Below, in pieces: positions 1 to 54,608 of a DNA stretch of 54,608 nucleotides. Origin of the DNA: Lutibacter sp. (GTDB lineage: Bacteria; Bacteroidota; Bacteroidia; Flavobacteriales; Flavobacteriaceae); contig NZ_JAUYUD010000118.1 in NCBI RefSeq assembly GCF_030692605.1, positions 1 through 54,608 on the forward strand, given 5' to 3'. Made by a program: the position numbers and the translations under genes. The notes below the pieces were generated by a model. The model was given only the letters and a program-made list of their open reading frames with translations, had not been told where the DNA came from and made no database searches. The stretch's first letter is position 1. Each line of letters begins with the position of its first letter.

Positions 1-136
1 GAACTGCCTTTTTTACCTTATTGCATTAATCTTATTGCTAATATGTTGGTCTCCACCAGAGCATATTTCCTCTTCAGATTAATGAGCATATAATACAAAT
101 TATTTTTATAAAATCCACCAACTATTTTTCAGTACA
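1..136 (+). mobile_element. possible 3' end of an IS3-like insertion sequence
   Basis: Two plus-strand frames are open from the window edge and stop at 80-82 and 91-93. The first ends in SPPEHISSSD, which loosely resembles the TPxE tail of IS3-family transposases. The bases at 119-136 read inward from the yigZ side as TGTACTGAAAAATAGTTG. This TG-start fits the TG...CA ends of IS3-type elements. The neighbouring yigZ frame meets its stop codon (137-139) exactly at this junction, as expected if an element landed there. Only the last 136 bases are visible, so neither the left end nor a target duplication can be seen. The assignment is inference and could be wrong. Confidence 0.35.
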
Positions 137-568
137 TTACCAATTAAAACTACAATCAATTGTTTTTTCAACAATTTCAGCTTCCTCCAAAATTAATTTT
201 GCCGCAGTTTTATAAGCACTAATTAACCCTCCAACTCCCAATTTTGTACCTCCAAAATAATGAACAACTACCACCAAAACATTTGTGATTTCTTTTGATA
301 AAATTTGACCGTAAATTGGAATCCCTGCAGAATTATTAGGTTCTCCATCATCATTAGTTCTATATCTTAACTCATCCACGCCCAATTGCCATGCATAGCA
401 CCAATGCCGTGCATTATTATGTTCTCTTTTTAGATTATCTATCCGTTCTTTTACATCACTTTCGTCATTTATAGGGTAAACATATCCTAAAAATTTACTT
501 CCTTTTTCTTTAAATTGGATAGGTTCAGGAATTTTTACAATGGTTTTGTATGTATCTTGGTTAAAAAT
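137..568 (-). pseudogene. yigZ: YigZ/IMPACT family protein, damaged at both ends
   Basis: The frame encodes the IMPACT N-terminal domain, with NARHWCYAW, NDDGEPNNSAG, YFGGTKLGVGGLI and AYKTAA all clearly readable. Intact bacterial relatives are about 200 residues and have a second ferredoxin-like domain. Here the frame closes after CSFNW, about 143 codons in, just where the second domain should begin. No ATG, GTG or TTG lies upstream of the conserved DTYKTI segment: the frame runs back to a stop at 596-598 through only ATT, ATA and ATC as possible starts. The coordinate 568 is an ATT chosen for its position relative to the family N-terminus. The gene follows ribD on the same strand with a gap of about 20 bases, so the two were probably co-transcribed. 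Family members are linked to translation stress (IMPACT/YIH1), but the role of bacterial YigZ is not settled. A pseudogene made by an insertion is the simplest reading. Confidence 0.65.
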
Positions 569-588
569 AAATATGAAAATTAAGTGGA

Positions 589-1638
589 TTAATAGTTAAC
601 ATAGCAATTCAAAATATCATCTGAAATTTGTTCAATTTTAGTTGGCATTATATTTAGAACAGGTCCCTTTACTCCACCTTCAAATACCATATTGCCAACA
701 AATTTATAGGCCTCATCCCAACAGTTTTCATTTATAAAAGTTTGCAAAGTTTTGGCTCCTCCCTCAATTATTACAGAATGAATTTCGTGTTTTAATAAAA
801 TGGCACAAATTTGCTGAGGAACATTCGATTTAAAATCTAATTCCTCAAAAAACACATTTTCATTTAATTTAAATGATGGTGTTTTTTCAGTTAAAAAAAT
901 AGTTTTAACTAAACCACTATACAACTCGTAATGTGAAGGAATTTTCAACTGTCTGTCTAACACAATTCTTATTGGATTTTTACCAAACCAACTTCGAACT
1001 GTTAAAGAAGGATTATCATTTAAAGCGGTATTGGTTCCTATTAATATTGCTTGCTCTTCAGCTCTCATTTTATGAACTCGCTGTTGCGAATAAACATTTG
1101 AAATCCAATTTGGTTCTTTCAATGATTTTTCATTTCTAATTTCATCAATAAATCCATTTTTAGTCTCACCCCATTTAAGAATCACGAATGGTCTATTTTT
1201 AATATGAACAGTAAAGAATCTTTTATTTAATTCTAAGCATTCTTTTTCAAGAACCCCTACAACTACTTCACAACCATTATCTTGTAAATATTTAACGCCC
1301 TTTCCTCCTACTTTCGGATTTGGATCTAAAGAACCTATTACTACTTTTTTAATCCCTTTTTCAATAATTAAATTTGCACAAGGGGGTGTTTTACCAAAAT
1401 GTGAACACGGTTCCAAATTAACATAAATTGTTGCTTTTCTAAGTAAATTTTTATCACTTACGTCATTTATAGCTTCAACTTCGGCATGGTGACCACCAGA
1501 TTTTTGATGCCAACCTTCGCCAATAATTTTATTATTTAAAACAATAACACTCCCAACCAATGGATTCGGATAGGTATTTCCAATTCCATTTTTAGCAATG
1601 TGTATGCATCGATTTATATATTTTTCGTGTATATTCAC
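589..1638 (-). CDS. ribD: RibD, bifunctional riboflavin deaminase/reductase
   Basis: RibD performs two steps of riboflavin synthesis in the cytoplasm: deamination of the pyrimidine made by GTP cyclohydrolase II, then NADPH-dependent reduction of its ribosyl side chain. The N-terminal deaminase domain (residues 1-140) has the zinc site HAE at 51-53 and PC...PPC with Cys78 and Cys87. The C-terminal reductase domain (about 145-349) starts at PFVILKWGETKNG and contains IIEGGAKTLQTF. The length of 349 residues is normal. The start codon is GTG at 1636-1638, giving M-N-I-H-E-K-Y, the usual flavobacterial N-terminus. A TATTTTTG box ends four bases upstream of this GTG, which supports the start and suggests a leaderless transcript. 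The acetyltransferase gene diverges only 22 bases away. No FMN riboswitch fits in that gap. Confidence 0.95.
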   Translation of the reverse strand: MNIHEKYINRCIHIAKNGIGNTYPNPLVGSVIVLNNKIIGEGWHQKSGGHHAEVEAINDVSDKNLLRKATIYVNLEPCSHFGKTPPCANLIIEKGIKKVVIGSLDPNPKVGGKGVKYLQDNGCEVVVGVLEKECLELNKRFFTVHIKNRPFVILKWGETKNGFIDEIRNEKSLKEPNWISNVYSQQRVHKMRAEEQAILIGTNTALNDNPSLTVRSWFGKNPIRIVLDRQLKIPSHYELYSGLVKTIFLTEKTPSFKLNENVFFEELDFKSNVPQQICAILLKHEIHSVIIEGGAKTLQTFINENCWDEAYKFVGNMVFEGGVKGPVLNIMPTKIEQISDDILNCYVNY

Positions 1639-1642
1639 ACCA

Positions 1643-1650
1643 CAAAAATA
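1643..1650 (-). promoter_or_regulatory. -7 promoter box of ribD
   Basis: On the minus strand these bases read TATTTTTG, an exact match to the Bacteroidota TAnnTTTG box. Four bases (TGGT) separate it from the GTG start of ribD, so transcription should begin at or next to the start codon. Confidence 0.6.
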
Positions 1651-1660
1651 GTATTAAAAA

Positions 1661-2152
1661 ATGAGTACCAATAATTTTATAATTAGAGAAATAAAACTTG
1701 AAGATAATCCGAAAATTGCAAAAACAATACGAACCATTTTACTTGAATTTGGAGTTCCTAAAGTTGGAACTGCTTATGCAGATGTAATTTTAGATACCTT
1801 ATTTGAAGCTTATGATATTGAAAATGCAGTTTATTTTGTCATAGAAAAAGATCAAAAAATTTACGGCGGTGCTGGAATAAAACAATTAGATAATTTCAAC
1901 GGAAAAGTGTGTGAATTACAAAAAATGTATTTTTTACCAGAAGTAAGAGGAATTGGATTGGGAAGTAAAATGATGAATATCTGCTTGCAAAAGGCCAAAG
2001 ATTTTGGCTTTGAACAATGTTATTTGGAAACGTTACCATATATGGTTGATGCACGAAAATTATATAACAAAGTTGGTTTTAAAGATTTGGATGGTCCCAT
2101 GGGTGATACAGGACATTATTCTTGTAATTTATGGATGTTAAAGGATTTGTAA
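1661..2152 (+). CDS. GNAT family N-acetyltransferase
   Basis: A 163-residue single-domain acetyltransferase. The acetyl-CoA binding motif is visible as RGIGLGSKMM near residue 99, preceded by the strand ELQKMYFLPE. The C-terminal part YMVDARKLYNKVGF is typical of the GNAT fold. The substrate cannot be read from the sequence; relatives next to prmC in flavobacteria are usually left as generic acetyltransferases. Its stop codon overlaps the prmC start by one base (TAATG), so the two genes should be translationally coupled. The start ATG lies 22 bases from the divergent ribD start. Confidence 0.85.
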   Translation: MSTNNFIIREIKLEDNPKIAKTIRTILLEFGVPKVGTAYADVILDTLFEAYDIENAVYFVIEKDQKIYGGAGIKQLDNFNGKVCELQKMYFLPEVRGIGLGSKMMNICLQKAKDFGFEQCYLETLPYMVDARKLYNKVGFKDLDGPMGDTGHYSCNLWMLKDL

Positions 2153-3009
2153 TGCGTATTTCAGAATTTAAAAAGCACTTTTTTTTAGAACTTTCTATGT
2201 TATATCCTGAAACTGAAATTCAATCTTTTTTTAATTTATTAATTGAATATACGTTAAAAATATCACGAATTGACTTGGCACTTCAACCAAATTTAGAATT
2301 CAATAAAACTGAGTTATCTTTTTTTAATAACGCATTAAATAATTTAAAAGAACACATTCCAATTCAATATATTATTGGTGAAACTGAATTTTATGGACTA
2401 AAATTTAATGTGAATAAAAATGTTTTAATACCGAGACCCGAAACTGAAGAATTGATCCGTTGGATTCTGGATAACTTAAAACTCAAAACCCAAAACCCAA
2501 AACTTAAAATTCTTGATATAGGAACTGGTAGTGGTTGTATTGCCATTTCCTTAGCTTTAAATTTGCCAAATGCAGAAGTATTTGCCATAGATATTTCTAA
2601 AAAAGCATTGGAAACAGCAAAATCAAATGCAAAACGTAACGGGGTTTCAATTAATTTTATCGAATTAGATATTTTAAAATCAAAAAGCTTACCTGACTAT
2701 TTTGACATTATAGTAAGCAATCCTCCGTATGTTCGTGAAGTAGAAAAAAAAGAAATGCAACAAAATGTATTGAATTTTGAACCACATTTGGCATTATTTG
2801 TAAAAAATGAAAATCCACTTATATTTTTCGACAAAATTGCAGATCTAGCCCAAAACTATTTAAATAAAAATGGTCATTTATATTTTGAAATAAATCAATA
2901 TTTAGGAAAAGAAACTTGTGAATTATTAGAAAAGAAAGGTTTTAAAAATATTGAATTAAAAAAAGATATTTACAATGTGGATCGAATGATAAAGTCCCTT
3001 AAATTATAG
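2152..3009 (+). CDS. prmC: PrmC, release factor glutamine N5-methyltransferase
   Basis: PrmC (HemK) methylates the glutamine of the GGQ motif in release factors RF1 and RF2, using S-adenosylmethionine. The 285-residue product has the N-terminal helical domain (about 1-75), the linker motif IPRPETEELI near 93-102, SAM motif I ILDIGTGSGCIA near 120-131, and the catalytic NPPY at 190-193. I chose the ATG at 2152, which overlaps the previous stop, because it gives the family N-terminus MRISEFKK; an upstream ATG at 2131 lies inside the acetyltransferase. Residues 110-118 (KLKTQNPKL) are encoded by a run of near-identical seven-base units and look like an in-frame low-complexity insertion just before motif I. 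Confidence 0.95.
   Translation: MRISEFKKHFFLELSMLYPETEIQSFFNLLIEYTLKISRIDLALQPNLEFNKTELSFFNNALNNLKEHIPIQYIIGETEFYGLKFNVNKNVLIPRPETEELIRWILDNLKLKTQNPKLKILDIGTGSGCIAISLALNLPNAEVFAIDISKKALETAKSNAKRNGVSINFIELDILKSKSLPDYFDIIVSNPPYVREVEKKEMQQNVLNFEPHLALFVKNENPLIFFDKIADLAQNYLNKNGHLYFEINQYLGKETCELLEKKGFKNIELKKDIYNVDRMIKSLKL
2476..2511 (+). repeat. short tandem low-complexity repeat inside prmC
   Basis: The stretch is built from units like AAAACCC and AAAACTC, repeated about five times and bounded by TTAAAA on both sides. It stays in frame and encodes a flexible segment between the substrate-binding region and SAM motif I. Similar A-rich tandem strings occur in this window at 35248-35281 and 41778-41807. 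Confidence 0.7.
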
Positions 3010-3113
3010 GTTTTTAATTAACTATTTCACTAAAAATTACAGCGATAATTTCTATTGAATTTTTACAAATCTATTTTCAACTTTAAAACTTTAATCATTT
3101 CAACTTTACAACC

Positions 3114-3121
3114 TATCTTTG
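3114..3121 (+). promoter_or_regulatory. -7 promoter box of trmD
   Basis: TATCTTTG matches the TAnnTTTG consensus exactly and ends four bases before the trmD ATG. The rest of the 116-base gap after prmC shows nothing else that I recognise. Confidence 0.65.
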
Positions 3122-3125
3122 CAAA

Positions 3126-3803
3126 ATGAGAATAGATATCATAACTGTATCACCAGAATTAATTAAAAGTCCGTTTGAATATTCAATTATAAAACGCTCT
3201 ATTGATAAGAATTTGGTTGAAGTACACTTTCATGATTTACGAGAATACGCTATTAACGATTATGGCAAAATAGACGATTATCAGTTTGGTGGAGGAGCAG
3301 GAATGGTTTTATTGATAGAACCAATTGATAAATGCATTACCAAATTGAAGAGTGAACGCACCTATGACGAAATTATTTATTTGACGCCTGATGCTCTAAC
3401 ATTAAATCAAAAAACTGCCAACTTCCTTTCATTAAAAAAAAACTTACTAATTTTATGTGGGCATTATAAAGGAGTTGACCATCGAGTTCGAGAACTTTTC
3501 ATTACCAAAGAAATATCTATAGGAGATTATGTATTAAGTGGAGGTGAATTAGGTGCCGCTGTACTTTGTGACGCTATTATTAGATTGATTCCTGGTGTTT
3601 TAGGTGATGAATCATCTGCTTTATCAGACTCGTTTCAAGACAATTTATTATCTCCTCCTGTTTACACTAGACCTGCTGAATATAAAGGGCTGGAAGTACC
3701 AAAAATTCTATTATCGGGAAATTTTCCAAAAATTGATGAATGGAGAAATGACCAGGCGATGGAACGCACAAAAAAAATACGTCCAGATTTGTTGGAAGAT
3801 TAA
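3126..3803 (+). CDS. trmD: TrmD, tRNA (guanine37-N1)-methyltransferase
   Basis: TrmD methylates G37 next to the anticodon of tRNAs reading CNN codons and so prevents frameshifting. It is a SPOUT-class enzyme with a deep trefoil knot. The 225-residue product shows the family start [11 protein letters not shown], the glycine-rich loop FGGGAGM near residue 56, [11 protein letters not shown] near 115, and the knot segment [14 protein letters not shown] followed by IPGVLG. The start ATG sits four bases behind an exact TAnnTTTG box, so the mRNA may be leaderless. The gene precedes rplS, an order shared by many bacteria, but here rplS has its own promoter within and after the trmD 3' end. Confidence 0.96.
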
Positions 3804-3821
3804 TCTTTTTTATTAAATTTG
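3788..3821 (+). promoter_or_regulatory. promoter of rplS
   Basis: TAAATTTG at 3814-3821 is an exact TAnnTTTG box, and TTTG at 3788-3791 lies 22 bases upstream, a suitable spacing for the Bacteroidota -33 element. The predicted transcript would begin near 3826, leaving an untranslated leader of about 65 bases. Confidence 0.6.
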
Positions 3822-3833
3822 CACACTCAAAAT

Positions 3834-3865
3834 TAACCTCTGGCGAGAATCGTGAATGTTGGTTA
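3834..3865 (+). promoter_or_regulatory. structured leader of rplS, possible L19 autoregulatory site
   Basis: TAACC (3834-3838) pairs with GGTTA (3861-3865). Inside it GCGA (3843-3846) and TCGT (3850-3853) form a smaller stem closed by a GAA loop. The element lies between the rplS promoter and its ATG. Ribosomal protein genes are often controlled by binding of their own product to the leader. A role of that kind here is inference from position and shape. Confidence 0.4.
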
Positions 3866-3891
3866 TTGAAAAACCCATTAAAAAATATAGA

Positions 3892-4245
3892 ATGGAAAGT
3901 TTAGTAAAATTTATTCAAGACGAATTTGTAAATAAAAATGAATTACCTGAATTTCAAGCAGGAGATACCATTACTGTTTACTATGAAATTAAAGAAGGTG
4001 ATAAAAAACGTACACAATTTTTTAAAGGTACTGTAATTCAAAGAAGAGGATCTGGTGCTTCAGAAACATTTACCATTAGAAAAATGTCAGGTACTGTTGG
4101 TGTGGAACGTATTTTTCCATTAAACTTACCAGCAATTCAAAAAATTGAAGTTAACAAACATGGTAGAGTTCGTAGAGCACGTATTTTCTACTTTAGAGGT
4201 TTAACTGGTAAAAAAGCTAGAATTCAAGAGAAAAGACGTAAATAA
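3892..4245 (+). CDS. rplS: 50S ribosomal protein L19 (bL19)
   Basis: L19 sits at the interface of the two ribosomal subunits. The 117-residue product reads MESLVKFIQDEF at the N-terminus, followed by the family motifs PEFQAGDTITVYY, FKGTVIQRRGSG, FTIRKMSGTVGVERIFPL and the basic C-terminal tail. An in-frame ATG at 3856 would add twelve residues that do not belong to the family and would fall inside the leader hairpin, so I chose 3892. The gene ends in a strong terminator 19 bases downstream and appears to be transcribed on its own or with trmD. Confidence 0.96.
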   Translation: MESLVKFIQDEFVNKNELPEFQAGDTITVYYEIKEGDKKRTQFFKGTVIQRRGSGASETFTIRKMSGTVGVERIFPLNLPAIQKIEVNKHGRVRRARIFYFRGLTGKKARIQEKRRK

Positions 4246-4263
4246 ACGTTTTTCAAAATAGTT

Positions 4264-4294
4264 AAAAAACCGATTGAAAACAATCGGTTTTTTT
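4264..4294 (+). terminator. rho-independent terminator after rplS
   Basis: AACCGATTG (4268-4276) and CAATCGGTT (4281-4289) form a perfect stem around the loop AAAA, with an A-run before it and a run of T after it. Confidence 0.9.
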
Positions 4295-4399
4295 ATGAAC
4301 AATTGTTAATAACCTCGGTTGATATTGTGTTGATATTAAAATAGTTTAAAATTTGTAATTCTAATATTTTCGTATTTAATTTACAATGTGAATTTAACT

Positions 4400-4807
4400 A
4401 AGAGGGTAATGTTAAGTTTAAAATCTGATTTTATACTTCAACCCGTCCGAGATTAATTTATAATATGTTCTTGAACATCGTTTTTAAAACTTGACTGTGA
4501 AAGTAGTGTAGCCCGGTATTTAGCATACGTTAAGGAAACATAGTTTTAAAGACATTTTAAAATAAAATTTTAAATGTATGTAATTTGAAAAAATTGCAAA
4601 AAAAATTTAGATTTTATTTTAAAGAAACATCAATTAATAAATGTTGATTTTTGTAAGAGAATCAACCTGCATCAATTAAAATAAAATTTAGATAGGGGCT
4701 TGTAAAAGGCATACTTAAAAATAAAAATTTAATTGAAGGTTTATTAAAAAAATGTTTCAGCAAAATGCCATAGTATTGAGTAATCAATAGTGTGGCTTTT
4801 GTTTTTT
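4400..4807 (+). ncRNA. candidate structured non-coding RNA between rplS and icd
   Basis: No open reading frame of useful length lies in the 774 bases from 4246 to 5019. Hairpin 1: GGGT (4404-4407) with ACCC (4441-4444), AAGT with ACTT, and TAAAATC with GATTTTA. Hairpin 2: ATGTTC (4465-4470) with GAACAT (4473-4478). Helix 3 has 12 pairs, 4480-4491 with 4542-4553, with one G-U, and encloses 50 bases including GTAT/ATAC. Further down, CATCAATTAA occurs twice (4628 and 4670) and could pair with TTAATTGA at 4729-4736. The region ends in a clear terminator at 4762-4807. A separate icd promoter lies downstream, so this terminator does not belong to icd. Rfam families such as 6S-Flavo, tmRNA and RNase P should be tested; I do not recognise the conserved motifs of tmRNA or RNase P. 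The exact 5' end is uncertain: near 4330-4360 there are only promoter-like, not exact, boxes. Confidence 0.5.
4762..4807 (+). terminator. rho-independent terminator of the candidate ncRNA
   Basis: GCCATA (4767-4772) pairs with TGTGGC (4791-4796), then after one mismatch TATTGA (4774-4779) pairs with TCAATA (4784-4789) around a GTAA loop. An A-run precedes it and TTTTGTTTTTT follows. No protein gene lies upstream within 500 bases, which implies a non-coding transcript. Confidence 0.75.
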
Positions 4808-4926
4808 AAATAAGTTAGTTTTCTTAATTATTATTTCTTCATTTTTATATCCCTTTTTTTATTTAATTTTAAATTATACCACCTTATTTATAACGATTTC
4901 GGAATACGTATTTTACAAAATTATAG

Positions 4927-4934
4927 TACCTTTG
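4927..4934 (+). promoter_or_regulatory. -7 promoter box of icd
   Basis: TACCTTTG matches TAnnTTTG exactly and is followed by GCAC. The predicted untranslated leader of icd is about 80 bases and A-rich, with no obvious structure. The stretch 4808-4926 upstream holds only AT-rich sequence. Confidence 0.6.
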
Positions 4935-5013
4935 CACAACATTAATTTCAACCCTAAATAGTGATCTAAAATTTTCAATAATTCTAAATTTTACTAGTTA
5001 TAAAAACATATAA

Positions 5014-7245
<2,232 letters not shown>

Positions 7246-7269
7246 TAACAGCATTTTTTTATAATTTTT

Positions 7270-7300
7270 AAAGCTTCAATATAAATTGAAGCTTTTTTTT
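7270..7300 (+). terminator. terminator after icd
   Basis: AAAGCTTCAAT (7270-7280) and ATTGAAGCTTT (7285-7295) form a perfect stem around ATAA, followed by a run of eight T. Confidence 0.92.
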
Positions 7301-7301
7301 A

Positions 7302-7309
7302 TATTTTTG
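7302..7309 (+). promoter_or_regulatory. -7 promoter box of murQ
   Basis: TATTTTTG matches TAnnTTTG and ends four bases before the murQ ATG, directly behind the icd terminator. Confidence 0.55.
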
Positions 7310-7313
7310 AACT

Positions 7314-8135
7314 ATGAGTTTCAATAAAATAACAGAGCAATCTTCAAATTATTCTCATTTAGAAAAAATGAGTATTCTTCAACTATTAACAAACATTAAT
7401 AAAGAAGATCAAACAATTGCCCATGCAGTAGAAAAAAGCATACCATCACTAAACCAGTTAATTAATGAAATAGTTAAAAGAATGAAAATTGGTGGTCGCT
7501 TGTTTTATATTGGAGCTGGAACAAGTGGCAGATTGGGTATTTTAGATGCTTCAGAATGTCCACCAACTTTTGGAGTTTCACATAATTTAGTTATAGGAAT
7601 TATTGCTGGTGGAGATGTTGCCATAAGAAAGGCTGTAGAATTTGCCGAAGATTCAAACACTCAGGCCTGGGAAGATCTTCAAAAATATCAAATTACAGAA
7701 ATTGATACTGTAATTGGAATTGCTGCCTCAGGAACAACGCCATATGTAATAAGTGGACTTCAAAAATGTAACGAACATACTATTTTAACGGGTTGTATAA
7801 CTTGTAATGAAGGAAGTCCCTTAGGCAAAATAGCAAAACATCCAATTGAAGTTGTGGTTGGGCCAGAATTTGTTACAGGAAGCTCTAGAATGAAGGCTGG
7901 AACAGCCCAAAAAATGATTCTAAATATGATTTCTACTTGCACTATGATTCAACTTGGACGAATAAAAGATAACAAAATGGTTGACATGCAATTAAGCAAC
8001 AATAAATTAGTTGACCGAGGAACCAAAATGCTTATGGAAGAGCTGAATATTGCTGAAGAAATTGCTACTCAATTATTATCAAAATATAAAAACGTACGTA
8101 CAGCTATTCAAAATTACACCAATGAGCACAGATAG
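7314..8135 (+). CDS. murQ: MurQ, N-acetylmuramic acid 6-phosphate etherase
   Basis: MurQ removes the lactyl ether from MurNAc 6-phosphate, giving GlcNAc 6-phosphate and D-lactate during recycling of cell-wall sugar. The SIS-fold protein has 273 residues, slightly shorter than the E. coli enzyme of about 298. The signature GGRLFYIGAGTSGRLGILDA lies near residues 60-80, followed by SECPPTFG. IAASGTTPYV and GPEFVTGSSRMKAGTAQK mark the second half of the SIS domain. Its 3' end overlaps the next small gene by 14 bases. The N-acetylglucosaminidase needed upstream could be the GH3 fusion at 28639-31557 in this same window. Confidence 0.94.
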   Translation: MSFNKITEQSSNYSHLEKMSILQLLTNINKEDQTIAHAVEKSIPSLNQLINEIVKRMKIGGRLFYIGAGTSGRLGILDASECPPTFGVSHNLVIGIIAGGDVAIRKAVEFAEDSNTQAWEDLQKYQITEIDTVIGIAASGTTPYVISGLQKCNEHTILTGCITCNEGSPLGKIAKHPIEVVVGPEFVTGSSRMKAGTAQKMILNMISTCTMIQLGRIKDNKMVDMQLSNNKLVDRGTKMLMEELNIAEEIATQLLSKYKNVRTAIQNYTNEHR

Positions 8136-8349
8136 AAATGAATTGTACAGAGGCTTAAAATATGCACTTATTACATTGCCATTATTACTTATTTCTCCGG
8201 TTTTGATAACCATTGGTTTAAAAGCAATAAAAGCGCAACAACATTATTTGTGGATTACTATTGGATGCATTTTAGCTATTATCTCAATGTATTTGGGTTA
8301 CACCAGTATTCGAATAATTCTCAATGCTTTTTTTTCTAAAAAAAAATGA
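8122..8349 (+). CDS. DUF6095 family small membrane protein
   Basis: A 75-residue protein with two predicted membrane helices (about residues 15-36 and 42-66), a short polar N-terminus MSTDRNELYRGLKY and a basic tail FFSKKK. It matches what I know of the DUF6095 family, found next to murQ in flavobacteria. An in-frame ATG at 8050 lies deep inside murQ and adds residues without family character, so I chose 8122, a start that overlaps the murQ end by 14 bases. The gene overlaps the next one by four bases. Its function is unknown. Confidence 0.8.
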   Translation: MSTDRNELYRGLKYALITLPLLLISPVLITIGLKAIKAQQHYLWITIGCILAIISMYLGYTSIRIILNAFFSKKK

Positions 8350-9404
8350 ATGATACCCTTCTTAAAAAATATTTTCAATGGGAATACTGGCCGTCTTATA
8401 TGTTTTATTTGCCTGTTATACCTTATGCTATTTATTTAGCTATTAAAGCAAGAAATCTTGTCTTTTTTTCTGCAACAAATCCTGGTATTATCCATTCTGG
8501 AAACGGAAGTGAATCTAAATATAAAACCATTCAATTAATTCCTCAAAAATATAGACCTTTAACTTTATTTTTTGCTAAAGGAGAACTTAATAAAGAGATC
8601 TTAGATAAATTGAATAGCAGTTCTATTAATTACCCTTTAATTTGTAAACCTGATATTGGCTTTAGAGGATTGCTTGTAAAAAAAATAAATTCTGAAGAAG
8701 ATTTAATAAACTACCTGACTAAAAATAAAGAAATAGACCTTATTATTCAAGAATTTATTCCCTTCTCGAAAGAATGTGGGATATTTTACCATAGGTTACC
8801 CAATGAACCTAACGGAAAAATTACCTCCATTACCCTTAAAAAATATTTAACTGTTACAGGTGATGGTGATTCTACTTTATTGGAATTAATTTCAAAAGAT
8901 AAAAGAGCAAAAAAATATGAATTCATTTTAAAAGAGCTACTTTTTAACGACTTACATTTTATTTTACCAAAAAATGAATCAAGAGTATTAAGTGAAATTG
9001 GTAATCATTCGAAAGGAACTCAATTTATAAATGGAAATGAGCTAATATGTCCAAAACTTGAAGAAATAATTGACAGCATTTTTCATCAAATACCAAAAGT
9101 ATATTACGGCCGTCTAGATATAAAATACAATTCTTTTGAATTAATTGAAAAAGGAAAAGATTTTAAAATTCTAGAAATAAATGGAATTATTTCTGAGCCA
9201 ACACATATTTATGATTCCGAAAAAGGATCCTATTGGATGGCTATTAAAGAAATTAAAAAACATTGGAAAATTGTTTATAGAATTTCAACAATAAATAATA
9301 AACATTTTAAACATGCCTATGACAAGCCTTTTGTTTTTATCAAAAGCCTTATTAAAATTAGAAAGCATATAAAAATGGTTCAAAAAAGTATTTTAACTAC
9401 TTAA
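8346..9404 (+). CDS. ATP-grasp domain protein of unknown substrate
   Basis: The 352-residue product has an ATP-grasp fold like D-alanine--D-alanine ligases. YPLICKPDIGFRGLLVKKI (about residues 99-117) is the nucleotide-binding strand and loop, IIQEFIPF follows, and YGRLDIKYN plus ILEINGIISEPTHIYD near residues 258-290 supply the metal-binding acidic and Asn residues. It is shorter than typical Ddl at the N-terminus and lacks the usual Ddl signatures, so the ligation substrate is unknown. It begins inside the stop of the DUF6095 gene (ATGA overlap) and so belongs to the murQ operon. A role in wall-fragment or small-peptide metabolism is a guess from position only. Confidence 0.75.
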   Translation: MNDTLLKKYFQWEYWPSYMFYLPVIPYAIYLAIKARNLVFFSATNPGIIHSGNGSESKYKTIQLIPQKYRPLTLFFAKGELNKEILDKLNSSSINYPLICKPDIGFRGLLVKKINSEEDLINYLTKNKEIDLIIQEFIPFSKECGIFYHRLPNEPNGKITSITLKKYLTVTGDGDSTLLELISKDKRAKKYEFILKELLFNDLHFILPKNESRVLSEIGNHSKGTQFINGNELICPKLEEIIDSIFHQIPKVYYGRLDIKYNSFELIEKGKDFKILEINGIISEPTHIYDSEKGSYWMAIKEIKKHWKIVYRISTINNKHFKHAYDKPFVFIKSLIKIRKHIKMVQKSILTT

Positions 9405-9430
9405 AATAGGACATCAAAAAGTGGCTTTTT

Positions 9431-9928
9431 TTAAACTGAAGAAAACGCTCGTGGCGTAGTTGGGTTAAATCCAAAATCTTGATCTGGTAATTCAATTTTT
9501 AATTGATCTATTACATATCCGACACTGGAAAAATGATGAATGGCATGACTGTGAGCCTGAATTAAAATAGCTGCAATTGTATAATTAGCAGTAACTACAC
9601 CCAAACCTAAATCATCAGTCACTTTTACAGTTTTATTTAGGTTTTCAATATTAAAATTATTCAATTTTTTGATTATCTCATTAAAATACTGGATTCCAAG
9701 TTTGGTTTTATTTTCAATTAGTTGGTTGCGTTTTCTTCCAATTAAATCAATTTTATTTTCTTGCAAACCATCAAAAATACAATCAAAAACGTCTAAAATA
9801 TGTCGAACATGAGCTCCAATACTCGAATAATACGGACCGATAGATTTATTGCTGTATTGTTCATCAGAAATTGCTTCTAAAAGCACAATTCCTCGCTTTA
9901 AATTAGCTTCAATGGCAGGTATAATCAT
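9431..9928 (-). CDS. DinB-like four-helix metalloprotein
   Basis: The 165-residue product is mostly helical, with GAHVRHILDVFD in the first half and the histidine cluster AHSHAIHHFSSVG near the C-terminus. That pattern fits the DinB/YfiT superfamily, in which three histidines bind a divalent metal. Biochemical roles in this family vary (thiol transferases, hydrolases), so none is assigned. The start is the ATG at 9926-9928. A TTG at 9950-9952 is part of an exact TAnnTTTG promoter box and cannot serve as the start of that transcript. The gene converges on the ATP-grasp gene, 26 bases away. Confidence 0.75.
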   Translation of the reverse strand: MIIPAIEANLKRGIVLLEAISDEQYSNKSIGPYYSSIGAHVRHILDVFDCIFDGLQENKIDLIGRKRNQLIENKTKLGIQYFNEIIKKLNNFNIENLNKTVKVTDDLGLGVVTANYTIAAILIQAHSHAIHHFSSVGYVIDQLKIELPDQDFGFNPTTPRAFSSV

Positions 9929-9949
9929 AAATTTTTGAAATCTTAATAA

Positions 9950-9957
9950 CAAATATA
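9950..9957 (-). promoter_or_regulatory. -7 promoter box of the DinB-like gene
   Basis: On the minus strand these bases read TATATTTG, an exact match. The 21-base distance to the ATG at 9928 gives a short leader and rules out the upstream TTG as start. Confidence 0.6.
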
Positions 9958-9965
9958 ATGCAAAA

Positions 9966-10580
9966 TTAAGTTATTACTTTTATGATTGTAATTATTCCTA
10001 AGCATAAAAACAACAAGGATAAAATGTAATTAATGTTTTTTGCAATAAAATAAAAACGTTTAATAATTTGATTTGCCAATAAAATATAAGTGAAAAAGAG
10101 TAAAAAGGACCCCAAGGTTGCTCCAACAATAAACAAAAATATAAATGGTTTTTCTAATACTAATATCCCAGAATCTATTAAAAATATTCCTACCCCTAAA
10201 TAAAATGGAATTGCGAGCATATTAATAATTGACATTCCCATTCCTTGTAATAAAAACGCTCCTCTTTTTGGCGCTATTTCTTTTGATTTTTTCCTTCTTG
10301 TCAACATGTAAAAAGATATTGATAATCCAAAAAAAACAAAAATTGCACCAACCTTTAATTTTTCAATTATCCAAGGATTTTGAATTAAAATATCTGCGAA
10401 TAACAACGCTAAACCTGCTTGAAAAAATACAATCATTGCCGCTCCAATTGCAAATTGAATACTTTCTTTAGTTCCTATTAATAATTTTGTTTTTAAAGCT
10501 GTCATATTTAACATACCCGGTGAAAGCAGCCCTATATAAGAAAATATTAATCCGTAAAGTAACGTCGTTATATAAATCAT
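9966..10580 (-). CDS. LysE family transporter
   Basis: A 204-residue inner-membrane protein with about six hydrophobic helices. The N-terminal segment GLIFSYIGLLSPGMLNMTALKTKL carries the Pro-Gly motif of the LysE/RhtB superfamily of amino-acid and metabolite exporters. A basic cytoplasmic loop TRRKKSKEIAPKRG divides the two halves. The exported compound cannot be inferred. It has its own promoter box at 10599-10606 and ends 37 bases before the DinB-like start. Confidence 0.8.
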   Translation of the reverse strand: MIYITTLLYGLIFSYIGLLSPGMLNMTALKTKLLIGTKESIQFAIGAAMIVFFQAGLALLFADILIQNPWIIEKLKVGAIFVFFGLSISFYMLTRRKKSKEIAPKRGAFLLQGMGMSIINMLAIPFYLGVGIFLIDSGILVLEKPFIFLFIVGATLGSFLLFFTYILLANQIIKRFYFIAKNINYILSLLFLCLGIITIIKVIT

Positions 10581-10598
10581 ATTAACACTAAATTTTTA

Positions 10599-10606
10599 CA
10601 AAATTA
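10599..10606 (-). promoter_or_regulatory. -7 promoter box of the LysE-like gene
   Basis: The minus strand reads TAATTTTG, an exact TAnnTTTG match, 18 bases upstream of the ATG. Confidence 0.55.
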
Positions 10607-10746
10607 TTCATTTTATTGCTGATTTCTTTATTTGAAGTTGTAACAAAAATTACATTATGCTAAAAATAAAATCCTACTTTTGACTTATCAATGACTGATA
10701 TATTAGTACTGCTAAAAATTAAGTATAGTCTTGATTTTTCATAATT

Positions 10747-10781
10747 AAAAACCGTTTGAACAGTTACATCAAACGGTTTTT
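10747..10781 (-). terminator. terminator of the polysaccharide operon
   Basis: AAAAACCGTTTGA (10747-10759) pairs with TCAAACGGTTTTT (10769-10781). A- and T-runs flank both sides, so it can work in both directions. It directly follows the stop of the flippase gene on the minus strand. Confidence 0.9.
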
Positions 10782-12251
10782 TTATTTTTTAAATATTGAA
10801 ATTAACTGATTAAAATTTAATCCGTTAATCTCATTTGAGATATTTAGTTTTTTAATAACAACCACATACCCAATTGTTATAATAATTCCTTTAATTACAA
10901 TTCCAACGAGTGGATTTACATTAAAATTCCAAAATAAAAATGCGATGTAAAACATAAAAATCACAAGCAAAACAACTGATGTTTGTTTCGTAAAAGGTTG
11001 AATTTTAAATTTGGAATATATATAACCAATTTTAACTATAGAATATATTATTGCAACAATAAGCGTTGCCCATGCTGCTCCATTAATACCTATTAAATCT
11101 ATTAACCATTTGTTTAATATAATTACGGTAATTGCCATTGCAATTGAAATGTAAAAAAATATCTTATAATATCTTGAATTTACCAAAATGGCATTTGCAG
11201 TTCCAAGTGCTAATTCGGTTAATTTAGAAACAGAAATAATTAAAACCACACCTATTCCTTGGGTGAATTGAGGTTTGTTTATTATTTCATAAATCTCGGT
11301 AATATTTAAATTTATAAGAAGAAAAAGTAGGCCTCCAACCGCTAATAAATTAATAGAAGATTGTCGATATAAATTATCAACTTCCTCATAATTATCATCC
11401 ATCATATCTTTTGCGGTAATAGGACCTGTTATTTGTTGCATGGCTCTGGTAGGAATAGCAATAACACTTGCTATGTAAATACCTACCGAATAATATGCTA
11501 CTTGAGCAATTTGCTCCATTTGAGGTATCATAAATTTATCAATTTCCAAAAGAATACCAGAGGCAGATCCAGCAATTATAATATAAAATGAAAAGGAAAA
11601 TAACTCTTTGTAATTAGCTGGTAACTTAAATATAAAAACAGGTTTATATAAATAAAATGCATAAACCATCATAATTAAAGTGCGTATACCATAAATTATA
11701 ACTTCTAGATAAATAAATTCTTCATTCGAGATCCATTGAAAATAAACTGAAACTAATAATACTGTTGTACAAATTCTGGCAAAAAGCTCTTTAATAAAAT
11801 TACCAAAAACGGTATTCATTTGAATTTTTGTCCACGAATGAAAAACCTCAAAATACCCCATAAAAACAGCCACTATAAATATCAAATAAGTGTACTTTTT
11901 TATAAGAATATTTTCAACAGCAAGCCAATTAGAAATACCTTCGTAAAAGTAGGTTCCTAAAAAAGCTAACGGAATAATAATAACTAATGGAAAGAATAAA
12001 GTTGCTGTTAAGAAAGTATCCTTTTCCTCCTTATTCCTATAAAAAAAATAGTATTTAATAATGGTATATTGCATACCAAATACAACCAACGGAAGCAAAA
12101 TATTACCTGCAGAGAGCAAAAAAGTAATTAGTCCAAAATAATCTTCGTGCAAAAAATGGGTAAATAAAAACAACACATTAATACCACCAATAAAAAAACC
12201 TAAAAATAGGATGACAGTATTAGTAAAAGATTGCTTTAAAACGATACCCAT
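10782..12251 (-). CDS. polysaccharide flippase of the Wzx/MOP type
   Basis: A 489-residue integral membrane protein with about 12-14 hydrophobic helices across its whole length, as in the MOP superfamily of oligosaccharide-lipid flippases. Such proteins move undecaprenyl-linked repeat units to the outer face of the inner membrane. The N-terminal segment FTNTVILFLGFFIGGINVLFL and the repeated GAAWATLI-type motif near the C-terminus support the family. It is the last gene of the operon, begins with a one-base overlap with the epimerase stop, and ends at a strong terminator. No polymerase (Wzy) is visible in the cluster. Confidence 0.85.
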   Translation of the reverse strand: MGIVLKQSFTNTVILFLGFFIGGINVLFLFTHFLHEDYFGLITFLLSAGNILLPLVVFGMQYTIIKYYFFYRNKEEKDTFLTATLFFPLVIIIPLAFLGTYFYEGISNWLAVENILIKKYTYLIFIVAVFMGYFEVFHSWTKIQMNTVFGNFIKELFARICTTVLLVSVYFQWISNEEFIYLEVIIYGIRTLIMMVYAFYLYKPVFIFKLPANYKELFSFSFYIIIAGSASGILLEIDKFMIPQMEQIAQVAYYSVGIYIASVIAIPTRAMQQITGPITAKDMMDDNYEEVDNLYRQSSINLLAVGGLLFLLINLNITEIYEIINKPQFTQGIGVVLIISVSKLTELALGTANAILVNSRYYKIFFYISIAMAITVIILNKWLIDLIGINGAAWATLIVAIIYSIVKIGYIYSKFKIQPFTKQTSVVLLVIFMFYIAFLFWNFNVNPLVGIVIKGIIITIGYVVVIKKLNISNEINGLNFNQLISIFKK

Positions 12252-13330
12252 TATATAATTTTATAAATTTCGTTATACATTTGCTCGCCACTATTTTCAC
12301 CATATAAATTCAAACTAAAATCAACCTTTGATTCTTGAAATTCTACGAATGAATTAAACATATTAGTTGTATTTGAGCCCACAATTTTTGCAAAGCCATT
12401 CGATACCAGCTCAACCCATTCTGTTTCTTCTCTTGCAATAATACAGTGCTTTTTATTAAAAAACGCTTCCTTTTGTAACCCACCACTATCCGTTACAACT
12501 AAATTACAATTTTTGAGCAATTCTAACATATCAAAATAGCCTACTGGATCTATAAATTTTAAATTATATTTTAGCTTATTTTTAGCTAAAATTCCTTTGG
12601 TTCTTGGATGAAGCGGAACTACAACAGGCATAGAATTATTGATTTTTTCTAATCCTTCAAAAATAGATTTTAAATTAGACAATACATCCGTATTTTCTTG
12701 TCGGTGAATAGTGGCTAACACAAAATTATTATTTCGAAAATTTAAATCATTAATAATAGATGACTTATTTGCAGAAAATTGGCTGTAATAACTTACGGCA
12801 TCTTTCATAATATCACCACATTTTACAACTTTATTTGGTAAATTTCCAAAACCTTCATTGTCCAAATTTTCAATAGCCGTAACCGTTGGGCATAGCAATA
12901 AATCAGAAATTCGATCGGTTACAATCCGGTTAATTTCTTCTGGCATTTTCATATTAAAAGAACGTAAACCCGCTTCAATATGAACTACTTTAATATTCAT
13001 TTTTTTTGCAGCAAGTGCACCAGCTAACGTAGAATTAGTATCTCCATATACTACCACAAGATCTGGTTTTTCATCTATTAAAACCTCTTCAATTTTTAGC
13101 AACATTTGCCCGGTCATTGCGCCATGACTCATCCCATTAATGGCTAAGTTATATTTTGGAGTTGGAATTTCCATTTCATTAAAAAATATGGCACTCATAT
13201 TGGAATCATAATGCTGCCCCGTATGCACAATAACTTCCTCAATTTGTTTATATTTCGAAATAATTCTACTTAAAACAGCTGCTTTTACAAACTGAGGACG
13301 CGCGCCTAAAATGGTTACAATTTTTTTCAT
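12251..13330 (-). CDS. wecB: UDP-N-acetylglucosamine 2-epimerase (non-hydrolysing)
   Basis: The enzyme converts UDP-GlcNAc to UDP-ManNAc for surface glycan synthesis. The 359-residue product begins MKKIVTILGARPQFVKAA and contains HTGQHYD, VVYGDTNSTLAGALAAKK, HIEAGLRSFN, MPEEINR and DSGGLQKEAF, all signatures of the WecB/MnaA family. Its start overlaps the upstream glycosyltransferase stop by four bases (ATGA), and its stop overlaps the flippase start by one, so these genes form a tight operon. Confidence 0.93.
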   Translation of the reverse strand: MKKIVTILGARPQFVKAAVLSRIISKYKQIEEVIVHTGQHYDSNMSAIFFNEMEIPTPKYNLAINGMSHGAMTGQMLLKIEEVLIDEKPDLVVVYGDTNSTLAGALAAKKMNIKVVHIEAGLRSFNMKMPEEINRIVTDRISDLLLCPTVTAIENLDNEGFGNLPNKVVKCGDIMKDAVSYYSQFSANKSSIINDLNFRNNNFVLATIHRQENTDVLSNLKSIFEGLEKINNSMPVVVPLHPRTKGILAKNKLKYNLKFIDPVGYFDMLELLKNCNLVVTDSGGLQKEAFFNKKHCIIAREETEWVELVSNGFAKIVGSNTTNMFNSFVEFQESKVDFSLNLYGENSGEQMYNEIYKII

Positions 13331-14604
13331 TTACAAACTTCATTAATAATTTCACTTACCTTTTTTGTTAATTCCTTTCTGTGATATTGCTCAATATTTA
13401 CCGAATTAAGTTCTAATTTATGTGCTAGAAATAAGTGATATAATTCTAAAATATAACTTTTTAATAATTGCTTTTCATTAAAATCTATAATTGTTCCCGA
13501 ATTGGTTAATTTCAAAATATTAGCCAAATCTCCATTGCTTGGACCAATAGCTAAAATGGGACGCTTTGAACTTAAATATTCAAATATTTTTCCAGTAATA
13601 ATTCCTTTTGCACTTGGAACATTGTTTAAAAAAAGTAATAATATTTGTGATTGCATTTGATATTTAAAAACTTCTTTATGAAGAAGATAATTAATAATTT
13701 CAACTTTTTTCGAAAGATTATTTTTAATAATACAATTTAGCACTTCACTAGAAACTTTTCCAATCAACTTCACAACCATATCTTGGCTAAATTGCACATT
13801 TTCATTTGAAATTTCATTTAGAACCTCCCAAAACATTTTTGGATTTCTATCGGAATTCATTAAACCAATATGGGTTAACGAAAATTTTGAATCCAATTCA
13901 ATTACTGTATCCATAATTTCATCATCAAAGCCGTTAGTAATTGTATAAACACTATTATTATATTTACTAAAATTTTCCTTAATGGTATTTCCAACTACTA
14001 AAACCGCATCGGCTCTTTTCAACACTTCTTGTTCTAAACTATGATGCTTTTTAATAGCACTTTTTGTTAATGGCAATTGATGAAAATAGTCTATCTCGGT
14101 CCAAGGATCTCTGAAATCGGCAATCCATTTACAATTTAATCTATTCTTTAATTGGAGTCCTATTAAATGAACGCTATGAGGTGGTCCTGTGGTAACTATA
14201 ACATCTATTTTATTTTTTGAAATATATTTTTCTAAATAGGAAACCGACGGTTTTATCCAAAATTTTCGTGCATCTGGTATAAAATAATTGGCTCTAATAT
14301 ATTGTATTATTTTTCCAAAAAAAGAAGGATTTGGATTTAAAAATCCTGCACTTTCAATATTTTTTTTACCGAATAATGAAAATATTGAGTTTGGTTCCCA
14401 AATTGGTTGTCTTAAAACTTCAATTCCTTCAGGAATTTCCTTCAAAAGTGAATGATCTACAATTGGATATTTCGCATTATCAACTGTATAAACTACAGGT
14501 TCTACATTAAAATCTCTAAAATACTTAACAAATTTAAGCCATCGTTGTACCCCAGATCCACCAGAAGGTGGCCAATAATATGTTATTATAAGGGCTTTTT
14601 TCAA
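13327..14604 (-). CDS. glycosyltransferase, GT-B fold
   Basis: The 425-residue product starts with KKALIITYYWPPSGGSGVQRW, the N-terminal Gly-rich loop of GT4-like glycosyltransferases. DVIVTTGPPHSVHLIG and WIADFRDPW follow in the acceptor-binding half, and GKIFEYLSSKRPILAIG with the conserved Glu lies in the nucleotide-sugar half. The donor and acceptor sugars are unknown. It overlaps the epimerase by four bases and is separated from the upstream glycosyltransferase by 84 AT-rich bases that contain no gene or clear promoter. Confidence 0.85.
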   Translation of the reverse strand: MKKALIITYYWPPSGGSGVQRWLKFVKYFRDFNVEPVVYTVDNAKYPIVDHSLLKEIPEGIEVLRQPIWEPNSIFSLFGKKNIESAGFLNPNPSFFGKIIQYIRANYFIPDARKFWIKPSVSYLEKYISKNKIDVIVTTGPPHSVHLIGLQLKNRLNCKWIADFRDPWTEIDYFHQLPLTKSAIKKHHSLEQEVLKRADAVLVVGNTIKENFSKYNNSVYTITNGFDDEIMDTVIELDSKFSLTHIGLMNSDRNPKMFWEVLNEISNENVQFSQDMVVKLIGKVSSEVLNCIIKNNLSKKVEIINYLLHKEVFKYQMQSQILLLFLNNVPSAKGIITGKIFEYLSSKRPILAIGPSNGDLANILKLTNSGTIIDFNEKQLLKSYILELYHLFLAHKLELNSVNIEQYHRKELTKKVSEIINEVCK

Positions 14605-14688
14605 TTGTTTACTAATTTAAAATGTTAATTCGTTTATTTTATAATTCTTAAATTCAATATTTAGAAAATATTTGAAATCGTTCATTCA

Positions 14689-15876
14689 CTAATTCAAATT
14701 AGCATATAAATCGATTAATTTTTCAGACGTTTTTTCCCAATGAAACTCATTTTCAATAAATGCTTTTCCGTTTTTACCTAATTTATTTTGTAATTTTGGA
14801 TTATTGTAAAGTTCTATAATTTTGTTGGCAAAATCATCTGGATTTTGTTCTAAATGCACCAACCCCGCCTTTGTTTTCTCTATCAGATTTTTTTGAGCAA
14901 TAGCATTGCTAACCAAAACTGGTTTTGCAAAAGCCATATATTGAAACACCTTATTGGCATACGCAACATCGTGCTGAATATTTCTATTTAATGGAGAAAT
15001 ACAAACGCTACTTGCCTTTATATAAGAAGGAAACAATTCAACGTTTTGCCAACCTTCAAAATCTACATAATTAGTTAATTGCAGCTTGTTTACTTCATTT
15101 TCTAAAATAGAATCGGTAGTATTTTTACCAACGATTACCAACTTTATGTTTGGAATCTTTTCATTCAATAGTTGAACTGCTCTTATTGCAGTTAACAAAC
15201 CTCTTCTAATTCCTGTATCTCCAACGTATAGAATCATAAAATTAGAGGCATATTTAGCTATTATGTCTTCGTTTATTAAGGCATTTTCATAAAACGATTT
15301 TTGAACAGAATTTGGAACTAGGGTAATTTTATCTCTTGAAATTTTCGTTCTAGCAATTACTTCTTCAATAAATTCCTGAGAAACCGTACATATCTTTGTC
15401 ACACTATTTATAAATTGTTCTTCTTTTACTTTCCACCTCAGCGGAGAGATTAATTGCTTCCCTGGAAATTTTTGAAGATGTGGATATAACTTCATTATTT
15501 CGGGCATATTATCGTGCAAATCTAACACTACAGGTAATTTCAATTTTCGATTAGCCTTTATCGCGGCATCTGCTATTCTAATATCGTGAATATGAATGGC
15601 TTCAATTCTATTTTCTTTCAAAAAATGACCTATTTTTCGTTTCATTAAATAGGTATAGAACGGAACTGTGTATGCTAAAGCAGATAATTTATATTCTAAT
15701 TTATTAGATAAATAACGTTTTACTTCAATTTTATTAATTGTTTGATTACCCAATTTCTTATCGTATTTTAAACAAAATAAAAAAACCTCATAACCATTAT
15801 TTATTAATGAAATTGCTTCGTTTTCAACCCGCGGATCGGGAGGAAACGTTTTATCTAAAATCATTCCAATGCGCAT
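14689..15876 (-). CDS. glycosyltransferase family 4 protein
   Basis: A 395-residue GT-B fold glycosyltransferase. The N-terminus MRIGMILDKTFPPDPRVENEA is a common GT4 start. VVLDLHDNMPEIM lies in the acceptor half. VGDTGIRRGLLTAIRA, LVIVGKN and the donor-site region KVFQYMAFAKPVLVSN near residues 310-325 mark the Rossmann half. It follows the methyltransferase gene by six bases in the same operon. The sugar transferred cannot be predicted. Confidence 0.88.
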   Translation of the reverse strand: MRIGMILDKTFPPDPRVENEAISLINNGYEVFLFCLKYDKKLGNQTINKIEVKRYLSNKLEYKLSALAYTVPFYTYLMKRKIGHFLKENRIEAIHIHDIRIADAAIKANRKLKLPVVLDLHDNMPEIMKLYPHLQKFPGKQLISPLRWKVKEEQFINSVTKICTVSQEFIEEVIARTKISRDKITLVPNSVQKSFYENALINEDIIAKYASNFMILYVGDTGIRRGLLTAIRAVQLLNEKIPNIKLVIVGKNTTDSILENEVNKLQLTNYVDFEGWQNVELFPSYIKASSVCISPLNRNIQHDVAYANKVFQYMAFAKPVLVSNAIAQKNLIEKTKAGLVHLEQNPDDFANKIIELYNNPKLQNKLGKNGKAFIENEFHWEKTSEKLIDLYANLN

Positions 15877-15882
15877 AAATAA

Positions 15883-16398
15883 CTATTTTTCAGAATAAAC
15901 AGCGTAATATCTTGGTATAAAAAAGCGCAAAATAGGTCTAAATCCTAATTTATAAACAGGGCTAGTCCATTTCTTCGTTTTTTTAATGTTCCAACCTGCT
16001 TTTTGTAACAGCCAATCAAATTGCCAATCTTCAAATTCATGATAATGCATATCTCTTTCGTCATTTTTATTTCTATAAGCTTTTGCAAACCATAAATTTA
16101 AAGGAATGGTTGTAATTAATTTTTTAGATTCAATTGCCTTTAAAACGTTATAGGGTGATAATAAATGTTCTAAAATTTCAAATGCTGTAACTGCATCAAT
16201 GTTATGTTTCTTTACAATTTCTGGAAAGTCATCTAAATCTTCACCATCCGTATTAAAAACAATATATCCGTTTTCCTCCATTATTTCACTAAACCGATTT
16301 CTTACACCTAAATCTAAAATTGTTGCTGGTGCAGGCAATACACTTTTTAAAAAATTAAGAGTGTTTTGATATCTTTTTGAATGTATTTCTCTATCCAT
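15883..16398 (-). CDS. SAM-dependent methyltransferase, first gene of the polysaccharide operon
   Basis: A 171-residue class I methyltransferase. TILDLGVRN near residue 40 is a weak motif I, DGEDLDDFP is the acidic strand-2 region, and DAVTAFEILEHL near residue 90 is the motif II-III region of the Methyltransf_11 type. It is shorter than most members of the family, ending in a basic segment RFFIPRYYAVYSEK. Methylation of a glycan sugar or its lipid carrier is possible but not shown. Its leader region upstream contains the hairpin at 16503-16521. Confidence 0.7.
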   Translation of the reverse strand: MDREIHSKRYQNTLNFLKSVLPAPATILDLGVRNRFSEIMEENGYIVFNTDGEDLDDFPEIVKKHNIDAVTAFEILEHLLSPYNVLKAIESKKLITTIPLNLWFAKAYRNKNDERDMHYHEFEDWQFDWLLQKAGWNIKKTKKWTSPVYKLGFRPILRFFIPRYYAVYSEK

Positions 16399-16502
16399 CA
16401 GGTAATTATATATATATTAATTTCCTTTACAAGGTATTGATTTAATTATATAAAAACCAATAAAATTATTTGCTCTTATTTTGGAAATGGTTCGCATAAA
16501 AA

Positions 16503-16521
16503 AAGGTGCTTTAAGCACCTT
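16503..16521 (-). terminator. terminator-like hairpin in the polysaccharide operon leader
   Basis: AAGGTGC and GCACCTT form a seven-pair stem with a five-base loop. On the minus strand it is followed by seven T, while on the plus strand the T-run is broken by C. No minus-strand gene lies between it and the divergent kinase gene. It therefore could be an attenuator in the leader of the operon at 10782-16398, or the end of an unseen small RNA. The 305-base gap from 16399 to 16703 otherwise holds the inverted repeat and kinase promoter listed separately. Confidence 0.55.
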
Positions 16522-16621
16522 CTTTTTCTTTTTCATAGCAACATTATCTTTATCAATACACTTTCCTCTAGGAATTATACTAGTACGAATATACAAACAA
16601 CTTATGTTATTAGATTGCCTG

Positions 16622-16652
16622 ATTTGTAAGCGTTATTATTTCCCTTACAAAT
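16622..16652. promoter_or_regulatory. 9-bp inverted repeat, possible operator
   Basis: ATTTGTAAG (16622-16630) and CTTACAAAT (16644-16652) are perfect inverted copies with 13 bases between them, so their centres are 22 bp or about two helical turns apart. The repeat lies in the gap between the polysaccharide operon and the two-component system, 24 bases upstream of the kinase promoter box. Binding by the LytTR regulator encoded nearby is inference. Confidence 0.45.
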
Positions 16653-16675
16653 GCTAAAAAACGATTCATAAACGT

Positions 16676-16683
16676 TACATTTG
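16676..16683 (+). promoter_or_regulatory. -7 promoter box of the sensor kinase gene
   Basis: TACATTTG matches TAnnTTTG exactly, 20 bases before the kinase ATG at 16704. No convincing -33 element was seen. Confidence 0.55.
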
Positions 16684-16703
16684 ATATTCACTTAATTTCA
16701 GTA

Positions 16704-19637
16704 ATGAGAAAAGTTGTTTCGCTTTTTTTTGTTTTATTTTGTTTATATCAACCAAAATTAATTGCTCAGATTCCTGGATTAACACAATTTACTACAAATA
16801 ATGGTTTACCAAGTAATACCATTTATGATACTGTTCAAGATGAGAACGGTTTTATTTGGTTTGCAACAGATTATGGAATAAGTAAATTTGATGGTTTAAA
16901 TTTTAAAAATTATTCAGTAACTGATGGGTTACCAGGAAATGAAATTTTGTCCTTTTTTAAAGATTCTTCAAATAGAATTTGGATGTCTGGTTTTAATGGT
17001 GATATTGGTTTTATTAAAAATGGTACATTTTACAATAAAGAAAACCTTCCATTTTTAAAAAAATTAAACTCCTCTACATTTATTACTAACCTTTTTGAAG
17101 ACTCAAAAGGTCAAATTTGGTTTTATCAAAATTTTGGAAGTATTAAAGTTCTTCAACCTAATTTGAGCATTAAAACTTATGCACTAAAAAGTAATTCTAA
17201 CTTAAAATTTTCAGCAATTATTGTTGAAGATTTAAACAAACAAATACATGTTTTAACTCATATTAGAGTAAATAATAAAACAATTATTAATACTAAACCA
17301 ATCTCTAAAGATTCTGACTTAATATCCTGGAAAAAATTTGATTCTAAAAAATTTCCCAATACTACCCTAGAAACTATCAATAATAAACTAGGATTATTAA
17401 TGAGAGAAGAAAACATAATAATAAAAAATATTTATAACTATTTAATTAATGAAACTAATTACTTTTTAGCTAAAGCATACTTAGTTGGAGAAAATTATTG
17501 GATTACTAATATAAATAATGGTGGCCTAATTTTTAATAAATCCAATAATTATAACAATCCTAAAATTATTTTAAAAAACATTAAAACTAATACTGCCTAC
17601 GTCGATTTAGAAAATAACGTTTGGATAGGTAGTCAATCAAATGGCGTATTTCTTTTCCCAAACATTCATATTAATGGAATTCAATTTGAAAATTCAATCA
17701 GAAATAACTTATATCCCATAACCATTTTTCAAGATAAAATTGTTGTTGGTAACGACCAAAGTGAGATTATTATTTTAAATGCTGAAACCTTAAAAATAAT
17801 AGCATCACATAAACTTGACATGAATCTTAAAAGGGTAAGGCACTTAAAATCTTATAATGAATTACTTCTAATTTTGGATGATTTTGGTATTTTTCAAATG
17901 GATGAAAATATGCTTCTCAGAAATATTAAAAACATGTTCGATTCTGATTTTCATGCTGCCGATATAAAAAACTTTAAGGACCTAGAAATTTCAGGTAACC
18001 AAATTTATACAGCCAATGCAAACGGAGTTGTTAAAATTAATAGAACTACAAAATCAATTGAGAAATTATGGGATAAAAGAAGTTCTGCAATTTGTCTTGT
18101 TGGAAAAGACAGCCTTTGGATTGGAACTACTACTGGTCTTTATCTAAATAATGCCGGCACAACCAAAAAATATGATCTTAGTGAAGAATTTAATAATACT
18201 ACCATTTATGCCATAGAAAATGGAGCTAATGGGCTATTAATTGGTTCAAATTCACATGGGTTAGGAATTTTAAAAAATAGAATATTCAAAAAAATAGATA
18301 TAACAGATGGATTATTAAGTAATAATATAAGGTCCATTTTTATTGATTCAATAAATAATATTTGGTTGTCAACAAATTTTGGATTGATTTGCATTGAACT
18401 TAATAAAAACAATGAAATTACTTGTATAAAAAGTTATACCACTTCAGATGGATTATATAGTAATGATGTTAGAGATTGTTTTGTTAAAAATAATAAAGTG
18501 TACGTTGCTACTTCAAATGGACTGAATATTATTGATCTTTCTAAAGAAGCGACTTCAATTATAGAGCCTAGAACTCATATTAATGAAATTCTTTTAAACA
18601 ATACTCCAATTGACAAAACAAATAATCAAACTTTTGGTCATAATTTCAACAATATTCAATTTAATTTCTCTGGGATTTCATTTAAAAGTTTGGGAAATAT
18701 CACGTTTAAATATCGATTAGTTGGACTGGAATCGGAATGGATAACTACCAAAAGTAATATTGTAAGATATTCAGAATTGCCACCAAATAATTATACTTTT
18801 GAACTAAAATCAATCTCAAAAAACAACTTAGAAAGTTCTGCTCCAATTTTATTTGGCTTTTCAATTAATCCTCCTATCTACAAAACCTGGTGGTTTATAA
18901 GTATTGCCCTAATTTCATTAATTGGGCTCATAGCATACATATTTCATAGAAGAAACTTAAAATGGAAAAATGAACAACAATTAAAAGAAAAAATTTTAAC
19001 ACTACGATATCAAGCTCTTAATGCGCAAATGAATCCTCATTTTATTAACAACACATTGGTAAATATTAATGGTCTTATAGTTGACGGAAACCTTGAGGAA
19101 GTAAAAGGAAGTTTAGATAATTTTGCCGGACTAGTTAATTTAATTCTTGAATCTACAAAATCAAATCTTATCAGCTTAACAGATGAAATTGAAATTGCTA
19201 AGTTGTACCTTAATTTGCAAAAATTAAGATTTAATAAAAATAGCTTCTATTCCATTAACACCACATCCATTTCTCAAGAAGAACTAGACGGAATAATGGT
19301 ACCTCCAATGATTTTACAACCTATTATTGAAAACTCCTTTAAACATGGCTTTAAAAATGAAAATGAAACAAATCGAATTGTAATGAATTTTAATATTGAA
19401 AATGAACAATTCCTTGTTTGTGAAATTATAGATAATGGTTTTGGAATTCGAACTTTTGAAAATTCAACATCCTCAACAAGTTCAGGAATATCATTTTCTA
19501 ATATTAATGAACGCCTACAATTAATTAATGAGTCTAAAAGTGAAGAAAAATTAGTTATTATCTCAAATGTAACCAATGAATTTAATAACTTAGTAGGATT
19601 AAAAGTAATCCTAAAAATTCCTTTAACTAGTTATTAA
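16704..19637 (+). CDS. two-component sensor kinase with extracellular propeller (LytS-type kinase)
   Basis: The 977-residue product starts with a signal sequence (RKVVSLFFVLFCLYQPKLIAQ). Residues 25-640 hold repeated Reg_prop propeller units, seen as DENGFIWFATDYGISKF, DSSNRIWMSG and similar copies. A Y_Y_Y domain lies near 640-725 with FKYRLVGLESEW. One membrane helix follows at about 727-750. The cytoplasmic part is a His_kinase/HATPase of the LytS class: QMNPHFINNTL with His779, then PPMILQPIIENSFKHGF and IIDNGFGI. The propeller probably senses a periplasmic ligand, which is often a glycan in Bacteroidota, but the ligand is unknown. The response regulator gene begins nine bases downstream. 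Unlike the gut hybrid two-component proteins, kinase and regulator are separate here. Confidence 0.9.
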   Translation: MRKVVSLFFVLFCLYQPKLIAQIPGLTQFTTNNGLPSNTIYDTVQDENGFIWFATDYGISKFDGLNFKNYSVTDGLPGNEILSFFKDSSNRIWMSGFNGDIGFIKNGTFYNKENLPFLKKLNSSTFITNLFEDSKGQIWFYQNFGSIKVLQPNLSIKTYALKSNSNLKFSAIIVEDLNKQIHVLTHIRVNNKTIINTKPISKDSDLISWKKFDSKKFPNTTLETINNKLGLLMREENIIIKNIYNYLINETNYFLAKAYLVGENYWITNINNGGLIFNKSNNYNNPKIILKNIKTNTAYVDLENNVWIGSQSNGVFLFPNIHINGIQFENSIRNNLYPITIFQDKIVVGNDQSEIIILNAETLKIIASHKLDMNLKRVRHLKSYNELLLILDDFGIFQMDENMLLRNIKNMFDSDFHAADIKNFKDLEISGNQIYTANANGVVKINRTTKSIEKLWDKRSSAICLVGKDSLWIGTTTGLYLNNAGTTKKYDLSEEFNNTTIYAIENGANGLLIGSNSHGLGILKNRIFKKIDITDGLLSNNIRSIFIDSINNIWLSTNFGLICIELNKNNEITCIKSYTTSDGLYSNDVRDCFVKNNKVYVATSNGLNIIDLSKEATSIIEPRTHINEILLNNTPIDKTNNQTFGHNFNNIQFNFSGISFKSLGNITFKYRLVGLESEWITTKSNIVRYSELPPNNYTFELKSISKNNLESSAPILFGFSINPPIYKTWWFISIALISLIGLIAYIFHRRNLKWKNEQQLKEKILTLRYQALNAQMNPHFINNTLVNINGLIVDGNLEEVKGSLDNFAGLVNLILESTKSNLISLTDEIEIAKLYLNLQKLRFNKNSFYSINTTSISQEELDGIMVPPMILQPIIENSFKHGFKNENETNRIVMNFNIENEQFLVCEIIDNGFGIRTFENSTSSTSSGISFSNINERLQLINESKSEEKLVIISNVTNEFNNLVGLKVILKIPLTSY

Positions 19638-19646
19638 AATATCTTT

Positions 19647-20402
19647 ATGATAAATGCCATAATTATTGAAGATGAAAGTTCTTCATATAATCATCTTAAA
19701 CAAATTTTAGATTTTGAATATGGATCTAGCATTATAATTCTAGGTCATGCAACTGGGGTGAAATCTGGTATAAAATTAATAAATGACATGCATCCAGAAT
19801 TAGTGTTTTTAGACATTCAGTTAGAAGATGGCACCGGTTTTGAATTATTGGATTTTTTTTCGAACACCGCTACTTTTGAAGTTATTTTTACAACGGGGCT
19901 AAGGGATTATAAAGAAAAAGCAATGGATTATTTTGCTTTTTATTACCTAAATAAACCCATTCAACAAGATCAATTAACGACAGTAATTGATAGATTTTTA
20001 TCCAAAAAATCAGCTTTTGATGTTGAAAAATACTTTGCTTTCAAGAATCAAATAGAAAATAAAAGCAAAAAAATATCACTTCCAATTGCTAATGGAGACT
20101 TTATTATATTAGACTTAGACGAAATTATATATTGTGAAGCTGATGGTAGTTACACCCATTTTTTTACTATTAATAATAAAACCTATACCACATCAAACAA
20201 TTTAAAAAAAGTTGAAACTATTTTAAACAATACTACTTTTTTTAGAATACATCGTTCTACACTATTAAATTTAAAACATATAAAACAATTCAATACTTCT
20301 GGAGAAATAAAACTTTCTAATGATAAAAAATTAATAGTTTCTTCAAGAAATAAAGCCCTTTTCTTAAAAACTCTAAAACAACTGAATTACTCTATAAATT
20401 AG
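19647..20402 (+). CDS. LytTR family response regulator
   Basis: A 251-residue regulator paired with the kinase just upstream. The receiver domain (1-120) shows the acidic pair Glu8-Asp9, the phospho-acceptor Asp56 in VFLDIQ, and Lys103 in LNKPI. The DNA-binding LytTR domain (about 145-251) contains YCEADGSYTHFF and FFRIHRSTLLNLKHI. LytTR proteins bind pairs of short direct or inverted sites near promoters. Its own targets are unknown; the divergent polysaccharide operon is the nearest candidate. Its 3' end overlaps the convergent YfhO gene by 11 bases. Confidence 0.92.
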   Translation: MINAIIIEDESSSYNHLKQILDFEYGSSIIILGHATGVKSGIKLINDMHPELVFLDIQLEDGTGFELLDFFSNTATFEVIFTTGLRDYKEKAMDYFAFYYLNKPIQQDQLTTVIDRFLSKKSAFDVEKYFAFKNQIENKSKKISLPIANGDFIILDLDEIIYCEADGSYTHFFTINNKTYTTSNNLKKVETILNNTTFFRIHRSTLLNLKHIKQFNTSGEIKLSNDKKLIVSSRNKALFLKTLKQLNYSIN

Positions 20403-22815
20403 GATTCTTCCTTTTAGTAAAAAACCAACCTACTGGAATTAATATTAAAAATAAATAGGAAACCAATGTAATTGTTCTTCCCGTTTTAATAATTTCAGGT
20501 TCAAATTTGAATTCAACAGTGTGTTTACCTGAACCAATTGGCATACCCCTGAGCACATAATTTACCTTATAATAAGGTGTTAAAACACCGTCTATATATG
20601 CATTCCACCCATTTTTATAATAAATCTCAGAAAAAATAACAAACTGATCTTTACTCGAATTATAACTATATGTTAAACTATTAGGCTTGTAGATATCCAA
20701 TGAAATACTACGTGTAGAATCCATTTCGTAAGTTCTAGAAACATTTTTAGGTATATTGTTTGATGCAATTACTGCTTCAATCTTTGTATTTAAACTATCC
20801 AAAGCGAAAATTTCTTCATTTGCATCTTTCACAATTTTTAAATTGGATATAAACCACGCATTCCCATTTGCATCTGGATTTATTTGTGCCATTTCTCTCT
20901 GATTTTCATCAGCAAAAATCAAATACTTTACATTTAGCATATGAAGCATTTCAATATTGTTTTTAGCTATTTGATAATCAAAAAGTTCTTGATAAATTTT
21001 TAATTTAGCTGCATGGTAACCTCCAATTGATTTATGAAAATAAGAAGTTCCGCCATCGGTCATAATATCTTTGTTGAAATTTGCTACCCTATAAATACTT
21101 TTATCTTGTAAAATTTCTTTATCAACTTCAGAGGCTATATAAGGTTTATCAACTTTAGAAGCCATCACAAAATCGTTGCTATTAACATAACGCTTATTTA
21201 CAACTACTAAATCGAATAAAATTAGAACTGCGATACTATAAATTGTAATATTTTTCGAAATAGTATTTTTTAAACTTAACCATAAAATGGCTGAAGTTAA
21301 TCCTACAAGTACAAAAGTTCTAAGGCTATCAGCAAAAAATAACGCTTTCCTATCAGCAATAATTGCATCTAGTAATCCTGGTAATAAATCATCATATTGC
21401 TGGTCCCTTAATCCTTCAAAAGTAAATAATCCAGTTCCAACAACAGTAAACATCAATGCTAGTCCACCAACAACATAAATTGTATATTTTAATGATTTTA
21501 ATTTAAATTCCTGCGATATTTTTTCATTAAAAAATTCTTTGATTGCTAATATCCCAAGTAACGGAATGGCTAATTCTGCTAAAACTTGAATAGATGATAC
21601 AGCTCTAAATTTATTATATAGCGGAACATAATTGATAAAAAAGTCGGTTAAAAAATTTAAGTTTTTACCCCAACTCAACAAAATTGAAATAATAACAGTT
21701 GCAACCAACCAATTCTTTAATTTTCCTGAAACCAAAAAAATTCCCAATAAAAATAAAAATAACAGAATTGCTCCCACATAAGCTGGGGCTTCAACAATTG
21801 GCTGCATTCCCCAATACATTGGGGCAAACTCAGCAAATTGTTTAGCTTGATAAATTTCAGTTTTGTCTTTTAAAAAGTTATAAATATTAGAATCTGTACC
21901 TATATTTTCATAATTTCCACCACCCATAAAACGTGGAATAAATAAGTTGAATGTTTCGGAAATACCATAACTATATTCAGTAATATATTCTTTATCTAAC
22001 CCTTTTGAAATTCCTTTTTGAGTACCATCTGGATTAATTGTTAACTCACTTTCCCCTCTTGTACTGCTAGAAACATACTCATTTGTTGCTAAAAGACTTG
22101 TTGCATTTATTCCAACGGCCAACACCATTGCTACAATCAAAACGCCAATTCTTTTAAAAAAATTTAGCAATTCTTTTTCTTTAATAGCTTCAATCAAAAA
22201 TACAATTCCTAATACTAACACAGTAAAACCTAAATAATACGTCATTTGAGGATGACCCGTATTAATTTCCAATCCCATTGCAATCGCTGTTAGCACAAAA
22301 CCCCACAAATATTTATGTTGTAAAACCAATAAAATTCCTGCCAAAACTAATGGCATATATGCAATAGCATGTGCTTTTGCATTATGCCCAACTCCTAAAA
22401 TTATAACTAAATAAGTAGATAAACCAAATGATAGTGCTCCTAAAATAGCCAACTTATAATCAACATTTAGAACTAATAACAAAACAAAAAAACTTAAAAA
22501 GTAAAGAAAAAGATAATCAGCTGGTCTTGGTAAAAACCGCAATATATTATCTAATTTTTTAATATAATTATTTGGGTATAAGGCACTTAAATTATATGTA
22601 GGCATCCCGCCAAAAGCCGAATTTGTCCAATAAGGTTCACTGTCGTTTTCAGCTCTAAAGTCTTGAACTTCTTTAGCCATACCAATAAATTGGGTAATAT
22701 CGCTTTGTAATATCTTTTTTCCTTCTAATAATGGAGCAAAGTATGCCATGGAAACGCCCACAAAAATTACAAAAGCAATTAAAAATGGCTTTATTGTAAG
22801 AATAATTTTATTCAT
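20392..22815 (-). CDS. YfhO family membrane protein
   Basis: An 807-residue inner-membrane protein with about a dozen membrane helices in its first two thirds and a periplasmic C-terminal region, then one last helix near 780-800. The N-terminal segment FAPLLEGKKILQSDITQF and the loop FGGMPTYNL are typical of flavobacterial YfhO proteins. YfhO belongs to the GT-C-like group; the Bacillus homologue is linked to glycosylation of lipoteichoic acid, so a role in sugar transfer to an envelope component is plausible but unproven here. The gene converges on the response regulator and follows DUF4834 by 25 bases. Confidence 0.88.
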   Translation of the reverse strand: MNKIILTIKPFLIAFVIFVGVSMAYFAPLLEGKKILQSDITQFIGMAKEVQDFRAENDSEPYWTNSAFGGMPTYNLSALYPNNYIKKLDNILRFLPRPADYLFLYFLSFFVLLLVLNVDYKLAILGALSFGLSTYLVIILGVGHNAKAHAIAYMPLVLAGILLVLQHKYLWGFVLTAIAMGLEINTGHPQMTYYLGFTVLVLGIVFLIEAIKEKELLNFFKRIGVLIVAMVLAVGINATSLLATNEYVSSSTRGESELTINPDGTQKGISKGLDKEYITEYSYGISETFNLFIPRFMGGGNYENIGTDSNIYNFLKDKTEIYQAKQFAEFAPMYWGMQPIVEAPAYVGAILLFLFLLGIFLVSGKLKNWLVATVIISILLSWGKNLNFLTDFFINYVPLYNKFRAVSSIQVLAELAIPLLGILAIKEFFNEKISQEFKLKSLKYTIYVVGGLALMFTVVGTGLFTFEGLRDQQYDDLLPGLLDAIIADRKALFFADSLRTFVLVGLTSAILWLSLKNTISKNITIYSIAVLILFDLVVVNKRYVNSNDFVMASKVDKPYIASEVDKEILQDKSIYRVANFNKDIMTDGGTSYFHKSIGGYHAAKLKIYQELFDYQIAKNNIEMLHMLNVKYLIFADENQREMAQINPDANGNAWFISNLKIVKDANEEIFALDSLNTKIEAVIASNNIPKNVSRTYEMDSTRSISLDIYKPNSLTYSYNSSKDQFVIFSEIYYKNGWNAYIDGVLTPYYKVNYVLRGMPIGSGKHTVEFKFEPEIIKTGRTITLVSYLFLILIPVGWFFTKRKNPNL

Positions 22816-22840
22816 TTATTTTTTATTTTGGTGAGAGAAT

Positions 22841-23104
22841 TTAATTTTTATCATCTTTAATTTCTTCATAATCAACATACTCCCCCACTTCATTACTGCT
22901 TTCTTTAAGGTTTGGCTTTTTATCTATAACGGTTTCTCCAACCTTTCCTTTGGTAGTTTGATGCTGTTGATTTTGTTGCTCTTTATACTTTTTTTCAACG
23001 TTCTCTACTACTTTTTTAAAAAAAATAGGTAAAAATATCCTACTTAAAAACGTAAACACGTAGTAAACAATAATTATAATTGCAATTGTTCTTAATAATC
23101 CCAT
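22841..23104 (-). CDS. DUF4834 family membrane-anchored protein
   Basis: An 87-residue protein with one N-terminal membrane helix (GLLRTIAIIIIVYYVFTFL), a basic region and an acidic, glutamine-rich cytoplasmic tail. It fits the DUF4834 family, usually found beside YfhO in flavobacteria. I chose the ATG at 23102-23104. A longer frame up to 23149 would begin upstream of an exact promoter box at 23127-23134. The function is unknown. Confidence 0.75.
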   Translation of the reverse strand: MGLLRTIAIIIIVYYVFTFLSRIFLPIFFKKVVENVEKKYKEQQNQQHQTTKGKVGETVIDKKPNLKESSNEVGEYVDYEEIKDDKN

Positions 23105-23126
23105 TTTACTAATCTTTAATAATGCA

Positions 23127-23134
23127 CAAAAATA
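23127..23134 (-). promoter_or_regulatory. -7 promoter box of the DUF4834-YfhO pair
   Basis: The minus strand reads TATTTTTG, an exact TAnnTTTG match, 22 bases before the ATG at 23104. Confidence 0.55.
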
Positions 23135-23175
23135 ACAATTTGAGCACAACTAAAACGTTTAATTATTTAAAATCT

Positions 23176-23183
23176 TATATTTG
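23176..23183 (+). promoter_or_regulatory. -7 promoter box of the gene at 23204
   Basis: TATATTTG matches the consensus exactly, 20 bases before the ATG. It probably drives the rightward run of genes to 28649. Confidence 0.6.
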
Positions 23184-23203
23184 ACCATCAATACAAAACT
23201 ATT

Positions 23204-24142
23204 ATGAAAATTTTTTTTTACGTACTTGTTATCATATTAAATTTACAAATAGTTCATGCACAATATACCGAAATTATAAACTCCAAAAGACCTGGTTTTT
23301 CTGAAAGTCCTTACGGTGTTGGGACCGATGTAATGCAGTTTGAATCTGGTTTATTTTATCAATCTAATGCTTCAAATAATATTTTAGTTAGTCCTTCTTC
23401 AATGGGTGGTGAATTATTTTTTAGGTATGGGAAATTTAAAGAAAAACTCGAATTTAATGCATCAGTAGCTTATCAATCTAATGAAATTAATAATCCTTTT
23501 GGAGACCCAATTTACCATTATGGTGTCAGTCAATTAACTATTGGAGCAAAATATTTATTTTATCAAAAAGAATACACCGATAAAACTAAAGAAGTTAGAA
23601 GTTGGAAAAAAAGAATGGCTTTTGATAAAAACCGCTTGATTCCTTCTGTTGGAGCTTATGTAGGAGTACACACCAATTTTTTAGGAAAAGATTTTAAAGA
23701 AGATGGCATAAGTTATAAAGGAGCTGTATTGTTACAAAACGATTTTTCAGATCGCTTAGTGGTGCTAACTAATCTTTATGCCGATAAAATAACCTCTTTG
23801 CAGGAGCATTATTCATACATTGTTACAATGACCTATGCCGTAACACAAGATTGGTCGTTTTTTTTAGAAAATCAGGGTAAATTTTATGATGAATTTTCTC
23901 CTAATTATCAATTTGGTACAGGGGTTGCTTATTTGGTTTCTCCTAATTTACAATTAGATGCTTCTGTGAGAAGTAATTTATTAGAAGATTATGGTAATAT
24001 GTATCTTTCAACTGGATTTTCTTGGCGTTTAGACCGTCATCAAGATTCATTTACTCTTAAAAATTCACCTCAGCAAAATTCAATTCCAAAACGAAGAAAA
24101 GGTGGCTTCTTTTCAAGAATATTTGGTAAAAAAAGAAATTAA
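23204..24142 (+). CDS. outer-membrane beta-barrel type transporter protein
   Basis: A 312-residue exported protein. A signal peptide (KIFFYVLVIILNLQIVHAQ) is followed by RPGFSESPYGVGTDVMQFESG, the start seen in the Phenol_MetA_deg/transporter barrel family. Alternating hydrophobic strands with aromatic residues run through the rest. A basic C-terminal extension (PKRRKGGFFSRIFGKKRN) follows the last strand, unusual for a barrel that should end in an aromatic residue. The likely site is the outer membrane; the transported compound is unknown. The next gene starts 13 bases downstream. Confidence 0.7.
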   Translation: MKIFFYVLVIILNLQIVHAQYTEIINSKRPGFSESPYGVGTDVMQFESGLFYQSNASNNILVSPSSMGGELFFRYGKFKEKLEFNASVAYQSNEINNPFGDPIYHYGVSQLTIGAKYLFYQKEYTDKTKEVRSWKKRMAFDKNRLIPSVGAYVGVHTNFLGKDFKEDGISYKGAVLLQNDFSDRLVVLTNLYADKITSLQEHYSYIVTMTYAVTQDWSFFLENQGKFYDEFSPNYQFGTGVAYLVSPNLQLDASVRSNLLEDYGNMYLSTGFSWRLDRHQDSFTLKNSPQQNSIPKRRKGGFFSRIFGKKRN

Positions 24143-24155
24143 TAAAAAAATTGAA

Positions 24156-25274
24156 ATGATAGTATTACAAGAAATGTGTTCTAAAAAGGAAATGAATGAA
24201 TTTGTTAAATTTCCTTTTAAACTATATAAAAATAATCCTTATTGGGTTCCTCCCATTATTGATGATGAATTAGATTCCTTCAATCCTACTATTAATCCTG
24301 TTTTTGAACATGCCCAAGCTCAATTTTTTGTTGCCTTAAAAAATAATGAAATTGTAGGAAGGGTTGCTGCAATTATTAATTTTACTGAAATTAACCAACA
24401 AAAAGTTAAAAAAATGCGTTTTGGTTGGTTCGATTTTATTGACGATCTAGAGGTTTCTAAACTGTTGTTAAGTAAGGTCGAAGAAATTGGTAAACAAAAT
24501 AACTTGGAGTTTATGGAAGGTCCGGTTGGATTTTCAAACTTAGATAAAGTTGGCGTTTTAACAGAAGGATTTGACCATGTCGGTTCTATGATAACTTGGT
24601 ACAACTACCCATATTATAAGGATCATTTTGAAAAATTAGGATTTATAATTGAAAAAGAATATTTAGAAAATAAATTTCTTCTTAAAAATGTTGACCGTGA
24701 ACCTTTGGAAAAATTTAATGAAATTATTAAAAGGAGATACCAAGTTACTTCACTTAATTTTACAAAAACAAAAGATATATTCCCATACGTTGATAAAATG
24801 TTTGATTTGTTTAATGAAAGTTATGCTTCTTTACCTTCATTTGTTCCAATTTCAGATGCAGAAAAAAAATATTTCAAAAAAAAGTATATCAGTTTTATCA
24901 ACCCTGAATATATAAAATTCGTGCTGGATAAAGATGAAAATATTATTGCATTTTCTATAATTATGCCTTCGTTTTCTAGGGCATTACAAAAAGCGAAAGG
25001 AAAATTATTTCCATTTGGTATATTTCATTTATTACATGCAAAAAAAACAAGTAAAGATGTTCTTCTTTATTTAATAGGAGTTCATCCAAAATTTCAAAAT
25101 AAAGGTATACATGCCCTTATTTTTAGAGAATTTCATATCACATGTGAACGAAATAAAATTGTAAACTGTATTAGAACTCCAGAACTTGCAACAAATAGTG
25201 CAATTGCAGCAATTTACAAAAACTTTGATCCTGTTACATTTAAAAAACGTTGTACTTATAAAAAAGAAATTTAA
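24156..25274 (+). CDS. GNAT-like protein of unknown substrate
   Basis: A 372-residue protein conserved in Bacteroidota. The N-terminal half has FPFKLYKNNPYWVPPI and FEHAQAQFFVALKNNEIVGRVAAI, a GNAT-like strand pair. The C-terminal half has LLYLIGVHPKFQNKGIHALIFREF, a second acetyl-CoA-type loop. So it looks like a two-lobed acetyltransferase, although relatives are often left without a function. I chose the ATG at 24156; a frame opening at 24102 would overlap the previous gene and add basic residues with no family support. Its stop overlaps the rsmE start by one base. Confidence 0.75.
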   Translation: MIVLQEMCSKKEMNEFVKFPFKLYKNNPYWVPPIIDDELDSFNPTINPVFEHAQAQFFVALKNNEIVGRVAAIINFTEINQQKVKKMRFGWFDFIDDLEVSKLLLSKVEEIGKQNNLEFMEGPVGFSNLDKVGVLTEGFDHVGSMITWYNYPYYKDHFEKLGFIIEKEYLENKFLLKNVDREPLEKFNEIIKRRYQVTSLNFTKTKDIFPYVDKMFDLFNESYASLPSFVPISDAEKKYFKKKYISFINPEYIKFVLDKDENIIAFSIIMPSFSRALQKAKGKLFPFGIFHLLHAKKTSKDVLLYLIGVHPKFQNKGIHALIFREFHITCERNKIVNCIRTPELATNSAIAAIYKNFDPVTFKKRCTYKKEI

Positions 25275-25981
25275 TGCAATTATTTTTTAATACAGAAATT
25301 AACCAAGAATCTAAATCTTTCACTTTTGATAAAGATGAAAGTAGGCATATTGTAAAAGTGCTACGAAAAAAAGAGGGCGATACTATTTTTATTACTAACG
25401 GTGCTGGACTTTTATTTACTTCAATTGTAGAACTTGCGAATGATAAAAAATGTGTAGTTAAAATTATTAACATTAAAGTACATAAAAAACCTTGGAATTA
25501 TTATTTGCATATTGCCATTGCACCTACCAAATTAAACGACAGATTCGAATGGTTTTTAGAAAAAGCAACTGAAATTGGAATTGATGAAATCACTCCCCTT
25601 ATTTGCGATCATTCAGAACGGAAAATTGTTAAATATGATCGAATGGAAAAAATAATTCATTCAGCGGCTAAACAATCCTTAAAATATCATTTTCCAAAAT
25701 TAAATGAGCAAATCAATTTCCATAATTTTATAACTAATCATACTAAAGGAACTTTATTAATTGCCCATTGTGAAGATGCTGAAAAGCAAAATTTAAAAAC
25801 AATTGCAAATTCCCTAAATCAAATTACTATTTTAATTGGACCTGAAGGTGATTTTTCGAGCAAAGAAATTCTTCAAAGTTTGCAACATAATTATATTCCT
25901 GTATCTTTGGGAGCAAGCCGTTTGCGTACCGAAACAGCTGGTATAGTTGCCGTGCATAGTATTGCTTTTTTAAATGAATAG
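25274..25981 (+). CDS. rsmE: RsmE, 16S rRNA (uracil1498-N3)-methyltransferase
   Basis: RsmE methylates U1498 of 16S rRNA in the decoding region, using a SPOUT fold with a C-terminal knot. The 235-residue product has an N-terminal PUA-like domain with DESRHIVKVLRKKEGD, then KATEIGIDEITPL, RMEKIIHSAAKQS and the SAM-binding knot ILIGPEGDFSSKE and SLGASRLRTETAG. The length is normal. Start and stop overlap or touch the neighbouring genes, indicating an operon. Confidence 0.94.
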   Translation: MQLFFNTEINQESKSFTFDKDESRHIVKVLRKKEGDTIFITNGAGLLFTSIVELANDKKCVVKIINIKVHKKPWNYYLHIAIAPTKLNDRFEWFLEKATEIGIDEITPLICDHSERKIVKYDRMEKIIHSAAKQSLKYHFPKLNEQINFHNFITNHTKGTLLIAHCEDAEKQNLKTIANSLNQITILIGPEGDFSSKEILQSLQHNYIPVSLGASRLRTETAGIVAVHSIAFLNE

Positions 25982-25986
25982 ATTTG

Positions 25987-26679
25987 ATGACTACATTTCA
26001 AAATTTTTATTTCAAAATTTTAAACAATAGTTTAGCTATTTATCTTTTTTCTATAACCTTTTTTCTATTTTCAAATTCCTCCGTTTTATCTCAAGAAGTT
26101 GCCATTTTAAAATATAATGGTGGAGGTGATTGGTATGCCAACCCAACAGCAGTCCCAAATCTAATTGCGTTTTGCAATAAAAACATCCAGACTACTATTA
26201 AAAAGAATCCACAAACTGTAGAAGCAAATAGTAGTGCACTTTTTAATTATCCAATTATTTTTATGACTGGTCATGGTAATGTTTTATTCTCTGAAGACGA
26301 AATTGAAAACCTTAGATTGTACCTAACTTCAGGTGGTTTTTTACACATTTCTGACAATTACGGTATGGACCAATATATTAGAAAGGAACTTAAAAATATA
26401 TTTCCAGATCAAGAGTTACAAGAAATCCCAAAAAGTCATCCAATATTTCAACAAACGTTTAAATTTAACAATGGCTTACCTAAAATTCATGAACACGATA
26501 ATAAAGCTCCACAAGGTTTTGGGCTCTTTTATAAAGATCGTTTGATTTGCTTTTATGATTATGAATCTGATTTGAGTGATGGATGGGAAGATGAAATAGT
26601 TCATAATAACACAGCAGAAACAAGAGAAAAAGCATTGAAAATGGGTGCAAATATTGTTGAATATGCCTTTAAAAATTAG
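25987..26679 (+). CDS. DUF4159 domain protein, exported
   Basis: A 230-residue protein with a hydrophobic N-terminal segment (about 10-35) ending at VLSQ that should direct export or membrane anchoring. The rest fits the DUF4159 domain: LKYNGGGDWYANPTAVPNL at its start, IFMTGHGNVLFSEDE, and a glutamine-amidotransferase-like region with GGFLHISDNYGMD. The function is unknown; the fold is probably related to class I amidotransferases without catalysis. I chose the ATG at 25987, not the TTG just before it. It follows rsmE by five bases. Confidence 0.8.
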   Translation: MTTFQNFYFKILNNSLAIYLFSITFFLFSNSSVLSQEVAILKYNGGGDWYANPTAVPNLIAFCNKNIQTTIKKNPQTVEANSSALFNYPIIFMTGHGNVLFSEDEIENLRLYLTSGGFLHISDNYGMDQYIRKELKNIFPDQELQEIPKSHPIFQQTFKFNNGLPKIHEHDNKAPQGFGLFYKDRLICFYDYESDLSDGWEDEIVHNNTAETREKALKMGANIVEYAFKN

Positions 26680-26687
26680 AAATTTAT

Positions 26688-27593
26688 ATGACTGAAAATT
26701 TAGATTCCCTTAAAATAAATTTTAATAGCGAAGGTTTATGGGTTTTAAATATTACTCTTGCAATTATCATGTTTGGCGTTGCATTAGGGATTACCCTAGA
26801 TGATTTTAAACGATTGATTAAAAACCCTAAAATTTTAATTACTGGAATTATATCTCAGTTCATACTTTTACCATTATTAACATTTTTTTTTATAAAAATT
26901 GTTAACCCAATGCCCAGTATTGCATTGGGATTAATGATGGTTGCAGCTTGCCCTGGTGGAAATATTTCAAATTTTTTATCACAACTTGCCAAAGGAAATG
27001 CGGCTTTGTCTGTTAGTTTAACAGCTTTTTCAACGCTCATATGTTTAGTAATGACCCCTTTTAACCTTCATTTTTGGGGGAATTTATATGCTCCAACAGC
27101 GCAAATTTTGCAAACTATTGAATTGAATCCATGGGAATTGGTTAAATTAGTGATGCTAATTTTAGGTGTTCCGATGATTTTAGGAATGTTATTTCGAAGT
27201 AAGAATCCATTGTATGCTCAAAAATTAGCAAAAATACTTAAACCTATTTCTTTGATTATTTTCATAACTTTTATAATTATTGCTTTTTCGGACAATTTTG
27301 ATATTTTTATAAATTACATCCACTACGTATTTTTATTTGTTATTGCTCATAATATACTTGCTATTGCATTAGGCTTTTATTTTGCGAAACTGATGAAATT
27401 ATCCTATCAAAATCAAAAAACATTGGCTATTGAAACCGGAATTCAAAATTCTGGTTTAGGGTTATTGCTCATTTTTAGTTTTTTTGATGGGTTAGGCGGT
27501 ATGGCATTATTAGTAGCATTTTGGGCAATTTGGGATATAATTTCAGGATTACTTATCGCAGGTTATTGGTCTAGAGAGAAAATTAACGACTGA
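26688..27593 (+). CDS. bile acid:sodium symporter family protein
   Basis: A 301-residue inner-membrane protein with nine or ten hydrophobic helices. Family features are the N-terminal FGVALGITLDDFKRL, the crossover motif VAACPGGNISNFLSQLAKGNAALS, and the second discontinuous helix with ETGIQNSGLGLLLI. Members of the BASS family move organic anions such as pantoate or pyruvate together with sodium; the substrate here is not known. The gene sits between DUF4159 (8 bases upstream) and the acyltransferase (3 bases downstream). Confidence 0.9.
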   Translation: MTENLDSLKINFNSEGLWVLNITLAIIMFGVALGITLDDFKRLIKNPKILITGIISQFILLPLLTFFFIKIVNPMPSIALGLMMVAACPGGNISNFLSQLAKGNAALSVSLTAFSTLICLVMTPFNLHFWGNLYAPTAQILQTIELNPWELVKLVMLILGVPMILGMLFRSKNPLYAQKLAKILKPISLIIFITFIIIAFSDNFDIFINYIHYVFLFVIAHNILAIALGFYFAKLMKLSYQNQKTLAIETGIQNSGLGLLLIFSFFDGLGGMALLVAFWAIWDIISGLLIAGYWSREKIND

Positions 27594-27596
27594 TTT

Positions 27597-28649
27597 ATGA
27601 ATAATAAACTTTATATTTTATTTCGGTTTTATATTAAAATTGTACTTTTTTTCTTTCATAAAAAAATTATTGTTTTCGGTACCCAAAATATTCCAGATAA
27701 AGGTCCTGTTTTATTTATTGCAAATCATCAAAATGCATTGATTGACGCCCTTTTGATTCCTACAACAATTTCGTGTGAAATTTATTTTTTATCAAGAGCC
27801 AGTGCCTTTAGAAATAAATGGGTGAGTGCATTCTTGAAAAGTTTAAACATGATTCCTGTTTTTAGATTAAGAGATGGAATTAAAACTATAAAGAATAATG
27901 TTGAGGTTTTTGAAAAATGCGTTGAACTATTAAAAGAAGGAAAAGGGATTGAAATATTTGCTGAAGGAGAACATCATTTAACACGTAAAATTATTCCCCT
28001 TAAAAAAGGTTTTGCACGAATTGTTTTGGCAACCTTACAAAAATACCCCGACTTAAAAATTCAGATTGTTCCAATTGGGCTAAATTTTGATTCTCATTTA
28101 AATTTTCCAAGTAGTGTTTCTGTAATTTACGGAAAACCTATTTTAGCAAATGAGTTTATAGATTATTTAAACCCCGACATTCGATTTTTAGCACTTACTA
28201 ATAAAGTAAAAAATGAGCTAAAAAAATTGACACTTCATATTGAAAATAAAAAAAAATATGACGAAATTATCGCACAATTAATGCAGCAAAATATCGATTT
28301 TTTAAATCCCGAAGAAGCCAATAAAATGGTTATTAATTTACCTGACAAATCCATTTTAATTACTAAAAAAAATATTGAAATAAATTGGTGGTTTCCTTTC
28401 CATTTAATTGCTAAATTAAATAGTATTTTTCCTTTACTAATTTGGTGGTATATTAAACCTAAAATAAAAGAAATTATATTTATAAGTACGTTTAGATTTG
28501 CGTTAATAGCAACTGCTTTTCCTATATTTTATTTGATTCAAACAGCCTTTGTTTATGCTTTTTTTAATTTGAAAATTGCTATTATATATTTATTAATAAC
28601 AATTCTATTAGGAATAATTTCAACCAAAACAATGAAGGTTACTTTATAA
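27597..28649 (+). CDS. PlsC-type lysophospholipid acyltransferase
   Basis: A 350-residue acyltransferase. The catalytic motif appears as NHQNALID (NHxxxxD form) near residues 43-50, the acceptor-site motif as IFAEGEHH near 120, and PLKKGFARI follows. Two or three membrane helices close the C-terminus (about 285-345), so it is anchored in the inner membrane. It should acylate lysophosphatidic acid or another lysolipid in membrane lipid synthesis; the longer C-terminus makes it different from the short PlsC of many bacteria. Its 3' end overlaps the convergent GH3 gene by 11 bases. Confidence 0.88.
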   Translation: MNNKLYILFRFYIKIVLFFFHKKIIVFGTQNIPDKGPVLFIANHQNALIDALLIPTTISCEIYFLSRASAFRNKWVSAFLKSLNMIPVFRLRDGIKTIKNNVEVFEKCVELLKEGKGIEIFAEGEHHLTRKIIPLKKGFARIVLATLQKYPDLKIQIVPIGLNFDSHLNFPSSVSVIYGKPILANEFIDYLNPDIRFLALTNKVKNELKKLTLHIENKKKYDEIIAQLMQQNIDFLNPEEANKMVINLPDKSILITKKNIEINWWFPFHLIAKLNSIFPLLIWWYIKPKIKEIIFISTFRFALIATAFPIFYLIQTAFVYAFFNLKIAIIYLLITILLGIISTKTMKVTL

Positions 28650-31557
28650 TTGCATCTTGAATATATTGTTGAATTTGCGTTCTAACATTTAGAGTAACCA
28701 ACGTAGTATTATCCATTGTTGGGTAAACTCTATTTGATAAAAACACATAAACTATTTCACTTTCTGGATCTGCCCAAGTATAAGTTCCTGTAAATCCACT
28801 ATGCCCAAAACTTGCATCTGAAACACAACCACAAGTAGCTTTAATAGTTGGGTCGAGTTGAGGCTTATCAAATCCAACTCCCCTCCTTACACCTTCTTCA
28901 GCATAATATCGTTGATTAAATTTGTCTAAAGTTTCAGGTTTTAAAAACCTATGACCACCATAATATCCTTTTTGTAAATACATTTGCATTATTTTGGCAA
29001 CATCATTTGCATTTCCAAATAATCCGGCGTGTCCACCAATGCCGTTTAACATAGCAGCTCCCATATCATGGACATATCCCTGCAACGTTTGATACCTAAA
29101 ATAGGTGTCTTTTTCAGAAGGAATAATTTGAGATTTAGCTATTTTTATTAAAGGATTGTATGTTAAATTTGAAGCTCCCAATTCTTTATAAAAATGTTCT
29201 TGAGTTAACTCATCCAAATCTTTATTATAGTAATTTTCTAAATAATTTTTGAATAAGTAAAATGCTAAATCACTGTATTTGTATCCTTTTTCTTCACGTT
29301 GTGGCTCCTCCTTTATCTTTTTATAAATTACATTTTCATAACTTGTTTTTAAAAATAAACTATCCGCAACCTTTAAACTAAACCTTTTTGAAAATGTTTT
29401 TTCATAAAATTCATCAGATGGCATTTTAGAAATACTATCTAATGTCCCTTTGTAAAACGGAATCCAAGCCTGTAATTTTCCATTATGTGACAATACCTCT
29501 TTAACAGTTAAATCTTTCTTATTAGACCTTTTTAAAAAGGGTAATAAACTCTCTAATTTATTATCTAATTCTATTTTTCCATCTTCTTCCAGCTCCATCA
29601 AAAGTGGCAATGTTGCCAATACTTTTGTGAGCGAAGCCAAATCGTACACATGATTATTTTCTACTTTCACAGAATCTTCTGTGGTATGATTTCCAAAACT
29701 TTTGTTATAAATAACTTTTCCTTTTCTAGCCACTAATACCTGCAACCCAGGAGCCATTTTATTAGCTATTATAACGGTTGCCATAGAATCAATTTTTTGC
29801 AATTTATTCGAATCCATCCAAACTTCTTCAGGCAAACCATAACTCAATCTTTTTAAACCAGATAACATAATTCCTGAACCTTCTGCAAATTCATTTCTAA
29901 TTGATACTGGCAATTTACCGTTAATATCTATAGCTCCAAAAATCATTTGAGCGGTAATTTCTTGGGCAATTTCACTATTTTGATAAGCCACTACCACTCC
30001 TTCAATATTTTCAAAAGACTTTATTTGAAGTAAACTATATGGACTCGCAAATACGTTTAAAATAACCTGTTTTTTTCTAGCAATTTCTTGAAGCAAAACC
30101 AATTCATTATTCAAAAATTTATAATCTTTCCAAGGCGTAGCATTTGATTTATGATAGCCAATAATAATCAAATTATATGGTTCCAATTCATTTTTAAGTT
30201 GATCCAAATTTTCATTTGAAATCTCATCAACTTCAGTGTAATTTTTAAGCATTTTTAAGAATCCACTATGATCATCATCACCCAATTTTACAAAAGCAAT
30301 TTTCTTTTTTTCTAAATACTGAATAGGAAAAATATTTAATTTATTTTTCAGCAACGTGATAGAATTTTCTACTAACTCTCTGTGAAGAAGTCTATTATGA
30401 ATTGTATTTAAATCATTCTCTAAATTCAATTTATCTATTGGTTTAAAATTATTTAAGCCAGCCCAGTATTTTGCATTCAATATTTTTCGAACAGAATAAT
30501 CTAACCTTTCAATACTAATTGAATTATTATTTATTGCATTTTTAATTTTAGAAATAGCGGCAGGAACATCTTCTGGTATTAACAACATATCATTTCCTGC
30601 CATAAATGCGGCAAGATCAACTTCACCAGGTTTTGCAAAATTTGAAGCTCCCTTCATATTAAGAGCGTCGGTTAATATTAAACCGTTAAACTGAAGCTTT
30701 TCTTTCAATAATGAAGTTACAACGTTATAAGATAGTGAGGTTGGCAAATCTGTTTTTGGTTCTAACGCTTTTACATTTAAATGTGCCACCATTACACTTG
30801 CCAATTTATTTTTTATCAGGTGTTTATAAGGATAAATTTCAATTGAATCTAAGCGTTCCATATCAAAATCTAGAATTGGTAAAGTTTTATGTGAGTCTGA
30901 GGCTGTGTCACCATGACCTGGAAAATGTTTGGCATTGGCGAGCACATTTTCACTTTGCATCCCATTTATAAATGCTAATGCTTTTTGAGTAACATTTTCT
31001 CTATTTTCACCAAAAGATCTATTCCCGATAATTGGATTTTCAGGATTTATATTCACATCCACAACTGGTGCAAAATTTATATGAATCCCAACTCTTTTAC
31101 AATGCGCGCCAATTTGGGCACCCATTTTTTCAATTAATTGTTCATCTCTAATAGCACCAAGTGTCATATTCCAAGGAAAACGATAGGTGTTTTTTAAACG
31201 CATATCTAACCCCCATTCACCATCAAAACCAATTAACATTGGAATTTTAGATTTAGACTGATAATTATTAGTTAAACTTACCTGACTTTCAGGGGTTCCC
31301 TGCATAAAAATTAAACCCCCAATATGATTTTTAATAATTAGCTCTTCAATGCCTTTTTGATGTTTCTCATCTTTATTCGAATAAGCTTGAACCATAAATA
31401 ATTGACCAATTTTTTCATCTATTGTCATTTTTTTTAGATGTGATTCAACCCATGTTTTCTGAGCCTCGGCATCAACAGTTTCAAGCGGATTGGTTTGTTG
31501 AGCTTGTACAAAACTACCAATTAACAGTAAAATAGGAATTATATATTTTTTAATCAT
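28639..31557 (-). CDS. GH3 beta-N-acetylglucosaminidase fused to a beta-lactamase-type serine hydrolase
   Basis: The 972-residue exported protein starts with a signal peptide (KKYIIPILLLIGSFVQAQ). Residues 35-370 are a glycoside hydrolase family 3 domain with the NagZ motif KHFPGHGDT...DSH near 209-222 and the nucleophile region LILTDALNMKGAS. Residues 390-570 resemble the GH3 C-terminal domain. Residues 575-970 are a class C beta-lactamase-like domain with the SxxK motif SLTK near 640, YSDLAFYLF as the tyrosine motif and GHSGFTGT near the end. The fusion places sugar cleavage and peptide or ester hydrolysis in one periplasmic chain; peptidoglycan fragments are a reasonable substrate. MurQ at 7314 would act later in the same route. 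The activity of the second domain is unknown. Confidence 0.92.
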   Translation of the reverse strand: MIKKYIIPILLLIGSFVQAQQTNPLETVDAEAQKTWVESHLKKMTIDEKIGQLFMVQAYSNKDEKHQKGIEELIIKNHIGGLIFMQGTPESQVSLTNNYQSKSKIPMLIGFDGEWGLDMRLKNTYRFPWNMTLGAIRDEQLIEKMGAQIGAHCKRVGIHINFAPVVDVNINPENPIIGNRSFGENRENVTQKALAFINGMQSENVLANAKHFPGHGDTASDSHKTLPILDFDMERLDSIEIYPYKHLIKNKLASVMVAHLNVKALEPKTDLPTSLSYNVVTSLLKEKLQFNGLILTDALNMKGASNFAKPGEVDLAAFMAGNDMLLIPEDVPAAISKIKNAINNNSISIERLDYSVRKILNAKYWAGLNNFKPIDKLNLENDLNTIHNRLLHRELVENSITLLKNKLNIFPIQYLEKKKIAFVKLGDDDHSGFLKMLKNYTEVDEISNENLDQLKNELEPYNLIIIGYHKSNATPWKDYKFLNNELVLLQEIARKKQVILNVFASPYSLLQIKSFENIEGVVVAYQNSEIAQEITAQMIFGAIDINGKLPVSIRNEFAEGSGIMLSGLKRLSYGLPEEVWMDSNKLQKIDSMATVIIANKMAPGLQVLVARKGKVIYNKSFGNHTTEDSVKVENNHVYDLASLTKVLATLPLLMELEEDGKIELDNKLESLLPFLKRSNKKDLTVKEVLSHNGKLQAWIPFYKGTLDSISKMPSDEFYEKTFSKRFSLKVADSLFLKTSYENVIYKKIKEEPQREEKGYKYSDLAFYLFKNYLENYYNKDLDELTQEHFYKELGASNLTYNPLIKIAKSQIIPSEKDTYFRYQTLQGYVHDMGAAMLNGIGGHAGLFGNANDVAKIMQMYLQKGYYGGHRFLKPETLDKFNQRYYAEEGVRRGVGFDKPQLDPTIKATCGCVSDASFGHSGFTGTYTWADPESEIVYVFLSNRVYPTMDNTTLVTLNVRTQIQQYIQDAIIK

Positions 31558-31621
31558 TTATTACAAAAGTTGATTCTTAAAATAGGTTAGATTTTTATTA
31601 AAAAAAAATCGGTTAAAATTA

Positions 31622-32116
31622 TTAATTTTTCGAAACTAAAAAGCGTTTATGCCAACTATTTGCAACTATAACTTCCCAATTTTGTTCAAATTCCTGTTTT
31701 GTAGCTACCATATTATTGAAAACAATAGTGTTGGAATTTATTTTTCCTTGTTTTACAAAATCTTGAAACGTTGCCATTGAAACAACATTAATATTTTCAG
31801 CATTCTTAAAGGATATGTTTAATTTATTGGTGAAATCAACTGTATATTTTTTTTCAAATTCTTTAAATAAATTAACTGAAGAGTCTATGGAACAACCTGA
31901 TACTTCATTCATATTTTCATCTACTGCAAGAATTACAAATTGATTGTATTTAATTGCAAATGATGCTTTTAAATCATCTCCATGTCGTTTCCAATTATTT
32001 AAAAAAACTATTAATTTTTCACTAATTTCATTTATTTCAGTATCAGCAAGCTCTTTATTAGCTTGGTAAATCCAAACCCTTGAAGTAGCTGGCATTTCAT
32101 AAAAACTAACGTACAT
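31622..32116 (-). CDS. conserved flavobacterial protein of unknown function
   Basis: A 164-residue soluble protein starting YVSFYEMPATSRVWIYQANKE. Similar proteins in flavobacteria carry the misleading name ABC transporter ATPase, but no Walker A, signature or Walker B motif is present. SGCSIDSSVNLFKEFEKKY near residue 78 is the most distinctive segment, with one cysteine. It starts one base after the exonuclease gene stop and is thus co-transcribed with it. I cannot assign a function. Confidence 0.75.
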   Translation of the reverse strand: MYVSFYEMPATSRVWIYQANKELADTEINEISEKLIVFLNNWKRHGDDLKASFAIKYNQFVILAVDENMNEVSGCSIDSSVNLFKEFEKKYTVDFTNKLNISFKNAENINVVSMATFQDFVKQGKINSNTIVFNNMVATKQEFEQNWEVIVANSWHKRFLVSKN

Positions 32117-32117
32117 A

Positions 32118-32936
32118 TTATAATTTTTGGTTGAACTTATTTTTTAAATCGTCTAAGGTACTTTCTTTATAATCTTTATTTTCTCTATCTCTAATTTCTC
32201 CCAGCACCTTTTTAGTATATAATGGAAAATCTGCATTCTGAATCCATGAAAAGTAACCTTTATCATCATTTAAGACTTCAACAACTTTTTTACCTTTATG
32301 TTTTCCGAAAGAAAATATTTCATCTCCTTCATCATCAAACAGAATAAATCCAGCAAAATCTGCTCTTTTAGAATGAGTAGAATACTCGTTTAAAAACGAC
32401 ACATTATTTTCTAACTCTGGATATTTATCTAGTTGTGCTAGCAAAATTTCGTAGGTTGCATTAGTATCTGCTTCAGCAGAATGTGCATTTTCCAAAATTT
32501 TACCACAATAAAATTGATAACCCGCACTTAAGGTTCGTTCTTCTTTTTTATGAAAAATTACCTGAACATCTATGGATTCTCTGTCTTTCATATCAAAATT
32601 AATATCACATCGAAGCATTTCTTCAGCCAACAATGGAATATCAAAACGGTTCGAATTAAAACCCGCCAAATCACAACCATCAATTAACTTGTTTATTTGA
32701 GGAGCTAATTCTTTAAAAGTTGGTTCATTTAACACCTTTTCATTGGTAATTCCGTGAATAGCAGACGCTTCTTTAGATATTTCAATAATAGGATTTACCA
32801 ACCATGTTTTACTTTCTTTAGTGCCATTAGGAAATACTTTCAAAATAGAAATTTCAACAATTCTATCATTTGCAATGTTAATTCCTGTAGTTTCTAAATC
32901 AAAAAAAACAATAGGTTTATTTAATTTTAATTCCAT
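32118..32936 (-). CDS. DEDD-type 3'-5' exonuclease (DnaQ-like)
   Basis: A 272-residue nuclease. The first acidic motif is IVFFDLETTGIN with the DxE pair at residues 13-15, the second GFNSNRFDIPLL near 94, and the third HSAEADTNATYEIL near 153 with the His-Asp pair. The C-terminal part, FSFGKHKGKKVVEVLNDDKGYFSWI (residues about 210-235), is the small ExoX-like domain that accompanies exonucleases in this phylum. It may act in proofreading or repair. A weak promoter-like box (TATCTTTA on the minus strand) lies at 32961-32968. Bases 32937-33103 hold no gene. Confidence 0.88.
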   Translation of the reverse strand: MELKLNKPIVFFDLETTGINIANDRIVEISILKVFPNGTKESKTWLVNPIIEISKEASAIHGITNEKVLNEPTFKELAPQINKLIDGCDLAGFNSNRFDIPLLAEEMLRCDINFDMKDRESIDVQVIFHKKEERTLSAGYQFYCGKILENAHSAEADTNATYEILLAQLDKYPELENNVSFLNEYSTHSKRADFAGFILFDDEGDEIFSFGKHKGKKVVEVLNDDKGYFSWIQNADFPLYTKKVLGEIRDRENKDYKESTLDDLKNKFNQKL

Positions 32937-33103
32937 AATATATGTGCTTTTTCAGTTGGTAAAGATACAATTTGAAAGTTAGGATTTATTTAAGGAAATT
33001 AGTGTTTTCCTAAAGTTTTTAACAATTATTAGTTTTTAGAATAGTAGGAATATTTTAAATTGCTACTTCACAATAATGAATTTAACAACTAATTTTAGTT
33101 AAC

Positions 33104-33952
33104 TTATTCACTTTCTAATTGTTTTTTATAATTCCCAATTTCGACTTTGTACTTTTCAGGTAGTTCTGGTTCTTTAAAATTATATTTTTTTAACGTGTCA
33201 ACAATAGTTTGAGCCACCATAACACGTGAAGACAGTTTATCATCTGAAGGAATAATATACCACGGAGCATAGCTGGTTGAGGTTTTGTTCAGTAATTCTT
33301 GATAACACCACTGATATTCATCCCAAAGCTTTCTTTCTTTTAAATCGCCAGGAGAAAATTTCCAATTTTTCTCTTTTAAACGTAGTCGTCTTAACAATCT
33401 ATTTTTTTGCTCATCTTTAGATAAGTGTAAAAATAATTTTATAATAATGGTTCCATTATTTACAATATGCTTTTCAAAATTATTAATTTCCTCCATTCTA
33501 TTATCAAAGAAGGCATCATCTAAAACATCTACACTTGTTGCAACAGGTATATTTTCACTAACAATATATTCAGGATGAACCCGTGTAACTAACACATTTT
33601 CATAATGAGTTCTGTTAAATATTCCAATTTTACCACGCTCTGGCAATGCAATATAATGACGCCATAAATAATCATGTTTTTTTTCTAATTCAGAAGGAAC
33701 TTTAAAACTATGTACCTCAACACCTTGCGCATTAACTTCTTTAAATACTTCTCTAATTAAACTATCCTTTCCTGAAGTATCCATTCCTTGCAAACAAACC
33801 AATACAGCGTATTTTCCCTCGGCATACATGGCATCTTGCAATTTACTTAATTGCCTATTTAGTTTTTTTAACTTCTTAGATCCTTTTTCAATAATTTCTG
33901 AAGTAGAAAAATCACCTAATTTAATTGAGTTGGATACTTGGTATGGGTTCAT
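33104..33952 (-). CDS. PPK2 family polyphosphate kinase
   Basis: A 282-residue cytoplasmic kinase that moves phosphate between polyphosphate and nucleotides. The Walker A motif is GMDTSGKDS at residues 56-64, followed by VHSFKVPSELEKKHDYLWR (the lid region) and the Walker B-type GIFNRTHYENVL. RRLRLKEKNWKFSPGDL is a basic lid segment. The length and motifs fit single-domain PPK2 enzymes. Which nucleotide is preferred cannot be read. It lies 53 bases after the NtrC-type regulator on the same strand. Confidence 0.92.
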   Translation of the reverse strand: MNPYQVSNSIKLGDFSTSEIIEKGSKKLKKLNRQLSKLQDAMYAEGKYAVLVCLQGMDTSGKDSLIREVFKEVNAQGVEVHSFKVPSELEKKHDYLWRHYIALPERGKIGIFNRTHYENVLVTRVHPEYIVSENIPVATSVDVLDDAFFDNRMEEINNFEKHIVNNGTIIIKLFLHLSKDEQKNRLLRRLRLKEKNWKFSPGDLKERKLWDEYQWCYQELLNKTSTSYAPWYIIPSDDKLSSRVMVAQTIVDTLKKYNFKEPELPEKYKVEIGNYKKQLESE

Positions 33953-34005
33953 CTAAAAATATGTTTAGCCTATAAATTTGAGAAAAATAGTTGAGAAATG
34001 TGAAA

Positions 34006-35169
34006 TTATTTACTTGCAAACAACTTAACATCGTTTTCTGAAACTTGTTTCTCCCCTAAAATAATCAAGCGTTCCACTACATTTCTAAGTTCACGTATGT
34101 TACCCGTCCAATTATAGTCTTGTAATAATTTTACTGCTTGAGGAGAAAAGATTTTTGTAATTGCTCCTTGTTCTTGAGCAATTTGTTCAGCAAAAAATTG
34201 AATTAAAATAGGTATATCATCTCTTCTATCATTTAAGGAAGGAACATCAATTATAATTACAGCCAATCTATGATATAAATCTTCTCTAAACTTTCCTTCA
34301 GAAATTTCCTTTTGCAAATCTTTATTAGTAGCGGCAATTACCCGCACATTTACCTTAATATCTTTATCACTACCTACCCTTGTAATTTTACTTTCTTGCA
34401 AAGCACGCAACACCTTGGCTTGTGCTGAAAGACTCATATCTCCAATCTCATCTAAAAAAATAGTACCACCATGTGCGGCTTCAAACTTACCTTCTCTATC
34501 TTTAACAGCACCTGTAAAAGAACCTTTTACATGTCCAAATAATTCACTTTCAATTAGTTCTGAAGGAATGGCAGCACAGTTTACTTCAATCATCGGAGCC
34601 TTTGTTCGTTCGCTTTTTTCGTGTAACCAGTGCGCAACTAACTCCTTTCCTGTTCCATTTTGACCAGTTATTAAAACTCTTGCGTCAGTAGGAGCTACTT
34701 TTTCTATCATAGATATAATATGAGTTATGGCTTCACTTTCGCCAATCATCTCATATTTTTTACTTACTTTTTTCTTTAAAAGTTTATTTTCTACAACTAG
34801 CTCTTTACGGTCTAGTGCATTTCTAACAGTATTTAATAATCTATTTAAATCAGGCGGTTTAGAAATGTAATCAAAAGCACCCAAACGCATCGTATTAACA
34901 GCAGTATCCAAATCACCGTGACCCGATATCATTACCATTGGAATTTCAGGTTTTAGCTTTTTAACTTTTTCTAAAACCTCAACACCATCCATTTTTGGCA
35001 TTTTTATATCACAAAGCACTAAATCATAGTCGGTTTTAGTGATCTTATCTATTCCAATAATACCATCTTCTGCTTCTTCAACAAAATAGGTATCATTTTC
35101 TTCAGAAATTATTTTTTTTAATACCCTGCGAATTGCAGCTTCGTCTTCAATTATTAATATTTTTGGCAT
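34006..35169 (-). CDS. NtrC-type response regulator without the C-terminal HTH domain
   Basis: A 387-residue protein. The receiver domain (1-120) has Glu9-Asp10, phospho-acceptor Asp54 in LVLCDIKMPKMDG and Lys in ISKPP. The sigma-54 AAA+ domain (about 140-375) has Walker A GQNGTGKE, the sigma-54 loop as GSFTGA (the classical form is GAFTGA), Walker B GGTIFLDEIGD and the sensor region NIRELRNVVERL. The chain ends about 20 residues after that point, where NtrC-type activators normally continue with a Fis-type helix-turn-helix of about 50 residues. Either it activates sigma-54 polymerase from solution, as reported for FlgR of Helicobacter, or it needs a partner. No histidine kinase gene is adjacent. 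Confidence 0.92.
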   Translation of the reverse strand: MPKILIIEDEAAIRRVLKKIISEENDTYFVEEAEDGIIGIDKITKTDYDLVLCDIKMPKMDGVEVLEKVKKLKPEIPMVMISGHGDLDTAVNTMRLGAFDYISKPPDLNRLLNTVRNALDRKELVVENKLLKKKVSKKYEMIGESEAITHIISMIEKVAPTDARVLITGQNGTGKELVAHWLHEKSERTKAPMIEVNCAAIPSELIESELFGHVKGSFTGAVKDREGKFEAAHGGTIFLDEIGDMSLSAQAKVLRALQESKITRVGSDKDIKVNVRVIAATNKDLQKEISEGKFREDLYHRLAVIIIDVPSLNDRRDDIPILIQFFAEQIAQEQGAITKIFSPQAVKLLQDYNWTGNIRELRNVVERLIILGEKQVSENDVKLFASK

Positions 35170-35247
35170 TTTTATATTTTTTTTGAGAAAAGAAAGAGGA
35201 AATAAATACCTCCATTTTTTATGTTCTCAGTTTATCTTTTAACCTTT

Positions 35248-35281
35248 AAATCGTAAATCAAAAATCGTATATCGTAAATCA
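35248..35281. repeat. short tandem low-complexity repeat
   Basis: Units of ATCGTAAATC and ATCGTATATC follow one another with AAAA spacers in the gap between the ABC permease and the NtrC-type regulator. The composition resembles the A-rich tandem strings at 2476 and 41778. Confidence 0.6.
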
Positions 35282-35285
35282 GAGC

Positions 35286-36599
35286 CTAATATTTCAACCA
35301 TTTATATAATTCTTTATACGTTGGTTTTTTACCATACATTAAAATACCAACTCTATAAATTTTAGCGGCAAACCAAACAATACCAATAAATGTTATAATT
35401 AACAAAAACATTGAAACTGCTATTTGCCACCATGGTACCCCAAATGGAATACGCATTAACATTACTATTGGCGAAGTTAAGGGAAATAATGAAAACCCTA
35501 AAGCAATAGGTCCATGCGGATTTTCAATAACCGAAAAACCAACATAAATAGCAATTATTAATGGCATTAAAACTGGCATCATAAATTGCTGAGTATCTGT
35601 TTCACTATCAACAGCTGCGCCTATTGCTGCATAAATAGAACTGTAAATTAAATAGCCTCCTAAAAAATAAATAATAAAAGAAAAAAACATAGTAAGAATT
35701 GGTAAATTCTTAATTTCTTGCAATGCTAATTGTATGTCACTCATGGCTGATTCTTGCACTTGTTGAACCACTCCATTTGTAATCTGAGTTGAGTTTGCTG
35801 CTACTTCAGTTGCATCTGGTCCTAAAATTAAAGTAATGGCAAACATTAAAAAGCCAGCCGAAATCATCCAAATAATAAATTGTAAAATTCCTGCTAATGC
35901 GTTTCCAATTATTTTTCCCATCATTAACTGAAAAGGTTTTACAGAAGATATAATTACTTCAATAATTCTACTTGTTTTTTCTTCAATAACACTTCTCATT
36001 ACCGAAGTGCCATAAATAATTATAAACATAAAAATTAAATATCCAAAACCTCCTCCAGTTGCCATTTTTAACATACTCCCCATTTTAGATGATTTTTCTC
36101 CCGAAAAATTTTCAGAATGAACCGTAACCACCGTTTCTGCTGCTTTTATTTTTTCAATGTCAAATTGCAGTTGCTCTATTTTTAAATCTCTTATTTTACG
36201 CTCTAAATTATGTTCAATATCGCCTACTAAACTTAAACTAGGGGATTCGTTTGAATAAAATAAAATACTACTTGCCAACTCATTTAAACTATCTTTTTTA
36301 GGAATATAAACGAGTCCGTAATAAAATTCATTGGTTTTTTCTTTTGCCAATGCTAAACCCAGTTCTGTTAAATTTATATATTTTGTAGATTCAGAATCAA
36401 TAAATACTGATTCCATTAAATTAGATTCATCTACAAATGCAACGGTTCTAATTTCCTCACTATTTTTTTGGTTTAGAAATACAATAAGTGCAAAAAGTCC
36501 AACCATTAAAAGCGGACTCAAAATAGTCATTACTATAAACGACTTATTTTTAACCTTTGCTAAAAATTCCCTTTTAACTATTAATTTTAATTTATTCAT
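35286..36599 (-). CDS. ABC-2 type exporter permease (NatB-like)
   Basis: A 437-residue inner-membrane subunit. One N-terminal helix (about residues 20-42) is followed by a large extracytoplasmic domain (to about 175) and five or six helices, the plan of NatB/ABC-2 permeases. LIVKREFLAKVKNKSFIVMTILSP is the typical start of this group, and VIEEKTSRIIEVIISSVKPFQLM the conserved cytoplasmic loop. It pairs with the ATPase ten bases upstream. NatAB exports sodium in Bacillus, but the substrate here is unknown. Confidence 0.9.
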   Translation of the reverse strand: MNKLKLIVKREFLAKVKNKSFIVMTILSPLLMVGLFALIVFLNQKNSEEIRTVAFVDESNLMESVFIDSESTKYINLTELGLALAKEKTNEFYYGLVYIPKKDSLNELASSILFYSNESPSLSLVGDIEHNLERKIRDLKIEQLQFDIEKIKAAETVVTVHSENFSGEKSSKMGSMLKMATGGGFGYLIFMFIIIYGTSVMRSVIEEKTSRIIEVIISSVKPFQLMMGKIIGNALAGILQFIIWMISAGFLMFAITLILGPDATEVAANSTQITNGVVQQVQESAMSDIQLALQEIKNLPILTMFFSFIIYFLGGYLIYSSIYAAIGAAVDSETDTQQFMMPVLMPLIIAIYVGFSVIENPHGPIALGFSLFPLTSPIVMLMRIPFGVPWWQIAVSMFLLIITFIGIVWFAAKIYRVGILMYGKKPTYKELYKWLKY

Positions 36600-36608
36600 G
36601 GTTAATTG

Positions 36609-37538
36609 TTAATTATGTGAAGCAACAGCTTTCAAAAATATATCGTTTACACTTGGTATAATTTCTGAAAAATGATTGATCTGTGCTTTTGCATTTAGAA
36701 ATTGAATTAGGTCTTTTGATGTTTCTCCATTTTTAAGTCCAATAATTAATTTAGTATCTGCATATATTAATTTAGAAGAAGAATGTTCAAAATTAAAATG
36801 ATGACCAATTTCTTGAAGTAATTCATCTTCATTATCTGTAATCAGCCCAACTTCAAACGTATTGGTTTTAAATTGTTGTTTAATATCATTCAGTTTTCCA
36901 TCTAAAATTTTATTCGATTTATGAATAAGCGCAATGTGTTCACATAACTCTTCAACCGATTCCATTCTATGCGTTGAAAATATAATACTTGCTCCATTTT
37001 CGCGTAATTTCAATATTTCATCTTTAATTAAATTTGCGTTAATTGGGTCGAAACCACTAAATGGTTCATCAAAAATTAATAATTTAGGTTCGTGAAGTAC
37101 CGTTACTATAAACTGAACTTTTTGTGCCATTCCTTTCGATAATTCCTGAATTTTTTTATTCCACCAATTACCAATATCAAATTTTTCAAACCAGAAAAGT
37201 AATTTTTTTTTCGCTTCTTGTTTAGACATTCCTTTAAGTTGGGCCAAGTACAATGCTTGTTCTCCAACCGTCATACTTTTGTATAATCCTCGTTCTTCTG
37301 GTAAATATCCAATAGATTGAATATGATTTTGACTTAAAGGTTCTCCATCTAAATAAATAGAGCCGCTATCAGGCAAGGTAATTTGATTTATAATTCTTAT
37401 TAAAGATGTTTTTCCAGCTCCATTTGGGCCTAATAATCCAAAAATACTTCCTTTAGGTATTTCAATTGAAATATTGTTTAAAGCGGTATAATTACCATAT
37501 GTTTTATAAACGTTTTCTACTTTTAAAATAGGTTTCAT
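36609..37538 (-). CDS. ABC transporter ATP-binding protein (NatA-like)
   Basis: A 309-residue ATPase. Walker A GPNGAGKTS lies at 37-45, the Q-loop near ITLPDSG...GYLPEERGLY, the signature LSKGMAQKVQ near 134, Walker B LLIFDEPFSGFDP near 155 and the switch STHRM near 190. A C-terminal extension of about 90 residues (DUF4162-like) follows. It energises the permease encoded next and forms an exporter with it. A near-match promoter box TAATTTCG lies just upstream on the minus strand. Confidence 0.93.
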   Translation of the reverse strand: MKPILKVENVYKTYGNYTALNNISIEIPKGSIFGLLGPNGAGKTSLIRIINQITLPDSGSIYLDGEPLSQNHIQSIGYLPEERGLYKSMTVGEQALYLAQLKGMSKQEAKKKLLFWFEKFDIGNWWNKKIQELSKGMAQKVQFIVTVLHEPKLLIFDEPFSGFDPINANLIKDEILKLRENGASIIFSTHRMESVEELCEHIALIHKSNKILDGKLNDIKQQFKTNTFEVGLITDNEDELLQEIGHHFNFEHSSSKLIYADTKLIIGLKNGETSKDLIQFLNAKAQINHFSEIIPSVNDIFLKAVASHN

Positions 37539-37642
37539 GAAGGCGTTTTAAATTTTGAACGAAATTAATTTTTATTTAGCTAAAAACAGTTAAAACCACT
37601 ATAAAATTTGAAAAATCCCAATAATTCTCATTTTTATTTAAC

Positions 37643-37680
37643 AAAAAAACCGAGAATCTTAGTTAAAAATCATCTCGGTT
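37643..37680 (-). terminator. terminator after the gene at 37703
   Basis: AACCGAGA (37648-37655) pairs with TCTCGGTT (37673-37680) around a 17-base loop. On the minus strand a run of seven T follows the stem. Confidence 0.75.
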
Positions 37681-37702
37681 ATTAAAATTATAAAACATTG
37701 TA

Positions 37703-38395
37703 TTATTCTAATTTTTCAATATATTTTTTTTGAATTGTTCTCAATAATTCAATGCTTGCTTTTGGTTTTACAATTCGTAAAATTTCAGTAATACCTTCAT
37801 TTGCATATAATATTCCCTTTGCTATATCGTAATTCGAATCATTAATATTATGCTTAATTTCGTATGTTGCCACTTTAAACTCTTCCCAACTCATATATCT
37901 TGGCACTTCAATATAATGCACATCTGTATCATTCAAAGACTTGTAAATACCTTCTTCCAATTCTTCTAATTCAAAAAACCTATTTATTCTAATTAGTGCC
38001 TCGGTATCTTTAAATTTTTCGCTTTTTGCAAAATCGTATCCAGCCGCCTTATAATATTGTTGAATTTGCTCAATTTCAGTATACCTATTTATTCCTTTAA
38101 TACGCACTCCATTCAATTTCCTATTTTTTATGGTGATTTCACATTTGGCACCATTCAAATTAAGATTATGTTCCTTATTAATAGTACGTGTAACTCGTAA
38201 AATTTTTTCAAATGAATTTGGTGTTTTAGTAACAAATATGATAGACACCGGTTTATTAATATCTGTAAATCGACAATAATACGATTCAAATGGATCTGGA
38301 ACATTAATTACAAATGTATTCGGAATTTTGTTAGTATCAACAGTATCAATGTTTTCTTGAATTATTAATTTACCTATTCGCTCTTTTGTTCCCAT
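37703..38395 (-). CDS. hypothetical protein
   Basis: A 230-residue soluble protein with no signal peptide or membrane helix. I do not recognise the family. It is rich in Lys, Ile and Glu with mixed strands and helices; segments such as PNTFVINVPDPFESYYCRF, PVSIIFVTKTP and YIEVPRYMSWEEFKVATYEIK stand out. There is one cysteine near residue 41 and another near 103. The gene stands alone: a terminator follows it, and the divergent marR gene starts 124 bases away. Codon use looks like that of the neighbours, so recent transfer is not suggested. Confidence 0.7.
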   Translation of the reverse strand: MGTKERIGKLIIQENIDTVDTNKIPNTFVINVPDPFESYYCRFTDINKPVSIIFVTKTPNSFEKILRVTRTINKEHNLNLNGAKCEITIKNRKLNGVRIKGINRYTEIEQIQQYYKAAGYDFAKSEKFKDTEALIRINRFFELEELEEGIYKSLNDTDVHYIEVPRYMSWEEFKVATYEIKHNINDSNYDIAKGILYANEGITEILRIVKPKASIELLRTIQKKYIEKLE

Positions 38396-38475
38396 AAATT
38401 TGGACTTTTGTTATTTGATTTAAACTTATCCTTTTTTTTTATAATAAACAAATATTTTAAAATATTAGATTTTTT

Positions 38476-38505
38476 AAAAAATACTATGCGCGCATAGTAT
38501 TTTTT
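38476..38505. promoter_or_regulatory. perfect 30-bp palindrome, probable MarR operator
   Basis: The core ATACTATGCGCGCATAGTAT (38481-38500) is a perfect palindrome and is extended by five A on the left and five T on the right. It ends two bases before the TATATTTG promoter box of marR, so a bound repressor would block polymerase. MarR dimers typically bind palindromes of 16-20 bp next to their own gene. I saw no second copy of the core in this window. Confidence 0.75.
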
Positions 38506-38507
38506 TA

Positions 38508-38515
38508 TATATTTG
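38508..38515 (+). promoter_or_regulatory. -7 promoter box of the marR-fad operon
   Basis: TATATTTG matches TAnnTTTG exactly and ends four bases before the ATG of marR, so the mRNA is probably leaderless. Confidence 0.65.
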
Positions 38516-38519
38516 AAAC

Positions 38520-38972
38520 ATGCAAAAAGAACAAACTATAGATCACGTGCTTAGAGCAACCTGGCAGGCCGTTGCGAAAATGTACAACGAACAAGCTGCA
38601 CAATACGATAGTACTATGGCTATGGCCTTTGTATTACTAAATATTGACATGGAAAATGGGACTCCATCAACATCACTAGGCCCACAAATGGGAATGGAAC
38701 CAACTAGTTTATCTAGAATACTAAAAAGTATGGAAGAAAAAGGTGCTATTTATAGAGAGAAGAATCCAAACGATGGTAGAAGTGTCTTAATTAAATTAAC
38801 CGATTATGGTCGAGAAAGTAGAATAACTTCTAAAGAGCATGTAATCTTATTTAACCAAGCTGTGAAAAATAATATTTCTGAAGAAAAACTAAAGTGCTTT
38901 TTTGAAGTGACTCAAATTATAAATGAGCTTATTTTAGAAAAATCCATTTTTAAACAAAAACCAACTAATTAA
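38520..38972 (+). CDS. MarR family regulator of the fatty-acid degradation operon
   Basis: A 150-residue winged helix-turn-helix protein. The recognition region is LGPQMGMEPTSLSRILKSM (residues 57-75), the wing NPNDGRSVLIKLT, and long flanking helices for dimerisation, all as in MarR. It heads an operon of beta-oxidation genes, 13 bases upstream of fadN, and its promoter overlaps a perfect palindrome. It most likely represses this operon and itself, with an acyl-CoA as the effector. Effector and mode of action are inference. In Bacillus the comparable operon is controlled by a TetR-type FadR, so the regulator type differs here. Confidence 0.9.
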   Translation: MQKEQTIDHVLRATWQAVAKMYNEQAAQYDSTMAMAFVLLNIDMENGTPSTSLGPQMGMEPTSLSRILKSMEEKGAIYREKNPNDGRSVLIKLTDYGRESRITSKEHVILFNQAVKNNISEEKLKCFFEVTQIINELILEKSIFKQKPTN

Positions 38973-38985
38973 AAACTATAAAACA

Positions 38986-41385
38986 ATGAAAAGATCCATT
39001 AAAAAAATAGCCGTAATTGGTTCTGGAATTATGGGATCTGGAATTGCTTGCCACTTTGCCAACATTGGGGTGGAAGTACTATTACTAGATATTATTCCAA
39101 GAGAATTAAACCCTGACGAACAAGCAAAAGGACTAACGCTTGAAAGTTCGGTAGTTAGAAACAGAATTGTTAACGATAGTTTAACAGCCTCTTTAAAATC
39201 TAAACCATCACCTATTTACAATCAAAAATTCGCTGGTAGAATTGCCACGGGTAACTTAGAAGACGATATTCAAAGGATTAATGATGTTGATTGGATTATT
39301 GAAGTTGTAGTTGAAAGACTTGATATTAAAAAACTTGTTTTTGATAAAGTTGAAAAGTATAGAAAACCAGGTACATTGGTAACTTCTAATACCTCTGGAA
39401 TTCCAATACAATTTATGAATGAAGGTAGAAGTGAAGATTTTCAACACCACTTTGCGGTTACTCACTTTTTTAACCCTCCTCGTTATTTAAAATTATTTGA
39501 AGTTGTTCCAGGTCCAAATTGCAAACAAGAAGTTACCGACTTTTTAATGATGTATGGCGAAAAATTTTTAGGAAAAACATCGGTTTTAGCAAAAGATACT
39601 CCTGCTTTTATTGGAAATAGAGTTGGTATTTTTGGTATAATGAGCCTTTTTCATCAAGTAAAAGAATTAGGTTTAACAGTAGAAGAGGTCGATAAATTAA
39701 CTGGTCCAGTTATTGGTCGTCCAAAATCTGCTACTTTTAGAACGGTTGATGTTGTTGGTTTAGACACCTTGGTGCATGTTTCTAATGGAATTTACGAAAA
39801 TTGTCCAAACGATGAAGCACATGAACTATTTAAACTTCCATCTTTTATTGATAAAATGATGGAAAATAAATGGTTAGGAAGTAAAACCAAACAAGGTTTT
39901 TATAAAATGGTTGTTGAAAACGGTCAAAAAAATATTTTATCGTTAGATTTAGATACATTAGAATATCGTCCAAACAAAAGAGCAAAATTTGCAACCCTAG
40001 AACTAACTAAAACTATTGATAATGTTATTGATAGGTTTAAAGTATTAATCAAAGGAAAAGACAAAGCTGGTGATTTTTATAGAAAGAATTTTGCTGCAAT
40101 GTTTGGTTATGTTCAAAATAGAATTCCAGAAATCTCTGATGAATTATACCGATTAGACGATGCTATGAAAGCTGGTTTTGGATGGGAACACGGGCCATTC
40201 GAAATATGGGATGCCATAGGTATAGAAAAAGGGATTGAATTAATGCAAGCCGAAAATATTCCTGTTGCCAATTGGATTACTGAAATGGTTGCAAGTGGAA
40301 CAAATAGTTTTTATGCCGTTAAAGATGGAGCAAAGTATTACTATGCCATTCCTTCAAAAAAATTAGAGAAAATTCCTGGTCAGGACAGCTTTATTATTTT
40401 AAATAATATTAGAGAAGCAAAAACTATTTGGTCCAATGCTGGAGCATCTATTCAGCATTTAGGAGATGGTGTTTTAAATGTTGAATTCCAATCTAAAATG
40501 AATACACTAGGTGGCGAGGTATTACAAGCCATTAATAAAGGAATTGATTTAGCCGAAACAGAATACAGTGCGCTAATTATTGGTAATCAAGGTCCAAACT
40601 TTTCAGTTGGGGCAAACTTAGCTATGGCATTTATGATGGCTGTTGAGCAAGAATATGATGAACTTAATTTCTCGGTTAAATTTTTCCAAGATACCGTAAT
40701 GCGTTTACGCTACTCTTCTTGTCCTACAATAATTACACCACATGGATATACTTTTGGTGGTGCTTGTGAAATGAGCATGCACGCAGATAAAGTTATAGCT
40801 GCAGCTGAAACATATATTGGATTGGTTGAATTTGGAGTTGGAATAATTCCTGGTGGTGCTGGTTCAAAAGAAATGACTAAAAGAGCTTCTGACGGATTGT
40901 TAAAAGACGATGTAAAACTTAATAAATTACGTGATTATTTTATCAATGTAGCTATGGCTAAAGTGGCAACTTCGGCACATGAAGCATACGATTTAGGCTT
41001 CTTTAAAGAACATAAAGACATTGTTGTTGTTAATAAAGATCGTCAAATTGCAACAGCAAAACGACATGCAATTCAAATGCTCGAAGATGGTTATACCCAA
41101 CCTGTTCCAGAAAAAGTATTGGTTTATGGTCAACAAGCATTAGGTATGTTTTTAGTTGGTACAGATAGTTTAGAAAAAGGACATTATGCTTCTGAACATG
41201 ATAAAAAAATAGCTAATAAATTAGGCTATGTTATGGCAGGTGGAGATTTATCCGAACCAACTTATGTGTCTGAACAATATTTATTAGACATTGAACGTGA
41301 GGCTTTTATGAGCTTGTGTGCAGAACGTAAAACATTAGAACGCATAGAACATATGCTAAAAACAGGGAAACCGTTACGTAATTAA
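38986..41385 (+). CDS. fadN: FadN-type 3-hydroxyacyl-CoA dehydrogenase/enoyl-CoA hydratase
   Basis: A 799-residue bifunctional beta-oxidation enzyme. The NAD-binding dehydrogenase domain is at the N-terminus (AVIGSGIMGSGIACHFAN at 8-25, FFNPPRYLKLFEVVPG near 161), and the crotonase-like hydratase domain at the C-terminus (about 490-720, with GPNFSVGANLA and GYTFGGACEMSMHAD). This order is the reverse of E. coli FadB/FadJ and matches FadN (YusL) of Bacillus. It hydrates enoyl-CoA and oxidises the 3-hydroxyacyl-CoA. fadA and fadE follow as in Bacillus, but a four-helix-bundle gene interrupts fadN and fadA. Confidence 0.93.
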   Translation: MKRSIKKIAVIGSGIMGSGIACHFANIGVEVLLLDIIPRELNPDEQAKGLTLESSVVRNRIVNDSLTASLKSKPSPIYNQKFAGRIATGNLEDDIQRINDVDWIIEVVVERLDIKKLVFDKVEKYRKPGTLVTSNTSGIPIQFMNEGRSEDFQHHFAVTHFFNPPRYLKLFEVVPGPNCKQEVTDFLMMYGEKFLGKTSVLAKDTPAFIGNRVGIFGIMSLFHQVKELGLTVEEVDKLTGPVIGRPKSATFRTVDVVGLDTLVHVSNGIYENCPNDEAHELFKLPSFIDKMMENKWLGSKTKQGFYKMVVENGQKNILSLDLDTLEYRPNKRAKFATLELTKTIDNVIDRFKVLIKGKDKAGDFYRKNFAAMFGYVQNRIPEISDELYRLDDAMKAGFGWEHGPFEIWDAIGIEKGIELMQAENIPVANWITEMVASGTNSFYAVKDGAKYYYAIPSKKLEKIPGQDSFIILNNIREAKTIWSNAGASIQHLGDGVLNVEFQSKMNTLGGEVLQAINKGIDLAETEYSALIIGNQGPNFSVGANLAMAFMMAVEQEYDELNFSVKFFQDTVMRLRYSSCPTIITPHGYTFGGACEMSMHADKVIAAAETYIGLVEFGVGIIPGGAGSKEMTKRASDGLLKDDVKLNKLRDYFINVAMAKVATSAHEAYDLGFFKEHKDIVVVNKDRQIATAKRHAIQMLEDGYTQPVPEKVLVYGQQALGMFLVGTDSLEKGHYASEHDKKIANKLGYVMAGGDLSEPTYVSEQYLLDIEREAFMSLCAERKTLERIEHMLKTGKPLRN

Positions 41386-41397
41386 TATTGAGATATT

Positions 41398-41406
41398 AGT
41401 ATTGAG
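41398..41406 (+). repeat. left arm of inverted repeats around the four-helix-bundle gene
   Basis: AGTATTGAG here is the reverse complement of CTCAATACT at 41778-41786. It lies in a string of TATTGAG/ATTAG units (41387-41414) between the fadN stop and the start of the inserted gene. Confidence 0.55.
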
Positions 41407-41421
41407 TAATTAGAAAATAAG

Positions 41422-41802
41422 ATGCACAAAATTGAAGATTTAATAATATGGCAAAAATCAATGGAACTTACTAAGTTAGTTTATAAGATTGTTGCAGAGT
41501 TACCATCTGATGAAAAATATGGGTTAGTTTCTCAAATCAAAAGAAGTTCTATTTCAATACCTTCTAATATAGCTGAAGGTGCTGGAAGAAATTCAAACAA
41601 AGAATTTAAACATTTTTTGAGTATTGCAAATGGGTCAGGTTATGAACTCCAAACACAATTAATTTTAACTACTGAATTAAATCTAATTTCTAGAGATAAA
41701 ATTCAACAAGTTTTAGATTTAATAGTAGAAGTTCAAAAAATGAATTACTCATTTCAAAAAAGTATAGAAAATAAAATCTCAATACTCAAATCTAAAATCT
41801 AA
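41422..41802 (+). CDS. four helix bundle protein (S23/IVP-type)
   Basis: A 126-residue protein of the family first described from intervening sequences of 23S rRNA. IEDLIIWQKSMELTKLVYKI, the central GLVSQIKRSSISIPSNIAEGAGR and the later helix with FLSIANGSGYELQTQLILT are its signatures. These proteins form pentamers of four-helix bundles; their function is unknown. The gene stands alone between fadN and fadA, where it has no evident metabolic link. Its 3' end, encoding ISILKSKI, consists of tandem CAATACTCAAATCTAAAATCT-like units that mirror the upstream spacer. The gene plus these arms looks like a separately acquired cassette. Confidence 0.9.
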   Translation: MHKIEDLIIWQKSMELTKLVYKIVAELPSDEKYGLVSQIKRSSISIPSNIAEGAGRNSNKEFKHFLSIANGSGYELQTQLILTTELNLISRDKIQQVLDLIVEVQKMNYSFQKSIENKISILKSKI

Positions 41803-41807
41803 AATCT
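41778..41807 (-). repeat. right arm of inverted repeats around the four-helix-bundle gene
   Basis: CTCAATACT (41778-41786) is the inverted copy of 41398-41406 and continues into CAAATCTAAAATCTAAAATC. The arm overlaps the last codons of the gene, its stop and the spacer before fadA. Confidence 0.55.
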
Positions 41808-41815
41808 ATTTTAAA

Positions 41816-43000
41816 ATGAAAACAGCATATATAGTACAAGGATATAGAACAGCAGTTGGGAAAGCCCCAAAAGGAGTTTTTAGGTTTAAAAGACCTGATG
41901 AATTGGCCGCTGAAACAATTGAACATCTATTAAAGGATTTTCCTCAATTAGATAAAAAAAGAATAGATGATGTAATTGTTGGAAACGCCATGCCAGAAGC
42001 CGAACAAGGACTAAATATGGGACGATTAATTTCATTAATGGGATTAAAAATTGATGATGTGGCAGGTATGACGGTTAATCGTTATTGTGCTTCTGGTATA
42101 GAAACAATTAGTATAGCTACAGCCAAAATCCAATCGGGAATGGCAGATTGCATTATTGCAGGAGGTGTCGAAAGTATGAGTTATATTCCAATGGGTGGTT
42201 ACAGACCAGTTCCAAATTATAAGTCTGCCAAAGAAGGGCACGAAGATTATTACTGGGGAATGGGATTAACGGCCGAAGCTGTTGCAAAACAATTCAACAT
42301 TTCTCGTGAAGATCAAGATGAATTTTCTTTCAAATCACATATGAAAGCACTACAAGCCCAAGCTGATAATAAATTTGATGTTGATATAGTTCCTATAACT
42401 GTTGAGAATATATTTTTAGACGAAAACGGTAAAAAACAAACTAAAAATTATACAGTTTCAGTTGATGAAGGTCCAAGAAAAGGAACTTCAATAGAAGCGC
42501 TGGCAAAATTGCGTCCTGTTTTTGCTTTAGACGGAACCGTAACAGCAGGGAACTCATCACAAATGAGTGATGGTGCGGCTTTTGTACTAATTATGAGCGA
42601 AGAAATGGTGAAAGAATTAAATCTTGAACCAATTGCCAGATTGGTGTCATTTGCAGCAGTGGGTGTTGAACCACGTATTATGGGAATTGGCCCTGTTAAG
42701 GCAATTCCAAAAGCTTTAAAACAAGCAAATTTAACGCTGAACGACATTGATTTAATTGAATTAAATGAGGCTTTTGCCTCTCAGTCATTAGCAGTAATGA
42801 GAGAGTTAAATATCAACCAAGATATTGTAAATGTAAATGGTGGAGCAATTTCATTAGGTCACCCGCTTGGTTGTACTGGAGCCAAATTATCTGTTCAATT
42901 ATTTAATGAAATGCGAAGAAGAAAAAGCAAGTACGGTATTGTTACTATGTGTGTTGGAACAGGACAAGGAGCTGCTGGAGTTTATGAATTTTTAAAATAA
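41816..43000 (+). CDS. fadA: FadA, acetyl-CoA C-acyltransferase (thiolase)
   Basis: Thiolase cleaves 3-ketoacyl-CoA to acetyl-CoA and a shortened acyl-CoA, the last step of beta-oxidation. The 394-residue product has the nucleophilic Cys91 in NRYCASG, GGVESMS near 122, the histidine motif GGAISLGHPLGCTGA near 342, and the second cysteine in VTMCVGTGQGAAGVYE near the C-terminus. Length and motifs are normal. It lies 13 bases after the four-helix-bundle gene. The gap of 122 bases to fadE contains two small hairpins. Confidence 0.95.
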   Translation: MKTAYIVQGYRTAVGKAPKGVFRFKRPDELAAETIEHLLKDFPQLDKKRIDDVIVGNAMPEAEQGLNMGRLISLMGLKIDDVAGMTVNRYCASGIETISIATAKIQSGMADCIIAGGVESMSYIPMGGYRPVPNYKSAKEGHEDYYWGMGLTAEAVAKQFNISREDQDEFSFKSHMKALQAQADNKFDVDIVPITVENIFLDENGKKQTKNYTVSVDEGPRKGTSIEALAKLRPVFALDGTVTAGNSSQMSDGAAFVLIMSEEMVKELNLEPIARLVSFAAVGVEPRIMGIGPVKAIPKALKQANLTLNDIDLIELNEAFASQSLAVMRELNINQDIVNVNGGAISLGHPLGCTGAKLSVQLFNEMRRRKSKYGIVTMCVGTGQGAAGVYEFLK

Positions 43001-43122
43001 GATTTCTTTAAAACCTTCCTTGAAAAGGTTTGAAAAATATACAATAAATTAAAAGTTAAACATTAAAACCTACTTTCCTCTGGTAGTTAAATTCCCTTCA
43101 AGGGTTAAAAGAGGGCTAAAAA
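43001..43122 (+). repeat. spacer between fadA and fadE with two short hairpins
   Basis: AAACCTT (43011-43017) pairs with AAGGTTT (43025-43031), and CCCTTCAAGGG (43094-43104) is a small palindrome followed by GTTAAAAGAGGGCT. Such CCTTCAAGG strings recur between genes in flavobacteria. They lack T-runs and are unlikely to be full terminators, but could process or stabilise the operon mRNA. Confidence 0.4.
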
Positions 43123-44919
43123 ATGGAAAACAATATTAAAGGTGGCGAATTCTTAATTAAAGAAACCGAAAGCGGATCAATTTTTATCCCAGAAGATTTT
43201 AATGAAGAGCAATTAATGATGAAAGAGGCTATTCAAGATTTTATCGATCGAGAAGTTTGGCCATTTAAAGATCGACTTGAGAAAAAAGATTACAAGTTTA
43301 CAGAAGAAATAATGACCAAAGCTGGAGAAATGGGATTCTTAGGAGTTTCAGTTCCAACAGAATATGGCGGAATGGGAATGGGTTTTGTATCATCAATGTT
43401 AGTTTGTGATTATATTTCTGGCGCATCTGGTTCTATTTCAACGGCATATGGAGCACATACAGGTATTGGAACAATGCCCATTTTATTTTACGGAACAGAA
43501 ACACAAAAACAACAATACATTCCAAAATTAGCAAGTGGAGAGTGGTTTGGCGCTTATTGTTTAACAGAACCTGGAGCTGGTAGCGATGCAAATTCTGGTA
43601 AAACAAAAGCAGTACTTTCTGAAGATGGAAAATACTATTCAATTACAGGTCAAAAAATGTGGATTAGCAATGCTGGTTTTTGCAGTTTAATGATCGTTTT
43701 TGCACGTATTGAAAACGATAAAAACATTACCGCTTTTATTTTAGAATACGACGGTAACCAACCTAATGGAGTAACTTTAGGCGAAGAAGAAAATAAATTA
43801 GGAATTAGGTCTTCATCAACGCGTCAAGTATTCTTCAATGAAACAAAAATTCCAGTCGAAAATATGTTGGCAAAAAGAGGAGATGGATTTAAAATAGCAT
43901 TAAACTCTTTAAATGTTGGAAGAATCAAACTTAGTGTTGCTTGTTTAGAGGCTGGCAGAAGAACAATTACCGAATCGATTAAATATGCAAACGAGAGAAT
44001 TCAATTTAATACTCCAATTGCTCAATTTGGAGCTATAAAATACAAAATTGCAGAAATGGCTACAAAAATATACAGTAGTGAATCTGCAAACTATAGAGCT
44101 GCAAGAGATATTCAAAATAAAATCAATGCTTTACAAACAGAAGGATTATCGCATCAAGAAGCAGAATTAAAAGGTATTGAAGAGTTTGCAATTGAATGTG
44201 CGCTATTAAAAGTATTTGGTTCGGAAGCAATTCAATATGTGGCCGATGAAGGAATTCAAATATTTGGTGGAATGGGGTTCTCAGAAGATACACCAATGGA
44301 ATCTGCGTGGCGCGATGCCCGTATTGCAAGAATCTATGAAGGTACCAATGAAATTAACCGATTGCTTTCTGTTAGTATGCTTTTAAAAAGAGCCATGCAA
44401 GGGGAAATTGATTTAATGGGCCCTGCAATGGAAGTGGGTAATAGTTTGCTCGGTATTCCTTCTTTTGAAACACCAGATTATGAAGTGTTATTTTCGGAAG
44501 AAAAAGATATTATTGCAAAACTTAAAAAAGCATTTTTAATGGTTACTGGAAAAGCGGTTCAAACCTATGGTATGGAATTAGCATCTCAACAACAATTAGT
44601 AATGTCTGCAGCAGAAATGATGATTGAAATTTATATGGCAGAATCCGCTATTTTAAGAACAGAGAAACTAATTTCAAAAACTTCAAAAGAAACATGTTTA
44701 CCTCAAATTGCAATGGCGCAACTTAACTTATTCAATGCTGTAGAAAAAGTGAATTCTAAGGGACGAGAAGCAATCTTTTCTTTTGCTGAAGGAGATGAGC
44801 AGCGTGTTATGTTAATGGGCCTAAAACGATTTACAAAATACACAAACAACCCAAATCCAATTAAGTTGCGTAAAGTAATTTCAGAAAAAATTACTTCAGA
44901 AAATAAGTATTGTTTCTAA
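43123..44919 (+). CDS. fadE: FadE, acyl-CoA dehydrogenase
   Basis: A 598-residue flavoprotein that catalyses the first oxidation of beta-oxidation. LTEPGAGSDANSGKT near residue 153 and WISNAG near 188 line the FAD and substrate pocket; RIYEGTNEINRLLSV near 409-423 holds the region of the catalytic glutamate of many family members. A C-terminal extension of about 170 residues follows the standard domain, as in the 594-residue FadE (YusJ) of Bacillus. It closes the operon fadN-fadA-fadE and is followed by a strong terminator. Electrons should pass to electron-transfer flavoprotein, not encoded here. Confidence 0.94.
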   Translation: MENNIKGGEFLIKETESGSIFIPEDFNEEQLMMKEAIQDFIDREVWPFKDRLEKKDYKFTEEIMTKAGEMGFLGVSVPTEYGGMGMGFVSSMLVCDYISGASGSISTAYGAHTGIGTMPILFYGTETQKQQYIPKLASGEWFGAYCLTEPGAGSDANSGKTKAVLSEDGKYYSITGQKMWISNAGFCSLMIVFARIENDKNITAFILEYDGNQPNGVTLGEEENKLGIRSSSTRQVFFNETKIPVENMLAKRGDGFKIALNSLNVGRIKLSVACLEAGRRTITESIKYANERIQFNTPIAQFGAIKYKIAEMATKIYSSESANYRAARDIQNKINALQTEGLSHQEAELKGIEEFAIECALLKVFGSEAIQYVADEGIQIFGGMGFSEDTPMESAWRDARIARIYEGTNEINRLLSVSMLLKRAMQGEIDLMGPAMEVGNSLLGIPSFETPDYEVLFSEEKDIIAKLKKAFLMVTGKAVQTYGMELASQQQLVMSAAEMMIEIYMAESAILRTEKLISKTSKETCLPQIAMAQLNLFNAVEKVNSKGREAIFSFAEGDEQRVMLMGLKRFTKYTNNPNPIKLRKVISEKITSENKYCF

Positions 44920-44938
44920 TACCATTTTAAATAATAGT

Positions 44939-44979
44939 AAAAAATGTTGTAGCCTTTAAAGGTTACAACATTTTTTTTT
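44939..44979 (+). terminator. terminator of the fad operon
   Basis: AAAAATGTTGTA pairs with TACAACATTTTT, and the inner bases GCCTT/AAGGT extend the stem with one G-U pair. A long T-run follows. Confidence 0.92.
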
Positions 44980-45046
44980 GTAACTTTATGTGTCAATTAG
45001 CAGCCAAATAAATTACCCCATTAATTTAATTATATAATTTTAATTT

Positions 45047-45454
45047 ATGAAAAATAATATTGGAATTTGGTTAGATACTTCCCAGGCATTTGTAATCAAT
45101 AAATTAGGGGATATTAAAACAATTGCTTCAGAAATCGAATTTCGAGAACGTGAAGCTGGTGAATCAAAAAAATTTGGAAGGTTTGGAAATCAATATATGA
45201 CCTATGAAAAAAATAGAGAAAATAAACGAATTAATCTGACAAATCTATATTTTAAAAAAATAGTAGCAGAAATTGAAGAATGCGAATCTGTAATTCTTTT
45301 TGGCCCATCTCTTATTAAAAATCAATTAGGAAAAGAAATAGTGAATAACAAACGTTTAGAGCCAAAACTAAAAGGTATTTTCAATGCTGAATTACTCACT
45401 CAAAACCAATTAGTTGCTTGGGTAAAAGACTATTATAAACCAAAAGCATATTAA
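45047..45454 (+). CDS. hypothetical protein, possibly eRF1-domain-like
   Basis: A 135-residue soluble protein. It begins MKNNIGIWLDTSQAFVINK, has a charged middle with RFGNQYMTYEKNRENKR, and ends with SVILFGPSLIKNQLGKEI, a pattern that recalls the small domain of bacterial eRF1-like (BaeRF) and host-attachment proteins. That similarity is from memory and weak. The gene has its own near-match promoter box TAACTTTA at 44981-44988 and stands 52 bases before the MBL gene. Confidence 0.65.
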   Translation: MKNNIGIWLDTSQAFVINKLGDIKTIASEIEFREREAGESKKFGRFGNQYMTYEKNRENKRINLTNLYFKKIVAEIEECESVILFGPSLIKNQLGKEIVNNKRLEPKLKGIFNAELLTQNQLVAWVKDYYKPKAY

Positions 45455-45506
45455 AACTATACATTATAAATAAATTGTATATTTATCCCAATCTAATATT
45501 TTTTGA

Positions 45507-46271
45507 ATGAAATTTCATGTTTTATCGATAGCTCTCACCTTGTTAATAGGCACTTTAAGTTTTGGTCAAAATTCAAATATCGACCATTTTAAAACTAATA
45601 AAGGTAACCTAACTATTCAGCCCATTTTACATGGAAGTGCTGTTTTAACCTACAAACAAAAAACCATTTATGTAGATCCATATGGAGGCTCAAAATTATA
45701 TAAAGGCCTTGATGCTCCAGATATTATTTTAATTACAGATATTCATGGCGATCATTTACATCAATCTACTTTAGATTCTTTAGATATTTCTAACGCAATA
45801 TTTATTGTGCCACAAGAAGTTGCAAAAAAGTTACCAGAAACGTACAAATCGAAAATTATTATTTTAAATAACGGGCAAGCTATTCATAGATTCAACTTTT
45901 TTATTAAGGCCATTCCAATGTATAATTTACCTGAAACTGAAGATTCTCGTCATCCAAAGGGTCGTGGCAATGGGTATGTTATTGACATAGATAGTGAAAA
46001 ACGAGTTTATTTTTCAGGTGATACAGAAGACATAGACGAAATGCGAATGTTACAAAATATTGATATTGCTTTTATTTGCATGAATTTACCTTTTACTATG
46101 AGTATTGATCAAGCAGCAAGTGCCGTATTGGAATTTCAACCTAAAATTGTATATCCTTATCACTACAGAGGAACAGAAGGTTTGAGTGATATTGAAGCGT
46201 TTAAAAAATTAATAACGTCTGAAAATAAGCAGATTGAGGTTCGATTAAAGAATTGGTATCCTAAAGATTAA
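45507..46271 (+). CDS. MBL-fold metallo-hydrolase, exported
   Basis: A 254-residue metallo-beta-lactamase-fold protein with a signal peptide (KFHVLSIALTLLIGTLSFGQ). Metal-binding motifs are DIHGDHLH near residue 87 (the HxHxDH site with a changed first His), FSGDTED near 170, and YPYHYRG near 217. It resembles the UPF0173/UlaG-like branch that cleaves lactones and phosphodiesters. Its place outside the cytoplasm is unusual for UlaG but known for secreted relatives in Bacteroidota. The substrate is unknown. Its end overlaps the convergent DUF2851 gene by four bases. Confidence 0.87.
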   Translation: MKFHVLSIALTLLIGTLSFGQNSNIDHFKTNKGNLTIQPILHGSAVLTYKQKTIYVDPYGGSKLYKGLDAPDIILITDIHGDHLHQSTLDSLDISNAIFIVPQEVAKKLPETYKSKIIILNNGQAIHRFNFFIKAIPMYNLPETEDSRHPKGRGNGYVIDIDSEKRVYFSGDTEDIDEMRMLQNIDIAFICMNLPFTMSIDQAASAVLEFQPKIVYPYHYRGTEGLSDIEAFKKLITSENKQIEVRLKNWYPKD

Positions 46272-47539
46272 TTTTTTAATAACTCTTTCCCAACCATACA
46301 TTTTAAGCATTGCTGTTTAGTACAGTATTCGTTTTTTAATTGCAATAAGGCTTGTGTTTCAAAAGCAGATTTTACAGTTACTCCTATTTTTTCAAAATTG
46401 GATACAATGGTGTTTTTCTCAGGTTTTAACGTTTCTATAATTTCTAAAATAGCACCTGCATCATCAACTCCTCTCTGTTTCAAATACATTAATTTTATAG
46501 GTAGAATTGTATTAATAATAATCAAATCTATAAATGACTTAGATAATTTTTTAACTGTTTTTTTAGATTCCTTTTCAAAGGTAAAATGGTTTTCCCAAAA
46601 ATCACTGGTTCTAATATTAAAAATGGTATAAAAATCTTCTCCATTTTTTGCTTCCATTAATTTTGAAAACAAGTTTTGATGTAAATGATACAACATGGCT
46701 AACTGAGCTAACCTTATGGTTGGAAAATTACTTGGTCTTAACCTAAAAAATTGAATTTGCGAACCAACAATTGAATGCAACAAAAATTTTGTCTTTAAAT
46801 AATGATATTCCTTTTGTAACAAATTATAATATTCTGATTCCTTTTTATTTGATAACATTCCAGCTTGACCAAAAAGTAATGCCTCAAATTCTACTAAATT
46901 TGATGAAACCTTACGAACAATTGAAAAATCGGTTGAATTGGCAAGTTGAAAAAATGCTTCCGCATTAATTTTTAATCCAAAATTTTTAGCTAATAATATA
47001 AAAAGTGTTTCTTCCCAATTTGAATTCGAATTATCAAAAATAATTTTGACTTCCTTTTCTTTGAGCTCCAAACGCTCAAAATACATCCGCTCCAACCAAT
47101 TATACAAAACTAAATTATCAATTTCCTTTATACTTTTTTCGCAGTTAATCCACTCTTTTTTCTTTTCAAAAAGAATTTGATAATTTGTTAATACCCTTGG
47201 TAAAATAAAATGTTTTAATTCAATGGTTGGAATTGACTTATTGGATGTATTAAATATTTCCATATCATTTTCCCAAACTACATGCAAAATTACAGCATCA
47301 TAATTTGAATCGGCCTCATGGGAATGTGCGTACCAATCTGAAGATTTCACATGAATTTCTACATTTCCAGCCCAAAGTTGCCCATTTATTCTAATTTTTG
47401 CATTTAAAAAATCGGGGCCAGCATTGGTATTTTCTAAACCGACTGATACAATTTCGATTAATTCACTTTTAGAACCACATAATTTAGTAATTGAAAACAA
47501 CTTAAGTTTCCAAATAAATTGAAGTAAACTTTCTTTCAT
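46268..47539 (-). CDS. DUF2851 family protein
   Basis: A 423-residue soluble protein. The N-terminal motifs ESLLQFIWKLKLF, NAGPDFLNAKIRI, WAGNVEIHVKSSDWYAH and YDAVILHVVWEND are characteristic of DUF2851, restricted to Bacteroidota and related phyla. The acidic and histidine residues in this region recall PD-(D/E)XK nucleases, but no activity is known. The C-terminus carries CTKQQCLKCMVGKELL, a cysteine cluster that could bind a metal. The gene is a single unit between convergent MBL and divergent nitroreductase genes. Confidence 0.88.
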   Translation of the reverse strand: MKESLLQFIWKLKLFSITKLCGSKSELIEIVSVGLENTNAGPDFLNAKIRINGQLWAGNVEIHVKSSDWYAHSHEADSNYDAVILHVVWENDMEIFNTSNKSIPTIELKHFILPRVLTNYQILFEKKKEWINCEKSIKEIDNLVLYNWLERMYFERLELKEKEVKIIFDNSNSNWEETLFILLAKNFGLKINAEAFFQLANSTDFSIVRKVSSNLVEFEALLFGQAGMLSNKKESEYYNLLQKEYHYLKTKFLLHSIVGSQIQFFRLRPSNFPTIRLAQLAMLYHLHQNLFSKLMEAKNGEDFYTIFNIRTSDFWENHFTFEKESKKTVKKLSKSFIDLIIINTILPIKLMYLKQRGVDDAGAILEIIETLKPEKNTIVSNFEKIGVTVKSAFETQALLQLKNEYCTKQQCLKCMVGKELLKN

Positions 47540-47614
47540 AGCATTATTTGTAAATTAAAGGTACAAAAACGTAATAAATAAAAAAAATTCGCATTAAAAT
47601 TCTTTATTTTTAAG

Positions 47615-47622
47615 TAATTTTG
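47615..47622 (+). promoter_or_regulatory. -7 promoter box of the nitroreductase gene
   Basis: TAATTTTG matches TAnnTTTG exactly, 21 bases before the ATG at 47644. This placement gives a short leader and supports that ATG over the TTG six bases earlier. Confidence 0.55.
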
Positions 47623-47643
47623 TAAAATAAATTTATATTGAAA

Positions 47644-48279
47644 ATGAATGTAATTGAAAGTTTAAATTGGAGATATGCCACAAAAAAATTTGATCCTTTA
47701 AAAAAAATATCATCTGCCAAAATTGAACTTTTAAAAGAGGCCTTCAATTTAACACCAACTTCTTTTGGATTACAACCTATAAAAATGATTGTTGTTCAAA
47801 ATGAAGAACTTCAAGAAAAATTTGTTGCACATTCTTATTTTCAAAGACAAGTTGCTGACGCTTCGCATGTACTAATTTTGTGTATTGAAAAAGATACCAC
47901 ATCCAAAGATATTAATGCTTATTTTGATTTAGAAAAGAAAGTTAGAGAAATTGATGAAGATGTAGTTGCTACTTTTAGAAAGCAATTGATTGAAATGTAT
48001 GAAAACAAAAGTTTACAGGAAAAACAACAATCGGCCATTTTTCAAACTTATATTGCTTTGGGTAATTTAATGACTGTTTGTGCGTTAGAAAAAATAGATG
48101 CTTGTCCAATAGAAGGATTTATTCCAAGTAAAATAGATGAACTTCTTCAATTAAATAAAATAAATTTGCAATCTGTTTTGATGTTACCTATTGGTTACAG
48201 AGCTGAAGATGACATTATGAGTACTATGAAAAAAGTAAGAAAATCTATAAAAGAAACTATAATAGAAATAAAAGAATAA
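47644..48279 (+). CDS. NAD(P)H-dependent nitroreductase family protein
   Basis: A 211-residue FMN-binding oxidoreductase of the NfsB type. It starts MNVIESLNWRYATKKFDP, the usual family N-terminus with the FMN-contacting RYATKKFD, then NLTPTSFGLQPIKMIVVQN and CALEKIDACPIEGF near residue 155, and ends with a basic RKSIKETI tail. It would reduce nitroaromatics or quinones in the cytoplasm; the physiological substrate is unknown. I chose the ATG at 47644. The next gene, pepD, follows 15 bases later. Confidence 0.92.
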   Translation: MNVIESLNWRYATKKFDPLKKISSAKIELLKEAFNLTPTSFGLQPIKMIVVQNEELQEKFVAHSYFQRQVADASHVLILCIEKDTTSKDINAYFDLEKKVREIDEDVVATFRKQLIEMYENKSLQEKQQSAIFQTYIALGNLMTVCALEKIDACPIEGFIPSKIDELLQLNKINLQSVLMLPIGYRAEDDIMSTMKKVRKSIKETIIEIKE

Positions 48280-48294
48280 ATAATAAACTTAATT

Positions 48295-49752
48295 ATGAGT
48301 AAAGAAATAAGATCTCTAGAACCTAAAGCCCTGTGGAATAATTTTGCCGATTTAAATTCAGTTCCAAGAGGTTCAAAAAAAGAAGAAGGTGTTGTCCAAT
48401 TTATGGTAGATTTTGGAAAAAATCTAAACCTTGAAACAGTTGTTGACCCTGTTGGAAACGTTATTATCAAAAAACCTGCTACTAAGGGAATGGAAACACG
48501 CAAAACCGTTGTGCTTCAATCTCATTTAGATATGGTTCATCAAAAAAATGCAGACACCCATTTTGATTTTGATAAAGAAGGAATTAAAATGGTTATTGAC
48601 GGTGAATGGGTAAAAGCAGAAGGAACTACTTTAGGAGCAGATAATGGATTAGGCGTAGCTGCAATTATGAGTGTTCTAGCTTCAAAAGAGCTTATTCACC
48701 CTGCAATTGAAGCACTATTTACTATAGATGAGGAGACGGGAATGACTGGAGCAAAAGGTCTTCAATCTGGTTATTTAGTTGGAGAAATTTTATTAAACCT
48801 GGATACAGAAGATGATTCTGAAATAGACATAGGTTGTGCTGGTGGTATAGATATTTCAGCAAAAAATGGTTATAATGAAGTAAGTTCTCCATCTAATGGA
48901 ACTGGATATATTATTGCTGTAAAAGGCTTGAACGGCGGGCATTCTGGTATGGATATTCACAAAGGTTTAGGGAATGCTAATAAAATTATGAATCGTTTAA
49001 TGTATGAAACTCAGGAGTATATGAGGGTTTCTGAAATTGATGGAGGAGGTTTACGAAATGCAATACCAAGAGAAAGTTTTGCCAAAATAGCCGTTTATAA
49101 TTCTCAAAAAGATGCATTTTTAAAAAGATTTAATAATGTTTCAAAAGACATTAAAAAAGAGTTGAAATCTGTTGATTCAAACTTAAATATTTCATTAGAA
49201 GAAATTACAATTCCAAAAAGAGTTATGACCCTTATTAGTCAAACTACATTATTAAATACTTTGTATGCTACTCTTCATGGGGTATACAGGATGAGTAATG
49301 ATATGAAAGATTTAGTTGAAACTTCAAATAATTTAGCTCGTGTTATTGTAAAAGATGAGGGCATTGAAATTATGTGTTTAACACGTTCATCTGTTGAATC
49401 TTCGAAAATGGATTTGGCAAATACATTAACTTCAACTTATGAAATGGCTGGATATAAAGTAGAACTATTTGGGTCATATCCAGGATGGAAGCCAAACATA
49501 AATTCTCCAATATTAGGATTGTTAAAAGACACGTACGAAAAACTATTTAAAATAAAACCAAGTGTTGTTGCATGCCACGCAGGTTTAGAATGTGGTATTT
49601 TAGGTACAAATTATCCTGAAATGGATATGATTTCTTTTGGACCTACAATTACGGGTGCTCATTCTCCAGATGAAAAAGCAAACATAAAATCTACTCAAAA
49701 ATTTTGGTTATATCTAGTTACAATTCTAGAAAATATTCCATTTAAAAAGTAA
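48295..49752 (+). CDS. pepD: PepD, aminoacyl-histidine dipeptidase
   Basis: A 485-residue M20-family metallopeptidase that splits Xaa-His dipeptides. Metal-binding residues lie in SHLDMVHQ near 78, GADNGLGVAA near 117, the catalytic glutamates in DEETGMTGA near 145, and LNLDTEDDSEIDIGCAGG near 172; ACHAGLECGIL near 430 supplies the last ligand. The lid domain spans about 200-370. Length and motifs are typical for the PepD branch. A strong terminator follows. Confidence 0.93.
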   Translation: MSKEIRSLEPKALWNNFADLNSVPRGSKKEEGVVQFMVDFGKNLNLETVVDPVGNVIIKKPATKGMETRKTVVLQSHLDMVHQKNADTHFDFDKEGIKMVIDGEWVKAEGTTLGADNGLGVAAIMSVLASKELIHPAIEALFTIDEETGMTGAKGLQSGYLVGEILLNLDTEDDSEIDIGCAGGIDISAKNGYNEVSSPSNGTGYIIAVKGLNGGHSGMDIHKGLGNANKIMNRLMYETQEYMRVSEIDGGGLRNAIPRESFAKIAVYNSQKDAFLKRFNNVSKDIKKELKSVDSNLNISLEEITIPKRVMTLISQTTLLNTLYATLHGVYRMSNDMKDLVETSNNLARVIVKDEGIEIMCLTRSSVESSKMDLANTLTSTYEMAGYKVELFGSYPGWKPNINSPILGLLKDTYEKLFKIKPSVVACHAGLECGILGTNYPEMDMISFGPTITGAHSPDEKANIKSTQKFWLYLVTILENIPFKK

Positions 49753-49755
49753 TTT

Positions 49756-49795
49756 AAAAAGAAAGAGGACGCTTAAGCCCCTCTTTCTTTTTTAT
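49756..49795 (+). terminator. terminator after pepD
   Basis: AAAAGAAAGAGG (49757-49768) pairs with CCTCTTTCTTTT (49780-49791); the loop contains GCTTAAGC, itself a palindrome. A T-run follows. Confidence 0.9.
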
Positions 49796-49838
49796 CTCTT
49801 TGTTAACATTATTAGCTTTCAAAAACCATAAATAATTG

Positions 49839-49846
49839 TATTTTTA
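49839..49846 (+). promoter_or_regulatory. promoter-like box upstream of parA
   Basis: TATTTTTA differs from TAnnTTTG only in the last base. It lies 28 bases before the parA ATG, behind the pepD terminator, and is the only candidate in this gap. Confidence 0.35.
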
Positions 49847-49874
49847 CACCGTTAAAAAAACGAGTAATTAATAT

Positions 49875-50657
49875 ATGGGAAAAATTATTGCTATTGCCAA
49901 CCAAAAAGGTGGCGTAGGTAAAACTACATCTACAATAAATTTAGCTGCTGCTTTAGGTGTTCTAGAACAAAAAGTACTTTTAATAGACGCAGATCCTCAG
50001 GCAAATGCTTCATCTGGATTAGGAATTATTGTTGAAGAAGTAGAAATAGGCACCTATCAACTTTTAGAACATGCAGTTGATGCTAAAGATGCAGTTGTAG
50101 CTACCAATGCACCAAATGTTTCTATAATTCCAGCTCATATAGATTTAGTTGCAATTGAAATAGAATTAGTAGATAAGGATAAAAGAGAATACAAATTAAA
50201 AGAAACATTGGCCACAATTAAAGATGATTATGACTACATCTTAATAGACTGTGCTCCTTCGTTAGGTTTAATTACTTTAAATGCTTTAGTTGCTGCGGAT
50301 TCTGTAATTATCCCTATTCAATGTGAATATTTTGCGTTAGAAGGTTTAGGTAAATTATTGAATACTATAAAATCAGTTCAAAAAATTCACAATCCAGAAT
50401 TGGATATTGAAGGGTTGTTGTTAACCATGTACGATTCCCGTTTAAGATTATCGAATCAAGTGGTTGAAGAGGTAAAAAAACACTTTCAGAATATGGTATT
50501 TGATACAATCATTCAAAGAAATGTTCGTTTAAGTGAGGCACCAAGTTATGGTGAAAGTATTATATCTTATGACGCTACAAGCAAAGGAGCCGTAAATTAT
50601 ATTAATTTAGCACACGAAATTTTAAAAAATAATAGTACCGATGGCAAAAGCGTTTAA
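49875..50657 (+). CDS. parA: ParA family chromosome-partitioning ATPase
   Basis: A 260-residue ATPase that drives segregation of the chromosome origin. The deviant Walker A is QKGGVGKTTS at residues 10-19, Walker A' region LLIDADPQANASSG near 35-48, and Walker B ILIDCAPSLG near 118. ParA uses nucleoid DNA and ParB to move the origin. The gene overlaps parB by 17 bases. No parS site of the usual TGTTTCACGTGAAACA kind was seen in the window. Chromosomal parAB usually lie near the origin. Confidence 0.95.
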   Translation: MGKIIAIANQKGGVGKTTSTINLAAALGVLEQKVLLIDADPQANASSGLGIIVEEVEIGTYQLLEHAVDAKDAVVATNAPNVSIIPAHIDLVAIEIELVDKDKREYKLKETLATIKDDYDYILIDCAPSLGLITLNALVAADSVIIPIQCEYFALEGLGKLLNTIKSVQKIHNPELDIEGLLLTMYDSRLRLSNQVVEEVKKHFQNMVFDTIIQRNVRLSEAPSYGESIISYDATSKGAVNYINLAHEILKNNSTDGKSV

Positions 50658-51540
50658 AAAACAAGCAATGGGAAGAGGCTTATCTGCATTATTAAACGAT
50701 TCTAGTTCAGATATTTTATCTGCAAATGATAAAAATGCTGATAAATTGGTTGGTTCAATTCTTGAAATAGATATTGATGCTATTGATGTAAACCCTTTTC
50801 AACCAAGAACTTATTTTAATGAAGAAGCATTACGAGAACTTGCAAGTTCTATAAAAGAATTAGGGGTAATCCAGCCAATTACAATTAGAAAATTAGAAGG
50901 AAATAAATTTCAATTAGTTTCTGGTGAACGCAGATTTAGAGCGTCAAAATTAATTGGAAAGAAAACGATTCCTGCTTATATTAGAATTGCCAACGATCAA
51001 GAAATGCTTGAAATGGCTTTGGTTGAAAATATTCAAAGAAAAGATTTAGACCCAATTGAAATTGCGCTTTGTTACCAACGCTTAATCGATGAAATAGACT
51101 TAACCCAAGAAGATATGAGTCTACGAGTTGGTAAAAAACGTTCTACCATTAGCAACTACCTACGTTTACTAAAATTAGACCCAATTATCCAAACTGGTAT
51201 GAGAGATGGATTTTTATCTATGGGACATGGAAGAGCTTTAATTAATATTGAAAATTCTGAAGACCAGTTAAGAATTTACGAAAACATTATAAAGCAAAAA
51301 TTATCTGTCAGGGAAACTGAAAACTTGGTAAAAAATTTAAAGGAAGGTACAACTACCAAAATAAAAAAAATTACATCAACTTTTGAATTGCCTGAGTTTA
51401 TTGCGAAAGAATTAAAAAGCATAAATGAATTTATTGGTCAAAAAGTTGAAGTTAAATTAACTGCAAAAAATAAAGGAAAACTAATTATTCCATTTTATTC
51501 AGAAGAAGATTTTAATCGAATAAAAAAACTGCTTCAATAG
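50641..51540 (+). CDS. parB: ParB/Spo0J family partition protein
   Basis: A 299-residue CTPase-type clamp that binds parS. It begins with the basic tag KKQAMGRGLSALLND, then the N-terminal domain VNPFQPRTYFNEEAL and VSGERRFRASKLIG near residue 98 (GERR is the CTP-binding box), then NIQRKDLDPIEIA and the helix-turn-helix with VGKKRSTISNYLRLLKL near 172. The C-terminal dimer domain closes the protein. It overlaps parA and is itself overlapped by one base by the next gene. Confidence 0.95.
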   Translation: MAKAFKKQAMGRGLSALLNDSSSDILSANDKNADKLVGSILEIDIDAIDVNPFQPRTYFNEEALRELASSIKELGVIQPITIRKLEGNKFQLVSGERRFRASKLIGKKTIPAYIRIANDQEMLEMALVENIQRKDLDPIEIALCYQRLIDEIDLTQEDMSLRVGKKRSTISNYLRLLKLDPIIQTGMRDGFLSMGHGRALINIENSEDQLRIYENIIKQKLSVRETENLVKNLKEGTTTKIKKITSTFELPEFIAKELKSINEFIGQKVEVKLTAKNKGKLIIPFYSEEDFNRIKKLLQ

Positions 51541-52115
51541 TGATAAAAAAAAGAATTTATATTTTTATGGTAGTAGCGTTTGCTAATATTTTTATTGTTT
51601 TTTCTCAAAAAGAAGAAATAGTTAAAATAAAAGATACTGTAAAAAATAATAAAGAATTTAACGCTTTATCACCTTCAAAATCAGCCTTTTATTCAGCAAT
51701 ACTTCCTGGATTAGGACAAGCATACAATAAAAAATATTGGAAAATTCCATTCGTATATGGAGCATTAGGAACAAGTATTTATTTTTATAGTACAAATAAT
51801 TCAAATTTTAATAGAGTTCGAAATGCTTATAAACTTCGTTTAAATGAAAAACCAGATGAATTTGATGGAAAAGATGGGAATATATTTTTATCAAAAGACG
51901 CACTTGTTAGAGCCCAAAAATCATTTAAAAAAGATAAAGATTTATCACTGTTGGTCACAGCTGCATTTTACGTATTGCAAATTTTAGAAGCAAGTACAAA
52001 TGCTCATTTATTACAACACGATATTGATGATAACATTTCATTTAAACCAAATTTAACACGAGATTTCAAAACTAATAAAACAGTAGTTGGTGCCTCTCTA
52101 AATTTTAATTTTTAA
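51540..52115 (+). CDS. DUF5683 family exported protein
   Basis: A 191-residue protein starting with a GTG whose G is the last base of the parB stop. A signal-like hydrophobic segment (YIFMVVAFANIFIVFSQ) is followed by SAFYSAILPGLGQAYNKKYWKIPFVY, the hallmark of DUF5683, and a hydrophobic helix SLLVTAAFYVLQILEA. The short C-terminus ends in SLNFNF, aromatic as in outer-membrane proteins. Its place after parAB is conserved in flavobacteria, but the function is unknown. Confidence 0.85.
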   Translation: MIKKRIYIFMVVAFANIFIVFSQKEEIVKIKDTVKNNKEFNALSPSKSAFYSAILPGLGQAYNKKYWKIPFVYGALGTSIYFYSTNNSNFNRVRNAYKLRLNEKPDEFDGKDGNIFLSKDALVRAQKSFKKDKDLSLLVTAAFYVLQILEASTNAHLLQHDIDDNISFKPNLTRDFKTNKTVVGASLNFNF

Positions 52116-52122
52116 AAATATA

Positions 52123-52156
52123 TTAAACCTTTCATTAAAGTAATATATCGGTTTAA
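52123..52156 (+). promoter_or_regulatory. inverted repeat upstream of dapB
   Basis: TTAAACC (52123-52129) pairs with GGTTTAA (52150-52156), and CTTTCATTAAAG inside it forms a smaller stem. It lies just before the dapB start. It could be a leader structure or chance in AT-rich DNA. Confidence 0.3.
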
Positions 52157-52171
52157 AATAAAATTAAACAA

Positions 52172-52885
52172 ATGAATATAGCATTATTAGGATATGGTAG
52201 AATGGGTAAAACAATTGAACAAATTGCTTTGCAACGTGGACATAAAATTGTTTTAAAAGTAGATGAAAATACCCATGAATATGACATTAGGATTGCAGAC
52301 TGTGCCATAGACTTTAGTATTCCAACGGTAGCTTATTCCAATATTTCAAATTGTCTACTTAACAAAATTCCTGTTGTAAGTGGAACTACAGGTTGGTTAA
52401 ATCAATATATAGATGCCACAAATTTATGTAAAGTAGAACAAGGTGCTTTTATTTATGCATCAAATTTTAGTGTTGGTGTAAACATATTTTTTGAACTCAA
52501 TGCGTATTTAGCCAAAATGATGAAAAATCTCAATTCATATAATGTTTCAATTGAAGAAATTCATCATGTAAATAAATTAGATGCTCCAAGTGGAACCGCA
52601 ATTACATTAGCTGAAGGGGTTATTGCAAATAATGCTGCTAAAAGTTGGGCACTTGATGTAACAAAAAACGAAAACGAAATACCTATAACGTCAAAGAGAA
52701 TTCCTGATGTTCCTGGCACTCATACTGTTGATTATTATTCAGAAGTTGATTCAATTTCAATTAAACATGTGGCTCATAACAGAAATGGCTTTGCTTTAGG
52801 AGCCGTTCTTGCCGCAGAATGGTTGGTAGGCAAAAAAGGGATTTATACAATGAAAGATGTTTTAGGTATCAATAAAAATTTATAA
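52172..52885 (+). CDS. dapB: DapB, 4-hydroxy-tetrahydrodipicolinate reductase
   Basis: DapB makes tetrahydrodipicolinate for lysine and diaminopimelate synthesis, hence for peptidoglycan. The 237-residue product has the nucleotide-binding start MNIALLGYGRMGKTIEQIA, DCAIDFSIPTVAYSN, the catalytic loop EEIHHVNKLDAPSGTA near 129-144, and RIPDVPGTHTVDY. It is shorter than E. coli DapB (273) but normal for flavobacteria. lepB follows after two bases. Confidence 0.95.
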   Translation: MNIALLGYGRMGKTIEQIALQRGHKIVLKVDENTHEYDIRIADCAIDFSIPTVAYSNISNCLLNKIPVVSGTTGWLNQYIDATNLCKVEQGAFIYASNFSVGVNIFFELNAYLAKMMKNLNSYNVSIEEIHHVNKLDAPSGTAITLAEGVIANNAAKSWALDVTKNENEIPITSKRIPDVPGTHTVDYYSEVDSISIKHVAHNRNGFALGAVLAAEWLVGKKGIYTMKDVLGINKNL

Positions 52886-52887
52886 TT

Positions 52888-54423
52888 ATGACAATGACTG
52901 AATGGTTCATATTTTTTATAGTAATTCAAGTAATACATTTTTTAGGAACTTGGAAATTATATGAAAAAGCAGGTAGAAAATGGTGGGAAGCGTTAATCCC
53001 AATCTACAATGGAATTATTTTAATGAAAATAATTAAAAGACCTTTTTGGTGGATAATTTTGTTATTTATACCTATTATAAACCTTTTAATGTTTCCTGTA
53101 ATATGGGTAGAAACTGTTAAAAGTTTTGGAAAGGTCTCTAGGTTAGACTCCATTTTAGCAGTTCTTACATTGGGGTTGTATACATTTGTTTTAAATTATT
53201 CTAAGGATAATGCTTATAACGGAGAACGGGACTTAAAATCAAAAACAGAGCTTGGTGAATGGGTTAGCTCTATTGTTTTTGCTGTAATAGCAGCAACAAT
53301 TGTTCATACTTATATAATGCAACCCTACACAATTCCAACAAGTTCTTTGGAAAAATCGTTGTTAATTGGTGACTTTTTATTTGTTAGTAAATTTCATTAT
53401 GGAGCCAGAACTCCAATGACCACCATTGCTGCACCGATGGTACACGATTCATTACCTTTTACTAAAACCAGATCCTATTTTAAAAAACCACAATTACCAT
53501 ATTTTAGAATCCCTGGGTTTCAGAAAATAAAAAGAAATGAAATTGTAGTTTTTAGCTGGCCTACAGATACTGTACGATTCTTTTTTGATAAATCTAATAT
53601 TCACGTTGACAAACCAATAGACAAAAAATCTAATTATGTAAAACGATGTGTTGGTATTGCAGGAGATTCATTGGAAATTAAAGATGGTTATATTTATATT
53701 AATGGTGATTTATCTATTTTACCAGATAGAGCAAAAATACAATACACTCATAAAGTTGTTACCACTGCAGCACTTAGTGCTTCTACATTAGCACGATACA
53801 ATGTTACAGAAGGAGGCTATTATAGTGATTTTTACATTTTAAATTTAACCGACGAAAATGCGCTAAAACTTAAAAGTAATCCATTAGTTAAAAGCATAAC
53901 AAAAGAAATTAGTCCAAAAGGCGAATATAATGCATCTGTTTTTCCGCATAACGAACAATTTGCTTGGTCTGCAGATAATTTTGGTCCAATTTATATTCCA
54001 GAAGCTGGTAAAACCGTTGCTTTAAACGCTCAGTCAATACCTTTTTATAAAAGAATTATTGAGGAATACGAAAAAAATAACTTAACCATTAATGGTAATG
54101 ATATTTTTATAAACGGAAAATTAGAAACAACGTATACCTTTAAACAAGATTACTACTGGATGATGGGTGATAACAGACATAATTCTGAAGATGCTCGTTA
54201 TTGGGGATTTGTTCCTTTCGATCACGTAGTTGGAAAACCAGTTTTTATATGGTTTAGTTGGAACACCAGCGGACAAGGAATTGCAAATAAAGTAAGATGG
54301 GAGCGGTTATTTACTACCGTTCATGGCACTGGAACACCCGTTTCTTATTTCTATTACTTTATAGGTGTTTTAGCACTTTGGTTTGGTTATAGTATCTATA
54401 GAAAACGAAAAAACGCTGAATAG
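52888..54423 (+). CDS. lepB: LepB, signal peptidase I with N-terminal DUF5684 region
   Basis: A 511-residue inner-membrane protease that removes signal peptides. Residues 1-100 hold three hydrophobic helices with FLGTWKLYEKAGRKWWEAL and IPIYNGIILMKI, the DUF5684 pattern, placed before the peptidase. The peptidase part has the nucleophile region IPTSSLEKSL with Ser153, the box NYVKRCVGIAGD with Lys252 as general base, and MMGDNRHNSEDARYWGFV near 430. An insertion of about 150 residues separates the last two boxes, so the chain is far longer than E. coli LepB (324). ATG at 52888 or 52894 are both possible starts. Confidence 0.93.
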   Translation: MTMTEWFIFFIVIQVIHFLGTWKLYEKAGRKWWEALIPIYNGIILMKIIKRPFWWIILLFIPIINLLMFPVIWVETVKSFGKVSRLDSILAVLTLGLYTFVLNYSKDNAYNGERDLKSKTELGEWVSSIVFAVIAATIVHTYIMQPYTIPTSSLEKSLLIGDFLFVSKFHYGARTPMTTIAAPMVHDSLPFTKTRSYFKKPQLPYFRIPGFQKIKRNEIVVFSWPTDTVRFFFDKSNIHVDKPIDKKSNYVKRCVGIAGDSLEIKDGYIYINGDLSILPDRAKIQYTHKVVTTAALSASTLARYNVTEGGYYSDFYILNLTDENALKLKSNPLVKSITKEISPKGEYNASVFPHNEQFAWSADNFGPIYIPEAGKTVALNAQSIPFYKRIIEEYEKNNLTINGNDIFINGKLETTYTFKQDYYWMMGDNRHNSEDARYWGFVPFDHVVGKPVFIWFSWNTSGQGIANKVRWERLFTTVHGTGTPVSYFYYFIGVLALWFGYSIYRKRKNAE

Positions 54424-54426
54424 TAT

Positions 54427-54454
54427 TTATCTTCCTGCCTAATTAGGAAGATAA
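54427..54454. terminator. hairpin after lepB
   Basis: TTATCTTCCT (54427-54436) pairs perfectly with AGGAAGATAA (54445-54454) around GCCTAATT. It is a strong stem without a T-run, so perhaps a weak or factor-assisted terminator. Confidence 0.65.
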
Positions 54455-54469
54455 TAATTATATAATAAA

Positions 54470-54608
54470 ACCCGTTGTGCATTTATAAAAACAGGAATAA
54501 AAGTTGTTCATTGACTATATAAAGTCGTATATTTATTTGTATATCAAGCAATTAAATATATGAACAACTTTAAATCAAATTACGACAAAATTTTAGAAAT
54601 ATTAAAAA
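54470..54608 (+). mobile_element. left end of a probable IS982-family insertion sequence
   Basis: ACCCGTTGTGCATTTATAAA at 54470-54489 looks like the terminal repeat of IS982-type elements, which begin ACCC. About 90 bases later an ATG at 54561 opens a frame starting MNNFKSNYDKILEILK, which resembles transposase N-termini of this family in Bacteroidota. The frame runs off the window after 16 residues, so the element cannot be confirmed. In relatives the gene after lepB is often a WbqC-like protein, which would then lie beyond the IS. An ordinary gene with a similar start remains possible. Confidence 0.5.

What the first reader, a model, noticed from the sequence alone, without database searches (positions are those of the whole stretch)
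4296..4807. A structured, probably non-coding transcript between rplS and icd
A 774-base gap without ORFs contains a 12-pair helix (4480-4491 with 4542-4553), two further well-formed hairpins and a clear rho-independent terminator at 4762-4807. rplS already has its own terminator at 4264 and icd its own promoter at 4927, so the second terminator has no protein gene to serve. A transcript of about 400-450 bases is implied. I do not recognise tmRNA, RNase P or SRP RNA motifs. It may be the flavobacterial 6S RNA or something new.
Basis: partly seen in the sequence, partly recalled or inferred. Interest (0 to 1): 0.75.

Follow-up and report, generated by a model that had tools for sequence, protein, structure and literature searches.

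The report
New structured RNA of flavobacteria
Between two ordinary genes sits a gene for a folded RNA, several hundred letters long, that codes for no protein, seems to be kept in most genera of one large bacterial family, matches no catalogued RNA family, and has an unknown job.

Summary
The gap (4246-5019) of this Lutibacter-like genome holds a stand-alone non-coding RNA gene, about 4389-4806, + strand.

A 92-nt upstream element (a GTTNATAA array at fixed spacing before a promoter) was found in 150 of 199 Flavobacteriaceae genomes, once in 145. The 3' hairpin is conserved in sequence, unlike the rplS terminator (0.75 versus 0.35). Rfam 15 has no convincing match in the gap. 6S-Flavo, RNase P and tmRNA lie elsewhere. 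An icd leader or the chromosomal origin is unlikely.

The interior diverges fast: a Lutibacter core model finds one clear locus among 65 outside. Function is unproven. Best guess: a protein-binding RNA whose promoter is controlled through DnaA-type boxes. Such boxes are enriched in a candidate origin (rpiB-rnr) of other genera, but not before rnr in Lutibacter.

The parts
4293..4336 (+). Upstream box array: TTATGAAC 4293-4300, GTTAATAA 4305-4312, GTTGATAT 4318-4325, GTTGATAT 4329-4336 (inverted repeat plus two direct repeats; DnaA-box-like, by inference)
   Evidence: positions; alignment A3 of 44 sequences; the inverted-repeat pattern matches at 0 mismatches only here in the window; model R2 finds it in 150 of 199 family genomes
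4353..4384 (+). Predicted sigmaA-type promoter: -33 TTG 4353-4355, 21-nt spacer, -7 box TAATTTAC 4377-4384 (several other genera have TATATTTG/TATATTTA)
   Evidence: Sequence and alignment A3; the TAnnTTTG consensus as stated in PMC9723704 (passages read). The window's copy matches the consensus imperfectly
4389..4806 (+). The structured non-coding RNA (5' end inferred from the promoter, 3' end from the terminator)
   Evidence: Covariation; folding z; no conserved ORF
4465..4478 (+). P1 hairpin ATGTT-CTTG-AACAT; contains GTTCTT, also seen in most other loci
   Evidence: helix 1, nearly invariant; GTTCTT exact in 50 of 61 loci, 61 of 61 with one mismatch allowed, which is weak for six letters
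4480..4553 (+).
   Evidence: helix 2: 4 of 13 pairs change on both sides, 97.6% of cells paired
4555..4624 (+). P3, 4555-4565 with 4614-4624, with inner stems P3a (4569-4575/4605-4611) and P3b (4580-4584/4593-4597)
   Evidence: helices 5-7: 4 of 11, 3 of 6 and 4 of 5 pairs change on both sides
4634..4747 (+). P4, long-range helix 4634-4640 with 4741-4747, enclosing a variable 3' domain
   Evidence: Added by hand from complementarity; helix 8: 3 of 8 pairs change on both sides, 96.7% of cells paired
4693..4714 (+). P4b hairpin of the genus (mostly not formed in the window's own copy)
   Evidence: Added by hand; helix 9: 7 of 8 pairs change on both sides but only 78.9% of cells paired; window pairs listed
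4759..4806 (+). P5, 3' hairpin and intrinsic terminator, core GCCAT...(G/A)TGGC then a T-rich tail
   Evidence: helix 10; family-wide alignment A2; sequence conserved 0.75 versus 0.35 for the rplS terminator
4264..4293 (+). rplS terminator hairpin (flanking feature, ends the upstream gene)
4927..4934 (+). icd -7 promoter box TACCTTTG (flanking feature)

Best explanation
A stand-alone gene for a structured non-coding RNA (about 418 nt here, 253-577 nt predicted in 60 loci), transcribed from its own promoter and ended by its own terminator. I propose that it acts in trans as a protein-binding RNA (a ribonucleoprotein scaffold or a decoy), with its promoter controlled by a protein that binds the four GTTNATAA-type boxes just upstream, most likely DnaA, so that its level follows the replication or growth state. 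Shown by sequence: an RNA structure under selection, a fixed promoter architecture, usually one copy per genome, wide conservation. Inferred: transcription itself, the TSS, DnaA as the binder (my probability about 0.35), protein binding rather than base pairing as the mode of action (about 0.5). The confidence below is for the identity as a stand-alone structured RNA gene, not for the mechanism.
For: Covariation in two separate groups: 35 Lutibacter sequences, 30 of 82 pairs changed on both sides, 0/500 shuffles as high, slid controls 10-15; 24 sequences of Algibacter/Winogradskyella-type genera, 43 of 89, 0/500, slid controls 9-14, and 40 of 103 and 52 of 126 when folded on one half and tested on the other (200 shuffles: 16.4 and 26.1). 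+ strand folding z below -2 in 26 of 26 tested sequences chosen from 60, mean -5.2. Upstream element in 150 of 199 family genomes, once in 145 and twice in 5. Of 37 R2 loci read, 34 sit beside rplS and 37 carry a GCCAT...ATGGC terminator, one (L233) with a different inner stem. The 3' hairpin is conserved in sequence beyond what a terminator needs. For DnaA: in about 855 kb scanned, clusters of three or more boxes occur only at the locus itself (window and G036); two weak secondary R2 hits fall in the rpiB-rnr gap of G071 and the accA-dnaB gap of G359; rnr lies within roughly 0.1-0.55 Mb of the coarse GC-skew minimum; five rpiB-rnr type gaps hold 22 boxes against 3.5 +/- 1.9 in shuffles (overlapping matches of one palindrome counted twice in both). 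For protein binding: structure is kept while sequence is not, and the only sequence conserved in most loci is the 3' hairpin and GTTCTT.
Against: No transcript data. The Lutibacter core model R3 finds only 1 of 65 outside loci clearly (L034, E 6e-11), so family-wide homology of the interior is not shown; it rests on synteny, promoter, terminator and overall architecture. The terminator sequence is not universal: the two copies of G081 do not fit the pattern. In Lutibacter the gap before rnr is short (104-113 bases) with zero or one box in four of four genomes, so the boxes-at-origin argument does not hold in the window's own genus. The two secondary R2 hits are weak (E 2e-5 and 6e-5), those of G092 and G125 were not listed or read, and the window's last two boxes are GTTGATAT, not GTTNATAA. 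The APC-corrected covariation ranking puts only 2 of the top 20 column pairs of A1, and 5 of the top 20 of the second group, in the predicted structure (background 0.0007); most top pairs look like phylogenetic noise.
Confidence: 0.9

Rival explanations
1. It is a base-pairing regulatory RNA whose seed lies in the conserved 3' hairpin (GCCAUAUC, which could pair around AUG-GC start regions) or in the GUUCUU loop; the rest is a scaffold.
For: The elements most conserved in sequence across the loci are GCCAT...ATGGC and GTTCTT; the 3' hairpin is far more conserved than the rplS terminator.
Against: The conserved arms are paired to each other in a strong terminator stem; the transcript is long and highly structured; GTTCTT is lacking in the RNA of G117 (read). 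No target search was made.
Confidence: 0.3
2. The locus is primarily a DNA element: a DnaA-titrating or replication-control site (of the datA/DARS kind, recalled), or the chromosomal origin, and the RNA is secondary.
For: Box array with nearly fixed spacing, usually one copy per genome; similar boxes in the candidate origin of other genera.
Against: Origin: in G036 the skew minimum is near 2.8 Mb but the locus is at 1.19 Mb; in G192 the minimum is near 3.7-4.2 Mb and the locus at 1.80 Mb; G012, G117 and G206 profiles were weak. Any DNA-only reading fails to explain the covarying RNA structure.
Confidence: 0.1
3. It is a long 5' leader or attenuator of icd.
For: It lies upstream of icd in most loci, and stays with icd in the three loci where rplS is not adjacent (L175, L230, L231).
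Against: A terminator (P5) and a separate icd promoter box lie between. The RNA is also present where icd is replaced by an unrelated isozyme (G081) or where neither icd type was detected within the locus (L183, L233). The four g130 genomes checked lack it and keep an isocitrate dehydrogenase gene.
Confidence: 0.04
4. A decayed or small protein gene.
For: Some copies have + strand ATG ORFs up to 57 codons.
Against: Longest + strand ORF per copy ranges from 1 to 57 codons; no Pfam match above cut-off for 10 stop-to-stop frames of the window; compensatory changes fit RNA, not codons.
Confidence: 0.02

Closest known systems
Large ornate bacterial RNAs (OLE, ROOL, GOLLD; abstract starts in search listing)
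   Same: Stand-alone, several hundred nucleotides, multi-helix structure, unknown or protein-scaffold function
   Different: No match to any Rfam model here; OLE is reported from Gram-positive bacteria with well conserved sequence, while this interior is poorly conserved; no phage link seen (two exact patterns built from other genera's sequences, 0 matches in viral contigs)
Flavobacterium psychrophilum Rfp sRNAs, notably Rfp18 (PMC9723704; passages, outline and section 20 read, supplements not available)
   Same: Independent transcripts of Flavobacteriaceae, structured, some conserved beyond a species
   Different: Reported median length 176 bp; the genus I take to be Flavobacterium (g130, unnamed) has no R2 match and lacks the locus in 4 of 4 checked. 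The sequence of Rfp18 was not seen, so no direct comparison
6S-Flavo (RF01685)
   Same: Structured non-coding RNA of Bacteroidetes
   Different: Present on another contig of the same genome; the locus does not match it
CcnA of Caulobacter (PMC8959179; start of abstract in the search listing only)
   Same: A non-coding RNA tied to cell-cycle regulators, the kind of role I suggest here
   Different: Another organism; no homology tested; a link here is only inferred from box motifs

Membership tests
6S-Flavo (RF01685) | Covariance-model match at the locus | tested here: not met
   No match at gathering or at E<=10 in 4230-5030; the genome's copy is on contig C40, 105.6 bits
RNase P class A (RF00010) | Covariance-model match at the locus | tested here: not met
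   Genome's copy on C112, 214.7 bits; none here
tmRNA (RF00023) | Model match / ARAGORN call at the locus | tested here: not met
   Genome's best copy on C96, 157.6 bits; ARAGORN finds none in the window
Any Rfam 15 family | Match to one of 4227 models | tested here: not met
   Window gathering scan: only the L19 leader. Gap at E<=10: 11 matches, all far below their gathering scores (lowest E 0.02), ten on or beside the rplS terminator (4230-4361) and one at 4880-4937; none on the RNA body. 20 relatives at gathering and 8 at E<=0.05: only L19 leaders and one Flavo-1 upstream of rplS
Rfp18-type sRNA | Sequence homology to F. psychrophilum Rfp18 | not testable with these tools
   Sequence is in supplements not available; g130 genomes lack the locus in 4 of 4 checked
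cis-regulatory icd leader | Same transcript as icd | tested here: not met
   By sequence only: terminator and separate promoter box in between; association with icd is not strict. Not tested by RNA
Chromosomal origin (oriC) | Location at the GC-skew minimum | tested here: not met
   G036 and G192 clearly not; G167 also far from its minimum; G012, G117 and G206 profiles too weak to judge alone; the window's own genome (126 contigs) was not profiled
DnaA-regulated promoter | Array of the organism's DnaA boxes | tested here: inconclusive
   Boxes resemble those enriched in a candidate origin of five other loci (22 vs 3.5) but not before rnr in Lutibacter; binding not tested
boxA-antiterminated transcript | The genome's own rRNA-leader boxA in the RNA | tested here: inconclusive
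   G117 rRNA leaders carry GTTCATAAACATATTG and GTTCATTGACATATTG (my reading); most RNAs carry GTTCTT, and G117's own RNA has none. Only one genome was compared

The most novel reading that the evidence does not exclude
A new class of structured RNA of the Flavobacteriaceae whose synthesis is set by DnaA through a dedicated box array, so that a non-coding RNA-protein particle reports or controls the replication cycle in this family; its promoter and 3' hairpin are nearly fixed while the folded interior evolves very fast.
Probability: 0.25. Interest if true: 0.87.

Novelty: new variant of a known kind. Interest (0 to 1): 0.72.

Why it matters
Structured non-coding RNAs of several hundred nucleotides that are kept across a whole bacterial family are few (from general knowledge). 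The promoter element of this one is present in three quarters of the 199 Flavobacteriaceae genomes sampled, and the RNA has no match among Rfam 15 families. If DnaA does control it, it would open cell-cycle RNA regulation in Bacteroidota to direct test. The combination of a rigid promoter and 3' hairpin with a fast-changing folded interior is also an unusual test case for RNA evolution.

Tried and rejected
Rejected: 6S-Flavo, RNase P and tmRNA (found elsewhere in the genome). Chromosomal origin. boxA antitermination as an established feature: the RNA motif differs from the rRNA boxA of G117, and G117's RNA lacks it. A phage origin: two exact patterns gave 0 matches in viral contigs, but they were built from other genera's sequences and would not match the window's own copy; phage and plasmid records were not searched. 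Protein remnants: no Pfam match above cut-off in 10 frames of the window. A simple terminator scan did not see P5.

Led nowhere: the 16S model found no rRNA in G012 and G036, for reasons unknown (masking suspected, yet a 16S start was readable in G117). The Lutibacter core model R3 reached only one outside locus clearly. Paper searches showed, in their listings and abstract starts, no description of this locus; most subscription papers and all supplements were not available, and a 2017 list of 224 candidate RNAs (recalled) was not held, so 'not in print' holds only for these searches.

Rows dropped: L022 (contig ends 90 nt after rplS) was dropped from the genus alignment, leaving 35. The terminator pattern was found in 61 of the 80 named loci; of the other 19, L022, L046 and L051 end too soon to test, L025 has the RNA but one substitution in the pattern, and the remaining 15 lack it by this pattern. 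A2 used 40 of 64 loci, A3 the window plus 43 of 59 (L029, L030, L053, L091 and L092 left out before that, as unalignable upstream), A4 24 of 35, the second-group alignment 24 of 25 listed (L030 dropped). One search removed near-identical rows (31 of 35 kept). Named loci that duplicate a genus genome were counted once in the genus alignment. R3 was run on 65 loci chosen mostly from those with the RNA. One search ended in an error after printing the skew tables, because a stretch reads N.

Full report
WHAT WAS CLAIMED AND WHETHER IT IS THERE. rplS ends at 4245 and icd begins at 5020. The 774-base gap has no + strand ORF of 40 aa or more. The + strand of 4380-4812 folds 4.8 standard deviations better than shuffles, the - strand 1.8.

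THE STRUCTURE IS UNDER SELECTION. DNA similarity over a good part of the gap was found in 35 of 37 genomes of the genus, own included (G004 has none, and G027 only short matches that I do not count); relatives are about 67-73% identical. In 35 sequences RNAalifold gives 66 pairs, 20 with changes on both sides. With two further helices added by hand (P4, P4b) there are 82 pairs, of which 30 change on both sides. Shuffles give 12.0 +/- 2.3 (0/500 as high), and partners slid by 1-3 columns give 10-15. P4b is weak: 78.9% of cells paired, and mostly not formed in the window itself. In a second set of 24 sequences (Algibacter, Winogradskyella and related genera, about 500 nt) 43 of 89 pairs change on both sides (shuffles 20.0 +/- 2.7). 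When the structure is computed on half of the sequences and tested on the other half it still shows 40 of 103 and 52 of 126 (shuffles 16.4 and 26.1). Against this, an unsupervised ranking of all column pairs is dominated by what looks like phylogenetic noise: 2 of the top 20 pairs of the genus set and 5 of the top 20 of the second set are structural, although chance would give about 0.01. In 26 of 26 sequences chosen from 60 across the family the + strand folding z is below -2 (40 shuffles each; mean -5.2; - strand mean -3.0, so part of the signal is shared by both strands).

THE GENE'S BORDERS. Upstream, at a nearly fixed distance, lies a conserved 92-nt DNA element: an inverted repeat TTATNAAC-N4-GTTAATAA, then GTTNATAA, then GTTGATA, then the -33 and -7 promoter boxes. 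In the window these are 4293-4336, 4353-4355 and 4377-4384. The flavobacterial consensus TAnnTTTG is as given in PMC9723704 (passages); the window's TAATTTAC is an imperfect copy, while several other genera have TATATTTG or TATATTTA. The predicted start is near 4389. Downstream, the hairpin GCCAT...ATGGC with a T-rich tail is shared by the aligned loci. Its last 14 bases before the T run are 75% identical between loci, those of the neighbouring rplS terminator 35% (60 loci), so it seems conserved for more than termination; the two copies of G081 do not fit the pattern. Predicted RNA lengths run from 253 to 577 nt, median 482 (60 loci including the window). The longest + strand ATG ORF per copy varies from 1 to 57 codons, and ten stop-to-stop frames of the window have no Pfam match above a cut-off.

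DISTRIBUTION. A sequence-only model of the upstream element (R2) matches 150 of 199 Flavobacteriaceae genomes of at least 90% completeness, in 149 of 198 genera: once in 145 and twice in five (G071, G081, G092, G125, G161). Of 37 such loci read, 34 lie beside rplS, and 37 carry a GCCAT...ATGGC terminator, one (L233) with a different inner stem; three (L175, L230, L231) have icd but no rplS within the locus. G081 and G161 carry a second element 550-610 bases further on; the second copies look shortened. Of 12 R2-negative genomes examined (not a random choice; four are g130), 3 (L238, L240, L242) still carry an RNA with the terminator, so 150 is a lower bound. In a sample of 196 genomes of the order, 13 matches are in the family and two are marginal ones outside it (E 5e-4 and 8e-4). 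The genus listed most often there (g130, which I take to be Flavobacterium; unnamed) has no match, with 17 of its genomes named among the negatives and 161 negatives not listed; in 4 of 4 checked an isocitrate dehydrogenase gene (either type) follows rplS within about 300 bases. Several of the 20 listed R2-negative family genomes are small (1.6-2.3 Mb). The own genome has one match with each of R2 and R3.

LIMIT OF HOMOLOGY. A covariance model of the Lutibacter core (R3) searched over 65 loci outside the genus alignment gives one clear match (L034, E 6e-11), one faint match at the right place (L251, E 0.54) and two chance-level matches on the wrong strand. The interior is therefore not shown to be homologous across the family. 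The claim of one gene family rests on synteny, the upstream element, the terminator and a similar lay-out (by eye, a long-range helix just after the GTTCTT region in many genera). This is the main uncertainty about calling it one RNA class.

WHAT IT IS NOT. Rfam 15 has no match on the RNA body at gathering threshold or at E<=10; 11 matches far below threshold (lowest E 0.02) lie on or beside the rplS terminator or at 4880-4937. There is none in the gap of 20 relatives at gathering or of 8 loci at E<=0.05. The genome's RNase P, 6S-Flavo and tmRNA lie on other contigs. It is not the origin in the genomes with a clear profile: the GC-skew minimum of G036 is near 2.8 Mb with the locus at 1.19 Mb, and that of G192 near 3.7-4.2 Mb with the locus at 1.80 Mb. 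An icd leader is made unlikely by the terminator, by the separate icd promoter box, and by copies beside an unrelated isocitrate dehydrogenase (G081) or with neither type detected in the locus (L183, L233).

HOW IT MAY WORK. Shown: a conserved promoter region with a box array, a structured RNA, a conserved 3' hairpin. Inferred: a trans-acting RNA. Because structure is kept while sequence drifts, and only the 3' hairpin and GTTCTT are shared by most loci, I think protein binding a little more likely than base pairing. The boxes resemble DnaA boxes (consensus TTATNCACA recalled). Two weak secondary R2 matches fall in the rpiB-rnr gap of G071 and in the accA-dnaB gap of G359 (gene names from my reading of the ORFs); the second matches of G081 and G161 are the tandem copies, and those of G092 and G125 were not listed or read. 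rnr lies within roughly 0.1-0.55 Mb of the coarse skew minimum in the sampled genomes, and five rpiB-rnr type gaps hold 22 such boxes against 3.5 +/- 1.9 in shuffles. In four Lutibacter genomes, however, the gap before rnr is only 104-113 bases with zero or one box. DnaA control is thus a lead, not a result. A boxA (antitermination) role for the GTTCTT motif was considered and left open: the rRNA leaders of G117 carry GTTCATAAACATATTG and GTTCATTGACATATTG, and G117's own RNA has no GTTCTT.

WHAT IS KNOWN. The transcriptome paper on F. psychrophilum (PMC9723704; outline, passages and section 20 read) reports 85 new independent transcripts; its main text does not contain 'rplS' or 'icd', and its tables could not be opened. 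The 104-motif paper (PMC2864571; passages) lists 6S-flavo and Flavo-1 among its Bacteroidetes motifs and an 'icd' motif for Pseudomonas. The listings of searches showed no description of this RNA.

VERDICT. A real, widely kept, so far uncatalogued structured RNA gene; identity confidence about 0.9, mechanism open.

Noticed in passing
window 3834-3861: L19-Flavobacteria ribosomal protein leader (RF03130) upstream of rplS, 44.5 bits; also found upstream of rplS in 20 of 20 relatives scanned.
   Followed up: yes
L254 1328-2046; L257-L260: The gap before rnr (about 610-910 bases, rpiB on the other side in four of five) of several non-Lutibacter genomes lies near the coarse GC-skew minimum where profiled and is rich in GTTNATAA-type boxes, two with TGTGGATAA: a candidate chromosomal origin.
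   Followed up: partly
G036, G192, G167, G206, G117, G012: The RNA locus lies at 0.35-0.45 of the chromosome length from rnr in six of six genomes computed, i.e. in the half opposite the candidate origin (two are Lutibacter, where rnr is not shown to be at the origin).
   Followed up: partly
G167, G200, G127, G072, G229, G189 (single-contig genomes), G012: In these single-contig genomes the RNA locus is only about 8-14 kb from an end of the record; dnaA was confirmed at the record start in G012, G018 and G036 only.
   Followed up: no
L250 2263-3492 and L247: The gene downstream of the rplS region is the unrelated dimeric-type NADP isocitrate dehydrogenase (my reading of the ORF) in some genomes, in place of the monomeric 741-aa type of the window: non-orthologous replacement at the same site.
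   Followed up: no
L251 (G161), L250 (G081): Tandem second copies of the RNA locus with their own box array; the second copy in G161 looks much shortened but keeps a GTGTTTAGCA motif shared with the Lutibacter core (GTATTTAGCAT).
   Followed up: partly
L028 2178-2321: A Flavo-1 RNA (RF01705) match upstream of rplS in an Algibacter genome.
   Followed up: no
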